This document shows, piece after piece, positions 1-37,713 of a stretch of 37,713 nucleotides of DNA. The position numbers and the translations under genes are program-made. This DNA is from a virus. The stretch is from the IMG/VR virus record IMGVR_UViG_3300042923_000336, positions 1-37,713 of that record. One strand, given 5' to 3'. A model generated the notes under the pieces. It had not been told where the DNA came from, did not search any database, and saw nothing but the letters and a program-made list of their open reading frames with translations. Positions within the stretch are counted from its first letter, which is position 1, and each line of letters starts with the position of its first letter.

Positions 1-2
1 TA

Positions 3-125
3 AACGACAAGAAAACAATCATGACCAATCAAGCCATAAACGCAGTCATACAGCACATAAAGGGACAAGGTAATCACATTGAAACAGAGTTTGGGAAGCT
101 AATATGGGAGCCGAGGGAGGGGTAA
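3..125 (+). CDS. 3' end of an unrecognised phage gene, truncated by the window edge
   Basis: An open frame runs from the window edge to a TAA at 123-125. The first in-frame ATG is at 21, but the 20 bases before it hold no ribosome site, so this is more likely the C-terminal 40 residues of a longer protein whose start lies outside. The visible part is mildly basic and ends in WEPREG. It runs directly into the next gene, whose ribosome site (GGAGG, about 115-120) lies inside its last codons, so the two are probably co-transcribed. No family recognised. Confidence 0.4.
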   Translation, partial: NDKKTIMTNQAINAVIQHIKGQGNHIETEFGKLIWEPREG

Positions 126-127
126 GG

Positions 128-340
128 GTGTATAACGAACTCACGGCAAAGCTTGATCTCCATCACGAAAGGGAGGAATTACAAAAGCCGGGAGTTGTCG
201 GTGTAACGCCAAAACGTGCATTGAACTATGTTGAACGTGCGATAAGGGCGGAAGAAAGAGTTAAGCAGCTCGAAAATATACTCATGACCGGCGGTCAAAT
301 GGATCTATACGATTACATAAATAACCAGGAGGCGAGTTAG
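128..340 (+). CDS. small charged helical protein, unknown function
   Basis: The product is 70 aa. I place the start at GTG 128 because GGGAGGGGTAAGG lies just upstream at good spacing. An ATG at 104 would have no ribosome site and would overlap the preceding gene. The sequence is rich in Glu, Arg and Leu and the middle (ALNYVERAIRAEERVKQLEN) looks like a single long helix or coiled coil. It is followed without a gap by the next gene. Unrecognised; one of a series of small middle genes. Confidence 0.6.
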   Translation: MYNELTAKLDLHHEREELQKPGVVGVTPKRALNYVERAIRAEERVKQLENILMTGGQMDLYDYINNQEAS

Positions 341-652
341 TTGAATAGAGAACAATTGCTGAAGTTGTTGCTAATACTCGGTGAAGCACAAGGATACCTT
401 TACAAAGACATGAAGGCATATAAAAAGATTTCAGAAGCAATTGCACTTATAAAGCCCTGCATCGACCCGACCGAATCACCTAACGAAGTGGCAGCCGCCA
501 ATCTGATCCCAAAGGAGATAAAACAGCTATCAAAGTATTCCAAGCCAGTACCCAACAGAAAGATATTCCACGAGCAAGCAAATAGTCCCGTAACGAGATA
601 CACCATGACACGCGAAGAAATGGATAAACACCTGAAAGGGGCAGGAGGGTGA
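341..652 (+). CDS. unknown phage protein, TTG start
   Basis: The product is 103 aa and starts at TTG 341, immediately after the previous stop. AGGAGG about eight bases upstream decides this start. The N-terminal 40 residues look helical (LLKLLLILGEAQGYLYKDMK). The remainder is Pro/Lys-rich and probably extended. No motif recognised. It is part of the tightly packed middle-gene operon. Confidence 0.65.
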   Translation: MNREQLLKLLLILGEAQGYLYKDMKAYKKISEAIALIKPCIDPTESPNEVAAANLIPKEIKQLSKYSKPVPNRKIFHEQANSPVTRYTMTREEMDKHLKGAGG

Positions 653-816
653 CAGCAAAGTGGAACATAAGAATCGGAAATCACATGTACAAGCGCAATA
701 TATCCCTAAACTACGCCTATGAGATAGCAGAACAGTTACAGGATGAAGTATTAGGGATACAGATCCATCAAAGCAGTGAAATCAGAGAGGCGCGAAGGAG
801 TGTTGAGGCGGTATGA
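649..816 (+). CDS. small unknown protein, GTG start
   Basis: The product is 55 aa and begins at GTG 649, overlapping the end of the preceding gene by four bases. Its stop overlaps the ATG of the ASCH gene. GGAGG directly abuts the GTG, closer than usual; the alternative in-frame ATG at 685 has a weaker site, so the exact start is open. The region around residues 18-38 looks helical. Its continuous fit between two real genes is the main support. Function unknown. Confidence 0.45.
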   Translation: MTAKWNIRIGNHMYKRNISLNYAYEIAEQLQDEVLGIQIHQSSEIREARRSVEAV

Positions 817-1160
817 AGGGACTAATTATCAAGCAACCTTGGATAGATAAAATTCTCTCAGGAGATAAGACGTGGGAGATACGGAGCAGTAACACGAAGC
901 ATCGCGGAACAATCGGTCTTATCCAAAGTGGTACAGGAAACATAATCGGAACCGCTGAACTGGTTGCTACTCGCCGCCTAGCAAAGATTGAAATGTATCT
1001 GCATTACAACCACCACCAAATTCCCAATTACGATGAGATCAATTATACGCATATATGGGCGTGGGAAATGGCGAACGCCAAGAGGTACGAAGATCCAATC
1101 CCTTACACTCACCCACAAGGAGCGGTTATATGGGTGAACCTGAAAGAGGTGGAATCATGA
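813..1160 (+). CDS. ASCH/PUA-like domain protein
   Basis: The product is 115 aa, essentially one ASCH domain. The N-terminal MKGLIIKQPWIDKILSGDKT followed by WEIRS is the family hallmark (Lys-x-Trp...G.K..E.R), then a GxIGL-type strand near residues 32-37 and IIGTAELV near 45-52. ASCH folds are PUA-like beta barrels thought to bind RNA or modified nucleosides; some relatives hydrolyse N4-acetylcytidine. In phages they are common near recombination genes with unproven roles. The ribosome site GGAG lies upstream. The C-terminus overlaps the next gene by four bases. Confidence 0.8.
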   Translation: MKGLIIKQPWIDKILSGDKTWEIRSSNTKHRGTIGLIQSGTGNIIGTAELVATRRLAKIEMYLHYNHHQIPNYDEINYTHIWAWEMANAKRYEDPIPYTHPQGAVIWVNLKEVES

Positions 1161-1366
1161 GGGAAGCGATAGAGAGAGTTATAGCGGAGTTGAGCGAAAA
1201 ACAAACAAAAACCTACAAAGTCATGAACGATGCAACGTCCGCAGAGGATAGAAGTTTTTGGAACGGTTACATCGACGGAATCAATTTATCGCTCCATAAA
1301 ATCAAGGAGGTGCAGAAATCTGAACCAAATCCTACGGATCAACAACATGCCGCCAAACCTGAATAA
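1157..1366 (+). CDS. small unknown helical protein
   Basis: The product is 69 aa. ATG 1157 follows AAAGAGGTGGAATC and overlaps the end of the ASCH gene (ATGA junction). The sequence is a helical, charged segment (REAIERVIAELSEKQTKTYK) followed by a conserved-looking RSFWNGYIDGINLSLHKI. Its final 47 bases overlap the CTG-initiated RusA gene in another frame. Phages of Bacillales often carry such a short protein next to RusA, but I do not recognise a named family. Confidence 0.65.
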   Translation: MREAIERVIAELSEKQTKTYKVMNDATSAEDRSFWNGYIDGINLSLHKIKEVQKSEPNPTDQQHAAKPE

Positions 1367-1679
1367 ATATCGCAACATGCACTATTACGAACTCGATAAG
1401 GCAAAGAAGGAGTGGGAGAAAATTGTTTATGCGTTGGTTAAGGAGCAAGAAATCAAACCAGTCACGAAAATCAACCAAACCTATGAATTCTATTTCAAGG
1501 ACGCAAGGGAGCATGATCCAGATAACTACGCATGTTGTGCGAAGTTCATCAACGATGGTCTCGTATCGGCGGGTGTTATACCGAGAGATAACTTCGACCA
1601 CATCAAGCGGTTTTCAGTTGAACAAGGTGGGATTTGCAGAAAGCCATACATTCTCGTCCACATGGAGGAAATAGCATGA
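1320..1679 (+). CDS. rusA: RusA-type Holliday junction resolvase, probable CTG start
   Basis: The product is 119 aa, as expected for RusA endonucleases, which resolve Holliday junctions and branched DNA during phage replication and packaging. The N-terminal strand plus loop LRINNMPPNLNKYR matches the family start, and the acidic metal-binding region DAREHDPDNYACCAKFINDGL (residues about 57-77) carries the paired Asp residues typical of the active site. No ATG/GTG/TTG fits: the first ATG (1347) would delete the first strand. CTG 1320 sits nine bases after a perfect AAGGAGG (1304-1310), so I infer CTG initiation. The family call is firm; the start is inferred. Confidence 0.82.
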   Translation: MNQILRINNMPPNLNKYRNMHYYELDKAKKEWEKIVYALVKEQEIKPVTKINQTYEFYFKDAREHDPDNYACCAKFINDGLVSAGVIPRDNFDHIKRFSVEQGGICRKPYILVHMEEIA

Positions 1680-1828
1680 GCGACAAAGAGAGCCTAATCG
1701 ACGAAAGAACAAGGTTAACCGAGCGACTAAGGCAACTTAACGTAAACTCGCCGGGAAGAGATCGAATCATCGAACGAATCGAGGCAATCGGTCAGGAATT
1801 GGACAAGGCAGAAAAACAGGCTGTTTGA
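1676..1828 (+). CDS. short helical protein, unknown
   Basis: The product is 50 aa. ATG 1676 overlaps the RusA stop (ATGA) and is preceded by TGGAGGAAATAGC. The protein is nearly all charged helix (DERTRLTERLRQL..., RDRIIERIEAIGQELDK), like small coiled-coil phage proteins. It is probably translationally coupled to RusA. No function can be assigned. Confidence 0.6.
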   Translation: MSDKESLIDERTRLTERLRQLNVNSPGRDRIIERIEAIGQELDKAEKQAV

Positions 1829-1914
1829 GCTTAAAAAGTGGCTCTCTAGTATTTCTTATCAATCAGTATGCTAGAAAGGCACAGGAGGGCGCACAGAGCG
1901 TCACAGACGCATAA
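1825..1914 (+). CDS. possible 29-aa peptide, TTG start
   Basis: An open frame starts at TTG 1825, overlapping the preceding stop as TTGA, and ends in TAA at 1912-1914. The N-terminal SLKSGSLVFLINQYARKA resembles a coding sequence more than random DNA, but the ribosome site is weak and the length is short. Listed as a possibility only. Confidence 0.25.
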   Translation: MSLKSGSLVFLINQYARKAQEGAQSVTDA

Positions 1915-1936
1915 TAACTTGGAGGAGTTGATAGGA

Positions 1937-2047
1937 ATGGTGAGTAAAGTGAATCCAGTAGGGAAAGTAGTCCCGATGAAGCCGAGAAAGAAACGCCCGC
2001 AACCGAGTGATTTTAAGCCGTACCGACCGCCTGACGGAGTGGCATAG
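1937..2047 (+). CDS. 36-aa basic, proline-rich peptide
   Basis: ATG 1937 is preceded by TTGGAGGAG at good spacing. The peptide is strongly basic and proline-rich (MKPRKKRPQPSDF near the middle), like small nucleic-acid-binding phage peptides. It is not long enough for a domain. The clear ribosome site is the main support. Function unknown. Confidence 0.5.
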   Translation: MVSKVNPVGKVVPMKPRKKRPQPSDFKPYRPPDGVA

Positions 2048-2084
2048 GAAAAGCGAGAATAACGGCGAAAAGTGGCGATTTTAG

Positions 2085-2113
2085 TGGATTTTTACGGAAA
2101 TTTGAGTTATACT
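2085..2113 (+). promoter_or_regulatory. possible sigma-A promoter for the coiled-coil gene
   Basis: TATACT at 2108-2113 is a good -10 box in an AT-rich stretch; the -35 (TGGATT, 2085-2090, 17-bp spacer) is poor. It lies in the 124-bp gap before the 358-aa gene, where a new transcript would make sense. Weak evidence. Confidence 0.3.
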
Positions 2114-2171
2114 ATTCTTAGAAATCTAACTATTCGGAATGTTGAAATAATAACCCTTGGGAGCGTGCAAA

Positions 2172-3248
2172 ATGGATCAATTAAAGCAGGAAATAGCGAA
2201 TTTGGAGCAACAGGAGCTCACGTTTCAGCAAGAGTTGAACGGCGCAGGCACAGAGGAACAAGCGCAAGCTTTTGTAAACGAATTGAACATCGTTCGGAAC
2301 AAGCTCTCAGAGAAGAGGTACGAGTTACAACAAAGAGAAGAGAAGGAGGCGGCTATCATAACGACCGTTCAAGAGCCTGATTCCTCGTTTGGCATTTCGG
2401 TACGCGGAGAGACGTTGAACTTCCGGGAAGTAACGGACAAAGAGGAATCCTATCAAGCGCTTGCTATCGCATATCAATTCAAACTGCAGGAGATTGAGGA
2501 AGCCAATCAAGCAAGGGAAAACGCTATTAAATCTAGCTTTAACGCTGAATTGGCACAACGCGATCAGGTCGAGCAATCCCTACGCGAAAACCTTCACCAA
2601 ACCGGATTAGAGCGCGATGACTTCGAATCCAAGTGGTTAGCAGCTACGAGTGACCGGAATGAGCTTCTAGCAGACAACACCTTGCTGTCCGGCGAGAACG
2701 CCTCTCTTAAAGCCCAGGTTGAAGAGCTGCGCAACCAAGTAAGCAAACCAACCACAACGACTAACCTCGATAACGGAGCTCTAGCACAAGCTATGGAACG
2801 TCTGAAAGCTTCCCGTCCAGCCATTTACAACGTGGTTGAAGTAAGCGGCACGAAGTCCACGGCGGTACTGGTAGACACCAACGAAACTATCGAGTTTCAC
2901 CCGAACTACATTGGCAAATATCGCGTAGTGAGCTACGAAGATGCAATGCAGATCCGCAACGAGATTGATCAAGCCAAGCAAGATGATGCATCACTCGTAC
3001 CGGATTCAGAATCCGTTGAGGCGGTAGAGGAATTTCGTCCAGAATACGGAGTACCGATTCCCGACCTACAGAATGTGGACTCAGGACACATCGTGGATGA
3101 ATACTCCACTACGGGACAAGATGGACAGGATGGTACAGGTGGGGTTGTTACAAGGGAAGAATTCGAAGCGCTCAAACATGAAGTGACAATGATCTCGGTG
3201 GAACTTAAATCGCGGAGCATCCTTCCGATGAACTGGGAGGCGGCGTAA
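2172..3248 (+). CDS. coiled-coil phage protein, unknown function
   Basis: The product is 358 aa. I choose ATG 2172 (GGGAG upstream) rather than TTG 2157, which would consume that ribosome site. Residues 1-60 and about 100-190 are Gln/Glu/Leu-rich heptads predicting long coiled coils. A compact region around residues 215-270 (IYNVVEVSGTKSTAVLVDTN) looks like a small beta domain. The C-terminus is acidic with a Gly/Asp linker (TTGQDGQDGTGG) before a last helix. It lies among middle genes, well before the head genes. It could be a DNA-metabolism accessory protein or a non-capsid scaffold; I do not recognise a family. Confidence 0.75.
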   Translation: MDQLKQEIANLEQQELTFQQELNGAGTEEQAQAFVNELNIVRNKLSEKRYELQQREEKEAAIITTVQEPDSSFGISVRGETLNFREVTDKEESYQALAIAYQFKLQEIEEANQARENAIKSSFNAELAQRDQVEQSLRENLHQTGLERDDFESKWLAATSDRNELLADNTLLSGENASLKAQVEELRNQVSKPTTTTNLDNGALAQAMERLKASRPAIYNVVEVSGTKSTAVLVDTNETIEFHPNYIGKYRVVSYEDAMQIRNEIDQAKQDDASLVPDSESVEAVEEFRPEYGVPIPDLQNVDSGHIVDEYSTTGQDGQDGTGGVVTREEFEALKHEVTMISVELKSRSILPMNWEAA

Positions 3249-3449
3249 ATGGATACATTAGCAGATGCTTTGCCAAGGGAGATCGAACGCGTTCAAGAAA
3301 TCATCAAGGAATATGAATCGGTTCCCGGTGGTGAGATAGCCGCAATGATGATGCGTCAAGATATCAGAAAAGCCCATGAAGCAATGATGAGCGGCGATCT
3401 TGTAGGTATGATAGCGGCTTATAAGGAACTGAAAGAATATAAGCTTTAG
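3249..3449 (+). CDS. conserved small phage protein, unknown
   Basis: The product is 66 aa. ATG 3249 directly follows the previous stop, with GGGAGG upstream. The pattern LPREIERVQEIIKEYESVPG then GEIAAMMMRQDIRKAHEAM is a recurrent phage and prophage protein type of two or three helices, found across many hosts, without a known role. The stop codon overlaps the first base of the 19-bp inverted-repeat element described separately. Confidence 0.7.
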   Translation: MDTLADALPREIERVQEIIKEYESVPGGEIAAMMMRQDIRKAHEAMMSGDLVGMIAAYKELKEYKL

Positions 3450-3467
3450 CATCGTCTCGACCGAATA
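3449..3467 (+). repeat. 19-bp inverted repeat, copy 1
   Basis: GCATCGTCTCGACCGAATA occurs here and, as its exact reverse complement, at 37349-37367. It lies in an 85-bp gene gap, beginning at the last base of a stop codon. There is no extension of homology on either side. Confidence 0.8.
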
Positions 3468-3498
3468 ATCCCAACAAAGTGAAGGCCGTATAGAGTTA

Positions 3499-3522
3499 TA
3501 TGGGCGGGGAAACTCGCCTATA
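3499..3522 (+). promoter_or_regulatory. RNA hairpin just before a ribosome site
   Basis: TATGGGCG (3499-3506) pairs with CGCCTATA (3515-3522), eight base pairs including one G-U, around an 8-nt loop. The ribosome site AAGGGGGATAAGG and ATG 3535 follow at once. No T-run follows, so it is not a terminator; it may tune translation or mark an RNA 3' end. Confidence 0.45.
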
Positions 3523-3534
3523 AGGGGGATAAGG

Positions 3535-3762
3535 ATGTTTGAGGTAATCGACATTAACGGAAACACATATACAGCATACGGAATCCGGTGCGTGGATGAG
3601 TCCAGACCAGTGATGGGCAGAGTGTTCGTTGGGGACAGAGAAGTATTTGGATGCACCGAGGAAGTGTTTAGGACAGAGTTGTTTATTTTCAACCAGTACG
3701 CAGGGGAATGGCAATGGTCAGATGCGGATGATTACAAGCCAGTTGCGGTCAGTGGAGGGTAG
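3535..3762 (+). CDS. small beta-rich phage protein, unknown
   Basis: The product is 75 aa from ATG 3535, preceded by AAGGGGGATAAGG. The N-terminus MFEVIDINGNTYTAYGIRCV and the aromatic C-terminal part (AGEWQWSDADDYKPV) suggest a small beta barrel with alternating strands. Similar short 'development of a quantity, then W.DAD..KPV' proteins recur in Firmicutes phages without assigned function. It follows the hairpin and repeat element. Confidence 0.65.
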   Translation: MFEVIDINGNTYTAYGIRCVDESRPVMGRVFVGDREVFGCTEEVFRTELFIFNQYAGEWQWSDADDYKPVAVSGG

Positions 3763-3766
3763 AGGG

Positions 3767-3916
3767 ATGGAACACAAAGCCACTTTAGCTTGCTCCTCTT
3801 GTATCGGTACTGGGCGTATATGGCTAGGAGATAAAATACTCTGTCGTCGCTGTTATGGATCAATTCCGCATAGCGAGAAGATGAAGATCATATCGGGAAG
3901 GAGTGAATCCAAATGA
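3767..3916 (+). CDS. small zinc-finger protein (DnaJ-like Cys motif)
   Basis: The product is 49 aa. ATG 3767 is preceded by TAGAGGG. Two Cys pairs, CSSCIGTG (about residues 9-16) and CRRCYG (about 26-31), form a CxxCxGxG...CxxCxG zinc site as in DnaJ cysteine-rich modules. Such minimal fingers are frequent next to late regulators in Bacillales phages. It may bind nucleic acid or a protein partner. The end overlaps the regulator gene by four bases (ATGA). Confidence 0.65.
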   Translation: MEHKATLACSSCIGTGRIWLGDKILCRRCYGSIPHSEKMKIISGRSESK

Positions 3917-4347
3917 ACAATGAAGACGTTTCAGAGATCCTAACAAACTTCCGATCATACCGTTATGCGGCAAAGGTAGGAGAAGCAGAAGGATACTTAG
4001 ACGGCGCTCCTACGCTCTACGGAGAGAGACAACGGAGTCCGAATAGGTGGGACGCTACGAGGTACAGTCGCATTGTAAACACGGTCAACGGGGCTGTAGA
4101 CGATGTGTTGACGGACGAGCAAAGAACAGTCATTAACCGCCGATACCTGGAGCGTAACCCATTGACACTCGGACAGATCGCGGACGTACTACATTGCGAC
4201 AGGAAGACCGTACAGCGTAGGCATAAAGAAGCGTTAAAGCAACTTAGCATAGCGCTTCAACCCATTGAACGGGAGACGGAGATAACACCATTCCCACATC
4301 GGTTCGATCCTGATTGGATATTCAAAGAGCAACTAGAGGGCGCGTAA
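3913..4347 (+). CDS. ArpU/RinA-like late-gene transcriptional activator
   Basis: The product is 144 aa. Residues about 30-60 are Tyr/Arg-rich, and the C-terminal half has a sigma-70 region 4-like helix-turn-helix: LTDEQRTVINRRYLERNPLT, then LGQIADVLHCDRKTVQRRHKEAL. This architecture matches the ArpU/RinA family, which switches on late (packaging, structural, lysis) transcription in phages of Gram-positive bacteria. Its position, the last gene before the terminase region and just before the structured segment at 4401-4600, fits. I infer that it activates a promoter between 4348 and 5250. Confidence 0.8.
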   Translation: MNNEDVSEILTNFRSYRYAAKVGEAEGYLDGAPTLYGERQRSPNRWDATRYSRIVNTVNGAVDDVLTDEQRTVINRRYLERNPLTLGQIADVLHCDRKTVQRRHKEALKQLSIALQPIERETEITPFPHRFDPDWIFKEQLEGA

Positions 4348-4400
4348 ATGTCCCATTTTTGCCCACAAAGTACCCACAAGTCATGATAAAATTCTAGTAT

Positions 4401-4600
4401 AGGGAATTGACGCTGAATGATGGCGATAAAGGCGACCCCCTTTCCCATCATTCACACAATTTCCTCAACAGGGCTGATAGTAGGGATGCTAAAAGCTCAG
4501 CCGCTCTCACGGATACAGACTACGTGGGGGCGGCAACAATATCCACCATTCCGCCTATACTCTTCTCCTTTAGTCGCCTAGTGCGGCTATTTTTGTTTTG
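4401..4600 (+). ncRNA. candidate structured RNA or late leader with terminator
   Basis: This 301-base gap has no credible gene but is heavily self-complementary. AGGGAATTG (4401-4409) pairs with CAATTTCCT (4457-4465). Inside it, TGAATGATGG (4414-4423) pairs with CCATCATTCA (4445-4454), and innermost AAAGG (4428-4432) with CCTTT (4439-4443). Next, GGCTGA (4472-4477) can pair with TCAGCC (4497-4502). GCCGCTCTCACG (4500-4511) pairs over 12 bp with CGTGGGGGCGGC (4523-4534) around an 11-nt loop; these two helices share three bases and exclude each other. GGCGG (4529-4533) can alternatively pair with CCGCC (4551-4555). An intrinsic terminator closes the element. Either a free RNA of about 200 nt or an antitermination/attenuation leader for late genes; no Rfam family recognised. 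Confidence 0.55.
4571..4600 (+). terminator. intrinsic terminator after the structured segment
   Basis: TAGTCGC (4571-4577) pairs with GCGGCTA (4583-4589), one G-U, 5-nt loop, followed by TTTTTGTTTTG. It separates the structured segment from the first small late-region gene. Confidence 0.8.
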
Positions 4601-4648
4601 TACTGCATCGACACGACCGAAATACTTAGTCCGGAGGACGGAAGCCGT

Positions 4649-4861
4649 ATGAGATCTAAATACTTAATATCCTACTCCATAGACAACATAACAAACTTAA
4701 TAGGCTACGACAGCGAGATAGAAAGAGACGGAGCATTCAGACAATACACGGAAATAGGCATCATAACAGCCTACGGCACACAGCATAGACCGGACTACAT
4801 ATGCGCTCATGACACGTTAGCATGTGCGGGGTATCGGGTGGAGCCACAATATGTACAGTGA
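4649..4861 (+). CDS. small unknown protein
   Basis: The product is 70 aa, starting at ATG 4649, with CCGGAGGA about ten bases upstream. It is Tyr/Ile-rich (RSKYLISYSIDNITNLIGYD) and probably an alpha/beta fold. It is the first gene after the terminator, so its expression may depend on read-through or on a promoter in 4601-4648. Function unknown. Confidence 0.55.
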   Translation: MRSKYLISYSIDNITNLIGYDSEIERDGAFRQYTEIGIITAYGTQHRPDYICAHDTLACAGYRVEPQYVQ

Positions 4862-4870
4862 GGTGAGAGA

Positions 4871-5116
4871 ATGAGAGCAACAATAAACGGCATAATCGTA
4901 GAAGGTACACCGCAAGAGATCATGGAGTATCAGCGAATGCAGAACGAACAAGCCATGAGAAAGCCTATACAGCAAGAGACAATCGATACTGGATGGATGA
5001 GGCTGCAACCAAAGGTAACGAGCGGAGGAACAACGAGATGCGCACATCCTTGTAACTGTTCAGGGGCGTGTGAGGGTAGAACACAGTCAGATTCGAGCAT
5101 ATTTAACCTAAAATAG
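4871..5116 (+). CDS. small Cys-rich protein, unknown
   Basis: The product is 81 aa from ATG 4871, preceded by GTGAGGTGAGAG. The N-terminal MRATINGIIVEGTPQEIMEY forms a short strand-then-helix pattern as in many small phage proteins that carry 'NGxxxEGTPEEI'. The C-terminal end clusters Cys residues (CAHPCNCSGACEG, residues about 58-70) that could bind a metal. A 134-bp gap follows. Function unknown. Confidence 0.55.
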   Translation: MRATINGIIVEGTPQEIMEYQRMQNEQAMRKPIQQETIDTGWMRLQPKVTSGGTTRCAHPCNCSGACEGRTQSDSSIFNLK

Positions 5117-5134
5117 TTCCAAACTGTAGCAAAG

Positions 5135-5166
5135 CAGACGGGTAAGTGCCATGTGTCCGCCGTCTG
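5135..5166 (+). promoter_or_regulatory. inverted repeat in the gap before the packaging genes
   Basis: CAGACGG (5135-5141) and CCGTCTG (5160-5166) are perfect 7-bp arms around 18 nt. No T-run follows. The 134-bp gap 5117-5250 contains nothing else certain. It could be an activator site or an RNA hairpin in the late leader. Confidence 0.4.
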
Positions 5167-5250
5167 GATATACCAATACGTAGCATGTTCGTCGATTTAT
5201 TCCCTTTTATGTGATAGGATGTGCTCATCAATCCATTAGGGGGAATTACA

Positions 5251-5517
5251 TTGGCTATATTTTACGTGGATATCACAATTAACCGCGAGTTCGACCAGAG
5301 GGAAATGGAGAAAGACATTGGTGACCGAATATCACAAGAACATACGAGTACGGTATCGTTCTTCAATCCATTGACCGGGGATACAAGCGCAACGAAGATC
5401 AAGATAAACACAGGCGACTACACGATAGAAAAAATAGGTGAAGCTGTCACGGCTGAAGCAGGGAATTACTTCACAGTGACAGACGTATCAATGCCGGGAG
5501 AATGGGAGCGCCGATAA
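5251..5517 (+). CDS. small unknown protein before terminase, TTG start
   Basis: The product is 88 aa. I choose TTG 5251 because TAGGGGGA lies directly upstream; a GTG at 5221 has no ribosome site. The sequence alternates strands (IFYVDITI at the N-terminus, ATKIKINTGDYTIEKIGEAV in the middle), suggesting a small beta-rich protein. The last codons overlap the stem of an intrinsic terminator. No family recognised. Confidence 0.6.
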   Translation: MAIFYVDITINREFDQREMEKDIGDRISQEHTSTVSFFNPLTGDTSATKIKINTGDYTIEKIGEAVTAEAGNYFTVTDVSMPGEWERR

Positions 5518-5533
5518 GGCGTTCTTTTATTTT
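5506..5533 (+). terminator. intrinsic terminator before terS
   Basis: GAGCGCC (5506-5512) pairs with GGCGTTC (5518-5524), one G-U, 5-nt loop, followed by TTTTATTTT. It overlaps the stop of the preceding gene and precedes the terS ribosome site. Confidence 0.7.
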
Positions 5534-5549
5534 GAGGAGGTGAGGAAAG

Positions 5550-6023
5550 ATGGCTTTGAATGCTAAACACATTTTATTCATAAATGATTACATGATAAGC
5601 CAGAATGTCACGACGTCATATCAAAAGGTTTATGGATGCACGGAAGAAGCAGCGCGCAAAAATGGATCAAGATTGATGACAAATGATGACATTCGGAGCG
5701 AAATTGAGCGGAGACAGAAAGCGATTAATGAGCAGGTGGAAGAGAACACAGGAATTAGCGTCCAATGGGTACTGGATAGCTTCAAATCCATTGCAGAACG
5801 CTGTATGCAAGCAGAATCTATAACGGATCGAGAAGGAAATCCAACAGGTGAGTGGCGCTTTGATTCATCGGGAGCCAATAAGGCAGTCGAGAGCATAGGA
5901 AAATACCTCGGCATGTTCAAGGATAAAGGCGATGCACCAGTTTTAACCAACACAGTGAATGTATCTGGCTTATCTCTTGAGGAGTTGAGGAATCTTGCTA
6001 AGTCTAAGCCAATCCCAACTTGA
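5550..6023 (+). CDS. terS: terminase small subunit
   Basis: The product is 157 aa, the usual size. It belongs to the Terminase_2-type small subunits that recognise the packaging site and load the large subunit on DNA. The N-terminal helix-turn-helix pattern (LNAKHILFINDYMISQNVTT, then SYQKVYGCTEEAARKNGSRL) is characteristic, followed by a helical region (residues 50-75) for oligomerisation. Ribosome site GAGGAGGTGAGG. Its 3' end overlaps terL by 29 bases, so the pair is co-translated. Confidence 0.9.
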   Translation: MALNAKHILFINDYMISQNVTTSYQKVYGCTEEAARKNGSRLMTNDDIRSEIERRQKAINEQVEENTGISVQWVLDSFKSIAERCMQAESITDREGNPTGEWRFDSSGANKAVESIGKYLGMFKDKGDAPVLTNTVNVSGLSLEELRNLAKSKPIPT

Positions 6024-7536
6024 AGCCATTGAAATAGCAGCAACGAACGAATTAGCAAGACAAGACTTCTCATATTTCATGGACTATCAGAGTGACTTCC
6101 AGGACATTGATGGCAAGCACTTAGATATACTGGATCAAACCTTGATGAAGGTATCTTCCGGGGAATTAAAGCGCGTCATAATAACAATGCCTCCACGTCA
6201 TGGGAAATCAGAACGAGTATCGAAGAAGTTCCCGGCTTGGCATGTTGGTAAGTATCCCGAAGACGAAATCATAGTAAGTTCCTACGCCCTCGGATTATCG
6301 AGGGATTTTTCAGTTATAGCGAGAGATACACTAAAGGAACATGGTGGCAAGGTATTCGACTATGAACTATCCAAATCACGTCAAGCAGGAGAGTCGTGGG
6401 GAATCGAAGGACATCGCGGAGGAATAAACGCTGCGGGTGTTGGCGGCCCCATTACGGGTAAGGGTGCAAGGATAGCCATTATCGACGACCCCGTTAAGAA
6501 TGCCGAGGAAGCCAATTCTGAGGTTATACGCGAGAATGTATGGCAATGGTATCAAACCACTCTCCTGACCCGTTTAACGCCTGATGGACGTATCATAGTG
6601 GTTATGACGAGGTGGCATGAGGACGATCTAGTAGGAAGGCTCCTCAAAAAGGAAAAGGAAGACATTAAGAATGGTGAGAAGATCAAGGAACCGTGGACGA
6701 TCATTAACATGCCAGCATATGCAGAGGAAAACGACATACTAGGTAGAAAAGAAGGCGAACCATTATGGCCTGAGTTTGGATTCACAAAAGAGGTTATGGA
6801 GCAAAAGCGGCTAGAGGTTGGCGGGTATACATGGAACGCCTTGTATCAGCAAAGACCATCGGCAGCAGGTGGAACGATATTCAAACGCGATAACTTCAAG
6901 TATTTCCGACAAGAGATGATCGGGAATGCTTTTTATTTTGTCTTAGGTGAAAAGAGATACCTCAAACGTGATTGCTGGGTATTACAAACCGTTGATACAG
7001 CCAATAGCGAGAAGACGATTAACGATTACTTCGTTGTCTCAACGTGGTACGTAACGCCTCAGAATGACTTGCTATGGTTCGATGCCTTTAGGACGCATAT
7101 AACGGGGCCGGATCAAAAGCCGCTTATGAAAGAGCAAAACAATCGTTACAGACCACGTTTCCAAGCAATTGAGGATAAGACATTCGGAACCAACCTCATA
7201 CAAGAATGCACACGCGAGGGAATGACGATTCGACCAATCAAGGTTGATAAAGACAAGGTTACGAGATCATTGGTCATAGCTGCTAGATACGAAGTGGGCA
7301 TGGTGTATCACAGAGAAGATATGCCAAACCTGACTGACATTGAAGATGAACTATTGTCATTCCCACGAGGCAAGCATGATGACGCGGTAGACACAGCTTC
7401 AATGGCGGGAGAGATCGTCCACAGCTTAGCGGTTACTTCGGATCCATGGTTAGCTGTTCCGGATGAGAGGGAAAGAGTCGAGTTCGATCTAGATTATGAC
7501 GAAGAAAACGCCATAACGGAAGAGGGCTTCTGGTGA
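5995..7536 (+). CDS. terL: terminase large subunit
   Basis: The product is 513 aa with a TTG start inside the end of terS; GAGGAGTTGAGG lies upstream. It is the packaging motor: the N-terminal ATPase carries the Walker A-like MPPRHGKSE (about residues 65-73) and Walker B RIAIIDDPV (about 158-166). The C-terminal RNase H-like nuclease shows its acidic positions in VDTANSE (about 333), AIEDKTFG (about 396) and HDDAVDTA (about 460). The C-terminal block resembles the TIGR01630-type terminases. It translocates DNA through the portal encoded two genes downstream. Confidence 0.95.
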   Translation: MLSLSQSQLEAIEIAATNELARQDFSYFMDYQSDFQDIDGKHLDILDQTLMKVSSGELKRVIITMPPRHGKSERVSKKFPAWHVGKYPEDEIIVSSYALGLSRDFSVIARDTLKEHGGKVFDYELSKSRQAGESWGIEGHRGGINAAGVGGPITGKGARIAIIDDPVKNAEEANSEVIRENVWQWYQTTLLTRLTPDGRIIVVMTRWHEDDLVGRLLKKEKEDIKNGEKIKEPWTIINMPAYAEENDILGRKEGEPLWPEFGFTKEVMEQKRLEVGGYTWNALYQQRPSAAGGTIFKRDNFKYFRQEMIGNAFYFVLGEKRYLKRDCWVLQTVDTANSEKTINDYFVVSTWYVTPQNDLLWFDAFRTHITGPDQKPLMKEQNNRYRPRFQAIEDKTFGTNLIQECTREGMTIRPIKVDKDKVTRSLVIAARYEVGMVYHREDMPNLTDIEDELLSFPRGKHDDAVDTASMAGEIVHSLAVTSDPWLAVPDERERVEFDLDYDEENAITEEGFW

Positions 7537-7751
7537 ACATATACGTGATTTACAAGGATGGAGTCGTAGTTAACGCCACAACGCTGCCTAGAGTCGTTCA
7601 GGACGAGTTTAAGCGCCTAGCGGATAGTGTTGATGTTTGGCGCAATGACAAGCTTGTGAAGACCATCAAGAGCGTCAAGGAGTTCAATAGATTCATTGAC
7701 CCTCCAAGGGGCGAGGATGAGGAAACGGCGGGTGTTGAGTATGAATGGTGA
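7533..7751 (+). CDS. small unknown protein between terL and portal
   Basis: The product is 72 aa. GTG 7533 overlaps the terL stop (GTGA), so it is translationally coupled. The N-terminal MNIYVIYKDGVVVNATTLPR and the following helix (RVVQDEFKRLADSVDVW) suggest a compact alpha/beta protein; the tail is acidic. No family recognised. Confidence 0.6.
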   Translation: MNIYVIYKDGVVVNATTLPRVVQDEFKRLADSVDVWRNDKLVKTIKSVKEFNRFIDPPRGEDEETAGVEYEW

Positions 7752-7950
7752 GTATGCGTTCGCAGTCATTACGATAGCAACGATGTTATACAGCGTTTGG
7801 ATGATACGCAATCAACAGAAGACTATCGATAAGCTTAATGATCGACTAATGGCACGAAGCTATACCGAGTACAAGAGTGCACAGGTTATCAAGGAAGATG
7901 ACGTGAGTCCTGAGCGTGAGGATGAGCCTAAATCGTGGCATGACCATTAA
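7741..7950 (+). CDS. small single-pass membrane protein
   Basis: The product is 69 aa. ATG 7741 overlaps the preceding gene by 11 bases and is preceded by GGCGGGTGTTGAGT. Residues about 5-22 (YAFAVITIATMLYSVWMI) form one membrane span, followed by a short coiled coil (QQKTIDKLNDRLMA) and an acidic tail. Similar tiny membrane proteins lie between terL and portal in various phages; the role is unknown. Confidence 0.65.
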   Translation: MNGEYAFAVITIATMLYSVWMIRNQQKTIDKLNDRLMARSYTEYKSAQVIKEDDVSPEREDEPKSWHDH

Positions 7951-7964
7951 AAGGTGGTGAGTGA

Positions 7965-10082
7965 GTGGCAGACAAGGTAGAAGGCATATTCGTCAGCACT
8001 GAGCCGGGGAAAGAGTCAAACAACAGTAATCCCAATACACCTGAGCAACAGGAAATAGTTACGATGGTGCAAGGTGACTATCAGGTGTTTAAGGCTGATC
8101 GCCAAGAGATTGAAGATACATGGCGCGAGGAAGAACGGATGTACGAAGGAGGTAAGCGGCAGTGGGAAGGCTTGAGGTCATCGGCAACGATGAAGAATCG
8201 ACCCAATTCAACCGACAACATCGCATTCAGCCAGATAGAAGGTATCGTATCCGCATTAACTGGTTGGACACCTGAGGGAACATTCGAAGCAACCGAGAAC
8301 GGTGACGAGCAGAAGTCAAAAGAACTGACCAAGTATATGCCGTTCGAGTTAAGGCAGATTAAGTTCAAACAAAAATACGTCAAGGCAGTCCGTAGGTTCG
8401 TCAACCACGGGCTTTTATTATTTAAGACGGTATATAACCCTGATGTAGAGGGTGGTCGAGGGAATAATCGCTGGACAGGTCAAAACGATATTATCCCTTT
8501 GGACTATGGTTGCTTCTTCCCGGATCCGCGCATTCGTGACTTGATGTATATACAGAAATCAAAAGCGATGATCATACACCAACGAAAGCCATTGGAGTAC
8601 TTCAAGGAACGCTGGGAGAAGCAAGGCAAGAAAGTAATGGAGGATATGTACTCCGAGGACGTTGAGATATTCGAATCAGATCGAAATGTAACTGAGAGAG
8701 CATTTAACGCTAATGCGGTTCAAGGAACATTAGGGCCGGAGAAGCAAAAGACATCGGGACTCATTGAATATTGGTACAAAGGTACGCCAAAGATGGTGTC
8801 CCCGGACGACAAGAAGCTGTTTATGGAGATGGCAAAAGAGAAGATAGAAGAAGGCAAAGACCCATCTTCATGTATTGCTAAGGCAGAGGGTAAGGCGAAA
8901 GGTATTCACTGTATTTACATCTCAACATCCGGTGTGTTCCTGGAGCATAAAGCCTATGTGTACGACCATGGCAACTATCCAGTAATCGTTAGGTGCTTGT
9001 TCACCATTGAAGGAACGATATGGCCTAAAGGTTATATGCGCGACCTTATAAGTCCTCAGATCATGCTTAACAAGTTCTCCGAGCTTGCGGTTGAGCAGAC
9101 AGCCAAGATGGGTAATGGGGCAATCATCTATGAGGAAGGATCCATAGCGGAAAGTAAGATACCGATTTGGAAGAGATTGCGAAGTTCGGTTGGTGCGATG
9201 CTCCCAGCTACGCGCAAGGATGGCATTCAGGAGATTGAAGGCAAAGGGCCGCCGACAATGATTATGAACTTCATTCAACATTGGCTCACCATCTTGCAGA
9301 AGATACCTAGACGCTTCGACAATGCTTCCGGAGGGGTTAGTTACCAAGGGGAGTCAGGAAAACACGCAGAAGCTTTACAGGCGGCGGCACATGGTAACCT
9401 ATCAACGCCTACGGAATTGATCGAGGATGCTCTTGTGGAAGTGTTAGAGCAGTATATCGAGTTGATAGCTCAGTTTTACACGCAGGAGCGCATTGGTCGA
9501 GTGCTAAACCAACAAGTTACCATTGGAAGATCATACTTACTGAACCAAGCGCAATCGAGTTATATGGTTCCTCAGGAAGATGGAACGGAAATTGAAATGG
9601 AAGTGACGGAGGAGTACGTTCCTGCTTTCGATATTACGGTCACCATTGGCGTAGAACGACCTATGGATCGTCAGTACTGGATACAAACCGCACAAATGCT
9701 ATTCCAGACCATTGATCCATTAACAGGACTTCCGGTCATTGACGCTAAGGCTTTGCAATATTCGGTTGAGAATGGTCGCATGGAGCCGTTCGATGTGATT
9801 GACGAGCGGATAAAGAAAGATGTCATGCTTCAACAAAAAATGCAAGAGCTTCAGCAGCAGAATGAGCAGTTAAACGCACAAGTTCAGCAAATGGGAAGCG
9901 AGTTGCAGAAGGTTGATTCCTCTAAAACGGAGTCTGAAACGAGGAGACAGGAGTTTGAACAAAACAAATCAGTCAACCAACAGGAACTTGAGTGGGCTAA
10001 GTTGGATCAACAAGGTAAACAAACAGAATTGAATGCCGCATTACAGATGGAGAAGTTGAGACAACCAGTAGGCGTTAGATAA
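7965..10082 (+). CDS. portal protein (P22-like size)
   Basis: The product is 705 aa with a GTG start after AAAGGTGGTGAGT. Position directly after terminase and before the scaffold, great length and the N-terminal EIEDTWREEERMYEGGKRQW segment identify the dodecameric DNA-entry channel. It is much longer than siphovirus portals and in the range of P22-like portals. The last 110 residues or so (QKMQELQQQNEQLNAQVQQM onward) are a Gln-rich coiled coil, recalling the alpha-helical barrel of P22 portal. It docks the terminase on the outside and the adaptor proteins (13559, 14139) on the tail side. Confidence 0.88.
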   Translation: MADKVEGIFVSTEPGKESNNSNPNTPEQQEIVTMVQGDYQVFKADRQEIEDTWREEERMYEGGKRQWEGLRSSATMKNRPNSTDNIAFSQIEGIVSALTGWTPEGTFEATENGDEQKSKELTKYMPFELRQIKFKQKYVKAVRRFVNHGLLLFKTVYNPDVEGGRGNNRWTGQNDIIPLDYGCFFPDPRIRDLMYIQKSKAMIIHQRKPLEYFKERWEKQGKKVMEDMYSEDVEIFESDRNVTERAFNANAVQGTLGPEKQKTSGLIEYWYKGTPKMVSPDDKKLFMEMAKEKIEEGKDPSSCIAKAEGKAKGIHCIYISTSGVFLEHKAYVYDHGNYPVIVRCLFTIEGTIWPKGYMRDLISPQIMLNKFSELAVEQTAKMGNGAIIYEEGSIAESKIPIWKRLRSSVGAMLPATRKDGIQEIEGKGPPTMIMNFIQHWLTILQKIPRRFDNASGGVSYQGESGKHAEALQAAAHGNLSTPTELIEDALVEVLEQYIELIAQFYTQERIGRVLNQQVTIGRSYLLNQAQSSYMVPQEDGTEIEMEVTEEYVPAFDITVTIGVERPMDRQYWIQTAQMLFQTIDPLTGLPVIDAKALQYSVENGRMEPFDVIDERIKKDVMLQQKMQELQQQNEQLNAQVQQMGSELQKVDSSKTESETRRQEFEQNKSVNQQELEWAKLDQQGKQTELNAALQMEKLRQPVGVR

Positions 10083-10085
10083 ACG

Positions 10086-10120
10086 GGACACTTCCAGTCG
10101 TGGGGTGTCCTTTTGTATTG
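10086..10120 (+). terminator. intrinsic terminator between portal and scaffold
   Basis: GGACACTTC (10086-10094) pairs with GGGGTGTCC (10102-10110), two G-U pairs, followed by TTTTGTATTG. It follows the portal stop by a few bases. Confidence 0.6.
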
Positions 10121-10169
10121 CTTTCTACCTCGTCCCATGCCAAGGGACAATTCGATAGGAGAGATTTAC

Positions 10170-11111
10170 ATGTCAGGAATTATTGAAGACGAGATTATCG
10201 GCAGCCAGTCCGAGGAATCCGAACATCACGACAGTGATACGAATGTGGATGGTGTTTTATCCTTGTTCGGTATCGAAGATGAAGAAGATGAAAAGTCCTA
10301 CAACGACAAAACTCCTGCCAAAGAGGATGTCATTGAGGACAAGAAAGAACCGCGAACCATCAAAGTAAAGCACAACAAGGAAGAAATCGAAGCAGATGTG
10401 AGTGACGAAAAGCTTCCGGAATTGGTGCAACGATCACTCGCATTGGACAAGGAACGCGAACGTAAAACGGAGTTGGAAAAGAACCTTGATCGAGCTGCCA
10501 AACTCGCAGGGTACAAAGACCACGCCGAATACGTTGCCGACTTTGACAAGATTGAGGCACAACAGAAACAGCAACAAAAGGACGCGCATAACCAGTTACT
10601 TACAGAACTGCGTGAACAGGCCGAGGATGCCGGATTAGACCCCGACAAGCTAGAGGCGTTCCTAAAGAGTCATCCACTCGTTCAAGAAGGCGAGAGGGCT
10701 ATACAGGAGCGCGACAGGTTCGAGCAGGATAGGGCAGAGCAAACGAGCAAGGAAGTCACACAATCGAAGTGGAACGACCTGTACACGACTTACCCGCAGC
10801 TTGCGGAAAGTTCAAAGGTATTCAATGAAGGTGGTGCGCCCGATTGGTTCACACCTGAGATGAAATCCCGCATTGAACGTGGTTACGATCCCAAAGACGC
10901 TTACGAACTCGCGCATCGCGACACATTGCAGTCAAAGAGTAAGAAAATGACCGAGCAGCGCGTAATCAAGGAGCAACACTTGGGGTTGAGATCGAGGGTA
11001 GAGACAACAACAGACTCAGACAAAGAACCATCGGTACCCAACGCCCTCGCTTCTGCGTTTGCGGCTTTTGGTCTGCCTGTAGATTCAGCAAAAAAATACA
11101 TGACAAAGTGA
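10170..11111 (+). CDS. capsid scaffolding protein
   Basis: The product is 313 aa from ATG 10170 (ATAGGAGAG upstream). It is acidic, Gln/Glu/Lys-rich and largely helical, lacks hydrophobic core blocks, and lies between portal and coat genes, all typical for internal scaffolds that guide procapsid assembly and then leave or are degraded. Residues about 5-65 are very acidic and disordered. Heptad-rich helices run from about 90 to 220 (LPELVQRSLALDKERERKTE and onward). The Ala-rich C-terminal NALASAFAAFGLPV could be the coat-binding helix. The assignment rests on composition and position. Confidence 0.8.
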   Translation: MSGIIEDEIIGSQSEESEHHDSDTNVDGVLSLFGIEDEEDEKSYNDKTPAKEDVIEDKKEPRTIKVKHNKEEIEADVSDEKLPELVQRSLALDKERERKTELEKNLDRAAKLAGYKDHAEYVADFDKIEAQQKQQQKDAHNQLLTELREQAEDAGLDPDKLEAFLKSHPLVQEGERAIQERDRFEQDRAEQTSKEVTQSKWNDLYTTYPQLAESSKVFNEGGAPDWFTPEMKSRIERGYDPKDAYELAHRDTLQSKSKKMTEQRVIKEQHLGLRSRVETTTDSDKEPSVPNALASAFAAFGLPVDSAKKYMTK

Positions 11112-11122
11112 GGTTATGAACC

Positions 11123-11545
11123 ATGGCACAAGGATTTGAATGGTTAAACACTGGCCTATACGCCGTTCCAAGCCGTATCACGCACATTGCGGGTACGACA
11201 GACGAGGTATTCACCAAGGGCGAGGCGTTGATGCTTACAAGCGGTAAATGGACTAAAGCAACGAACGGTTTGGTTGTTGGTGGATTCGCTAATGAATCTA
11301 AGACGTGTACGGCAGCAGACAACAGCTTAGAGGTTATCGAGGCGCGTGTAGGAGATCGTTTCCGCGCTCCATACACTGGTTCTCCTGCAGGAACGTTCGT
11401 TGTTGGCGTTAAGACTGCGGATATTTCCACTGACGGTCTATCGGTTCTCTCGTCCGACACAACGACAGGTATGTTTGCAGTATGGGAAATCATCACATCT
11501 AAAACAACGTGCGTAGTTACGGTTATCAACCGTATCTTTAGCTAA
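11123..11545 (+). CDS. capsid decoration or head-stabilising protein (probable)
   Basis: The product is 140 aa, from ATG 11123 with AGTGAGG upstream. The sequence is beta-rich and Thr/Gly/Val-rich (for example FTKGEALMLTSGKWTKAT). It lies between scaffold and coat, where lambda D/SHP-type decoration proteins are found. The pattern 'G-lift V...G..V..T' repeated at residues 30-135 fits a small jelly roll or beta-tulip. The call is from position and composition. Confidence 0.6.
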   Translation: MAQGFEWLNTGLYAVPSRITHIAGTTDEVFTKGEALMLTSGKWTKATNGLVVGGFANESKTCTAADNSLEVIEARVGDRFRAPYTGSPAGTFVVGVKTADISTDGLSVLSSDTTTGMFAVWEIITSKTTCVVTVINRIFS

Positions 11546-11560
11546 TAAGGGGGATAAAAC

Positions 11561-12523
11561 ATGCAAACAGCACTACAGTGGGATCCGGACGTATTAGAGA
11601 AAGTATTTCGCGCATTGTACGACCGCGCTATCAGCCCGAAGAAAGATTATATCCCTCTGATGTTCGGAGTGGAGGATTCTACTAAGGCTGTTGAGTCCAT
11701 CGACATGATCGGTGGAGAAGGCTTGATGGATGAATGGTCTATGACTGGTAACTCCGTCAAGTACGAAGACGTAAACGAACTATGGCAGAAGTACTTCCGT
11801 CACAAGAAATATTCCGATGGTCGCGTAATCGAGCGTGATTTCATCGATGATGTTCAACTGACGAAGATTAAAGACCGTATCGTATCGCTGGCTGACTCGC
11901 AATATAAAACGGTTCAGCTTCAAGGTGTGGAATGGTTCAATAACATGGATCAAACTTCCGCAGCCTTAGACTTCCGTGGACGTACTTACAATGCGGCCCT
12001 GCCGGATAGCAAGGCAATGATCGCGACAGACCATCCTTACAGCCCTACAAACTCCGTGGACACATGGTCGAACAAAGGAACTCTAGAACTGTCTATCGAC
12101 GCCGTAGATACCACTATGGTTCTCGGTCAGCAGTTGGTTGATGACAAGGGCAATCCGTTGGTTGTCATGTACGACACATTGATTGTCCATCCTTACAACG
12201 CTCGTAAAGCTTTCCAAATTGCGGGTATGCCTGGCAAGGAAACGGCTAAGTACGATCCAGATCAAGCGAACTTCAATATCAACGTTTACGAGGGCGACAT
12301 TACAGTCGTTGTCAATCCGTTTATCAGCGCAACTAAGCGCCGCAACTGGATCATGGCCGAGAAGTCACGAATGATGCGTGCTCAGAAGTGGTTCTGGAGA
12401 CGTAAGATCGGTTCCGGTATGATGACTGACTTCGACACTGAGACAGCCAAGCACAAGATTGTCGGACGTTGGAGCTCCGGTTGTATCGATGGAACGCCAT
12501 TCTTTGGGAACATTCCAACCTGA
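11561..12523 (+). CDS. major capsid (coat) protein
   Basis: The product is 320 aa, preceded by AATAAGGGGGATAAAAC, a very strong ribosome site suited to abundant synthesis. Gene order (scaffold, decoration, coat, connectors) and sequence features support an HK97-fold coat. The segment ALPDSKAMIATDHPYSPTNS (residues about 147-166) resembles the E-loop/'DAHP'-type motif in Mu T-like head proteins, and IVHPYNARKAFQIAG (about 208-222) the spine helix. No protease gene is seen, so maturation may not involve cleavage, as in P22. Confidence 0.85.
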   Translation: MQTALQWDPDVLEKVFRALYDRAISPKKDYIPLMFGVEDSTKAVESIDMIGGEGLMDEWSMTGNSVKYEDVNELWQKYFRHKKYSDGRVIERDFIDDVQLTKIKDRIVSLADSQYKTVQLQGVEWFNNMDQTSAALDFRGRTYNAALPDSKAMIATDHPYSPTNSVDTWSNKGTLELSIDAVDTTMVLGQQLVDDKGNPLVVMYDTLIVHPYNARKAFQIAGMPGKETAKYDPDQANFNINVYEGDITVVVNPFISATKRRNWIMAEKSRMMRAQKWFWRRKIGSGMMTDFDTETAKHKIVGRWSSGCIDGTPFFGNIPT

Positions 12524-12535
12524 GGAGGGGTATAA

Positions 12536-12880
12536 ATGCCAGATTACAGTAATTCAGGCGGTACGGGCGTAGTACAAGCGGACATCTTCAAAGGTGGATC
12601 CGGCGTGGCTATCCCTAAAGTCATTCTTTCAGGGACAATCACGTTCGACCCTCCTTCACTTGCTACTGGCGTATTTGCAATATCCTCCGCAATTCCGGTA
12701 GCTGGCGTAGCTTTGGGGGATATCATCGAACTATACCCGCCTTACGACACGCAGGGAATCATATATCAAGGTAGCCCTTCTTCGGCGGGGAATATCAAGA
12801 TATCTCTATTCAACGCAAGCGCCGGAACCGTGGACTTAGCGTCCGGAACATGGGGCGTAGTGGTGAAACGGAGGGTGTAA
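12536..12880 (+). CDS. small beta-rich virion protein (probable)
   Basis: The product is 114 aa from ATG 12536, preceded by TGAGGAGGGGTAT. Gly/Ser/Ala/Ile-rich strands (VILSGTITFDPPSLATGVFA; DIIELYPPYDTQGIIYQGSP) and position just after the coat gene suggest a head or head-fibre component. Its last part, NASAGTVDLASGTWGVVVKRR, has the repeated strand pattern of many small phage beta barrels. Function not proven. Confidence 0.6.
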   Translation: MPDYSNSGGTGVVQADIFKGGSGVAIPKVILSGTITFDPPSLATGVFAISSAIPVAGVALGDIIELYPPYDTQGIIYQGSPSSAGNIKISLFNASAGTVDLASGTWGVVVKRRV

Positions 12881-12881
12881 A

Positions 12882-13082
12882 ATGCCTGATATCAATTGGA
12901 CAATCTCTGCACCAGGTAAACCAACTGTGCGAACTGGTGCGGATACTTCAAAAGAGAAGATTCCCCACATTGCGAGAATGAACGTAAACGACAAAATGAC
13001 AGAGCTTCAAAAGGTTACGGTGACCAACTATAACCTAATGCAAGAAACGTTAATCAAAAATGAATTGATGGAGAAAAAGTGA
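12882..13082 (+). CDS. small unknown head-region protein
   Basis: The product is 66 aa from ATG 12882, one base after the preceding stop; AGGGTGT upstream provides a weak ribosome site. The N-terminus is basic and flexible (ISAPGKPTVRTGADTSKEK), and the C-terminal half is a helix (NDKMTELQKVTVTNYNLMQE). Its stop codon is inside the following terminator. Unknown; possibly a minor head protein. Confidence 0.55.
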   Translation: MPDINWTISAPGKPTVRTGADTSKEKIPHIARMNVNDKMTELQKVTVTNYNLMQETLIKNELMEKK

Positions 13083-13105
13083 GGGGCTTCGGCTCCTCTT
13101 TTTTC
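13081..13105 (+). terminator. strong intrinsic terminator, TTCG tetraloop
   Basis: GAGGGGC (13081-13087), TTCG, GCTCCTC (13092-13098), then TTTTTTC. It lies within the structural operon and starts in the stop codon of the preceding gene. Confidence 0.85.
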
Positions 13106-13123
13106 TATACAAGGAGGGCTTAC

Positions 13124-13297
13124 ATGTTTCCTCGCGATACTGATCAACAAAGAGAATGGATGTATAACGAGCAAGTTAAAACGAATCAATTGCTAACGAA
13201 ATTGATTGAAATGAACACAACTACCGAAACTCCGAAAGCAACGGTTATTCAGCCTGTAAATAGACAACAACGCAAAACGAGGGGGAAAGCACAATGA
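13124..13297 (+). CDS. small unknown protein after the terminator
   Basis: The product is 57 aa. ATG 13124 follows the perfect AAGGAGGGCTTAC. It is polar and basic, with helical residues 5-27 (DTDQQREWMYNEQVKTNQLL) and a Lys/Arg-rich tail. The end overlaps the next start by four bases. No domain recognised. Confidence 0.6.
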   Translation: MFPRDTDQQREWMYNEQVKTNQLLTKLIEMNTTTETPKATVIQPVNRQQRKTRGKAQ

Positions 13298-13554
13298 GTG
13301 TAATTACGAGTTCGAAGTCACCTTTACACGTCAACGCAGCTACGGGCGGGGCGGCAATAACGCCTAGCGATTCAACAGTAGTTGATTTCAATGGAATCTA
13401 TGTGGGCGGCGCAGGAAACATCACTGTTACATTGTTGAATGGAACGGACGTAACTCTAACGGCAGTAATTGTGGGGCAAATTTATCCGCTGAGAGTCACG
13501 AAGGTAAAGTCAACAGGAACAACCGCAACCAACTTAGTCGGATTGTCGTGGTGA
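13294..13554 (+). CDS. small conserved virion protein (spike-base-like)
   Basis: The product is 86 aa, from ATG 13294 (GAGGGGGAAAG upstream). The block DFNGIYVGGAGNITVTLLNG followed by VGQIYPLRVTKVKSTGTTATNLVGL is a repeatedly seen small phage structural family, related to short 'spike base' proteins near head-tail genes. It is predicted to be all-beta. I infer a virion surface or connector role from family resemblance and context. Confidence 0.65.
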   Translation: MSVITSSKSPLHVNAATGGAAITPSDSTVVDFNGIYVGGAGNITVTLLNGTDVTLTAVIVGQIYPLRVTKVKSTGTTATNLVGLSW

Positions 13555-13558
13555 AGAG

Positions 13559-14137
13559 ATGGCGACGAGTCTTTCGGATATTCGGTCTAGGATTGAAAGG
13601 TATGTCGGCGAACCATTAGATAATGATTGGATGATTCAAGTTTGTAACGATGCTCAAGCTGAATTCTCACTTGATATTAATATCCAAGACACAGATCAAC
13701 TATCTTTGACTACCACAGACCTAAGTTATATCTTGCCAACCGGTCTAAAGATCATCAATCGTTTATGGCTCCAATCCGATTTCGATTCCGGTATAGATAA
13801 GATGTTCAAGTGGAACTATCGCACATATGGCGGGAACCTTATTTTTACTCAGCCATGGATTGAAGTGGATACGCTAAACGTCGATTATTATCGCAATATG
13901 CTGTATTTCACGGACGTTGATGATGTGATCGATTTAGACGATCGTTTCAGTCCTTTATACGTGTCATATGGTCAACGGGAATGGTATGACCTACCAACTA
14001 CCAAACAGACCTTAGGGGAAGCTCAGGCGCGTAAGGAATGGGAGAAGCATAACGCAAGATACTTAAATATAAAGCAGCAAGTAACTTCATACTACGCGAT
14101 TCAGAACGAACCCGTAGTGATAGACGAGAGGTGGTAG
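13559..14137 (+). CDS. head-tail adaptor (P22 gp4-like, first connector)
   Basis: The product is 192 aa from ATG 13559. The helical N-terminus (SLSDIRSRIERYVGEPLDND) followed by a helix-strand core matches the adaptor proteins that bind under the portal in podoviruses. Position after coat and before the 535-aa tail hub supports it. The C-terminal RKEWEKHNARYLNIKQQ helix could insert in the portal clip. The similarity is structural inference, not a firm family match. Confidence 0.65.
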   Translation: MATSLSDIRSRIERYVGEPLDNDWMIQVCNDAQAEFSLDINIQDTDQLSLTTTDLSYILPTGLKIINRLWLQSDFDSGIDKMFKWNYRTYGGNLIFTQPWIEVDTLNVDYYRNMLYFTDVDDVIDLDDRFSPLYVSYGQREWYDLPTTKQTLGEAQARKEWEKHNARYLNIKQQVTSYYAIQNEPVVIDERW

Positions 14138-14138
14138 T

Positions 14139-14756
14139 ATGGCATACACAGCCGATCAACTAGCAACCATAATCAAAATGGCAGCCAAGAAGGACATGCC
14201 TGACTTTGGTGAGGATGAGGAGCAGGACTTTTACATCTTCCAGTGGTTGAATCTGTATATGTTCCAATTCGCCAAGGCGATACGCAAAACGAGGACAAGT
14301 GATGAACTAACCATATCCGCAACTGGATATGTTAACTTCCTCGTAAGCGGTCAAGAGATCACCGATTTGTACGAACCATATCAAATATTGGACACAGCAG
14401 ATAAAGCGGTGACTAAGCGCACATCGTTTGATAATACATCGCCCGGATGGTATCGAGAAGATGGATTCTCCCAAGTCCATGTGAGGGGCATAACGGGAGC
14501 ATACAGGCTCAAATACATCAAGTACGCCGATCCTATTACTTTGGGTACGCAAGTCCCTGAAATCTCTCCTGCAAGCTATGCGGAGGTTGTTTCGTGGGTG
14601 GTTAGCAAGCTCAAACTTACTAAAAATTACCTTGATGAAAGTAAAGCGCTCCAAGCTGACGCGCAATCGGTTAATCTAGCAAAAGTTAAAGCCGCACAGT
14701 CGGGAATGGGTACTAACGCGCAACAACCGGGTCCGGATGATGCCAAGCTTAGTTAG
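14139..14756 (+). CDS. second head-tail connector / adaptor
   Basis: The product is 205 aa from ATG 14139, one base after the preceding stop, with GAGAGGTGGTA upstream. The N-terminal helices (QLATIIKMAAKKDMPDFG; FQWLNLYMFQFAKAIRK) and the central strand region (LTISATGYVNFLVSGQEI) resemble phage neck proteins. The C-terminus is flexible and Gln/Pro-rich. With the previous gene it forms the expected two-layer connector between portal and tail hub. Role inferred from context. Confidence 0.6.
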   Translation: MAYTADQLATIIKMAAKKDMPDFGEDEEQDFYIFQWLNLYMFQFAKAIRKTRTSDELTISATGYVNFLVSGQEITDLYEPYQILDTADKAVTKRTSFDNTSPGWYREDGFSQVHVRGITGAYRLKYIKYADPITLGTQVPEISPASYAEVVSWVVSKLKLTKNYLDESKALQADAQSVNLAKVKAAQSGMGTNAQQPGPDDAKLS

Positions 14757-14768
14757 GGGAGTGATAGT

Positions 14769-16376
14769 GTGCCGCCAGGGATTCAGCCAGCAGTAAAGAT
14801 ACAAACGCCGCAAGAGGGATTCTTAGGTATAGATACGGCGTCAGAACCGACGAGCATATCACTCTCGCGTTCTAGGAGGCTGTACAACGCCTATCAAGGT
14901 AAAGTAAGGGCACTGACTCAGCGTCCCGGTTCCGTGCCTGTGACGGCAGCCCTAGCGAATCCCATCAAGCATCTAACAATCTACCCGTTCGGAACGGATC
15001 AATTACTTGCATCAAGTGGAACGTCACTCTTCAAATACGATAGCGGCGCGTTGACAACCGTAACCATGACGAACGCGCTTAATACTTCGGATATCTACGA
15101 CGCAGATTTCACCGGAATCAACTCAGGAGCAATCGTCAACATTAAACTGATTGCAGACGGTTCGGCGCTTAAACAATATAACGGCACAGAGGCAAAGCTA
15201 GTCACTCCTGCCGCTAATGACACGAGTCCCGCGCCTGAAAACGTGCTATCAAATATCAACACATTAGGCATAAAGTACATTTGGTCGCACTCAGACTATG
15301 TATTCGTGAGTCCGGGAGATAATCAGGTGTGGTATTCCAAACGTGCCGGGCAAGGTGGTGCCGATCACCAGTACGACTATTTCCCCTCTATCCACTACAA
15401 CATTCTCGTTAGAAAAGGCGACAACGTTAACGGGTGCGGAATCCCTTTCGATGATGTTTGTTTTATCCCCATGAGAAATGGATGGAATGTGTGGATGGGG
15501 ACTAACTTCGAGGACTTCGACTCTAGCCAATACTTAAACACAATCAACGGTCTGATAGCTCCTAGAAGCCCTCAGATCATCACATACGCAGATGGTCAAC
15601 AAACGATAGCTTATCTCTCTGACGATGGCGTACACGAAATATTCACCACAGTCCTAGACAATCGAGGAAAACAATACGCCACGCGAGGATTGATGAAGAA
15701 CAAGATTGACTTTGCGGCTTTTGGTTTTACTGAAGCTGAGAAAGCGGTGGCAATATCAAAGTACATCGTAGGATTCAATATGTACCTCTTGGAAATCACG
15801 CGAGATACCACTAATTACGTGTTCGGATACGACACACAAAACGGCGAATGGTACATCTGGACAGGACTTCAAATTAATTCCCTCATAGAGTTTGGTGGGG
15901 GTATTTACTTTGCAGGTAATGACGGATCGCTAAAGACCTTCGACGAGAATCTATACAGCGACTGGACAGACATCGCAAAGACAACGGGAACGCCAATAGA
16001 CTTTGATCGAATATCGGGAATGATTTCGTTTGAAGATACTGGATACCCGAGCATGTTGGATTACTACATTTTGCGGTTAAAGCAATACATTGTTCCTGCA
16101 AGCTTGGATATATCGATCGTTTATATGCGGTCAATGGTCGAGGTTGAGCAAGCGCTACAGAATTCCTACTTGGTGTGGGACGTTTCAGAGTGGGATGTTG
16201 CGGCATGGGCTAACTTGGACTATACAGACCTCGTGAGCGCTCCGCAGAGGCTTTCCACGAGACTAAAGCTACCTAAACAGGCTTATTACTTTCAGATACG
16301 TTGGAGGAACAACAGAGACGAACCAGTAGAGGTTTACGGGGAATCACTAATTGGTCGGGTAAGTGGCGAACTATAA
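14769..16376 (+). CDS. tail hub / packaged-DNA stabilisation protein (P22 gp10-like)
   Basis: The product is 535 aa with GTG start 14769 after TTAGGGGAGTGATAGT. After residue 1-60 (RSRRLYNAYQGKVRALTQRPG is typical: 'N....G.L..RPG') the protein shows repeated strand pairs with W/Y/G patterns (HSDYVFVSPGDNQVWYS; TQNGEWYIWTG; GGGIYFAGNDGSLKTFD), the signature of the beta-propeller in P22 gp10-type tail hubs that plug the neck and hold the tailspikes. C-terminal beta domain (residues about 430-535). It directly precedes the nuclease insertion and the tailspike. Confidence 0.72.
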   Translation: MPPGIQPAVKIQTPQEGFLGIDTASEPTSISLSRSRRLYNAYQGKVRALTQRPGSVPVTAALANPIKHLTIYPFGTDQLLASSGTSLFKYDSGALTTVTMTNALNTSDIYDADFTGINSGAIVNIKLIADGSALKQYNGTEAKLVTPAANDTSPAPENVLSNINTLGIKYIWSHSDYVFVSPGDNQVWYSKRAGQGGADHQYDYFPSIHYNILVRKGDNVNGCGIPFDDVCFIPMRNGWNVWMGTNFEDFDSSQYLNTINGLIAPRSPQIITYADGQQTIAYLSDDGVHEIFTTVLDNRGKQYATRGLMKNKIDFAAFGFTEAEKAVAISKYIVGFNMYLLEITRDTTNYVFGYDTQNGEWYIWTGLQINSLIEFGGGIYFAGNDGSLKTFDENLYSDWTDIAKTTGTPIDFDRISGMISFEDTGYPSMLDYYILRLKQYIVPASLDISIVYMRSMVEVEQALQNSYLVWDVSEWDVAAWANLDYTDLVSAPQRLSTRLKLPKQAYYFQIRWRNNRDEPVEVYGESLIGRVSGEL

Positions 16377-16388
16377 AGCGGTAAATTG

Positions 16389-16397
16389 TGGTATAAT
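16389..16397 (+). promoter_or_regulatory. extended -10 promoter for the HNH gene
   Basis: TGG followed by TATAAT (16392-16397) is a perfect extended -10 element; there is no good -35. It lies 93 bp before the HNH start. Two other cargo promoters in the window share TGGTATAA. Confidence 0.65.
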
Positions 16398-16402
16398 TAG
16401 AG

Positions 16403-16462
16403 AGTGGGCTAGGCTGATCCCCGAACGTGCAGAACTCTACTGCATTGCCCATGATTTCCACT
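16403..16462 (+). ncRNA. structured leader of the HNH gene
   Basis: TGCAG (16428-16432) and CTGCA (16440-16444) form a hairpin; around it TGGGC (16405-16409) pairs with GCCCA (16447-16451), or AGTGG (16403-16407) with CCACT (16458-16462). The two outer helices are mutually exclusive. It precedes the ribosome site by about 20 bases. It may regulate translation of the nuclease or be a trace of its insertion. Confidence 0.4.
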
Positions 16463-16489
16463 AATAGAGAACACTGAGAGGGTGTTGTT

Positions 16490-17155
16490 ATGAGTTTAAT
16501 GGACATTGCGGGGGAAACTTTTGGGAGACTGAAAGTAGTCTGTTTTTCTGGAATGAGCAAGCACAAAAAGAGTTTATGGAAATGTGTTTGCGATTGTGGT
16601 AATGAAAAGGTTATATCTGGCTCCTTATTGAAAAAGGGAAACACAAGGTCTTGTGGATGCTTAAAGGATGAATTAACCAGTGCGAGGTTTATGACACACG
16701 GTCATACGAGAAATAGAAAGTCTACGGAGTATCGAAGTTGGATGGATATGAAAGGTAGATGCACAAGGAAAAATTCAACACGGTACGAGGATTATGGAGG
16801 GCGAGGAATTTCGGTATGTGAGCGGTGGTTAAATAGTTTTGAAGACTTCTTAGAAGATATGGGAAAAAAAGACTCCCCTAAACATACACTTGAGCGCATT
16901 GATGTTAATGGAAACTACGAACCAAATAATTGCAAGTGGGCCGACTACAACGAGCAAGCTAAGAACAGAAGAATAGCTAGCGTGAACACAACAGGGGTGA
17001 GCGGGGTTAAGTGGCATAAGAAACAACAAAGATACCACGTAACCATTGCGGTTGATGGAAAAAGACGCCACATCGGTTGTTACAAGGAACTCGAATTAGC
17101 GATATCCGCAAGACTAGACGCCGAATTAAAATACTGGAACAAGATACCGTCCTAA
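16490..17155 (+). CDS. HNH homing-type endonuclease with AP2 domain
   Basis: The product is 221 aa from ATG 16490 (GAGAGGGTGTTGTT upstream). Residues about 10-65 form a zinc module with CVCDCGN and SCGCL (Cys pairs). Residues about 85-155 are the HNH-like core: YEDYGGRGISVCERWL, SFEDFLEDMG, LERIDVNGNYEPNNCKWADY. The C-terminal AP2/ERF-type DNA-binding domain begins at TGVSGVKWHKKQQRYHVTI (about 167) . Such free-standing nucleases copy themselves between phages by cutting uninserted relatives. It has its own extended -10 promoter and terminator, an independent unit inserted between tail hub and tailspike. Confidence 0.88.
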   Translation: MSLMDIAGETFGRLKVVCFSGMSKHKKSLWKCVCDCGNEKVISGSLLKKGNTRSCGCLKDELTSARFMTHGHTRNRKSTEYRSWMDMKGRCTRKNSTRYEDYGGRGISVCERWLNSFEDFLEDMGKKDSPKHTLERIDVNGNYEPNNCKWADYNEQAKNRRIASVNTTGVSGVKWHKKQQRYHVTIAVDGKRRHIGCYKELELAISARLDAELKYWNKIPS

Positions 17156-17173
17156 TGGGGCGGTTTTTATTTT
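17146..17173 (+). terminator. intrinsic terminator of the HNH unit
   Basis: ACCGTCC (17146-17152) pairs with GGGCGGT (17158-17164), one G-U, 5-nt loop, then TTTTTATTTT. It overlaps the end of the HNH gene. Confidence 0.7.
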
Positions 17174-17189
17174 GGGAAGGAGATGTGAA

Positions 17190-18953
17190 ATGACACTACC
17201 AATGGACAGATCAGCACTTGTATTAGCTCAAGGGAATCAGATACCATCAATGGTTGCATCATCTACAAAGAACATCAACGCAGTAACGAAACTGTATGAT
17301 GGTGTGGATGAACTGTATGGATACGTAAACCAAGTCCTGCAAGGGATATATGATGCAGAAAAGTTTAGTAAACTTGGAATAATCAATGTAAAAGATGCCC
17401 CGTTCAACGCTAAAGGCGACGGTATAAAGGACGACACGTCCGCGATCCAAAATGCGGTTAATGCATCTAAGGCAAAGGGTGGAGGTATTGTATTTTTTCC
17501 AGAGGGAACATACGTATCAAACAATATTAAACTCCCTTCGGGAGTGACACTACAAGGATCGGGTCGCGGAGTGACAACGATAAAATTACGAAATAATGCA
17601 ACTGTGTACGCCACTCTAATAGAAAGCGCTGACTACACTACGGGGGCTTTTAATCTTTCTATTTTCGATCTGACGCTAGACGGAAATAAAAGCAACCAAA
17701 GCACATCAGAGGGATTTCACTATACAGTTAATTTAGGTGTAGTCGATACCGTAGTTATTGAACGAGTAGAAATAATAAACGTTGATGGTGATGGTATTTT
17801 TATTGGTTATTCATGGGCCAATGGAAACACGCACGAAACTCCTTCGAAGAACGTAACAATACGAGATGTTTCAGTGTTGGATGCTGATCGTAACGGAATC
17901 GCTATTCTATATTGCGAAAATGTTCTTGTTGATAATTGTGACATAAAAGGCGCTTGCTCTTCGGCATTGGTGGATATAGAGAACCACCACAACAACGACT
18001 ATATCAGAAATGTAACCGTTCAAAATTCACGGTTGACCGTTGATTCCGGCGGTAGTCGAGTGAAATGTATTAGTAATGGATTTGCGGCTGCCAACCAAAA
18101 TGTAAAATTTATCAACAATCAATTTTATAACGAAGGACTCGGCATATCCCAGTTTAATCAGGTTGATGTATTAAACAATCGGTTCTATCTTCCGTCAGAT
18201 TTTGTGGGTGTTGAAATAGCTGGATCAAACGGAATAAACATCGAGGGTAATTACATTGATTCAGGAGAAATCGGGGTATATGCCCTTGCAGTTAGTGGTG
18301 TTGATCCGAGTAACGTACGTATCGTAAACAATCAAATTCGTTCATGTACGGCTCAAGGCGTTTATATTACAAATGGAAATAACATTCATATTGAAGGAAA
18401 TACGATTATCAATAACACGACTGAGGGAGTCCATATAGATGGAACTTCAACAATTGTGACAATCGTCGGCAACAGGATTTATGACACCCGTTCAGGCGGA
18501 AGCAAGACACAAAATTATGCGATATCCTTTATCACAGCAACATCCGATTTAATTATTACAGGTAACTATTTACTAGGAAATGCTTTAGGCGTTCTCACCG
18601 GAACTGGAGCATCCGCAGTTGACCCAACAAAAGTGAGTTATGGCGTTAACGACGATGGGTTCGTTTCAACTGCAAAAATTCTCACTAAAACAGCAAATTA
18701 CACTATGTTGTGGAATAACGAATTAATACTTGTGGATTGTACTTCGGGAGCGAAAACAGTTAATTTCCCCGATGCGACTCTTCATAAAGGGAGGATATTC
18801 ACAATAAAAAAAATAGACATATCCGCGAATACGGTAACGGTAGGTACTGCACCGGGAACGCAAAACATTGATAGTTCAACAACAAAAAGCTTATCTTCCC
18901 AATGGCAGAGCATAAGAGTAATGAGTGATGGAGCGAATTATTATACTTTCTAA
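17190..18953 (+). CDS. tailspike, pectate-lyase-type beta-helix
   Basis: The product is 587 aa. ATG 17190 is chosen because GGGAAGGAGATGTG precedes it; an upstream TTG would include this site. Residues 1-60 form a short particle-binding region. From about 63 (GIINVKDAPFNAKGDGIKDD, the classic pectate-lyase superfamily entry) to about 440 there are PbH1-type turns (for example NIEGNYI, IVNNQIRS, IHIEGNTIINN). The last 95 residues, from about 495, form a beta C-terminal domain for trimerisation. It probably binds and cleaves host surface polysaccharide. The base composition is more AT-rich than the head genes, as usual for exchanged receptor-binding genes. Confidence 0.88.
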   Translation: MTLPMDRSALVLAQGNQIPSMVASSTKNINAVTKLYDGVDELYGYVNQVLQGIYDAEKFSKLGIINVKDAPFNAKGDGIKDDTSAIQNAVNASKAKGGGIVFFPEGTYVSNNIKLPSGVTLQGSGRGVTTIKLRNNATVYATLIESADYTTGAFNLSIFDLTLDGNKSNQSTSEGFHYTVNLGVVDTVVIERVEIINVDGDGIFIGYSWANGNTHETPSKNVTIRDVSVLDADRNGIAILYCENVLVDNCDIKGACSSALVDIENHHNNDYIRNVTVQNSRLTVDSGGSRVKCISNGFAAANQNVKFINNQFYNEGLGISQFNQVDVLNNRFYLPSDFVGVEIAGSNGINIEGNYIDSGEIGVYALAVSGVDPSNVRIVNNQIRSCTAQGVYITNGNNIHIEGNTIINNTTEGVHIDGTSTIVTIVGNRIYDTRSGGSKTQNYAISFITATSDLIITGNYLLGNALGVLTGTGASAVDPTKVSYGVNDDGFVSTAKILTKTANYTMLWNNELILVDCTSGAKTVNFPDATLHKGRIFTIKKIDISANTVTVGTAPGTQNIDSSTTKSLSSQWQSIRVMSDGANYYTF

Positions 18954-18979
18954 AAAAACTATGAATTTAATATGGGAGA

Positions 18980-18988
18980 TGGTATAAC
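18980..18988 (+). promoter_or_regulatory. extended -10 promoter for the acyltransferase gene
   Basis: TGG followed by TATAAC (18983-18988) in the 63-bp gap; -35 (TATGAA, 18960-18965) poor, spacer 17 bp. It could let the cargo be expressed in a lysogen. Confidence 0.5.
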
Positions 18989-19016
18989 AAAGAAAACAAG
19001 ATAATAAGGGGAAAAA

Positions 19017-20219
19017 ATGGATAATAATCGGATTTCACAGTTAGATTCACTCAGGGGAATAGCGGCAATGATCGTAGTAATATTTCATTGTTTGCTTTCT
19101 TTCTCTATTTTTTACAACGCTAACTATAACGAACAGTACGCTAATGGATTCATAAAGCTAATGGTTATCAGCCCACTACATACCTTTTGGGCAGGAAACG
19201 AAGCGGTTCTTCTCTTCTTTGTATTAAGTGGTTTTGTACTTTCAATACCGTTTATGGAGGGAAGAGCACCCAAATACAGGGCGTATATAATAAAGCGCGT
19301 TTTCCGCATTTATGTTCCGTACATTGTTGTTATGGCCGCTTCTGTAATCTTGGTGACAGTGTTTGCATCATACAAAGACTTTCCAGAACTCAGCCCTATT
19401 TTTGATGGCCGTTGGGATCATAGCATATCACTTAAGGCAATCGTAGCCTACGTATTCATGATTAATTACGACACAGCTAATGTTAATGGCGTAGTGTGGA
19501 CGCTATATCATGAAATGAGGATATCTATTATCTTCCCATTGTTCATGTTAGCGATCGTTAATCTTGGATGGAAATCCGGATTCTCGATAAGTATTGCTGT
19601 GACTGCCTTCATGTGGGTTGTCTTGCGTTTTGTTGCTACTGGAGTCAATAACGACATGATATCTAGTGTTGTGACTGATTTTAGGTGGACGGTGTATTAT
19701 TTTATCTTTTTCATTCTCGGTTCGTTTATCGCAAGGTTCAGAACTGAAATTTTCAATGAATTAAAGAACAGAACGTTAACAAAGAGTTTAATTTTAATCG
19801 CGTCTTTGATTCTCGTAAATTTCAAATGGATTTACGAAATCATTGATGTGAGAAGTGTTCATATTGATAATTTTATTCCTTCCTTGGGCATAGCGTTGCT
19901 ATTTTGCGTAGCGATTTCATCTGCCAGAATGATTAAGATACTAAACTTTAAGCCTTTCTTGTGGCTCGGTAAGATATCTTACAGTCTATACCTCACACAT
20001 ATCATCGTTATCATGTTGACCAGTATATTGTTAAGCAGGATAGTGCCTATCGGGTTGTTATTTATATCCATACCGCTATTAACACTCCCTGTTGCCTATC
20101 TGTCGCATAAATTTATAGAGACAAAAGCGATAAAGTTTGGATATATTATCGCTTCACAGACAAACAACAATAAAATGAAAGCATTTATACCAAAAGAAGC
20201 AAATGTTAAATTGGAATGA
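19017..20219 (+). CDS. acyltransferase 3 family membrane protein (polysaccharide O-acetylase type)
   Basis: The product is 400 aa, preceded by AATAAGGGGAAAAA. The N-terminal signature RISQLDSLRGIAAMIVVIFH (Arg, LDxLRGIAA, then the essential His) is diagnostic of acyltransferase-3 proteins. About ten membrane spans follow, with GRAPKYRAYIIKRVFRIYVP in the first cytoplasmic loop region and LWLGKISYSLYLTH near 320. Members transfer acetyl groups to sugars of cell-surface glycans at the membrane. Phage copies often change host receptor sugars so that the lysogen resists the same phage. Its place right after the tailspike, which binds such sugars, fits that role. Confidence 0.85.
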   Translation: MDNNRISQLDSLRGIAAMIVVIFHCLLSFSIFYNANYNEQYANGFIKLMVISPLHTFWAGNEAVLLFFVLSGFVLSIPFMEGRAPKYRAYIIKRVFRIYVPYIVVMAASVILVTVFASYKDFPELSPIFDGRWDHSISLKAIVAYVFMINYDTANVNGVVWTLYHEMRISIIFPLFMLAIVNLGWKSGFSISIAVTAFMWVVLRFVATGVNNDMISSVVTDFRWTVYYFIFFILGSFIARFRTEIFNELKNRTLTKSLILIASLILVNFKWIYEIIDVRSVHIDNFIPSLGIALLFCVAISSARMIKILNFKPFLWLGKISYSLYLTHIIVIMLTSILLSRIVPIGLLFISIPLLTLPVAYLSHKFIETKAIKFGYIIASQTNNNKMKAFIPKEANVKLE

Positions 20220-20246
20220 CAAGGTATAGCGAAAAAGGGGCGGAGC

Positions 20247-20399
20247 ATGTATCTATATCGCGCATTTTTATATGGATATCATACGGTTTTTCGTTTTGTG
20301 GTAAAAAGAAGATTTTGGAGAGATAGACGAGGATATGAGAATGCATGGTTTAAGCATCACAACAAACAAATGAAGCACCACAAGGAGCGTATGAAATGA
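20247..20399 (+). CDS. small basic protein
   Basis: The product is 50 aa from ATG 20247, with GGGGCGGAGC upstream. Aromatic and strongly basic (MYLYRAFLYGYHTVFRFVVK then KRRFWRDRRGYENAW), ending in His/Lys-rich KHHNKQMKHHKERMK. Its stop overlaps the next gene's start (ATGAAATGA). It may lie on the membrane surface. No family recognised. Confidence 0.55.
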   Translation: MYLYRAFLYGYHTVFRFVVKRRFWRDRRGYENAWFKHHNKQMKHHKERMK

Positions 20400-20992
20400 A
20401 AAAAACTATTTCAGCAATACTAATGTTGTTCTTATTCATCAACGTTGCCAACGCATCAACCCTCAACGGTACATACGATGGCAATCCAATCGCTAAAATC
20501 ATCGTTAACGGCGAAGAAGTCAACGTAACCGGAACGCCAGCCTATGCGGAAGATGGAAGCGTAATGGTTCCCATCCGTGTACTGCGTGAATTAGGCGTAG
20601 GCGTGTCGTGGGATCAAACCACCTACAGCGTGACCATCACACCACCGGAACCCGTAGAAGTCATTAAGGAGGTTGTCAAAGTGGTTGATAACGAAGGTAA
20701 CACGGTAGAAGAACCTGTTATCGATACGCCAACAGAAGAGACAGCAGAAACGCCGACAGAGACAAGCGAACCAACTGGAACGACTGAACCAACAGAGACA
20801 CCTAGTGCAACGCCTGAACCGACTCCAAGCCCTGAACCAACGCCCGATAACACAGCCACTTGCAAGGCTATAGCGGATTCGTGGAATTATAAGATAGCAG
20901 TACATTCAGCCGGAACGGTAGGTAAGTATCAATCAGACATCGCACAAATGGCAAGAGAACGAGATTCCGAACTAGCTTCGGCAGGATGCTAG
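20396..20992 (+). CDS. secreted stalk-domain protein (copper amine oxidase N-like)
   Basis: The product is 198 aa. Residues 1-20 are a signal peptide (MKKTISAILMLFLFINVANA, cleavage after ANA likely). Residues about 35-87 form the stalk/copper amine oxidase N-terminal-like domain: KIIVNGEEVNV, DGSVMVPIRVLRELGVGVSW, DQTTYSVTI. A Thr/Pro/Glu-rich linker (about 105-155, TPTETSEPTGTTEPTETPSA) leads to a helical C-terminus with two Cys. Such domains are abundant in Paenibacillus surface proteins, not in virions. It is thus a candidate lysogenic-conversion or surface-masking gene, coupled to the acyltransferase unit and followed by its terminator. Confidence 0.8.
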   Translation: MKKTISAILMLFLFINVANASTLNGTYDGNPIAKIIVNGEEVNVTGTPAYAEDGSVMVPIRVLRELGVGVSWDQTTYSVTITPPEPVEVIKEVVKVVDNEGNTVEEPVIDTPTEETAETPTETSEPTGTTEPTETPSATPEPTPSPEPTPDNTATCKAIADSWNYKIAVHSAGTVGKYQSDIAQMARERDSELASAGC

Positions 20993-21015
20993 ACCCTTCG
21001 GGGTCTTTTTTATTT
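20991..21015 (+). terminator. strong intrinsic terminator, TTCG tetraloop
   Basis: AGACCC (20991-20996), TTCG, GGGTCT (21001-21006), then TTTTTATTTC. It ends the cargo unit and overlaps the stop codon. Confidence 0.85.
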
Positions 21016-21035
21016 CACCAAAGGGAGTTGATTAG

Positions 21036-22538
21036 ATGGCAGTAAAAACCGATCGTACAGGAATGACACAATTAGGTAACGGTCAATGGGTAAGCAGCAC
21101 ACCCACACCTCCATCAGCACCAGTTGCGGCTAAACCAAATCCACCTACAACAGGCGTTGTACCACCTGTAAAACCAGTTACACCAAATCCAGTAGTGAAC
21201 AAACCGATGGCGGCAACACCACCAGTTCAGAACTCAGCAACAAACACCTCTGGCGTGGCTCCTACGCTCGGTTATGGTAGTGGAGGGACTTACGGCTCAA
21301 CTCCCGGACTAGGACAGGCATACGCCGCTAACCAAGCGCTAATAAGCACCGATGCCGGGAAACAAAGCGAGATTGACCGGACGTTACAGGTCATCAAGGA
21401 TCGCCAAGCTCAGGGTATGGACGTTACGGATCAGAATAAATACCTAAGCGTTAACCTTGGATACAAACCTCCTCAACAAGAAGTACAGACACAAGCTCTC
21501 CCAAGCGGTGGATACATGCCAAGGGATGCTGTAACTAACGTTAGAAGCTCGTCGGAACTTCAACAATCTTCCGGTGATAGCCTAGCCATTGAACGTGCGG
21601 CGTTACTAAACGCAATAAATACCCAAATGGGATCAATAAAAAATAACGCGCAATACGCGAACCAATTGACTAACGATAGTCGCACATTGCAAGATTTCTC
21701 GCGAACACAATCAGCTAATCCATTCGCAAACATGGGTAAGCGGTCATTCGAGGAAGGCTTGATCGGCAGACAGCGTTCGATGGACGATAACACGCGAAAT
21801 AATGAATTGAATACGCAGCTTAATTCCTTATCTACCGAGATAGCGGACTTTGACAAACTCGCTCCTGAACGTCAACGTGAAATTTACAATAAGCTCCTGA
21901 CGATGGAACGTGACTTTGGCTTGAACGTTGGTCAGCTCACCGGGAACTATCCTTCTGGAACGAATGGACGGACGCTAGCCGGGAATGCGCAAGACTATGC
22001 ACAGTATGCGGATAATAGAGACTTTGAATATGGTGCGGGACGTGACGTTGTTGCTGATGATCAATGGTCGAAGCAGTTCGAAGAAGACAAGTCAAGATAC
22101 GGCGAACAATTCGCTTATCAGAAAGCGCGTGACAAGATTACGGACGCAAATGATAAGCGAGACTTCGACGAACAGGTCAAGCAAAACGGTGTAGCTCAGG
22201 CGGTTTCGTGGTACAACGCCAAAACATCACGTCAGAGTTCGAATAACGCCGCTGGAAATGCGAACTTTAGCAAGTTGATGGATGTATTCTCGGCTACCGG
22301 GAAGGCTCCGGCAGGGCTTGAGGGTTATGGAATCCCTGCGGGAACTGCTTATAAGTCAGATTCTGCGAGTGGGAAAATTCCTTATCAAAATAGCCCTGAC
22401 TTTGCCTCAGATGTTTCAGACATCACTAGCGGAAAAGTTACTCTAGATAAGGTTAAAGCTTCCTCTCAGGCGCTTATTGAGGAATATGGATACGATGGTT
22501 ATCTCGCATTACTGAAAGCCGCTACTCCAGAGGAGTGA
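21036..22538 (+). CDS. virion or ejection-type protein, unknown
   Basis: The product is 500 aa, preceded by CAAAGGGAGTTGATTAG. Residues about 20-75 are Pro/Thr/Val-rich and disordered (PPTTGVVPPVKPVTPNP). Then SEIDRTLQVIKDRQAQGMDV and DQNKYLSVNLGYKPPQQ appear, followed by Asn/Gln-rich helices (residues 190-400) and SQALIEEYGYDGYLALLKA at the end. It is directly coupled to the 1498-aa protein and occupies the place of internal ejection proteins (P22 gp7/gp20/gp16) in podoviruses. Assignment by size, composition and position only. Confidence 0.6.
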   Translation: MAVKTDRTGMTQLGNGQWVSSTPTPPSAPVAAKPNPPTTGVVPPVKPVTPNPVVNKPMAATPPVQNSATNTSGVAPTLGYGSGGTYGSTPGLGQAYAANQALISTDAGKQSEIDRTLQVIKDRQAQGMDVTDQNKYLSVNLGYKPPQQEVQTQALPSGGYMPRDAVTNVRSSSELQQSSGDSLAIERAALLNAINTQMGSIKNNAQYANQLTNDSRTLQDFSRTQSANPFANMGKRSFEEGLIGRQRSMDDNTRNNELNTQLNSLSTEIADFDKLAPERQREIYNKLLTMERDFGLNVGQLTGNYPSGTNGRTLAGNAQDYAQYADNRDFEYGAGRDVVADDQWSKQFEEDKSRYGEQFAYQKARDKITDANDKRDFDEQVKQNGVAQAVSWYNAKTSRQSSNNAAGNANFSKLMDVFSATGKAPAGLEGYGIPAGTAYKSDSASGKIPYQNSPDFASDVSDITSGKVTLDKVKASSQALIEEYGYDGYLALLKAATPEE

Positions 22539-22542
22539 TGAA

Positions 22543-25500
22543 ATGGCAGGCGTTTTTTCGAGGTCTGAATCGACTGGAACAAAAACGAGAAGTGGCGTTT
22601 TTAATCGCATAGAGGACGAGAATGTCGGCAAATACAAGGAACAAATGGGTAATTCTCGCCTGATGGAAGTCGACACGTTGAAGAAAGAACAGGCGAAGAA
22701 GGCGCAGGAAAAAGTTACTCAAGGGCAGATGAAGTCTTTAGGCGTTGACTTGGCAAGCAACACTAAGAGATTTGGAGAATACAAATCTGACATAGACGCT
22801 AAAGCCGCAACAAGAAAAGCGGTAGAAGACGCAAATCCAACGTACCGCGAACGTGTAATGGATACTGTGGAGCGTCAAAACTGGCCGGATATACTAAAGC
22901 CAGTTGGGACAGCAATCGCCGCCGTGTCGGAAATTCCATTCAGCCGCGCAGTTCAGCAGAGAACAACAATGTACCCGGAACTACAGGATCCCAAAGATCG
23001 TGTAGGTGGATTAGCTGGACTTGCTGCCGATATCGCAATTCCATTAACGGTTCCGGGCGCGGGGTTGAGTGGAACACAGTTATACAATTCAGCCGGAAAC
23101 ATGCTGCAACGCGCGGCTCCCAAACTTGCTGACTCTCTCAAAGGTAGAGTTGCATCCGAAGCCATTAAGGGAGCAGCTACGGGCGCTCCGCTAAGCGCGG
23201 GGGCGACACTTGCGGTTAATCCAGACGCAAGCGGAAAGGAGTTAGCGATTAACTCAGGTATTGGTGTGCTAGGAGGAGCCGCATTAGGATCTGTTGTCCC
23301 GCTAGTAGGCAAAGCATTCACCTCATTTGTTAATCGCGGTAAATCCGTTGCTCCAGAGGTTGAAGAAACGGTCAGAGCGGCGGTTGAATCTAGACCGCCA
23401 AAGATTATGGGTAACCTTAGAAACGCTAATCAGGATCAATACGTTAGCAACATCATGGGTCAGATCAGAGACGAAGTTAACCAGCGAATGACACCGCCTT
23501 TAGAAAATCCAGACGAGTTAGCAAAGTGGCTTAAAGCTCAACTTGGTGATGACGTTCCTATGAAAGAGATTAAAGGAATGGCTTACGAGGATATGAGGAA
23601 GCTATCAGATGATGTTCGAAGAGAAATGAAGATGTACAATGTCGCCACTCAGGTAGCCAAGGAACGTGGATTTAACCTTGAGGATGCGTTTGCTGGTAAA
23701 CTTCCAAGCATCAAGGAAACGGTAGCCAGAGACGCTTCTAGGAGGGCGTACGGAGTAGGTGAAGCGCCAACGATAAATGTACAGCGAACTATTCGTCCAG
23801 AAGGTCCTGCGGTTCCTAGAGAGGTTCGTGCCGTTAATCCTGCGCCAATGGGAGAGCCAAATGCGAGTATATCCAACACTCGTCCGGTTCGTCCGGTTAC
23901 AGACATAAAGCCAAATGAACCACCTGTACGGGAGAGTGACATGAGGTCGAATCTGGAACCAGCTAGGGCAAGTAATCCGGCACGCCAAACAGACGAGTTA
24001 GGTTTCGCACAAACGGTAAGGAATTCGGATAACACGTCCCAAAGCCTTATTGATGCATTGACCGATACTCCAATGGTCGGAGCGCGCACGACGGACGTTA
24101 TAAATCGTCAACAAGCCGCTAAATTAATTGAACGACATGGTGCAGAAGGCTTATATGGCGTGCTTATGGCTAAAACAAAACAATTCAACGCCGCTGAAAC
24201 GACAGCAGCCGAAACATTAGCTAAACAATTCAGTAGCCTTGGTGGGGATGATAACCTTAGAAAGGCTATTGATCTTGTCTCAAAGACCGCTAAAGGCGGT
24301 AGAGAGATGGGGCAGGCAATACAAGCTTTAAGCCAGTGGAATAAACTTGATGAATCCGGTGCTTTGCTATTAGGTCAAAGGCAACTGAATAGAGGTGTGG
24401 ACGATATAAACGATTGGGTAGATTTAAGCCCAACACAAGCGGCACCGATAACGAAGGCGGCGCAGGACATAGGAAGCGCACAGGAGACTCGGAGCCTTGC
24501 GGATGAAGTATTATCCATCGTTACCAACAAGCAGGTGGGACAGGCGCTTACGGACGCTGAGAAGGCTACTATCAAGCAGTTCCAAGATCAGGTTAAAATG
24601 ATCAACGAAAAAGGCAAAGGGATATTGTCGAAGCCAAAAGCAAATAAGGCCAATGAGACGATCAGAGAAGTTTCGCAAATTGAACCTAAAGCTCGCACTC
24701 GCGATCAAGTGGTTTCCTTCTTGGATGCCAAAGCTGATAAAGCGCGTCAAAGGCTTGCGGCTTCAAGAAATAGGATTAGTTCTACTCCTTTCGATACCTA
24801 TGCAGATTATGCAATTATCGGAGCTTCTAAGATCGCCAAGGGCGCTGTGAAGCTATCGGACTTTACCGAGCAAATGGTAAGGGACTTCGGGGAGAAGATC
24901 CGACCGCACATTAACGAGGTATTCACGAAGGCAACCAACGTGTTCAGGAAAGAAAATGGTTTGCCAACGGTTGAACAATTAGATCGAGTTGTACGAAACG
25001 CGGTTAAGAATGAAAGGTTTACGGCAGAAGAAGCGAAACAATTCAAGGCATGGGCTTCTGAAATCGGTCATATGTCGGATGAATTCAAGCGAGAAGCCAC
25101 GCAGGATCTTCAAGCAGCAATGAAGGAGCTCGGTGACTCAACTTTGGGTCAAAAACTATCCACTCTTCAAACCGGTGCTATGCTTTTGAATGCGGTAACG
25201 CTAGAGAGAAACGTAATCGGTAACTTAGCTCAATTAGTTAGTGAAAAAGTCAATAAAGTAGCAACGGTTCCTATTGATTGGGCGGCATCCAAATTAACGG
25301 GACAGCAACGAACGATATTTTTCAAAACGATGAACCAAGAAAAGTTTTGGAGTAACTTTTTATCCGGCACATCTTCCAATTGGAGAGGCGTAAGCCCTAA
25401 TGGTATGTTGGATAGTTACGGTATTCAAGCGAATGTATTCGGCAAGAAGAATCCGCTTAAATATGTATCTAAACTATTAGGGGCATCATTGGGCGGCTTT

Positions 25501-27039
25501 GACCACGCCTTTTATAGTGCCGCCAAGGGCGATGTACTAGCCACTTACGCAGAACAATTAGGCAAGGCAAAGGGAATGTCTAAAGCAGAAATAAAAGCAG
25601 GAATGAAGGATCTTATCGTGCAGCTGGACGATCGGATTCACGAACTTGCAGACCACGCAGGAAGGTACGCGACTTATCAGGACGAAACGTTGCTTTCAAA
25701 CGGAGCAGAAGCCCTCAAAAGAGGCTTAAACGAAGTATCTACGGGCATAGCGAGTCGAAAGCTGGTAGAAATGGGTTTGCCGAAGAGTTTAAGCATGGAA
25801 GGGTTTGGCGCGGGTGATATATTGACCAAGTTCGCTAAAACTCCCGCAAACCTTGTTATGAGAGGTCTTGATTACTCTCCAGTTGGCTTTGTCCGTTCCT
25901 TGGTTGATTTAATGTATTTCGTGGGCAAGCGAGATAGATTCGACCAACATCAAGCCGTTCGGAGGCTTGGTAGGGCAATAACAGGTACGCTAGGATTTAC
26001 GGGCATGGGCTACGTTCTTGCAGACGCAGGAATACTAACTGGATCATCTAGTATGGACAAGGATACTCGTTCAATCCAAGAGCAATCCGGTCAAGGCGCT
26101 TATAAGGTAAACTGGTCAGCGCTTGGTAGATTCATTACAAGCGGATTGGATTACGATGCTGCCAAGTACCGAAAAGGTGATCGCCTGATGGATTGGCAAT
26201 GGTTACAACCAGCGGCTATATCCGTTGCGATGGGTGTTAACGCTAACAAGGCAGTAAAAGAAAAGAAAGATGGCGCAGACATAACGGGTTGGAAAGTGGC
26301 ACAGAGAGCTCTTCTTGGCGGCCTGCAATCTGTACTTGAAAATCAAATGCTGCAAGGCGTGAGTAATCTTGTGGACGCAACTAATGAGGTTTACAAGAGG
26401 GGCGATGCAACGAAGTTCAAGAATATTGGAAAAGGCGTTCCTGCAACGTTCATTCCTACACTATCGAACCAAGCGCGTACGGCTACAGACAACAAACAAC
26501 GAGAGACTTTCAGTGACGATCTTCTGACTGAGATGGGAAACCTCATTAAAAATAAGATACCTGGATTATCTAAGACGCTCCCAGTATCTCATGACTCGCT
26601 CGGTAACGAACGTGAGAAGGTGCAAGGTGGCAAAGAAAACACCGTCAAGCAGTACCTAACGGCGTTTTTCAGCCCTGCTAGAATGACGGAGTACCAAGTA
26701 TCTCCCGAGGCCAAATTAGTTCTTGATATAATGAGTCAGAGTGGTGATGCTACGGTATTGCCGCGCATTGGAAATAAGTCCTTCCACGTTAGGCAAGGCA
26801 AGGACTTGAAGGATCTAAAAGTGAGCCTTAACGCTAAACAATTCTCAGAATATCAGAAGAATCTTGGGACAATGGTTTCTGACAGGTTGGCTCAAAAGTC
26901 CGAATATCTCTCCAATCCTAATGTCAGCTTAGAAAATAAGGTTAAAAAGGTAAATGAGATACTGACTGATATGGGAAAGAAAGCGAGGGAGGATATTGGG
27001 ACGCAAATGGGTTACAAGAAAAAAGACATCAAAAGCTGA
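22543..27039 (+). CDS. giant internal virion / DNA-ejection protein (probable)
   Basis: The product is 1498 aa, from ATG 22543 with GAGGAGTGATGAA upstream. Glycine-rich hydrophobic segments lie at about residues 152-176 (GGLAGLAADIAIPLTVPGAG) and 236-260 (GIGVLGGAALGSVVPLVGKA), and again near 1143-1168. They could insert in membranes. A Pro/Arg linker spans about 416-470; long helical stretches fill the rest (residues about 640-900). No tape-measure-like neighbours (chaperone pair, tail tube) exist, so I prefer an ejection protein that forms a conduit during infection, as in N4/T7/P22-like phages, over a tape measure. No protease or lysozyme motif seen. Confidence 0.6.
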   Translation: MAGVFSRSESTGTKTRSGVFNRIEDENVGKYKEQMGNSRLMEVDTLKKEQAKKAQEKVTQGQMKSLGVDLASNTKRFGEYKSDIDAKAATRKAVEDANPTYRERVMDTVERQNWPDILKPVGTAIAAVSEIPFSRAVQQRTTMYPELQDPKDRVGGLAGLAADIAIPLTVPGAGLSGTQLYNSAGNMLQRAAPKLADSLKGRVASEAIKGAATGAPLSAGATLAVNPDASGKELAINSGIGVLGGAALGSVVPLVGKAFTSFVNRGKSVAPEVEETVRAAVESRPPKIMGNLRNANQDQYVSNIMGQIRDEVNQRMTPPLENPDELAKWLKAQLGDDVPMKEIKGMAYEDMRKLSDDVRREMKMYNVATQVAKERGFNLEDAFAGKLPSIKETVARDASRRAYGVGEAPTINVQRTIRPEGPAVPREVRAVNPAPMGEPNASISNTRPVRPVTDIKPNEPPVRESDMRSNLEPARASNPARQTDELGFAQTVRNSDNTSQSLIDALTDTPMVGARTTDVINRQQAAKLIERHGAEGLYGVLMAKTKQFNAAETTAAETLAKQFSSLGGDDNLRKAIDLVSKTAKGGREMGQAIQALSQWNKLDESGALLLGQRQLNRGVDDINDWVDLSPTQAAPITKAAQDIGSAQETRSLADEVLSIVTNKQVGQALTDAEKATIKQFQDQVKMINEKGKGILSKPKANKANETIREVSQIEPKARTRDQVVSFLDAKADKARQRLAASRNRISSTPFDTYADYAIIGASKIAKGAVKLSDFTEQMVRDFGEKIRPHINEVFTKATNVFRKENGLPTVEQLDRVVRNAVKNERFTAEEAKQFKAWASEIGHMSDEFKREATQDLQAAMKELGDSTLGQKLSTLQTGAMLLNAVTLERNVIGNLAQLVSEKVNKVATVPIDWAASKLTGQQRTIFFKTMNQEKFWSNFLSGTSSNWRGVSPNGMLDSYGIQANVFGKKNPLKYVSKLLGASLGGFDHAFYSAAKGDVLATYAEQLGKAKGMSKAEIKAGMKDLIVQLDDRIHELADHAGRYATYQDETLLSNGAEALKRGLNEVSTGIASRKLVEMGLPKSLSMEGFGAGDILTKFAKTPANLVMRGLDYSPVGFVRSLVDLMYFVGKRDRFDQHQAVRRLGRAITGTLGFTGMGYVLADAGILTGSSSMDKDTRSIQEQSGQGAYKVNWSALGRFITSGLDYDAAKYRKGDRLMDWQWLQPAAISVAMGVNANKAVKEKKDGADITGWKVAQRALLGGLQSVLENQMLQGVSNLVDATNEVYKRGDATKFKNIGKGVPATFIPTLSNQARTATDNKQRETFSDDLLTEMGNLIKNKIPGLSKTLPVSHDSLGNEREKVQGGKENTVKQYLTAFFSPARMTEYQVSPEAKLVLDIMSQSGDATVLPRIGNKSFHVRQGKDLKDLKVSLNAKQFSEYQKNLGTMVSDRLAQKSEYLSNPNVSLENKVKKVNEILTDMGKKAREDIGTQMGYKKKDIKS

Positions 27040-27145
27040 TGTGCCGGAGCTAATTTACGGAATTGTTTGTGTGGCGCTTATACTCTGGATGATTATTTAT
27101 TCAGTAGTAACCGGAACCGCGCCAGAAAATAATGGATTTGAATAG
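26996..27145 (+). CDS. small single-pass membrane protein, TTG start
   Basis: The product is 49 aa. TTG 26996 follows GAGGGAGG closely and overlaps the end of the giant virion gene by 44 bases in another frame. The basic N-terminus (GRKWVTRKKTSKADVP) is followed by one clear membrane span (ELIYGIVCVALILWMIIYSV), a positive-inside single-pass protein. Next to lysis genes such proteins may be antiholins or spanin-like helpers. An internal GTG at 27041 lacks a ribosome site. Confidence 0.5.
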   Translation: MGRKWVTRKKTSKADVPELIYGIVCVALILWMIIYSVVTGTAPENNGFE

Positions 27146-27168
27146 GAGCCCTTCGGGGCTCTTTTCTA
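27146..27168 (+). terminator. intrinsic terminator, TTCG tetraloop
   Basis: GAGCCC (27146-27151), TTCG, GGGCTC (27156-27161), then TTTTCTATT. It lies between the structural and lysis genes. Confidence 0.8.
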
Positions 27169-27183
27169 TTAAGGAGGTATGCC

Positions 27184-27333
27184 ATGATTAAAATTTCGTT
27201 AATCGAAACATTCTGCAAATGCCACAAAGTACCCGGCGATACTTGTCCGTTCATTCGCACGCTACGAGAGTTAAAAGCTGATTGGTTAGCCGACGAAATG
27301 TCCGAGGTGAGGGAAGTCCCTTCGGATGTATGA
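27184..27333 (+). CDS. small Cys-containing protein before the lysis genes
   Basis: The product is 49 aa. ATG 27184 follows AAGGAGGTATGCC, a near-perfect ribosome site. The sequence has Cys/His residues spaced as FCKCHKVPGDTCPFIRTL, which could bind zinc, then a helix (RELKADWLADEMSEVREV). It overlaps the next start by eight bases. Unknown. Confidence 0.65.
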   Translation: MIKISLIETFCKCHKVPGDTCPFIRTLRELKADWLADEMSEVREVPSDV

Positions 27334-27997
27334 TTTAATCCTTGAGATATCCCATGCAATAATGCGAAACGGACTTAGCCTGTCGGCACTCGGCACGGCT
27401 ATTTTTGTTTTGCTCAAGCAAAAGAAAGTTAAGCGCAAATTAAAAAAGCTTATTCCTATGCTGTTTGACGAGGATTCAGAGGTCAAAGAGTACGTTAACA
27501 ATCAAATCAAAATCATGGAAAATCAGCGATTAATGATGGAACACTTGGGGGTTAAAGGATGTGCAGGAAGCAACGTCTCATTGATAAATACGGGGAAGCG
27601 CTCGTTGACATCCTCATGGGCGGGGAGATTATTTGTCCGTCCTGCCGATGCGTTCACAGCAAGGGAATTGACTACTTATTCGAAACGGAGGAAAAACAAG
27701 ATGTTGAAAAAAATTGGCTCCAGTAAGTTGCAAATGATTCTTGTTCCTACGATCATTAACCTCTGTTTGTTGGTTGGATACATGTTAAACGTAAGCGATA
27801 TTCAAGCGCGAGTAGAGTCGTGGACTCCGCTTATCAATCTAGGCGTACAAGCGGTGCTAGGCATTGCCTATGCTATCATTGAGGGCGGTATTGATAAAGC
27901 GTCAGTTAACACGAATGGGGTGACAGCATATGACGCAAAATCTCTTGATTCTGTCCGATCAGATTCGGAAGACGTTGGGCATACCACAGGTAATTAA
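27326..27997 (+). CDS. membrane-anchored lysis-region protein, open in frame into the holin
   Basis: From ATG 27326 the frame stays open for 223 codons to the holin stop. Only the first 75 residues or so look like a natural protein: one membrane span (GLSLSALGTAIFVLLKQ), a basic patch (KKVKRKLKK) and an acidic helical tail (FDEDSEVKEYVNNQIKIM) ending near MEHLGVKG. The following 45 codons (about 27560-27700) are the out-of-frame image of another gene. If the GGGGG run at 27547-27551 had one more G, this gene would stop at a TAA directly before the next ribosome site. Either a one-base loss has joined the frames, or a real fused long form of the holin exists. Confidence 0.45.
   Translation: MYDLILEISHAIMRNGLSLSALGTAIFVLLKQKKVKRKLKKLIPMLFDEDSEVKEYVNNQIKIMENQRLMMEHLGVKGCAGSNVSLINTGKRSLTSSWAGRLFVRPADAFTARELTTYSKRRKNKMLKKIGSSKLQMILVPTIINLCLLVGYMLNVSDIQARVESWTPLINLGVQAVLGIAYAIIEGGIDKASVNTNGVTAYDAKSLDSVRSDSEDVGHTTGN
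27559..27726 (+). CDS. small zinc-ribbon-like protein nested in the lysis cassette
   Basis: The product is 55 aa, ATG 27559, with TTAAAGG just upstream. It reads well in this frame: MCRKQRLIDKYGEALVDILM, then ICPSCRCVHSKGIDYLF with a CxxCxC/H cluster and an acidic tail. It overlaps the open frame from 27326 for its whole length and the holin start by 26 bases. The protein-like composition here, against the poor composition of the overlapping frame, indicates that this is the real gene between 27559 and 27700. Confidence 0.6.
   Translation: MCRKQRLIDKYGEALVDILMGGEIICPSCRCVHSKGIDYLFETEEKQDVEKNWLQ
27701..27997 (+). CDS. holin
   Basis: The product is 98 aa from ATG 27701; CGGAGG lies about ten bases upstream, inside the preceding gene. 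A short basic start (MLKKIGSSKLQ) precedes two membrane spans, MILVPTIINLCLLVGYML and LINLGVQAVLGIAYAIIEGG, and a hydrophilic C-terminal tail. This size and topology, and its 68-base overlap with the amidase, identify the holin that times membrane opening. The tail region is also the coding overlap, so its sequence is constrained. Confidence 0.75.
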   Translation: MLKKIGSSKLQMILVPTIINLCLLVGYMLNVSDIQARVESWTPLINLGVQAVLGIAYAIIEGGIDKASVNTNGVTAYDAKSLDSVRSDSEDVGHTTGN

Positions 27998-28724
27998 TAT
28001 CATTGATCAGTTACCGAAGCATCAAAGTAAGACATGGCCGGCGCGTAACTTTAATTTATTAGAAGGAATCACCGTCCATCACTTCGCCAGTGAGGCTCCA
28101 ATCGTTAACCAAGCGAACTATCATATCAACGCTCACGGCTGGGCAGGGATCGCGTATGCGGTCATCATCCGGGACGGTCAAATCCTACAGACTAACTACC
28201 TAGACAAGCGTACAACCCATGCCAGCGGCGGCAACGATAACACCATAGGAATATGCATCGGCGGGGATTTATCAAAACGTTCGATAACTGACTTTGAACG
28301 CCGGGCATTAACTGGAATAGTCCTCGGACTCAAGGAAATGTTTCCTGACCTGTGGGTTAAGGGCCATAATCAAATTTCCAAGACAAGCTGTCCATGCACC
28401 GATATGAACCGGATCCGCGCTGACATCCTTGCAACCGAGGAACAGATACATTACCTTAACCAACCATCTGCACAGATCGTCAAGGCATTCGCCATCACAG
28501 ACCGCATCAAGTCCCTGTGTGACCGCATCAACGATCCTAAATATGGTGGAGAGTGTAAGCGCAAGGTAATGCTATTCGCCACTATAGAGTCATTGGAGAC
28601 TCCGGAGGGCGTGAAGAAGAGAGTTGTAGAGGACTTATACACTAAAGCGATTAATGGCGGTAAAGAAGCTGTAAGGAAATTGGGATTGTACTATGATTTT
28701 GCAGAAGAGAATCGGCTCCTTTAA
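27930..28724 (+). CDS. endolysin: N-acetylmuramoyl-L-alanine amidase
   Basis: The product is 264 aa, ATG 27930 in the holin end. The Amidase_2/PGRP-type catalytic domain occupies about residues 20-170: zinc ligand region EGITVHHFASEAP (about 45-57), then AHGWAGIAYAVIIRDG, a family core motif, and the second ligand region VKGHNQISKTSCPC (about 147-160), where His and Cys coordinate Zn. It cleaves the amide between muramic acid and L-Ala. The C-terminal 90 residues (repeated KYGGECKRKV and helices) are a probable wall-binding domain not recognised by name. It ends in a terminator. Confidence 0.9.
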   Translation: MTQNLLILSDQIRKTLGIPQVINIIDQLPKHQSKTWPARNFNLLEGITVHHFASEAPIVNQANYHINAHGWAGIAYAVIIRDGQILQTNYLDKRTTHASGGNDNTIGICIGGDLSKRSITDFERRALTGIVLGLKEMFPDLWVKGHNQISKTSCPCTDMNRIRADILATEEQIHYLNQPSAQIVKAFAITDRIKSLCDRINDPKYGGECKRKVMLFATIESLETPEGVKKRVVEDLYTKAINGGKEAVRKLGLYYDFAEENRLL

Positions 28725-28744
28725 TCAGGGAGCCTTTTTATTTA
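28714..28744 (+). terminator. intrinsic terminator after the endolysin
   Basis: GGCTCC (28714-28719) pairs with GGAGCC (28729-28734), loop including the stop codon, followed by TTTTTATTT. It is the end of the late operon. Confidence 0.85.
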
Positions 28745-28746
28745 CC

Positions 28747-28775
28747 TTGTTTACTACGTAGTAAAGTGGTATAAT
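28747..28775 (+). promoter_or_regulatory. strong sigma-A promoter with a perfect 16-bp palindrome operator
   Basis: TTGTTT (28747-28752), 17-bp spacer, TATAAT (28770-28775) with TGG just before it, so near-consensus and extended -10. TTTACTACGTAGTAAA (28750-28765) is a perfect palindrome covering the -35 end and most of the spacer, an ideal repressor site. The transcript starts about 10 bases before ATG 28792. I infer regulated expression apart from late genes, possibly by the 28792 product. Confidence 0.8.
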
Positions 28776-28791
28776 ATGGTTAGGTGATCAT

Positions 28792-28959
28792 ATGGCAAAT
28801 AAGAAAAACGCTAACTACATAAACAAGCCGTTTATGCTAGACAAGGACATTCCAGAAGAAAAGGAATTGTACGAATGGTTGCAAACTTTGCCAACAGGAG
28901 AATTCAAGCAGAAGACGAAAAAGTATTGGACCAGGAAGATGAAGGAGGACAAGAAATGA
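28792..28959 (+). CDS. small basic protein, possible ribbon-helix-helix regulator
   Basis: The product is 55 aa, ATG 28792 (TTAGGTGATCAT upstream). KKNANYINKPFMLDKDIP looks like a short strand; EEKELYEWLQTLP and GEFKQKTKKYWTRKM look like two helices. This matches the size and outline of ribbon-helix-helix proteins such as CopG/ParR. Being the first gene behind a palindromic operator, it may be an autoregulator. No clear family match; the operator link is inference. Confidence 0.55.
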   Translation: MANKKNANYINKPFMLDKDIPEEKELYEWLQTLPTGEFKQKTKKYWTRKMKEDKK

Positions 28960-29099
28960 CATTAATCTTTATTCTAATGATCGGATCAATCCTGTATTTG
29001 TTCGTGGACAACTACTATTCAAAACAACGGATTGAGCTATTGAGGGAAAGAGTCAGAGATTTGGAGTTTATCACATCTCCAAAGGGGTGGAATAAATGA
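28956..29099 (+). CDS. small single-pass membrane protein
   Basis: The product is 47 aa, ATG 28956, with GAAGGAGGACAAG ahead and a 4-base overlap with the previous stop. One span, MTLIFILMIGSILYLFVDNY, is followed by a charged helix (QRIELLRERVRDLEF). It may be a membrane anchor. Function unknown. Confidence 0.6.
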   Translation: MTLIFILMIGSILYLFVDNYYSKQRIELLRERVRDLEFITSPKGWNK

Positions 29100-29326
29100 A
29101 CTTCACTGAGAACATAGCAACCGGAGTTAATACCGTAGCTAACGGGATATTCGGAACATTGGAAACAAAAGAAAAGGCGCAGAACGTTATGCTTGAAATG
29201 ATTATGTTATCCTGTAAGCAATACCAAAATGATGAACATTTCAGACGATGGATTAACCACGCTGGAGACCGCAAGAATCACAGGAAGTTTGATAAGGATC
29301 AGAAGAAACCGGAGAAGATGAGGTGA
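29096..29326 (+). CDS. small unknown protein
   Basis: The product is 76 aa from ATG 29096, overlapping the preceding gene (ATGA) and preceded by CCAAAGGGGTGG. The N-terminal half is an amphipathic helix (ENIATGVNTVANGIFGTLET), the C-terminal half Lys/His-rich and basic (NHAGDRKNHRKFDKDQKK), suggesting nucleic-acid or membrane contact. No family recognised. Confidence 0.55.
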   Translation: MNFTENIATGVNTVANGIFGTLETKEKAQNVMLEMIMLSCKQYQNDEHFRRWINHAGDRKNHRKFDKDQKKPEKMR

Positions 29327-29330
29327 TAAG

Positions 29331-29687
29331 ATGCATGTTACAATTACCAAATCTAGCAAGGACACATATTGGTATGCAGATAAAATAGGGTCATCGTTTG
29401 AAGTTACAGGATTTCAGGAAGATATTTATGAGGTTCGCAAATGGACAAGATTCCCGATTGAATATGATACCGCCCCTGTATTAAAAGAAGATTGCAAAGA
29501 AATACATGGTAAGCCTAGCCCTATTGAGGTTAGAAGGGGAACTGACTGGCGAATGAAAACTTATCATGTTGAAAAGCGTGATAAACTTGAGGAACGGTCA
29601 GGTTTCAAAATGACTAGCGAGATAAATCTTTACGAGAAGTTAAATAAAGAATCTGCGATTAAAGAGTATAAGGATGGCGATTCCTGA
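29331..29687 (+). CDS. unknown phage protein
   Basis: The product is 118 aa, ATG 29331 (GATGAGGTGATAAG upstream). Alternating strands in residues 1-50 (VTITKSSKDTYWYADKIGSS) suggest a small beta barrel like SH3; residues 60-118 are charged and helical. It resembles small phage or plasmid accessory proteins without known role. The next ribosome site lies in a short hairpin (TCGTCT/AGACGA). Confidence 0.55.
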   Translation: MHVTITKSSKDTYWYADKIGSSFEVTGFQEDIYEVRKWTRFPIEYDTAPVLKEDCKEIHGKPSPIEVRRGTDWRMKTYHVEKRDKLEERSGFKMTSEINLYEKLNKESAIKEYKDGDS

Positions 29688-29714
29688 CAGGTCGTCTATA
29701 AAGGAGACGAAGAA

Positions 29715-29873
29715 ATGATGGATAAAAAAGCTTTCTTGAAATGGCTAAAGACACAAGGGAATCATGAGTACACCCACATGTTCGCGGAAACTGCTTACAA
29801 TAACGTGAGAAACACCGTAATGAATGGGCAGTTTGATAAACCGTATTATTTATCTGGAAACGATTATTATTAA
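29715..29873 (+). CDS. small unknown protein
   Basis: The product is 52 aa, ATG 29715, with AAAGGAGACGAAG ahead. It has a helical start (DKKAFLKWLKTQGNHEY) and an aromatic C-terminus (FDKPYYLSGNDYY). The ribosome site falls between TCGTCT and AGACGA, which could fold and limit translation. Unrecognised. Confidence 0.55.
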   Translation: MMDKKAFLKWLKTQGNHEYTHMFAETAYNNVRNTVMNGQFDKPYYLSGNDYY

Positions 29874-29911
29874 TATCCGTATCAGGTCTAATCCATAAGG
29901 AGGGAAAGAGA

Positions 29912-30037
29912 GTGAACAAATTCTTTAAGGAACTACTTTGTCGCCATAAATGGAAATGGAATTCTCATCTTCCCGGCCATAATGTACGATGCGAAAAGTG
30001 TGGAAAGAAAGATACTTGGATGACTATGGGGGGCTAA
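29912..30037 (+). CDS. small zinc-finger-like protein, GTG start
   Basis: The product is 41 aa from GTG 29912, with AAGGAGGGAAAGAGA ahead. It has LCRHKWKW near the start and CEKCGKKDTW near the end, a Cys-His/CxxC metal-site pattern common in tiny phage proteins. It ends two bases before the next ATG. Function unknown. Confidence 0.6.
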   Translation: MNKFFKELLCRHKWKWNSHLPGHNVRCEKCGKKDTWMTMGG

Positions 30038-30039
30038 TC

Positions 30040-30180
30040 ATGGAACCAAATAAAATCTACATCCTCCACGACATAGGCAAAACAGAATTAACACCAGAAG
30101 AAGCAAAAGAACAATTAAGCGAAGTTGAGTTACCACCTAATATGAAGAAGATTATAGAGGGGATGGATGAGGGTGAATAG
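30040..30180 (+). CDS. small acidic protein
   Basis: The product is 46 aa, ATG 30040 (ATGGGGGGC upstream). Acidic, with MEPNKIYILHDIGKTELTPE and helix PEEAKEQLSEVELPPNMKKI. The end overlaps the next gene by 14 bases. Unknown. Confidence 0.5.
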   Translation: MEPNKIYILHDIGKTELTPEEAKEQLSEVELPPNMKKIIEGMDEGE

Positions 30181-30409
30181 GATTGATGATATAAAGAATA
30201 AATTTGATGAATGGGAACCGAGGATGGGTCTTGATGATGGAGATGTCCAGTGGCTTATTTCACGATTGGAGATAGCGACTGACGCACTCAAGGAAGCAAA
30301 GGTAGCACTAGACAGGCAATACTTTAATAACAACGGCATAATTGAAAACAATGTAGCTTACATGGCAATATTCAATGGCTTAAATATGATTCACTCTGAG
30401 GGTGGATAA
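30167..30409 (+). CDS. unknown phage protein, last gene of the cluster
   Basis: The product is 80 aa, ATG 30167 in the preceding gene; AGAGGGGATGG upstream. Two helices with Asp/Glu surfaces (RIDDIKNKFDEWEPR; DGDVQWLISRLEIATDALKE). A GTG at 30173 is an alternative start. It ends in the hairpin shared with the convergent gene. Confidence 0.55.
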   Translation: MRVNRIDDIKNKFDEWEPRMGLDDGDVQWLISRLEIATDALKEAKVALDRQYFNNNGIIENNVAYMAIFNGLNMIHSEGG

Positions 30410-30418
30410 AACCACCCT
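30399..30418. terminator. hairpin between convergent genes
   Basis: AGGGTGG (30399-30405), ataaaa, CCACCCT (30412-30418): a 7-bp perfect stem between the rightward cluster and the leftward 136-aa gene. No clear T-run on either strand, so termination is likely but not certain. Confidence 0.5.
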
Positions 30419-30827
30419 ATACCCTCGGTACCTCAAACCCCGCCGTAGTCATTACTTTATATTGTGAAACGTATTCCCCACTCAGCTCCGCATCCATTAA
30501 CTCCAACAAAGTGACTTCCATATCCTCACGCAGTACCCTACGCTTAACCCCATGCCTACCTTTTATGCCACGCTTATTCGTACATACGTATATAACTTCG
30601 TCTCCATCATCCTCGATCCATACATGAACACCAAACGTGCGTAACTCCTTCTCAGTGGCCTTCAACCGATCCCGTAGCTTCCCGCCAAATAGCTTTACGC
30701 CAATCTTTAGCATATCGCTGAGCGCGATCCTAGACGTAGGTAACCATTCTATAGTAGATACTGCTTCTTTAATGAGGTAATGGATGTGTAGGTACTGGCT
30801 TATTAGGTTGATCTCCGTTTCGTTCAT
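30417..30827 (-). CDS. unrecognised protein in the lysogeny module
   Basis: The product is 136 aa, minus strand, with GGGAGGTGCAGC before its ATG. Helical at the N-terminus (ETEINLISQYLHIHYLIKEA), then charged residues about 55-75, a strand pair (VHVWIEDDGDEVIYVC) and a basic patch (TNKRGIKGRHGVKRRVLRED). No helix-turn-helix or protease motif that I can name. It has its own promoter with an inverted repeat over the -10 box, pointing to autoregulation or phage-repressor control. As neighbour of the integrase it could be an excision factor or lysogeny regulator; this is only a guess. Confidence 0.6.
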   Translation of the reverse strand: MNETEINLISQYLHIHYLIKEAVSTIEWLPTSRIALSDMLKIGVKLFGGKLRDRLKATEKELRTFGVHVWIEDDGDEVIYVCTNKRGIKGRHGVKRRVLREDMEVTLLELMDAELSGEYVSQYKVMTTAGFEVPRV

Positions 30828-30836
30828 GCTGCACCT

Positions 30837-30876
30837 CCCGTATACATATTGTACGGGAATGTATGTTCTTATTCAA
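30837..30876 (-). promoter_or_regulatory. promoter and operator-like inverted repeat of the 136-aa gene
   Basis: Read leftward: TTGAAT (30876-30871), 17-bp spacer, TACAAT (30853-30848). CCCGTA (30837-30842) and TACGGG (30852-30857) are perfect arms of a 21-bp inverted repeat over the -10 box. The transcript would start only a few bases before the ribosome site. Confidence 0.65.
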
Positions 30877-31030
30877 ATTAAAATTTATGTCGTAAAGTTG
30901 GACAATCAGATCCGCATATCCTCTAACGAGGTGAGCGCGATGCATATCAACTTTATTGCCGGAAATCTCAATGACAAGACACGATCCCACTGTTATCATT
31001 ACTTATTAGATAAGTATAGGAGGGATCTCC

Positions 31031-32530
31031 ATGATCGGACTTTACGTGAGGGTATCAACCGAGGATCAGGCGAAACATGGTTATTCGATAGACGATCAGC
31101 TACGCCAGTGCAGGAAGAAATCGATGTCGACGGAGACGAAGGACTACATAGATGATGGTTACTCGGGCGAGTACTTAGATCGTCCTGCGTTAGTTCAGCT
31201 TCGCAAGGACGTTAAAGAAAAACTAATCACGAAAGTTATTTGCTATGATCCAGATAGGTTAAGCCGGAACCTAATGAATCAATTGATCATTACGGAAGAA
31301 TTCAGAAAGAGATCCGTTGATCTTGTATTCGTGACGGGCGACTATGAAGATTCTCCTATTGGTAAGCTATCATTTAATATAAAAGGCGTTATTGCTGAAT
31401 ACGAGAAAGCTATCATAAATGATCGTATGAGCCGCGGACGCCGCGAGAAAGCGAGGCAAGGTAAGGTCGTTAAAAACTCTTATCTGTATGGTTACGACTT
31501 CGACAAGGAGAAAGACGCTTATGTCATTAATGAATCAGAAGCGAAGGTCGTTCAATTAATATTTGATTTATTCACTAAACCTAGTCAGGTTAAGGGCATT
31601 AATGGTATTGCTGTATTTCTAACCAAGCAGGGCATACCGACTAAAAAGGGTGCGGCTGTTTGGCATAGGCAAGTTGTCCGGCAGATGTTACTAAATAAAT
31701 CATATACCGGAGAACACAATCAGAACCGTTGGGACACCGAAGGTATGCTTGGAAATAAGCATAAGGAAAAAGAAGATAAGGTTCCGATGAAAGTAAGACC
31801 GGAAGAAGAATGGATACATACGAAAATACCGCCAATAATCAGCGAGTTCCAATACGAACATGCTAATCGCCTCATAGGAGAGTCTAAGCGACGTTTCGCA
31901 AAGGAGTCCCTTAGAGATTACCTTTTATCCGGCATCGTCCGTTGCGGCGAGTGTGGGAACACCATGACAGGCAGAAGAACGAAGAATTGGGGCAAGTATG
32001 AATTAGAGTACACCGATGTTAAAAATTACTCTGGAGCCAAGTTTAAGGGGTGCGGCCTTCATGTTAAATGTGAAGAGTTAGATGCCAATGTATGGGACAC
32101 CGTTTTAAATTGGCTTAACGAACCAGATCAAATTGCCGCAGCTAAAGAAAACGGAGAAGAGTCATCTTTCGAACAAACGGAACTGGAACGAATTACAAGA
32201 GAAATCGAAAAAGCAAAAAATGGGCGTAAGCGATTGATAAAATTATTCTCAGATGGAATTGAAGACCTCGGCGAGGAAGAAATAAGAAATGAGTTAAAGG
32301 AGCTTACAGAGAAAGAGGAACGGTTGAAGAAGCAATACGAGGAATTGGACAGAAAAATGAACACCATGAAAAATATGGAGTACAGCAAGAACATGATTCA
32401 GGAGGCAGTTGATTATTACCTGAACAAAAATCTCGAACAATTAACGCTTGAAGATAAAAAAGACCTCATTCGTTCTGTAGTAAAGGAAGTACAAGTATTC
32501 AAGGATCACATTGATATCCATTCGTTTTAA
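31031..32530 (+). CDS. int: large serine recombinase (phage integrase)
   Basis: The product is 499 aa, ATG 31031 with TATAGGAGGGATCTCC ahead. The N-terminal catalytic domain begins MIGLYVRVSTEDQAKHG, with the nucleophile Ser9, and the motif YDPDRLSRN near residue 72-80 carries active-site Arg. The recombinase domain follows (about 150-260). A zinc ribbon CGECGNTMTGRR (from about 305) with partner Cys near 341-347, and a long coiled coil (about 380-460) complete the large serine integrase plan. It joins attP and attB through a double-strand break with 2-bp overlap; excision would need a directionality factor. The attP candidate follows immediately after the stop. Confidence 0.95.
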   Translation: MIGLYVRVSTEDQAKHGYSIDDQLRQCRKKSMSTETKDYIDDGYSGEYLDRPALVQLRKDVKEKLITKVICYDPDRLSRNLMNQLIITEEFRKRSVDLVFVTGDYEDSPIGKLSFNIKGVIAEYEKAIINDRMSRGRREKARQGKVVKNSYLYGYDFDKEKDAYVINESEAKVVQLIFDLFTKPSQVKGINGIAVFLTKQGIPTKKGAAVWHRQVVRQMLLNKSYTGEHNQNRWDTEGMLGNKHKEKEDKVPMKVRPEEEWIHTKIPPIISEFQYEHANRLIGESKRRFAKESLRDYLLSGIVRCGECGNTMTGRRTKNWGKYELEYTDVKNYSGAKFKGCGLHVKCEELDANVWDTVLNWLNEPDQIAAAKENGEESSFEQTELERITREIEKAKNGRKRLIKLFSDGIEDLGEEEIRNELKELTEKEERLKKQYEELDRKMNTMKNMEYSKNMIQEAVDYYLNKNLEQLTLEDKKDLIRSVVKEVQVFKDHIDIHSF

Positions 32531-32576
32531 CTACTCTGTTGACATAACAATCTCCATACTAATGTCAGAAGGGTAG
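32531..32576 (+). other. candidate attP site
   Basis: Directly after the integrase stop, CTACTCTGTTGACAT (32531-32545) and ATGTCAGAAGGGTAG (32562-32576) form arms matching at 12 of 15 positions when one is reverse-complemented. The total of 46 bp and imperfect symmetry fit attP sites of large serine integrases. The centre of symmetry gives TC (32553-32554) as a possible crossover dinucleotide. Not tested by comparison with a host attB. Confidence 0.6.
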
Positions 32577-32589
32577 ATGATGCATGTTT

Positions 32590-33096
32590 CTATTGGGCAT
32601 AATCGATAAGCTGTTTAGTTCCTTCATCCTGTGAATGTTGTTCATAATAGTCCCTATAAACTTTATTGTGATTAAAATCAACCAGAGCTACAGAATTGTA
32701 AGATGTCTTGATGAAGAAACATGCTATTAATGGGTAGATTGCATAATAAACATTTCCGTTTACGAATCCATAATTAATAATGTCGTTCGCGGCAACGCCG
32801 AAGAAAATTAGTTGCAGAACAATCCAGAGATTGGTTGCATATTTTATGGCCTTTACTTTTTTATTATTAATTAATGGGAAGTCATCTTTCGGCAATATAA
32901 GATAAGCTGTAAGTACCCCGAAGTAAACAGAAACAATTGCCCCGGCGAATATTATTTCAATACTCCAGAACGTTTCATTTGGAATCCACTTAATAAAGTA
33001 ATTCATTACCGCAGTATTTAGTCTCAGTAACCAGTAATAAACTACATAACCCAATGGAACCCCAATAAACCACCTAACGCCTCGCAAAATAATCAT
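32590..33096 (-). CDS. four-span membrane protein in the lysogeny module
   Basis: The product is 168 aa, minus strand. Four hydrophobic spans: VRWFIGVPLGYVVYYWLL (about 7-24), IEIIFAGAIVSVYFGVLTAY (about 47-66), ATNLWIVLQLIFFGVAAND (about 87-105) and GNVYYAIYPLIACFFI (about 114-130). The tail is hydrophilic and cytoplasmic-looking. The ribosome site (GACGGG) is weak, and a hairpin in the leader (CCCGA/TCGGG, 33110-33124) may limit translation. It lies divergently beside a stand-alone LytTR gene. Candidate roles are superinfection exclusion or membrane partner of LytTR. No named family recognised. Confidence 0.65.
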   Translation of the reverse strand: MIILRGVRWFIGVPLGYVVYYWLLRLNTAVMNYFIKWIPNETFWSIEIIFAGAIVSVYFGVLTAYLILPKDDFPLINNKKVKAIKYATNLWIVLQLIFFGVAANDIINYGFVNGNVYYAIYPLIACFFIKTSYNSVALVDFNHNKVYRDYYEQHSQDEGTKQLIDYAQ

Positions 33097-33266
33097 CCCG
33101 TCTAAGAATCCCGATCGGTTCGGGTATTTGCTATGATCTGCGACTATACGACTAATTTATAATTTAAATCGCCATCAGGCAATCGATTGTCATATTTTGC
33201 TTGATGATTCGCCAAATATTTCCCCGTACACTTTAGTCACAACATGTACAGACAGCGGGGAATGTA

Positions 33267-33599
33267 ATGCGAATGATCGGCGTCAAATTGAACGGGAGAA
33301 TCGGCGATGAATCCGACATCGTTGAATTTTGGTTGTCAGAGGTTAAATACATCTCCGTCAGAAACGCTACGAAAAACAAACTTCAAATACCCGTATTCCA
33401 TACAGTGTTCGGTGATTACCTGCCGTTAAGGACATTAAACGAATTATCTAGAGCCTATCTTAGATACGGATTCATGGAAGCTGATCGATCAACTATAGTT
33501 AATACGAATATGGTTAGAACATTAAGCAAAAGAAGAAGTAATTCGTATGTTGAGTTCATAGACGGTACGAAAATTCGGATATCAAACACCAGAAAGTAG
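33267..33599 (+). CDS. stand-alone LytTR DNA-binding protein
   Basis: The product is 110 aa, ATG 33267 with GCGGGGAATGTA ahead. It is one LytTR domain without a response-regulator receiver: VEFWLSEVKYISVRNA, HTVFGDYLPLRTLNELSRAY, LRYGFMEADRSTIVNTNMV follow the order 'strand I.YI.., YL.RTL.EL, F...RS.IVN'. LytTR proteins bind paired direct repeats and often act with membrane sensors or inhibitors. Here the nearest neighbour is the divergent membrane protein (32590-33096). In this module it probably regulates lysogeny or a host function. Domain call firm; regulation inferred. Confidence 0.82.
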   Translation: MRMIGVKLNGRIGDESDIVEFWLSEVKYISVRNATKNKLQIPVFHTVFGDYLPLRTLNELSRAYLRYGFMEADRSTIVNTNMVRTLSKRRSNSYVEFIDGTKIRISNTRK

Positions 33600-33767
33600 G
33601 ACTAACGTATTATCTTTGTGGCAAGTCACTGGGGGTGAATGATACAAAATCAGCGACATAAAGTGACAGCTATTCTGAGGAAAAGATAATATAATAGAAA
33701 AAACAACAAAGGAAGCGCTTCACACACTTCAAGATTTCTTGAAGTCTTCACCAAAGCCGCGAGGAAA
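33600..33767 (+). promoter_or_regulatory. gene-free gap with a promoter-like box and hairpins
   Basis: TGACAG (about 33664) then 17 bases and TAATAT/TATAAT (about 33687-33694) resembles a rightward promoter. After it come GAAGCGCTTC (a 10-bp palindrome) and CTTCAAG-attt-CTTGAAG (7-bp stem). The only gene ahead is on the opposite strand (33768-34007), so a short antisense transcript is possible. It may otherwise be the terminator region of both converging genes. Confidence 0.3.
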
Positions 33768-34007
33768 TTAAATTCCTCTGCGCCTTTCATCAACTAGTTC
33801 CCATTCATAGAGGACGTCGGAGTTCGGGAGTTTCATGGCCTTGGCTATGGTATATGCCGTACCGTAGCCCATTTTGGTTCTGTTATTGGCGTAGTCAGAT
33901 AGTTGGCTCTCTGGTATGCCTGTAATGTCGTGAACCATGATCTGTGTTACTCCCGTTTCTTTGTACAGTTGATGGAGGCGACAACGACCCGGTGCGTACC
34001 GGCGCAT
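33768..34007 (-). CDS. XRE-family helix-turn-helix protein
   Basis: The product is 79 aa, minus strand, ATG after AAAGGAGAGTCACG. An XRE fold spans about residues 12-66: LHQLYKETGVTQIMVHDITG, then GIPESQLSDYANNRTKMGYG as recognition helix region and TAYTIAKAMKLPNSDVLY. It lacks a dimerisation or sensor domain. It could be a second repressor or modulator of the immunity region; a LexA-like box lies before it. Confidence 0.8.
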   Translation of the reverse strand: MRRYAPGRCRLHQLYKETGVTQIMVHDITGIPESQLSDYANNRTKMGYGTAYTIAKAMKLPNSDVLYEWELVDERRRGI

Positions 34008-34062
34008 CGTGACTCTCCTTTATTCAGTTTTCAAAGCATAACAAAAAAATTTCTCCTCAAAC

Positions 34063-34076
34063 AGAACAAGTGTTCG
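34063..34076. promoter_or_regulatory. LexA (SOS box)-like site
   Basis: AGAACAAGTGTTCG matches the Bacillus SOS box CGAACRNRYGTTCG at 13 of 14 positions (first base A for C). It lies between the leftward XRE gene and the rightward 44-aa gene. It could place one or both under DNA-damage control. Confidence 0.55.
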
Positions 34077-34153
34077 CAAAAAACGTTCACATTATGTTAT
34101 TATGACTTTACCATAATGGCAAACGAAATCATCATGATGTGGGGGTTGAGGAT

Positions 34154-34288
34154 ATGGACGACAACTTTAAGGAGTTTCTTACAACCGCAAGCGGATCGAC
34201 TTTGGAGATAATGATAAATCAATTGGAGTTAGAAGAAGATCGAGAATTAGAAGGTTTCATTATTAGTCTATCAACCCTCGTCTTTTAA
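34154..34288 (+). CDS. small acidic protein between the two XRE genes
   Basis: The product is 44 aa, plus strand, ATG 34154 with GTGGGGGTTGAGG ahead. Acidic and helical: TLEIMINQLELEEDRELEGF. Its 3' end overlaps the minus-strand repressor's end by 18 bases. The reading frame and ribosome site are credible, and a LexA-like box lies 78 bases upstream. It could be an SOS-induced anti-repressor peptide, but this is speculative. Confidence 0.45.
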   Translation: MDDNFKEFLTTASGSTLEIMINQLELEEDRELEGFIISLSTLVF

Positions 34289-34585
34289 AGCTTTTATCAT
34301 ATCGTCGATAAGCTTTTTTTTACTTTGAGGTAATCGAAGATACTCATCCCACACATCGCTCTTTCGTTTGTCGTTGGGGAATGGATTATCTATACCCATT
34401 AGCCAGTCAATAGAAACTTCGTATAGTTCCGACAGTGTTTTCAACGTTTCTGAGTCGGGCTCACTGACTCCATTTTCATAGCCACTTAATGTCTTATTAT
34501 TTATGCCTGTCTTCTTATTTACCTCGGTTTGTTTCAAATCCTTCCTTTCCCTTGCCTCTCTAAGTCTTTTACCTATAACGTTCAT
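34271..34585 (-). CDS. CI-like repressor (XRE family)
   Basis: The product is 104 aa, minus strand, ATGGAGGTGGATT before its ATG. The helix-turn-helix, residues about 5-60, is canonical: MNVIGKRLREARERKDLKQT, KTGINNKTLSGYENGVSEPD, ETLKTLSELYEVSIDWLMG. A short C-terminal helix follows for dimerisation. No peptidase domain is present, so induction cannot be by RecA-driven self-cleavage and needs antirepressor or LexA input. It is divergent from the Cro-like gene with three matching operators between them. Confidence 0.88.
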   Translation of the reverse strand: MNVIGKRLREARERKDLKQTEVNKKTGINNKTLSGYENGVSEPDSETLKTLSELYEVSIDWLMGIDNPFPNDKRKSDVWDEYLRLPQSKKKLIDDMIKALKDEG

Positions 34586-34612
34586 AATCCACCTCCATTA
34601 ACACTAAGAAAT

Positions 34613-34641
34613 ATTATAACCAATTCTTTATTTGTAAGAAT
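34613..34641 (-). promoter_or_regulatory. leftward promoter of the repressor gene
   Basis: Read leftward: ATTCTT (34641-34636), 17-bp spacer, TATAAT (34618-34613). Operator O1 (34624-34640) covers most of it, consistent with autoregulation. Confidence 0.65.
34624..34640. promoter_or_regulatory. operator O1
   Basis: TTCTTTATTTGTAAGAA: a 17-bp inverted repeat (TTCTT-N7-AAGAA). It matches O2 and O3 in spacing and arms and sits in the repressor promoter. Confidence 0.7.
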
Positions 34642-34669
34642 TTATTTCTTAGATTATTTGAAATATGTA

Positions 34670-34698
34670 TTGACTTCTTAATAACTAAGAATTATATT
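34670..34698 (+). promoter_or_regulatory. rightward early promoter
   Basis: TTGACT (34670-34675), 17-bp spacer, TATATT (34693-34698). Operator O2 fills the spacer. It drives the Cro-like gene, the antirepressor and presumably the early genes beyond. Confidence 0.8.
34675..34691. promoter_or_regulatory. operator O2
   Basis: TTCTTAATAACTAAGAA: perfect 6-bp arms around 5 bases, in the spacer of the rightward promoter. Confidence 0.75.
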
Positions 34699-34709
34699 AT
34701 GGATACAAG

Positions 34710-34726
34710 TTCTTAGTTTTTAAGAA
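34710..34726. promoter_or_regulatory. operator O3
   Basis: TTCTTAGTTTTTAAGAA: perfect 6-bp arms around 5 bases, between the rightward -10 box and the Cro-like ribosome site. Confidence 0.75.
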
Positions 34727-34740
34727 AGGGGGAACAATAA

Positions 34741-34968
34741 ATGAAAATGAACGAGCGAATCAGAAATTACATCGTCGATAACGGATTAAAGTTCTCGTTC
34801 GTTGCGCAGCGCGTGAAAATGGATGATGCTAAGTTTTCAAGAATCATCACAGGAAAACAAAAGATCAACACGGATGAGTATGAAATCATTTGCACTAAGG
34901 GACTTAACGTGCATCCATCGTTTTTTTATGCAGATAAGTTCTTAGAAACAAAGAAAAAGTCCGCATAA
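34741..34968 (+). CDS. Cro-like XRE protein
   Basis: The product is 75 aa, ATG 34741 after AAGAAAGGGGGAACAATAA. The small helix-turn-helix spans residues about 5-60: NERIRNYIVDNGLKFSFVAQ, RVKMDDAKFSRIITGKQKIN, then an aromatic LNVHPSFFYADKF end typical of Cro/XRE proteins of Bacillales phages. As first gene of the rightward early promoter it likely competes with the repressor for the TTCTTA operators. Confidence 0.8.
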   Translation: MKMNERIRNYIVDNGLKFSFVAQRVKMDDAKFSRIITGKQKINTDEYEIICTKGLNVHPSFFYADKFLETKKKSA

Positions 34969-35045
34969 CACTTATAAGTGAACATTTACTGAACATGTTC
35001 GACAGAAACGAACAAATCCCTCTTTAAATCAAAGGAGATGTGCGA

Positions 35046-35789
35046 ATGAACCAATTAGAAAAGGTTACATCTAAGCAATTCGGAAATCTGATCTGCGATT
35101 TCTATGTAAATGAAACGAACGACATTTTTATGACTTCAGAACAAATCGGACAATCACTTGATTACGCTTACCCAAGAGAATCGATCAACAAAATATTCGA
35201 GCGAAATTCCGACAGGCTTTCTAAAATGTCCTCCGAAGTCGAATTGACTTCGGAAGCTGGAATACGAACAACCAGAATATTTAACGAAAAAGGAATTTAT
35301 GAAGTTGCTAGAAAGTCCAATCAGCCTAAAGCAGATATTTTCTACGACTGGGTTTACGAAGCAATAGAAGAGATACGGAAAACTGGATCATACCAAAACA
35401 AACCAAAGTCTCAGGCTGAACTTTCTCTAATAATGGCTCAATCACTTGTACAACAAGAACATCGAATGAAAGACCTGGAACACAAATTATTTATCGCTAA
35501 CGAGCGAATGGATAACTTCGACAAGATCGACACCATCGGAGACGAACAGCAAAGATTAAATAAGATGGTTCGTAAGTTTGCCGGGCAAAACGGGATGACA
35601 TTTCAAGCGGCTTGGCGGGAGTTCAAAGGATTCTACAATACCGCTTACCATACAAACGTAACCGCAGTTCACGAAAATTACATGATGAAAAACGGAAAGT
35701 GTACATTGCCTCAGTTTCTAGTTGCAACAAATAGAATTGATGACGCAATCCGGGTAGCAGACAAAATGCTCAACAAGAAATCAGCATAG
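35046..35789 (+). CDS. Bro-N-type phage antirepressor
   Basis: The product is 247 aa. ATG 35046 is chosen because AAAGGAGATGTGCGA precedes it; GTG 35040 would be too close. N-terminal Bro-N domain, residues about 5-110: FGNLICDFYVNETNDIFMTS, EQIGQSLDYAYPRESINKIF, and the ending FNEKGIYEVARKSNQPKADI / FYDWVYEAIEEIRKTGSY. The C-terminal half is a coiled coil and an ORF6C/KilA-C-like helical domain (MVRKFAGQNGMTFQAAWREF). Antirepressors bind and inactivate CI-type repressors, favouring lysis. Here the target would be the 34271-34585 protein. A GAACATGTTC palindrome lies upstream (34991-35000). Confidence 0.85.
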   Translation: MNQLEKVTSKQFGNLICDFYVNETNDIFMTSEQIGQSLDYAYPRESINKIFERNSDRLSKMSSEVELTSEAGIRTTRIFNEKGIYEVARKSNQPKADIFYDWVYEAIEEIRKTGSYQNKPKSQAELSLIMAQSLVQQEHRMKDLEHKLFIANERMDNFDKIDTIGDEQQRLNKMVRKFAGQNGMTFQAAWREFKGFYNTAYHTNVTAVHENYMMKNGKCTLPQFLVATNRIDDAIRVADKMLNKKSA

Positions 35790-35800
35790 GAGGCCATCAA

Positions 35801-35911
35801 ATGAAAGTAAATCTAATCCTCGGCCCTCAATCAGAACAAGTAAAAAACATCGCGCAGCGGCACATCAGAAAGATTATCATCTCAAAACTAGAAAAGGGTG
35901 AGGCTGTATGA
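35801..35911 (+). CDS. 36-aa early peptide
   Basis: ATG 35801 follows ATAGGAGGCCATCAA. MKVNLILGPQSEQVKNIAQR then HIRKIIISKLEKGEAV. Short proteins starting MKVxxIxGPx are common in early regions of Bacillales phages. The following gene begins similarly, suggesting tandem duplication. Overlap of four bases at the end. Confidence 0.6.
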   Translation: MKVNLILGPQSEQVKNIAQRHIRKIIISKLEKGEAV

Positions 35912-36009
35912 AAGTCAATCCAATTCCGGGGCCTGAACATAACAAGAAGATTCCCGAAACGATCCGCAAGTTAAGCAAGAAACCGCTACCGAAGGTTGTC
36001 AACAAATAA
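35908..36009 (+). CDS. 33-aa basic early peptide, paralogue of the preceding one
   Basis: ATG 35908 overlaps the previous stop; GGGTGAGGC upstream. The first ten residues (MKVNPIPGPE) mirror the neighbour (MKVNLILGPQ); the remainder is basic (KLSKKPLPKVVNK). Function unknown. Confidence 0.5.
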   Translation: MKVNPIPGPEHNKKIPETIRKLSKKPLPKVVNK

Positions 36010-36031
36010 TCCACAAGGAGGGATTAACGGA

Positions 36032-36289
36032 ATGAGTCAAACGACTTTCGAACCTTCAACACTCATTGCTAACCTTCAAACTTTGCACCGTGAAATACCA
36101 ATTGAAGGCGATCAACAACTCGTTACCATGATCAAATTATTCTGGAACGACATTCCCTATCACATAGAGGCACATAGAGAATTGGAGGCGTTGAAACGTG
36201 GCAAAGCCCCTACAGGAATTGCAGAAGTTACCGAACCCCTACATCTACCAGGACACAAAAGTATGTCCATGCGGCTTATCCCTGACTAA
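36032..36289 (+). CDS. unknown early protein
   Basis: The product is 85 aa, ATG 36032 with CACAAGGAGGGATTAACGGA ahead. Residues 1-60 are helical (FEPSTLIANLQTLHREIPIE; LVTMIKLFWNDIPYHIEAHR). The last 28 residues look less natural and are read out of frame by the overlapping next gene. The long 92-base overlap suggests either a shortened ancestor or true two-frame coding. Confidence 0.6.
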   Translation: MSQTTFEPSTLIANLQTLHREIPIEGDQQLVTMIKLFWNDIPYHIEAHRELEALKRGKAPTGIAEVTEPLHLPGHKSMSMRLIPD

Positions 36290-36461
36290 AGGAAAGCACG
36301 AGTGTATGGAGTCCGGAGTAATAGAAGGTAGATTCTGCGACATTGTATGCCTTGTACGAGCTGATAGAGCCAAATGGATTGGCTGCACGATTGTAGATGA
36401 ATTCGGTAACACGTATAGCGAGAAAAAATACTTAGAAGTGATGGAGGTTATCGCATGTTAG
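36198..36461 (+). CDS. Cys-rich early protein, GTG start
   Basis: The product is 87 aa. GTG 36198 has TTGGAGGCG upstream, inside the preceding gene. Residues 21-50 include CPCGLSLTKGKHECMESG and GRFCDIVCL, Cys pairs compatible with a zinc site. The rest is alpha/beta (KWIGCTIVDEFGNTYSEKKY). It overlaps the next gene by seven bases. No family recognised. Confidence 0.6.
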   Translation: MAKPLQELQKLPNPYIYQDTKVCPCGLSLTKGKHECMESGVIEGRFCDIVCLVRADRAKWIGCTIVDEFGNTYSEKKYLEVMEVIAC

Positions 36462-36676
36462 GTAAAGCGAGTGATATTAAGACGCATCAAATCGAAGTGT
36501 TACACGGCGCTTACGCGAATAGTGGAAGTATCGACCGTCATATCAACGATTGGCTTTTATGTAATCCACATGCACAAATCATCAACATGCAGTACAACAC
36601 ATACACGATGCCAGATGCCAACGGAGATATGAGCTTAGGTGAGTCAGTTTTAATCATCTACAAGGAGGCGTTATAA
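36455..36676 (+). CDS. unknown early protein
   Basis: The product is 73 aa, ATG 36455 (TGGAGGTTATCGC upstream) inside the preceding gene. It reads as an alpha/beta protein: IKTHQIEVLHGAYANSGSID then HINDWLLCNPHAQIINMQYN. The pattern 'N.W...NP.A.I..MQY' recalls small sporulation/phage DUFs concerned with mismatch of unclear function. Not assigned. Confidence 0.6.
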   Translation: MLGKASDIKTHQIEVLHGAYANSGSIDRHINDWLLCNPHAQIINMQYNTYTMPDANGDMSLGESVLIIYKEAL

Positions 36677-36745
36677 ATGCTAAAGCCAAAGAAAAAGACC
36701 GTTAAACCAACATTCTACTTTCCACCGAATGGAGGAGCTGCTTAA
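36677..36745 (+). CDS. 22-aa basic peptide
   Basis: ATG 36677, directly after AAGGAGGCGTTATAA, a very good ribosome site. MLKPKKKTVKPTFYFPPNGG, then AA. Probably real given the site. Its end contains the next gene's ribosome site. Confidence 0.5.
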   Translation: MLKPKKKTVKPTFYFPPNGGAA

Positions 36746-36746
36746 C

Positions 36747-36974
36747 ATGCAAAACCTACAAAAAGTAATGGAAGCCATCGCAAGATCGAAACAACGTCCG
36801 CATAACCCACACGCCGCATTTGCTGAACTACTTGAGGTAATTGGCGAACACGCTGACCAAGCTTTGCTAGAGTACGACGAAGCCGTTCAGCACGAACAGG
36901 AATACATCATCTTGGAGAGCGAGAACTTGGACTTGAAACGTCAGATTCGAATGATGGGTAGGGTGGCGTCATGA
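36747..36974 (+). CDS. coiled-coil early protein
   Basis: The product is 75 aa. ATG 36747 is chosen because GGAGGAGC precedes it; ATG 36729 has no ribosome site. Helical throughout: NLQKVMEAIARSKQRPHNPH then EQEYIILESENLDLKRQIRM, a leucine-zipper-like end. Function unknown. Confidence 0.6.
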   Translation: MQNLQKVMEAIARSKQRPHNPHAAFAELLEVIGEHADQALLEYDEAVQHEQEYIILESENLDLKRQIRMMGRVAS

Positions 36975-37228
36975 GATACGATCCCAACAACCGCAAGGTG
37001 TTTAACGAAGATGACTTTAACGATGTTGTTGCAGAAGTCAAAACGTACGTTAGCTCGTTCACTGAAAACTGGATGGAGGAAAAAGGAACCGCACCGGACT
37101 TGGATGACTTTATCGAGACTAACCCACTTTGGGACAGATGGATGCTGTATGACGCGATTAACGAGGAGATTAAGCGAGTATCACAGATTATTGAGAGGGA
37201 GAAGAAAAATGCTCCGCTTATGGGATAA
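36971..37228 (+). CDS. acidic early protein
   Basis: The product is 85 aa, ATG 36971 overlapping the previous stop (ATGA); GGTAGGGTGG upstream. Acidic with aromatic residues (VFNEDDFNDVVAEVKTYVSS; WDRWMLYDAINEEIKRVSQI). It could be a host-factor inhibitor of the negatively charged mimic type, but nothing proves this. Confidence 0.6.
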   Translation: MRYDPNNRKVFNEDDFNDVVAEVKTYVSSFTENWMEEKGTAPDLDDFIETNPLWDRWMLYDAINEEIKRVSQIIEREKKNAPLMG

Positions 37229-37346
37229 GGAATTATGCCGGGAATTTGGACGAATGTCGAAGAGTCGGAAGTCTATAGTCTACTACGTTAATAAATACAA
37301 ATTATTAGTAAGAAAAGAGAGGGCTTCTACGGCCTCGCAAGCTTAG
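37209..37346 (+). CDS. small basic early protein
   Basis: The product is 45 aa, ATG 37209 (GAGAGGGAGAAG upstream) overlapping the preceding gene by 20 bases. Basic: MLRLWDKELCREFGRMSKSR then KSIVYYVNKYKLLVRKERAS. It may bind nucleic acid. The 19-bp repeat element begins three bases after its stop. Confidence 0.5.
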   Translation: MLRLWDKELCREFGRMSKSRKSIVYYVNKYKLLVRKERASTASQA

Positions 37347-37348
37347 CG

Positions 37349-37367
37349 TATTCGGTCGAGACGATGC
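37349..37367 (-). repeat. 19-bp inverted repeat, copy 2
   Basis: TATTCGGTCGAGACGATGC is the exact reverse complement of 3449-3467. It lies in the 47-bp gap between two plus-strand early genes, as copy 1 lies between two plus-strand middle genes. Confidence 0.8.
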
Positions 37368-37393
37368 AAATCTAATTCAAAGGAGAATGACAA

Positions 37394-37582
37394 GTGAAAA
37401 AACCAGTTGTGCAGTTAACAGGGACAGACGGAAACGTATTTTCAATCATCGGAAGAGTATCGTCAGCACTAAAACAGGCAGGGCAAGAAGATAAAGCTAA
37501 AGAGTTAACCAACAAAGCCTTTGCATGCAAAAGCTATCAAGAAGTTCTTAGCTTGTTACCTGATTATGTGACTGTTAAGTGA
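37394..37582 (+). CDS. conserved small phage protein
   Basis: The product is 62 aa, GTG 37394 with AAAGGAGAATGACAA ahead. The pattern KKPVVQLTGTDGNVFSIIGR then VSSALKQAGQEDKAKELTNK and YQEVLSLLPDYVTV is a widespread short protein of Firmicutes phages and plasmids. Function unknown. Confidence 0.7.
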   Translation: MKKPVVQLTGTDGNVFSIIGRVSSALKQAGQEDKAKELTNKAFACKSYQEVLSLLPDYVTVK

Positions 37583-37616
37583 TTAGCCCAATCAGATCAA
37601 TAAGGAGATGAGAGAT

Positions 37617-37713
37617 ATGTTAACGGAAATTCGCAAAGCACTTGATAATGCTTCAACACAGCACGAATGGGATACAGATGGAACTTTCATTGAATGGAAA
37701 GATGGTCATCCGT
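37617..37713 (+). CDS. 5' end of an early gene, truncated by the window edge
   Basis: ATG 37617 with TAAGGAGATGAGAG ahead; 32 codons visible (MLTEIRKALDNASTQHEWDT..., ending DGHP). The frame is open at the window end. Too little for a family call. Confidence 0.6.
   Translation, partial: MLTEIRKALDNASTQHEWDTDGTFIEWKDGHP

Follow-up and report, generated by a model that had tools for sequence, protein, structure and literature searches.

Comparative analysis of a viral DNA record and its relatives revealed a conserved 5′ hairpin, H1, in the leader between an ArpU-like late regulator gene and the late genes. H1 combines strong covariation with strict synteny and defines an RNA family undescribed in Rfam or in the literature searched, where no account of an H1 late-leader RNA was found; the comparisons show that its RNA fold is conserved on the + strand and that it keeps a constant position after the ArpU-like gene. 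The window analyzed here, a 37.7-kb viral record with genes for a P22-type portal and for a large serine recombinase, contains one such leader (Table 1). The reading that we prefer, with confidence just short of even, is that 4399 to ~4599 specifies a late-promoter-to-terminator phage RNA, hairpin-capped and possibly self-pairing, that would act as a noncoding RNA.

Table 1. Features of the leader and its surroundings in the window
Feature	Position	Strand	Evidence
ArpU/sigma-70-region-4-like late transcription regulator gene	3913..4347	+	Pfam Sigma70_r4, E 7.5e-10; PHROG transcriptional regulator/activator families
Three CCCA repeats (4352, 4362, 4373), 10-11 nt spacing; possible ArpU binding site	4351..4380	+	Read from sequence
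Extended −10 promoter TGATAAAAT; transcription predicted to start at A4399	4384..4392	+	Near-invariant TGnTAnaaT upstream of H1
H1, conserved 5′ hairpin that defines the family; 9 bp + 10 bp + apical pairs	4401..4465	+	Covariation; held-out model match 4398-4467, E 6.8e-8 (rough)
H2, cargo hairpin, loop GGGA	4471..4498	+	Fold; stems swapped with pairing kept in L011, L014 and L012
H3, 12-bp cargo hairpin, conserved loop ATACAGACTA	4500..4534	+	Fold; both arms altered in L012 and L014, loop kept
Single-stranded linker; site of a tRNA-Leu-like domain in L014	4535..4570	+	Unpaired in MFE; comparison with L014
Intrinsic terminator TAGTCGCCTAGTGCGGCTA-TTTTTGTTTT; hairpin 4571-4589 plus T-run	4571..4599	+	Identical in L011 and L014
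Second terminator-like hairpin, before terminase small subunit gene	5504..5531	+	Terminator search
Terminase small subunit gene	5550..6023	+	Pfam Terminase_2, E 1.7e-14
Terminase large subunit gene	5995..7536	+	Pfam and PHROG matches
P22-like portal gene	7965..10082	+	Pfam P22_portal, E 2.1e-33

The 4401-4600 segment folds with a minimum free energy (MFE) of −70.0 kcal/mol, compared with a mean of −51.1 for shuffled sequences (z −4.63; 0 of 200 shuffles as good), and it is flanked by the ArpU-like gene and the late genes, in agreement with a first-pass annotation of this DNA that had placed a structured noncoding phage RNA between late activator and late genes. The long nested hairpin (H1), the 12-bp helix (H3, with arms GCCGCTCTCACG at 4500-4511 and CGTGGGGGCGGC at 4523-4534) and the terminator that it described are all present in the fold. 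Its statement that nearly every base can be paired was too strong, as only 58% of 4401-4589 is paired in the MFE structure, where 4535-4570 forms a single-stranded linker. No Rfam 15 family reaches its gathering cutoff in 4401-4600 or in relatives, consistent with the annotation's remark that no named RNA family looks like this element. Its view that the region holds no credible ORF was also borne out: the two ORFs that cross the element (54 and 81 aa) have no family match, and in each of the three closest homologs the 54-aa frame either is truncated or has lost its register. The annotation had missed the promoter at H1, the family beyond the window and the cargo modules with their likeness to tRNA-Leu.

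Searching 400 Paenibacillaceae genomes with the ArpU protein gave 29 with a match, and downstream of most of these matches lies the same architecture of promoter, 5′ hairpin, variable stretch and terminator. Compensatory changes, which the first-pass annotation had suggested seeking in homologs, were found strongly for H1: in an 18-sequence MAFFT alignment, 13 of 16 pairs show double compensatory changes and 93.7% of cells are paired, a result that none of 500 shuffles equaled. The first model, R1, from which L009 was left out because MAFFT misaligned this divergent sequence, finds H1 in 24 of the 400 genomes of the family Paenibacillaceae; in 16 of 399 genomes of an order-level sample, each of which is among those matched in the family; and in a class-level sample of 400 genomes, where three of the matched genomes had already come up in the family and one further match is doubtful. 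In addition, a DNA pattern search picked out 41 viral contigs, and R1 confirms most of these. Among the samples searched, all H1 matches come from prophages of Paenibacillaceae or from viral contigs; the named hosts are Cohnella nanjingensis (DSM 28246, host of L008) and C. xylanilytica (DSM 25239, host of L009), with the other hosts placed at the family level. A DNA search of a phage collection with the window leader and the leaders of two relatives returned no match.

Across 38 distinct H1 sequences, 93.1% of paired positions stay paired, compared with 32-49% for slid controls, and double changes occur in 16 of 18 pairs; this alignment was fitted to the model, so that the pair count leans toward it (the MAFFT alignments lack that bias), and sequences within a clade are related, so that pair counts are not independent events. 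H1 is conserved mostly in its pairing and less in its sequence, and it has a fixed bulge, a conserved apical motif and an invariant U-A/G-C step (columns 16/82 and 20/79). There are 90 G-U cells in the pairing, which reaches 93.1% on the + strand compared with 83.4% on the other strand; this argues for RNA, and for the + strand. The same observations bear on the proposal that the inverted repeat acts as a DNA operator or that the region codes for protein. Inverted repeats can be operators and the 54-aa ORF spans the element, but the G-U cells and strand asymmetry, the off-center position of the palindrome in the hairpin and the lack of ORF conservation make this proposal scarcely credible.

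Because the window was part of R1, the H1 covariance model was rebuilt without the window and L012. The resulting model, R3, made without the window or its close relatives, finds the window with E 6.8e-8 and 33.9 bits (next best match, E 1.1), model E-values being rough, and it also finds other loci that were unused in its building. Weak matches near 1e-3 (L009 and L039) were accepted only because of their synteny. A match in L078 (E 0.003 with R1; 7e-4 with R3), located in an apparent transporter gene, was taken as chance, as were the pattern matches L015-L021, L141, L142 and L160-L170, which fall mostly in coding sequence.

An ArpU-like gene lies immediately upstream of H1 at 58 of 63 loci, a count to be read with the fact that many loci were originally located via ArpU, although the pattern-found contigs L079-L119 were not; the gene usually ends 40-80 nt before H1. 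Of the five loci that lack an adjacent ArpU-like gene, one is at a contig edge and two have an ArpU match farther upstream. Terminase and/or portal genes lie downstream of H1 in the loci checked (L101, L092, L087 and L012). The window has the same context, with the ArpU-like gene upstream, the extended −10 at its fixed distance, and a terminator and terminase genes downstream. The extended −10 motif TGnTAnaaT stands at this fixed distance upstream of H1 across the family (T 98%, A 98%, last T 100%), and with its spacing it occurs once in the whole window. The position of this promoter predicts a transcription start ~2 nt before H1, and thus late transcripts should carry H1 at their very 5′ end. 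CCCA-like repeats are also found upstream of many other family leaders, and those in the window may serve as an ArpU binding site.

A hairpin so placed could simply be a generic 5′ stabilizer of the late mRNA, with the terminator merely tuning output and the remainder being a tolerated insertion. In Bacillus leaders, a 5′-terminal hairpin blocks attack by RppH/RNase J, and both the start of H1 ~2 nt from the predicted +1 and the conservation of pairing over sequence suit such a role. However, a stabilizer needs no fixed bulge, invariant U-A/G-C step, conserved apical motif or palindromes, and no strict linkage to ArpU-like genes, and we regard this explanation as doubtful.

Three distinct leaders closely related to that of the window were found on viral contigs (L011, L012 and L014; L013 is a second record of the L011 leader). 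L011 retains H1 and H3 and differs in H2 (TGAGAT..ATCTCA versus GGGCT..AGCTC in the window), while L014 and L012 also swap both arms of H3 (CCGCGCCTGT../..CGGGCGCGG) and keep its loop. When the four leaders are compared, the H2 and H3 changes are helix-by-helix compensations. In L012 the ArpU protein is much diverged (29-41% identity) and the flanks barely align as DNA, yet H1 is almost identical. These comparisons also bear on the mutually exclusive helices that the first-pass annotation described, from which it concluded that the element is either a free noncoding RNA or a switchable leader. In the window, GGCTGA/TCAGCC indeed overlaps H3 at 4500-4502, and CCGCC can pair with GGCGG, as would be expected of a switchable attenuator. 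But neither competing pairing is present outside the window sequence: L011, L012 and L014 form both H2 and H3 without overlap, the MFE structure of the window itself holds H2 and H3 simultaneously, and in other members the cargo is absent or unrelated. As relatives either lack the part between H1 and the terminator or have an entirely different one in its place, a conserved exchange of helices cannot be the general mechanism. The structured noncoding RNA stands, and a switch, built on competing pairings peculiar to one sequence, is very improbable.

The distance from H1 to the terminator ranges from about 20 to nearly 400 nt across the family. The same or nearly the same pair of H1 and terminator is seen both in leaders that have cargo and in leaders that lack it (L057 and L084 versus L098, L056 and L088), a second frame does likewise (L067 versus L066, L089 and L111), and the window and L011 compare in this way with L014. 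Cargo-free leaders consist of H1 and terminator only and measure ~100 nt. These sequence pairs show H1 and terminator as a constant frame and the middle as an exchangeable cargo slot, which holds nothing, small hairpins (H2 and H3 in the window) or tRNA-Leu-like domains.

Several modules recur between leaders. A hairpin with the base GGTGAyAA../..TCACATA, whose upper stem varies freely but remains paired, is found in the L008, L009, L069, L070, L075 and L093 leaders, apparently in more than one copy in L093 and L075. In L058, L059, L060 and L064, a module AGCG(C/T)(T/C)GATTGCTACGG(G)TCGGCGCT..TTAGCAACA(A/G)CC with its own T-run lies between H1 and the final terminator. A 65-nt module (GTGGTTAATAACAC(T/G)CACGGG..CCGACCACTAACCGTC) is nearly identical in the otherwise unlike L008 and L045 (L068) leaders, as if it had moved between phages. 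By inspection, putative free-standing HNH endonuclease genes flank the leaders of relatives, after the leader in L002/L011 and L014 and before the ArpU gene in L012 (5889-6419); such endonucleases might aid the movement of leader cargo.

The tRNA-Leu-like domain is present in ten leaders (L014, L056, L059, L066, L069, L074, L088, L089, L098 and L111). Its acceptor measures 7 bp, its D arm is that of tRNA-Leu (GTGGCGGAATAGGTAGACGC or close to it), and its T arm has 6-7 bp and a loop of 7 nt; where the anticodon and variable arms would be, there is a long stretch that is unrelated between copies. In the acceptor, D and T stems, some of the changes are compensatory. A model built from this cargo alone, R2, retrieves host-chromosome tRNA-Leu(UAA) genes, and the likeness to leucine tRNA therefore counts as tested; the cargo used for R2 received no tRNA call from ARAGORN or the Rfam tRNA model. 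Elsewhere in the family, the L050 leader contains a tRNA-like segment (46 bits) and the L008 leader has an ARAGORN tRNA-Leu call. Domains of this kind also occur outside leaders in L135-L138, and R2 finds four away from any H1 (G127, G206, G053 and G100).

Divergent H1 hairpins carry six kinds of 6-nt palindrome in their apical loops (TGCGCA, CGCGCG, TGATCA, TGTACA, CGGCCG and TCGCGA). Palindromes occur in 8 of 12 representatives compared with 2.9 expected (p 0.0025, or 0.016 when the main clade is left out and 0.046 when G-U is allowed), a p-value that is only indicative because the representatives were picked after the loops had been seen. A palindrome is absent from the window, L011, L012 and L014, and also from L039 and L008, and is thus not a requirement for membership. 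These loops suggest, though they do not prove, loop–loop pairing (kissing dimers) between RNA copies. They resemble the HIV-1 DIS, a kissing hairpin with a 6-nt GC-rich palindrome in its apical loop (PMC7357161), in that they could self-pair as judged from their sequence; the window H1 has no such palindrome. Kissing between H1 and H2 within the window (loop CCC against GGG) is not claimed, as it would comprise at most ~3 bp and never varies.

For the noncoding RNA that we favor, the upstream ArpU-like protein would activate the extended −10 promoter, and the RNA would start ~2 nt before H1 and so open with the H1 hairpin. Most transcripts would end at the leader terminator, giving a ~200-nt RNA with a hairpin at each end, while a fraction may read through into the terminase, portal and later genes. 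In the window phage, the cargo hairpins H2 and H3 would present conserved loops. The likeliest role of H1 would be to shield the 5′ end and, through the palindromic loops of most members, to pair two RNA copies, as the statistics hint; the window RNA, which has no palindrome, would need another contact. Once released, the RNA would act in trans late in infection. At loci where the terminator candidate is weak or undetected, the case for a discrete RNA is less secure, and no target or protein partner of the leader RNA was found. In addition, cargo-free leaders leave little RNA for action in trans, so that a cis role of H1 fits these better.

The layout recalls known phage RNAs. Lambda 6S RNA is made from the late promoter pR′ to the terminator tR′. 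In Shiga-toxin phages, StxS is likewise a late promoter-to-terminator RNA and a working sRNA that acts in trans (PMC7873438). By its sequence layout, the window RNA is of similar size and would run from a late promoter to an intrinsic terminator between the late regulator and the late genes. In contrast to both, its regulator is Sigma70_r4/ArpU-like and not a Q-type antiterminator, and the H1 family has a covarying 5′ hairpin, swappable cargo and Gram-positive hosts, with no sequence relation shown. GOLLD and ROOL are phage or prophage noncoding RNAs with a constant and a variable region, sometimes with tRNAs in the linker, and with kissing loops between copies (PMC12286853). Unlike H1 leaders, they measure ~500-800 nt and have other structures, and oligomerization of H1 leaders is only suggested by the palindromic loops. 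Their Rfam models found no match in the window or its relatives, and a ROOL match in 1 of 151 Bacilli genomes was too few for a comparison of contexts.

The family makes an old question testable, namely what use phages make of the RNA between late promoter and late terminator, and it offers ready comparisons in the form of one frame with and without cargo and named Cohnella host strains. The cargo slot, whose tRNA-Leu-like domains differ from copy to copy in their anticodon region, resembles an RNA counterpart of phage cargo genes. A bolder extension, which we think unlikely, is that temperate phages possess a modular self-pairing RNA platform, in which a constant frame of 5′ kissing hairpin and terminator would enclose a slot in the late leader for swappable cassettes, some of them mimics of tRNA-Leu whose anticodon arms are hypervariable, each acting as a late decoy or regulator against host functions.

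The main rival to a trans-acting noncoding RNA is that H1 is a cis-acting antiterminator like put of phage HK022, which would fold on emerging from RNA polymerase, stay bound to it and let it pass the leader terminator and the many within the late operon; we consider this possible but somewhat improbable. HK022 putL is ~70 nt long and lies just downstream of PL, and put has two stem-loops (PMC9378689). Like put, which shares with it a size range of about 65-75 nt, H1 is a structured RNA at the 5′ end (for H1, the predicted extreme 5′ end) of a phage transcript with terminators downstream; H1 is ~65 nt in length, bulged and constant whatever the cargo. However, H1 is one hairpin in a late leader, in contrast to two stem-loops in early operons, some members are without other structure before the terminator, and palindromic loops are not expected for put. 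Moreover, a constitutive cis antiterminator makes the leader terminator pointless unless other transcripts must be stopped.

The distribution of terminators bears on this rival in both directions. In the first 1.3 kb after H1 there are 1.18 terminator candidates per locus on the + strand compared with 0.10 on the − strand; most loci have at least one after H1, 14 of 51 have two or more, and in some the candidate is weak or not detected. The late region of the window contains ~9 candidates on the + strand compared with 2 on the other, some of which leave little room for a promoter ahead of the following gene, as an antiterminator would lead one to expect. Late-operon + strand candidates number 2.2 per 10 kb in H1 phages versus 0.7-1.5 in four control phages without H1, and the presence of such candidates in the controls too weakens terminator density as proof of antitermination. 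In the late gene block of the window, textbook terminator-like hairpins are seen on the + strand at 5525, 10111, 13099, 17164, 21007, 27162 and 28735, several of them at gene borders.
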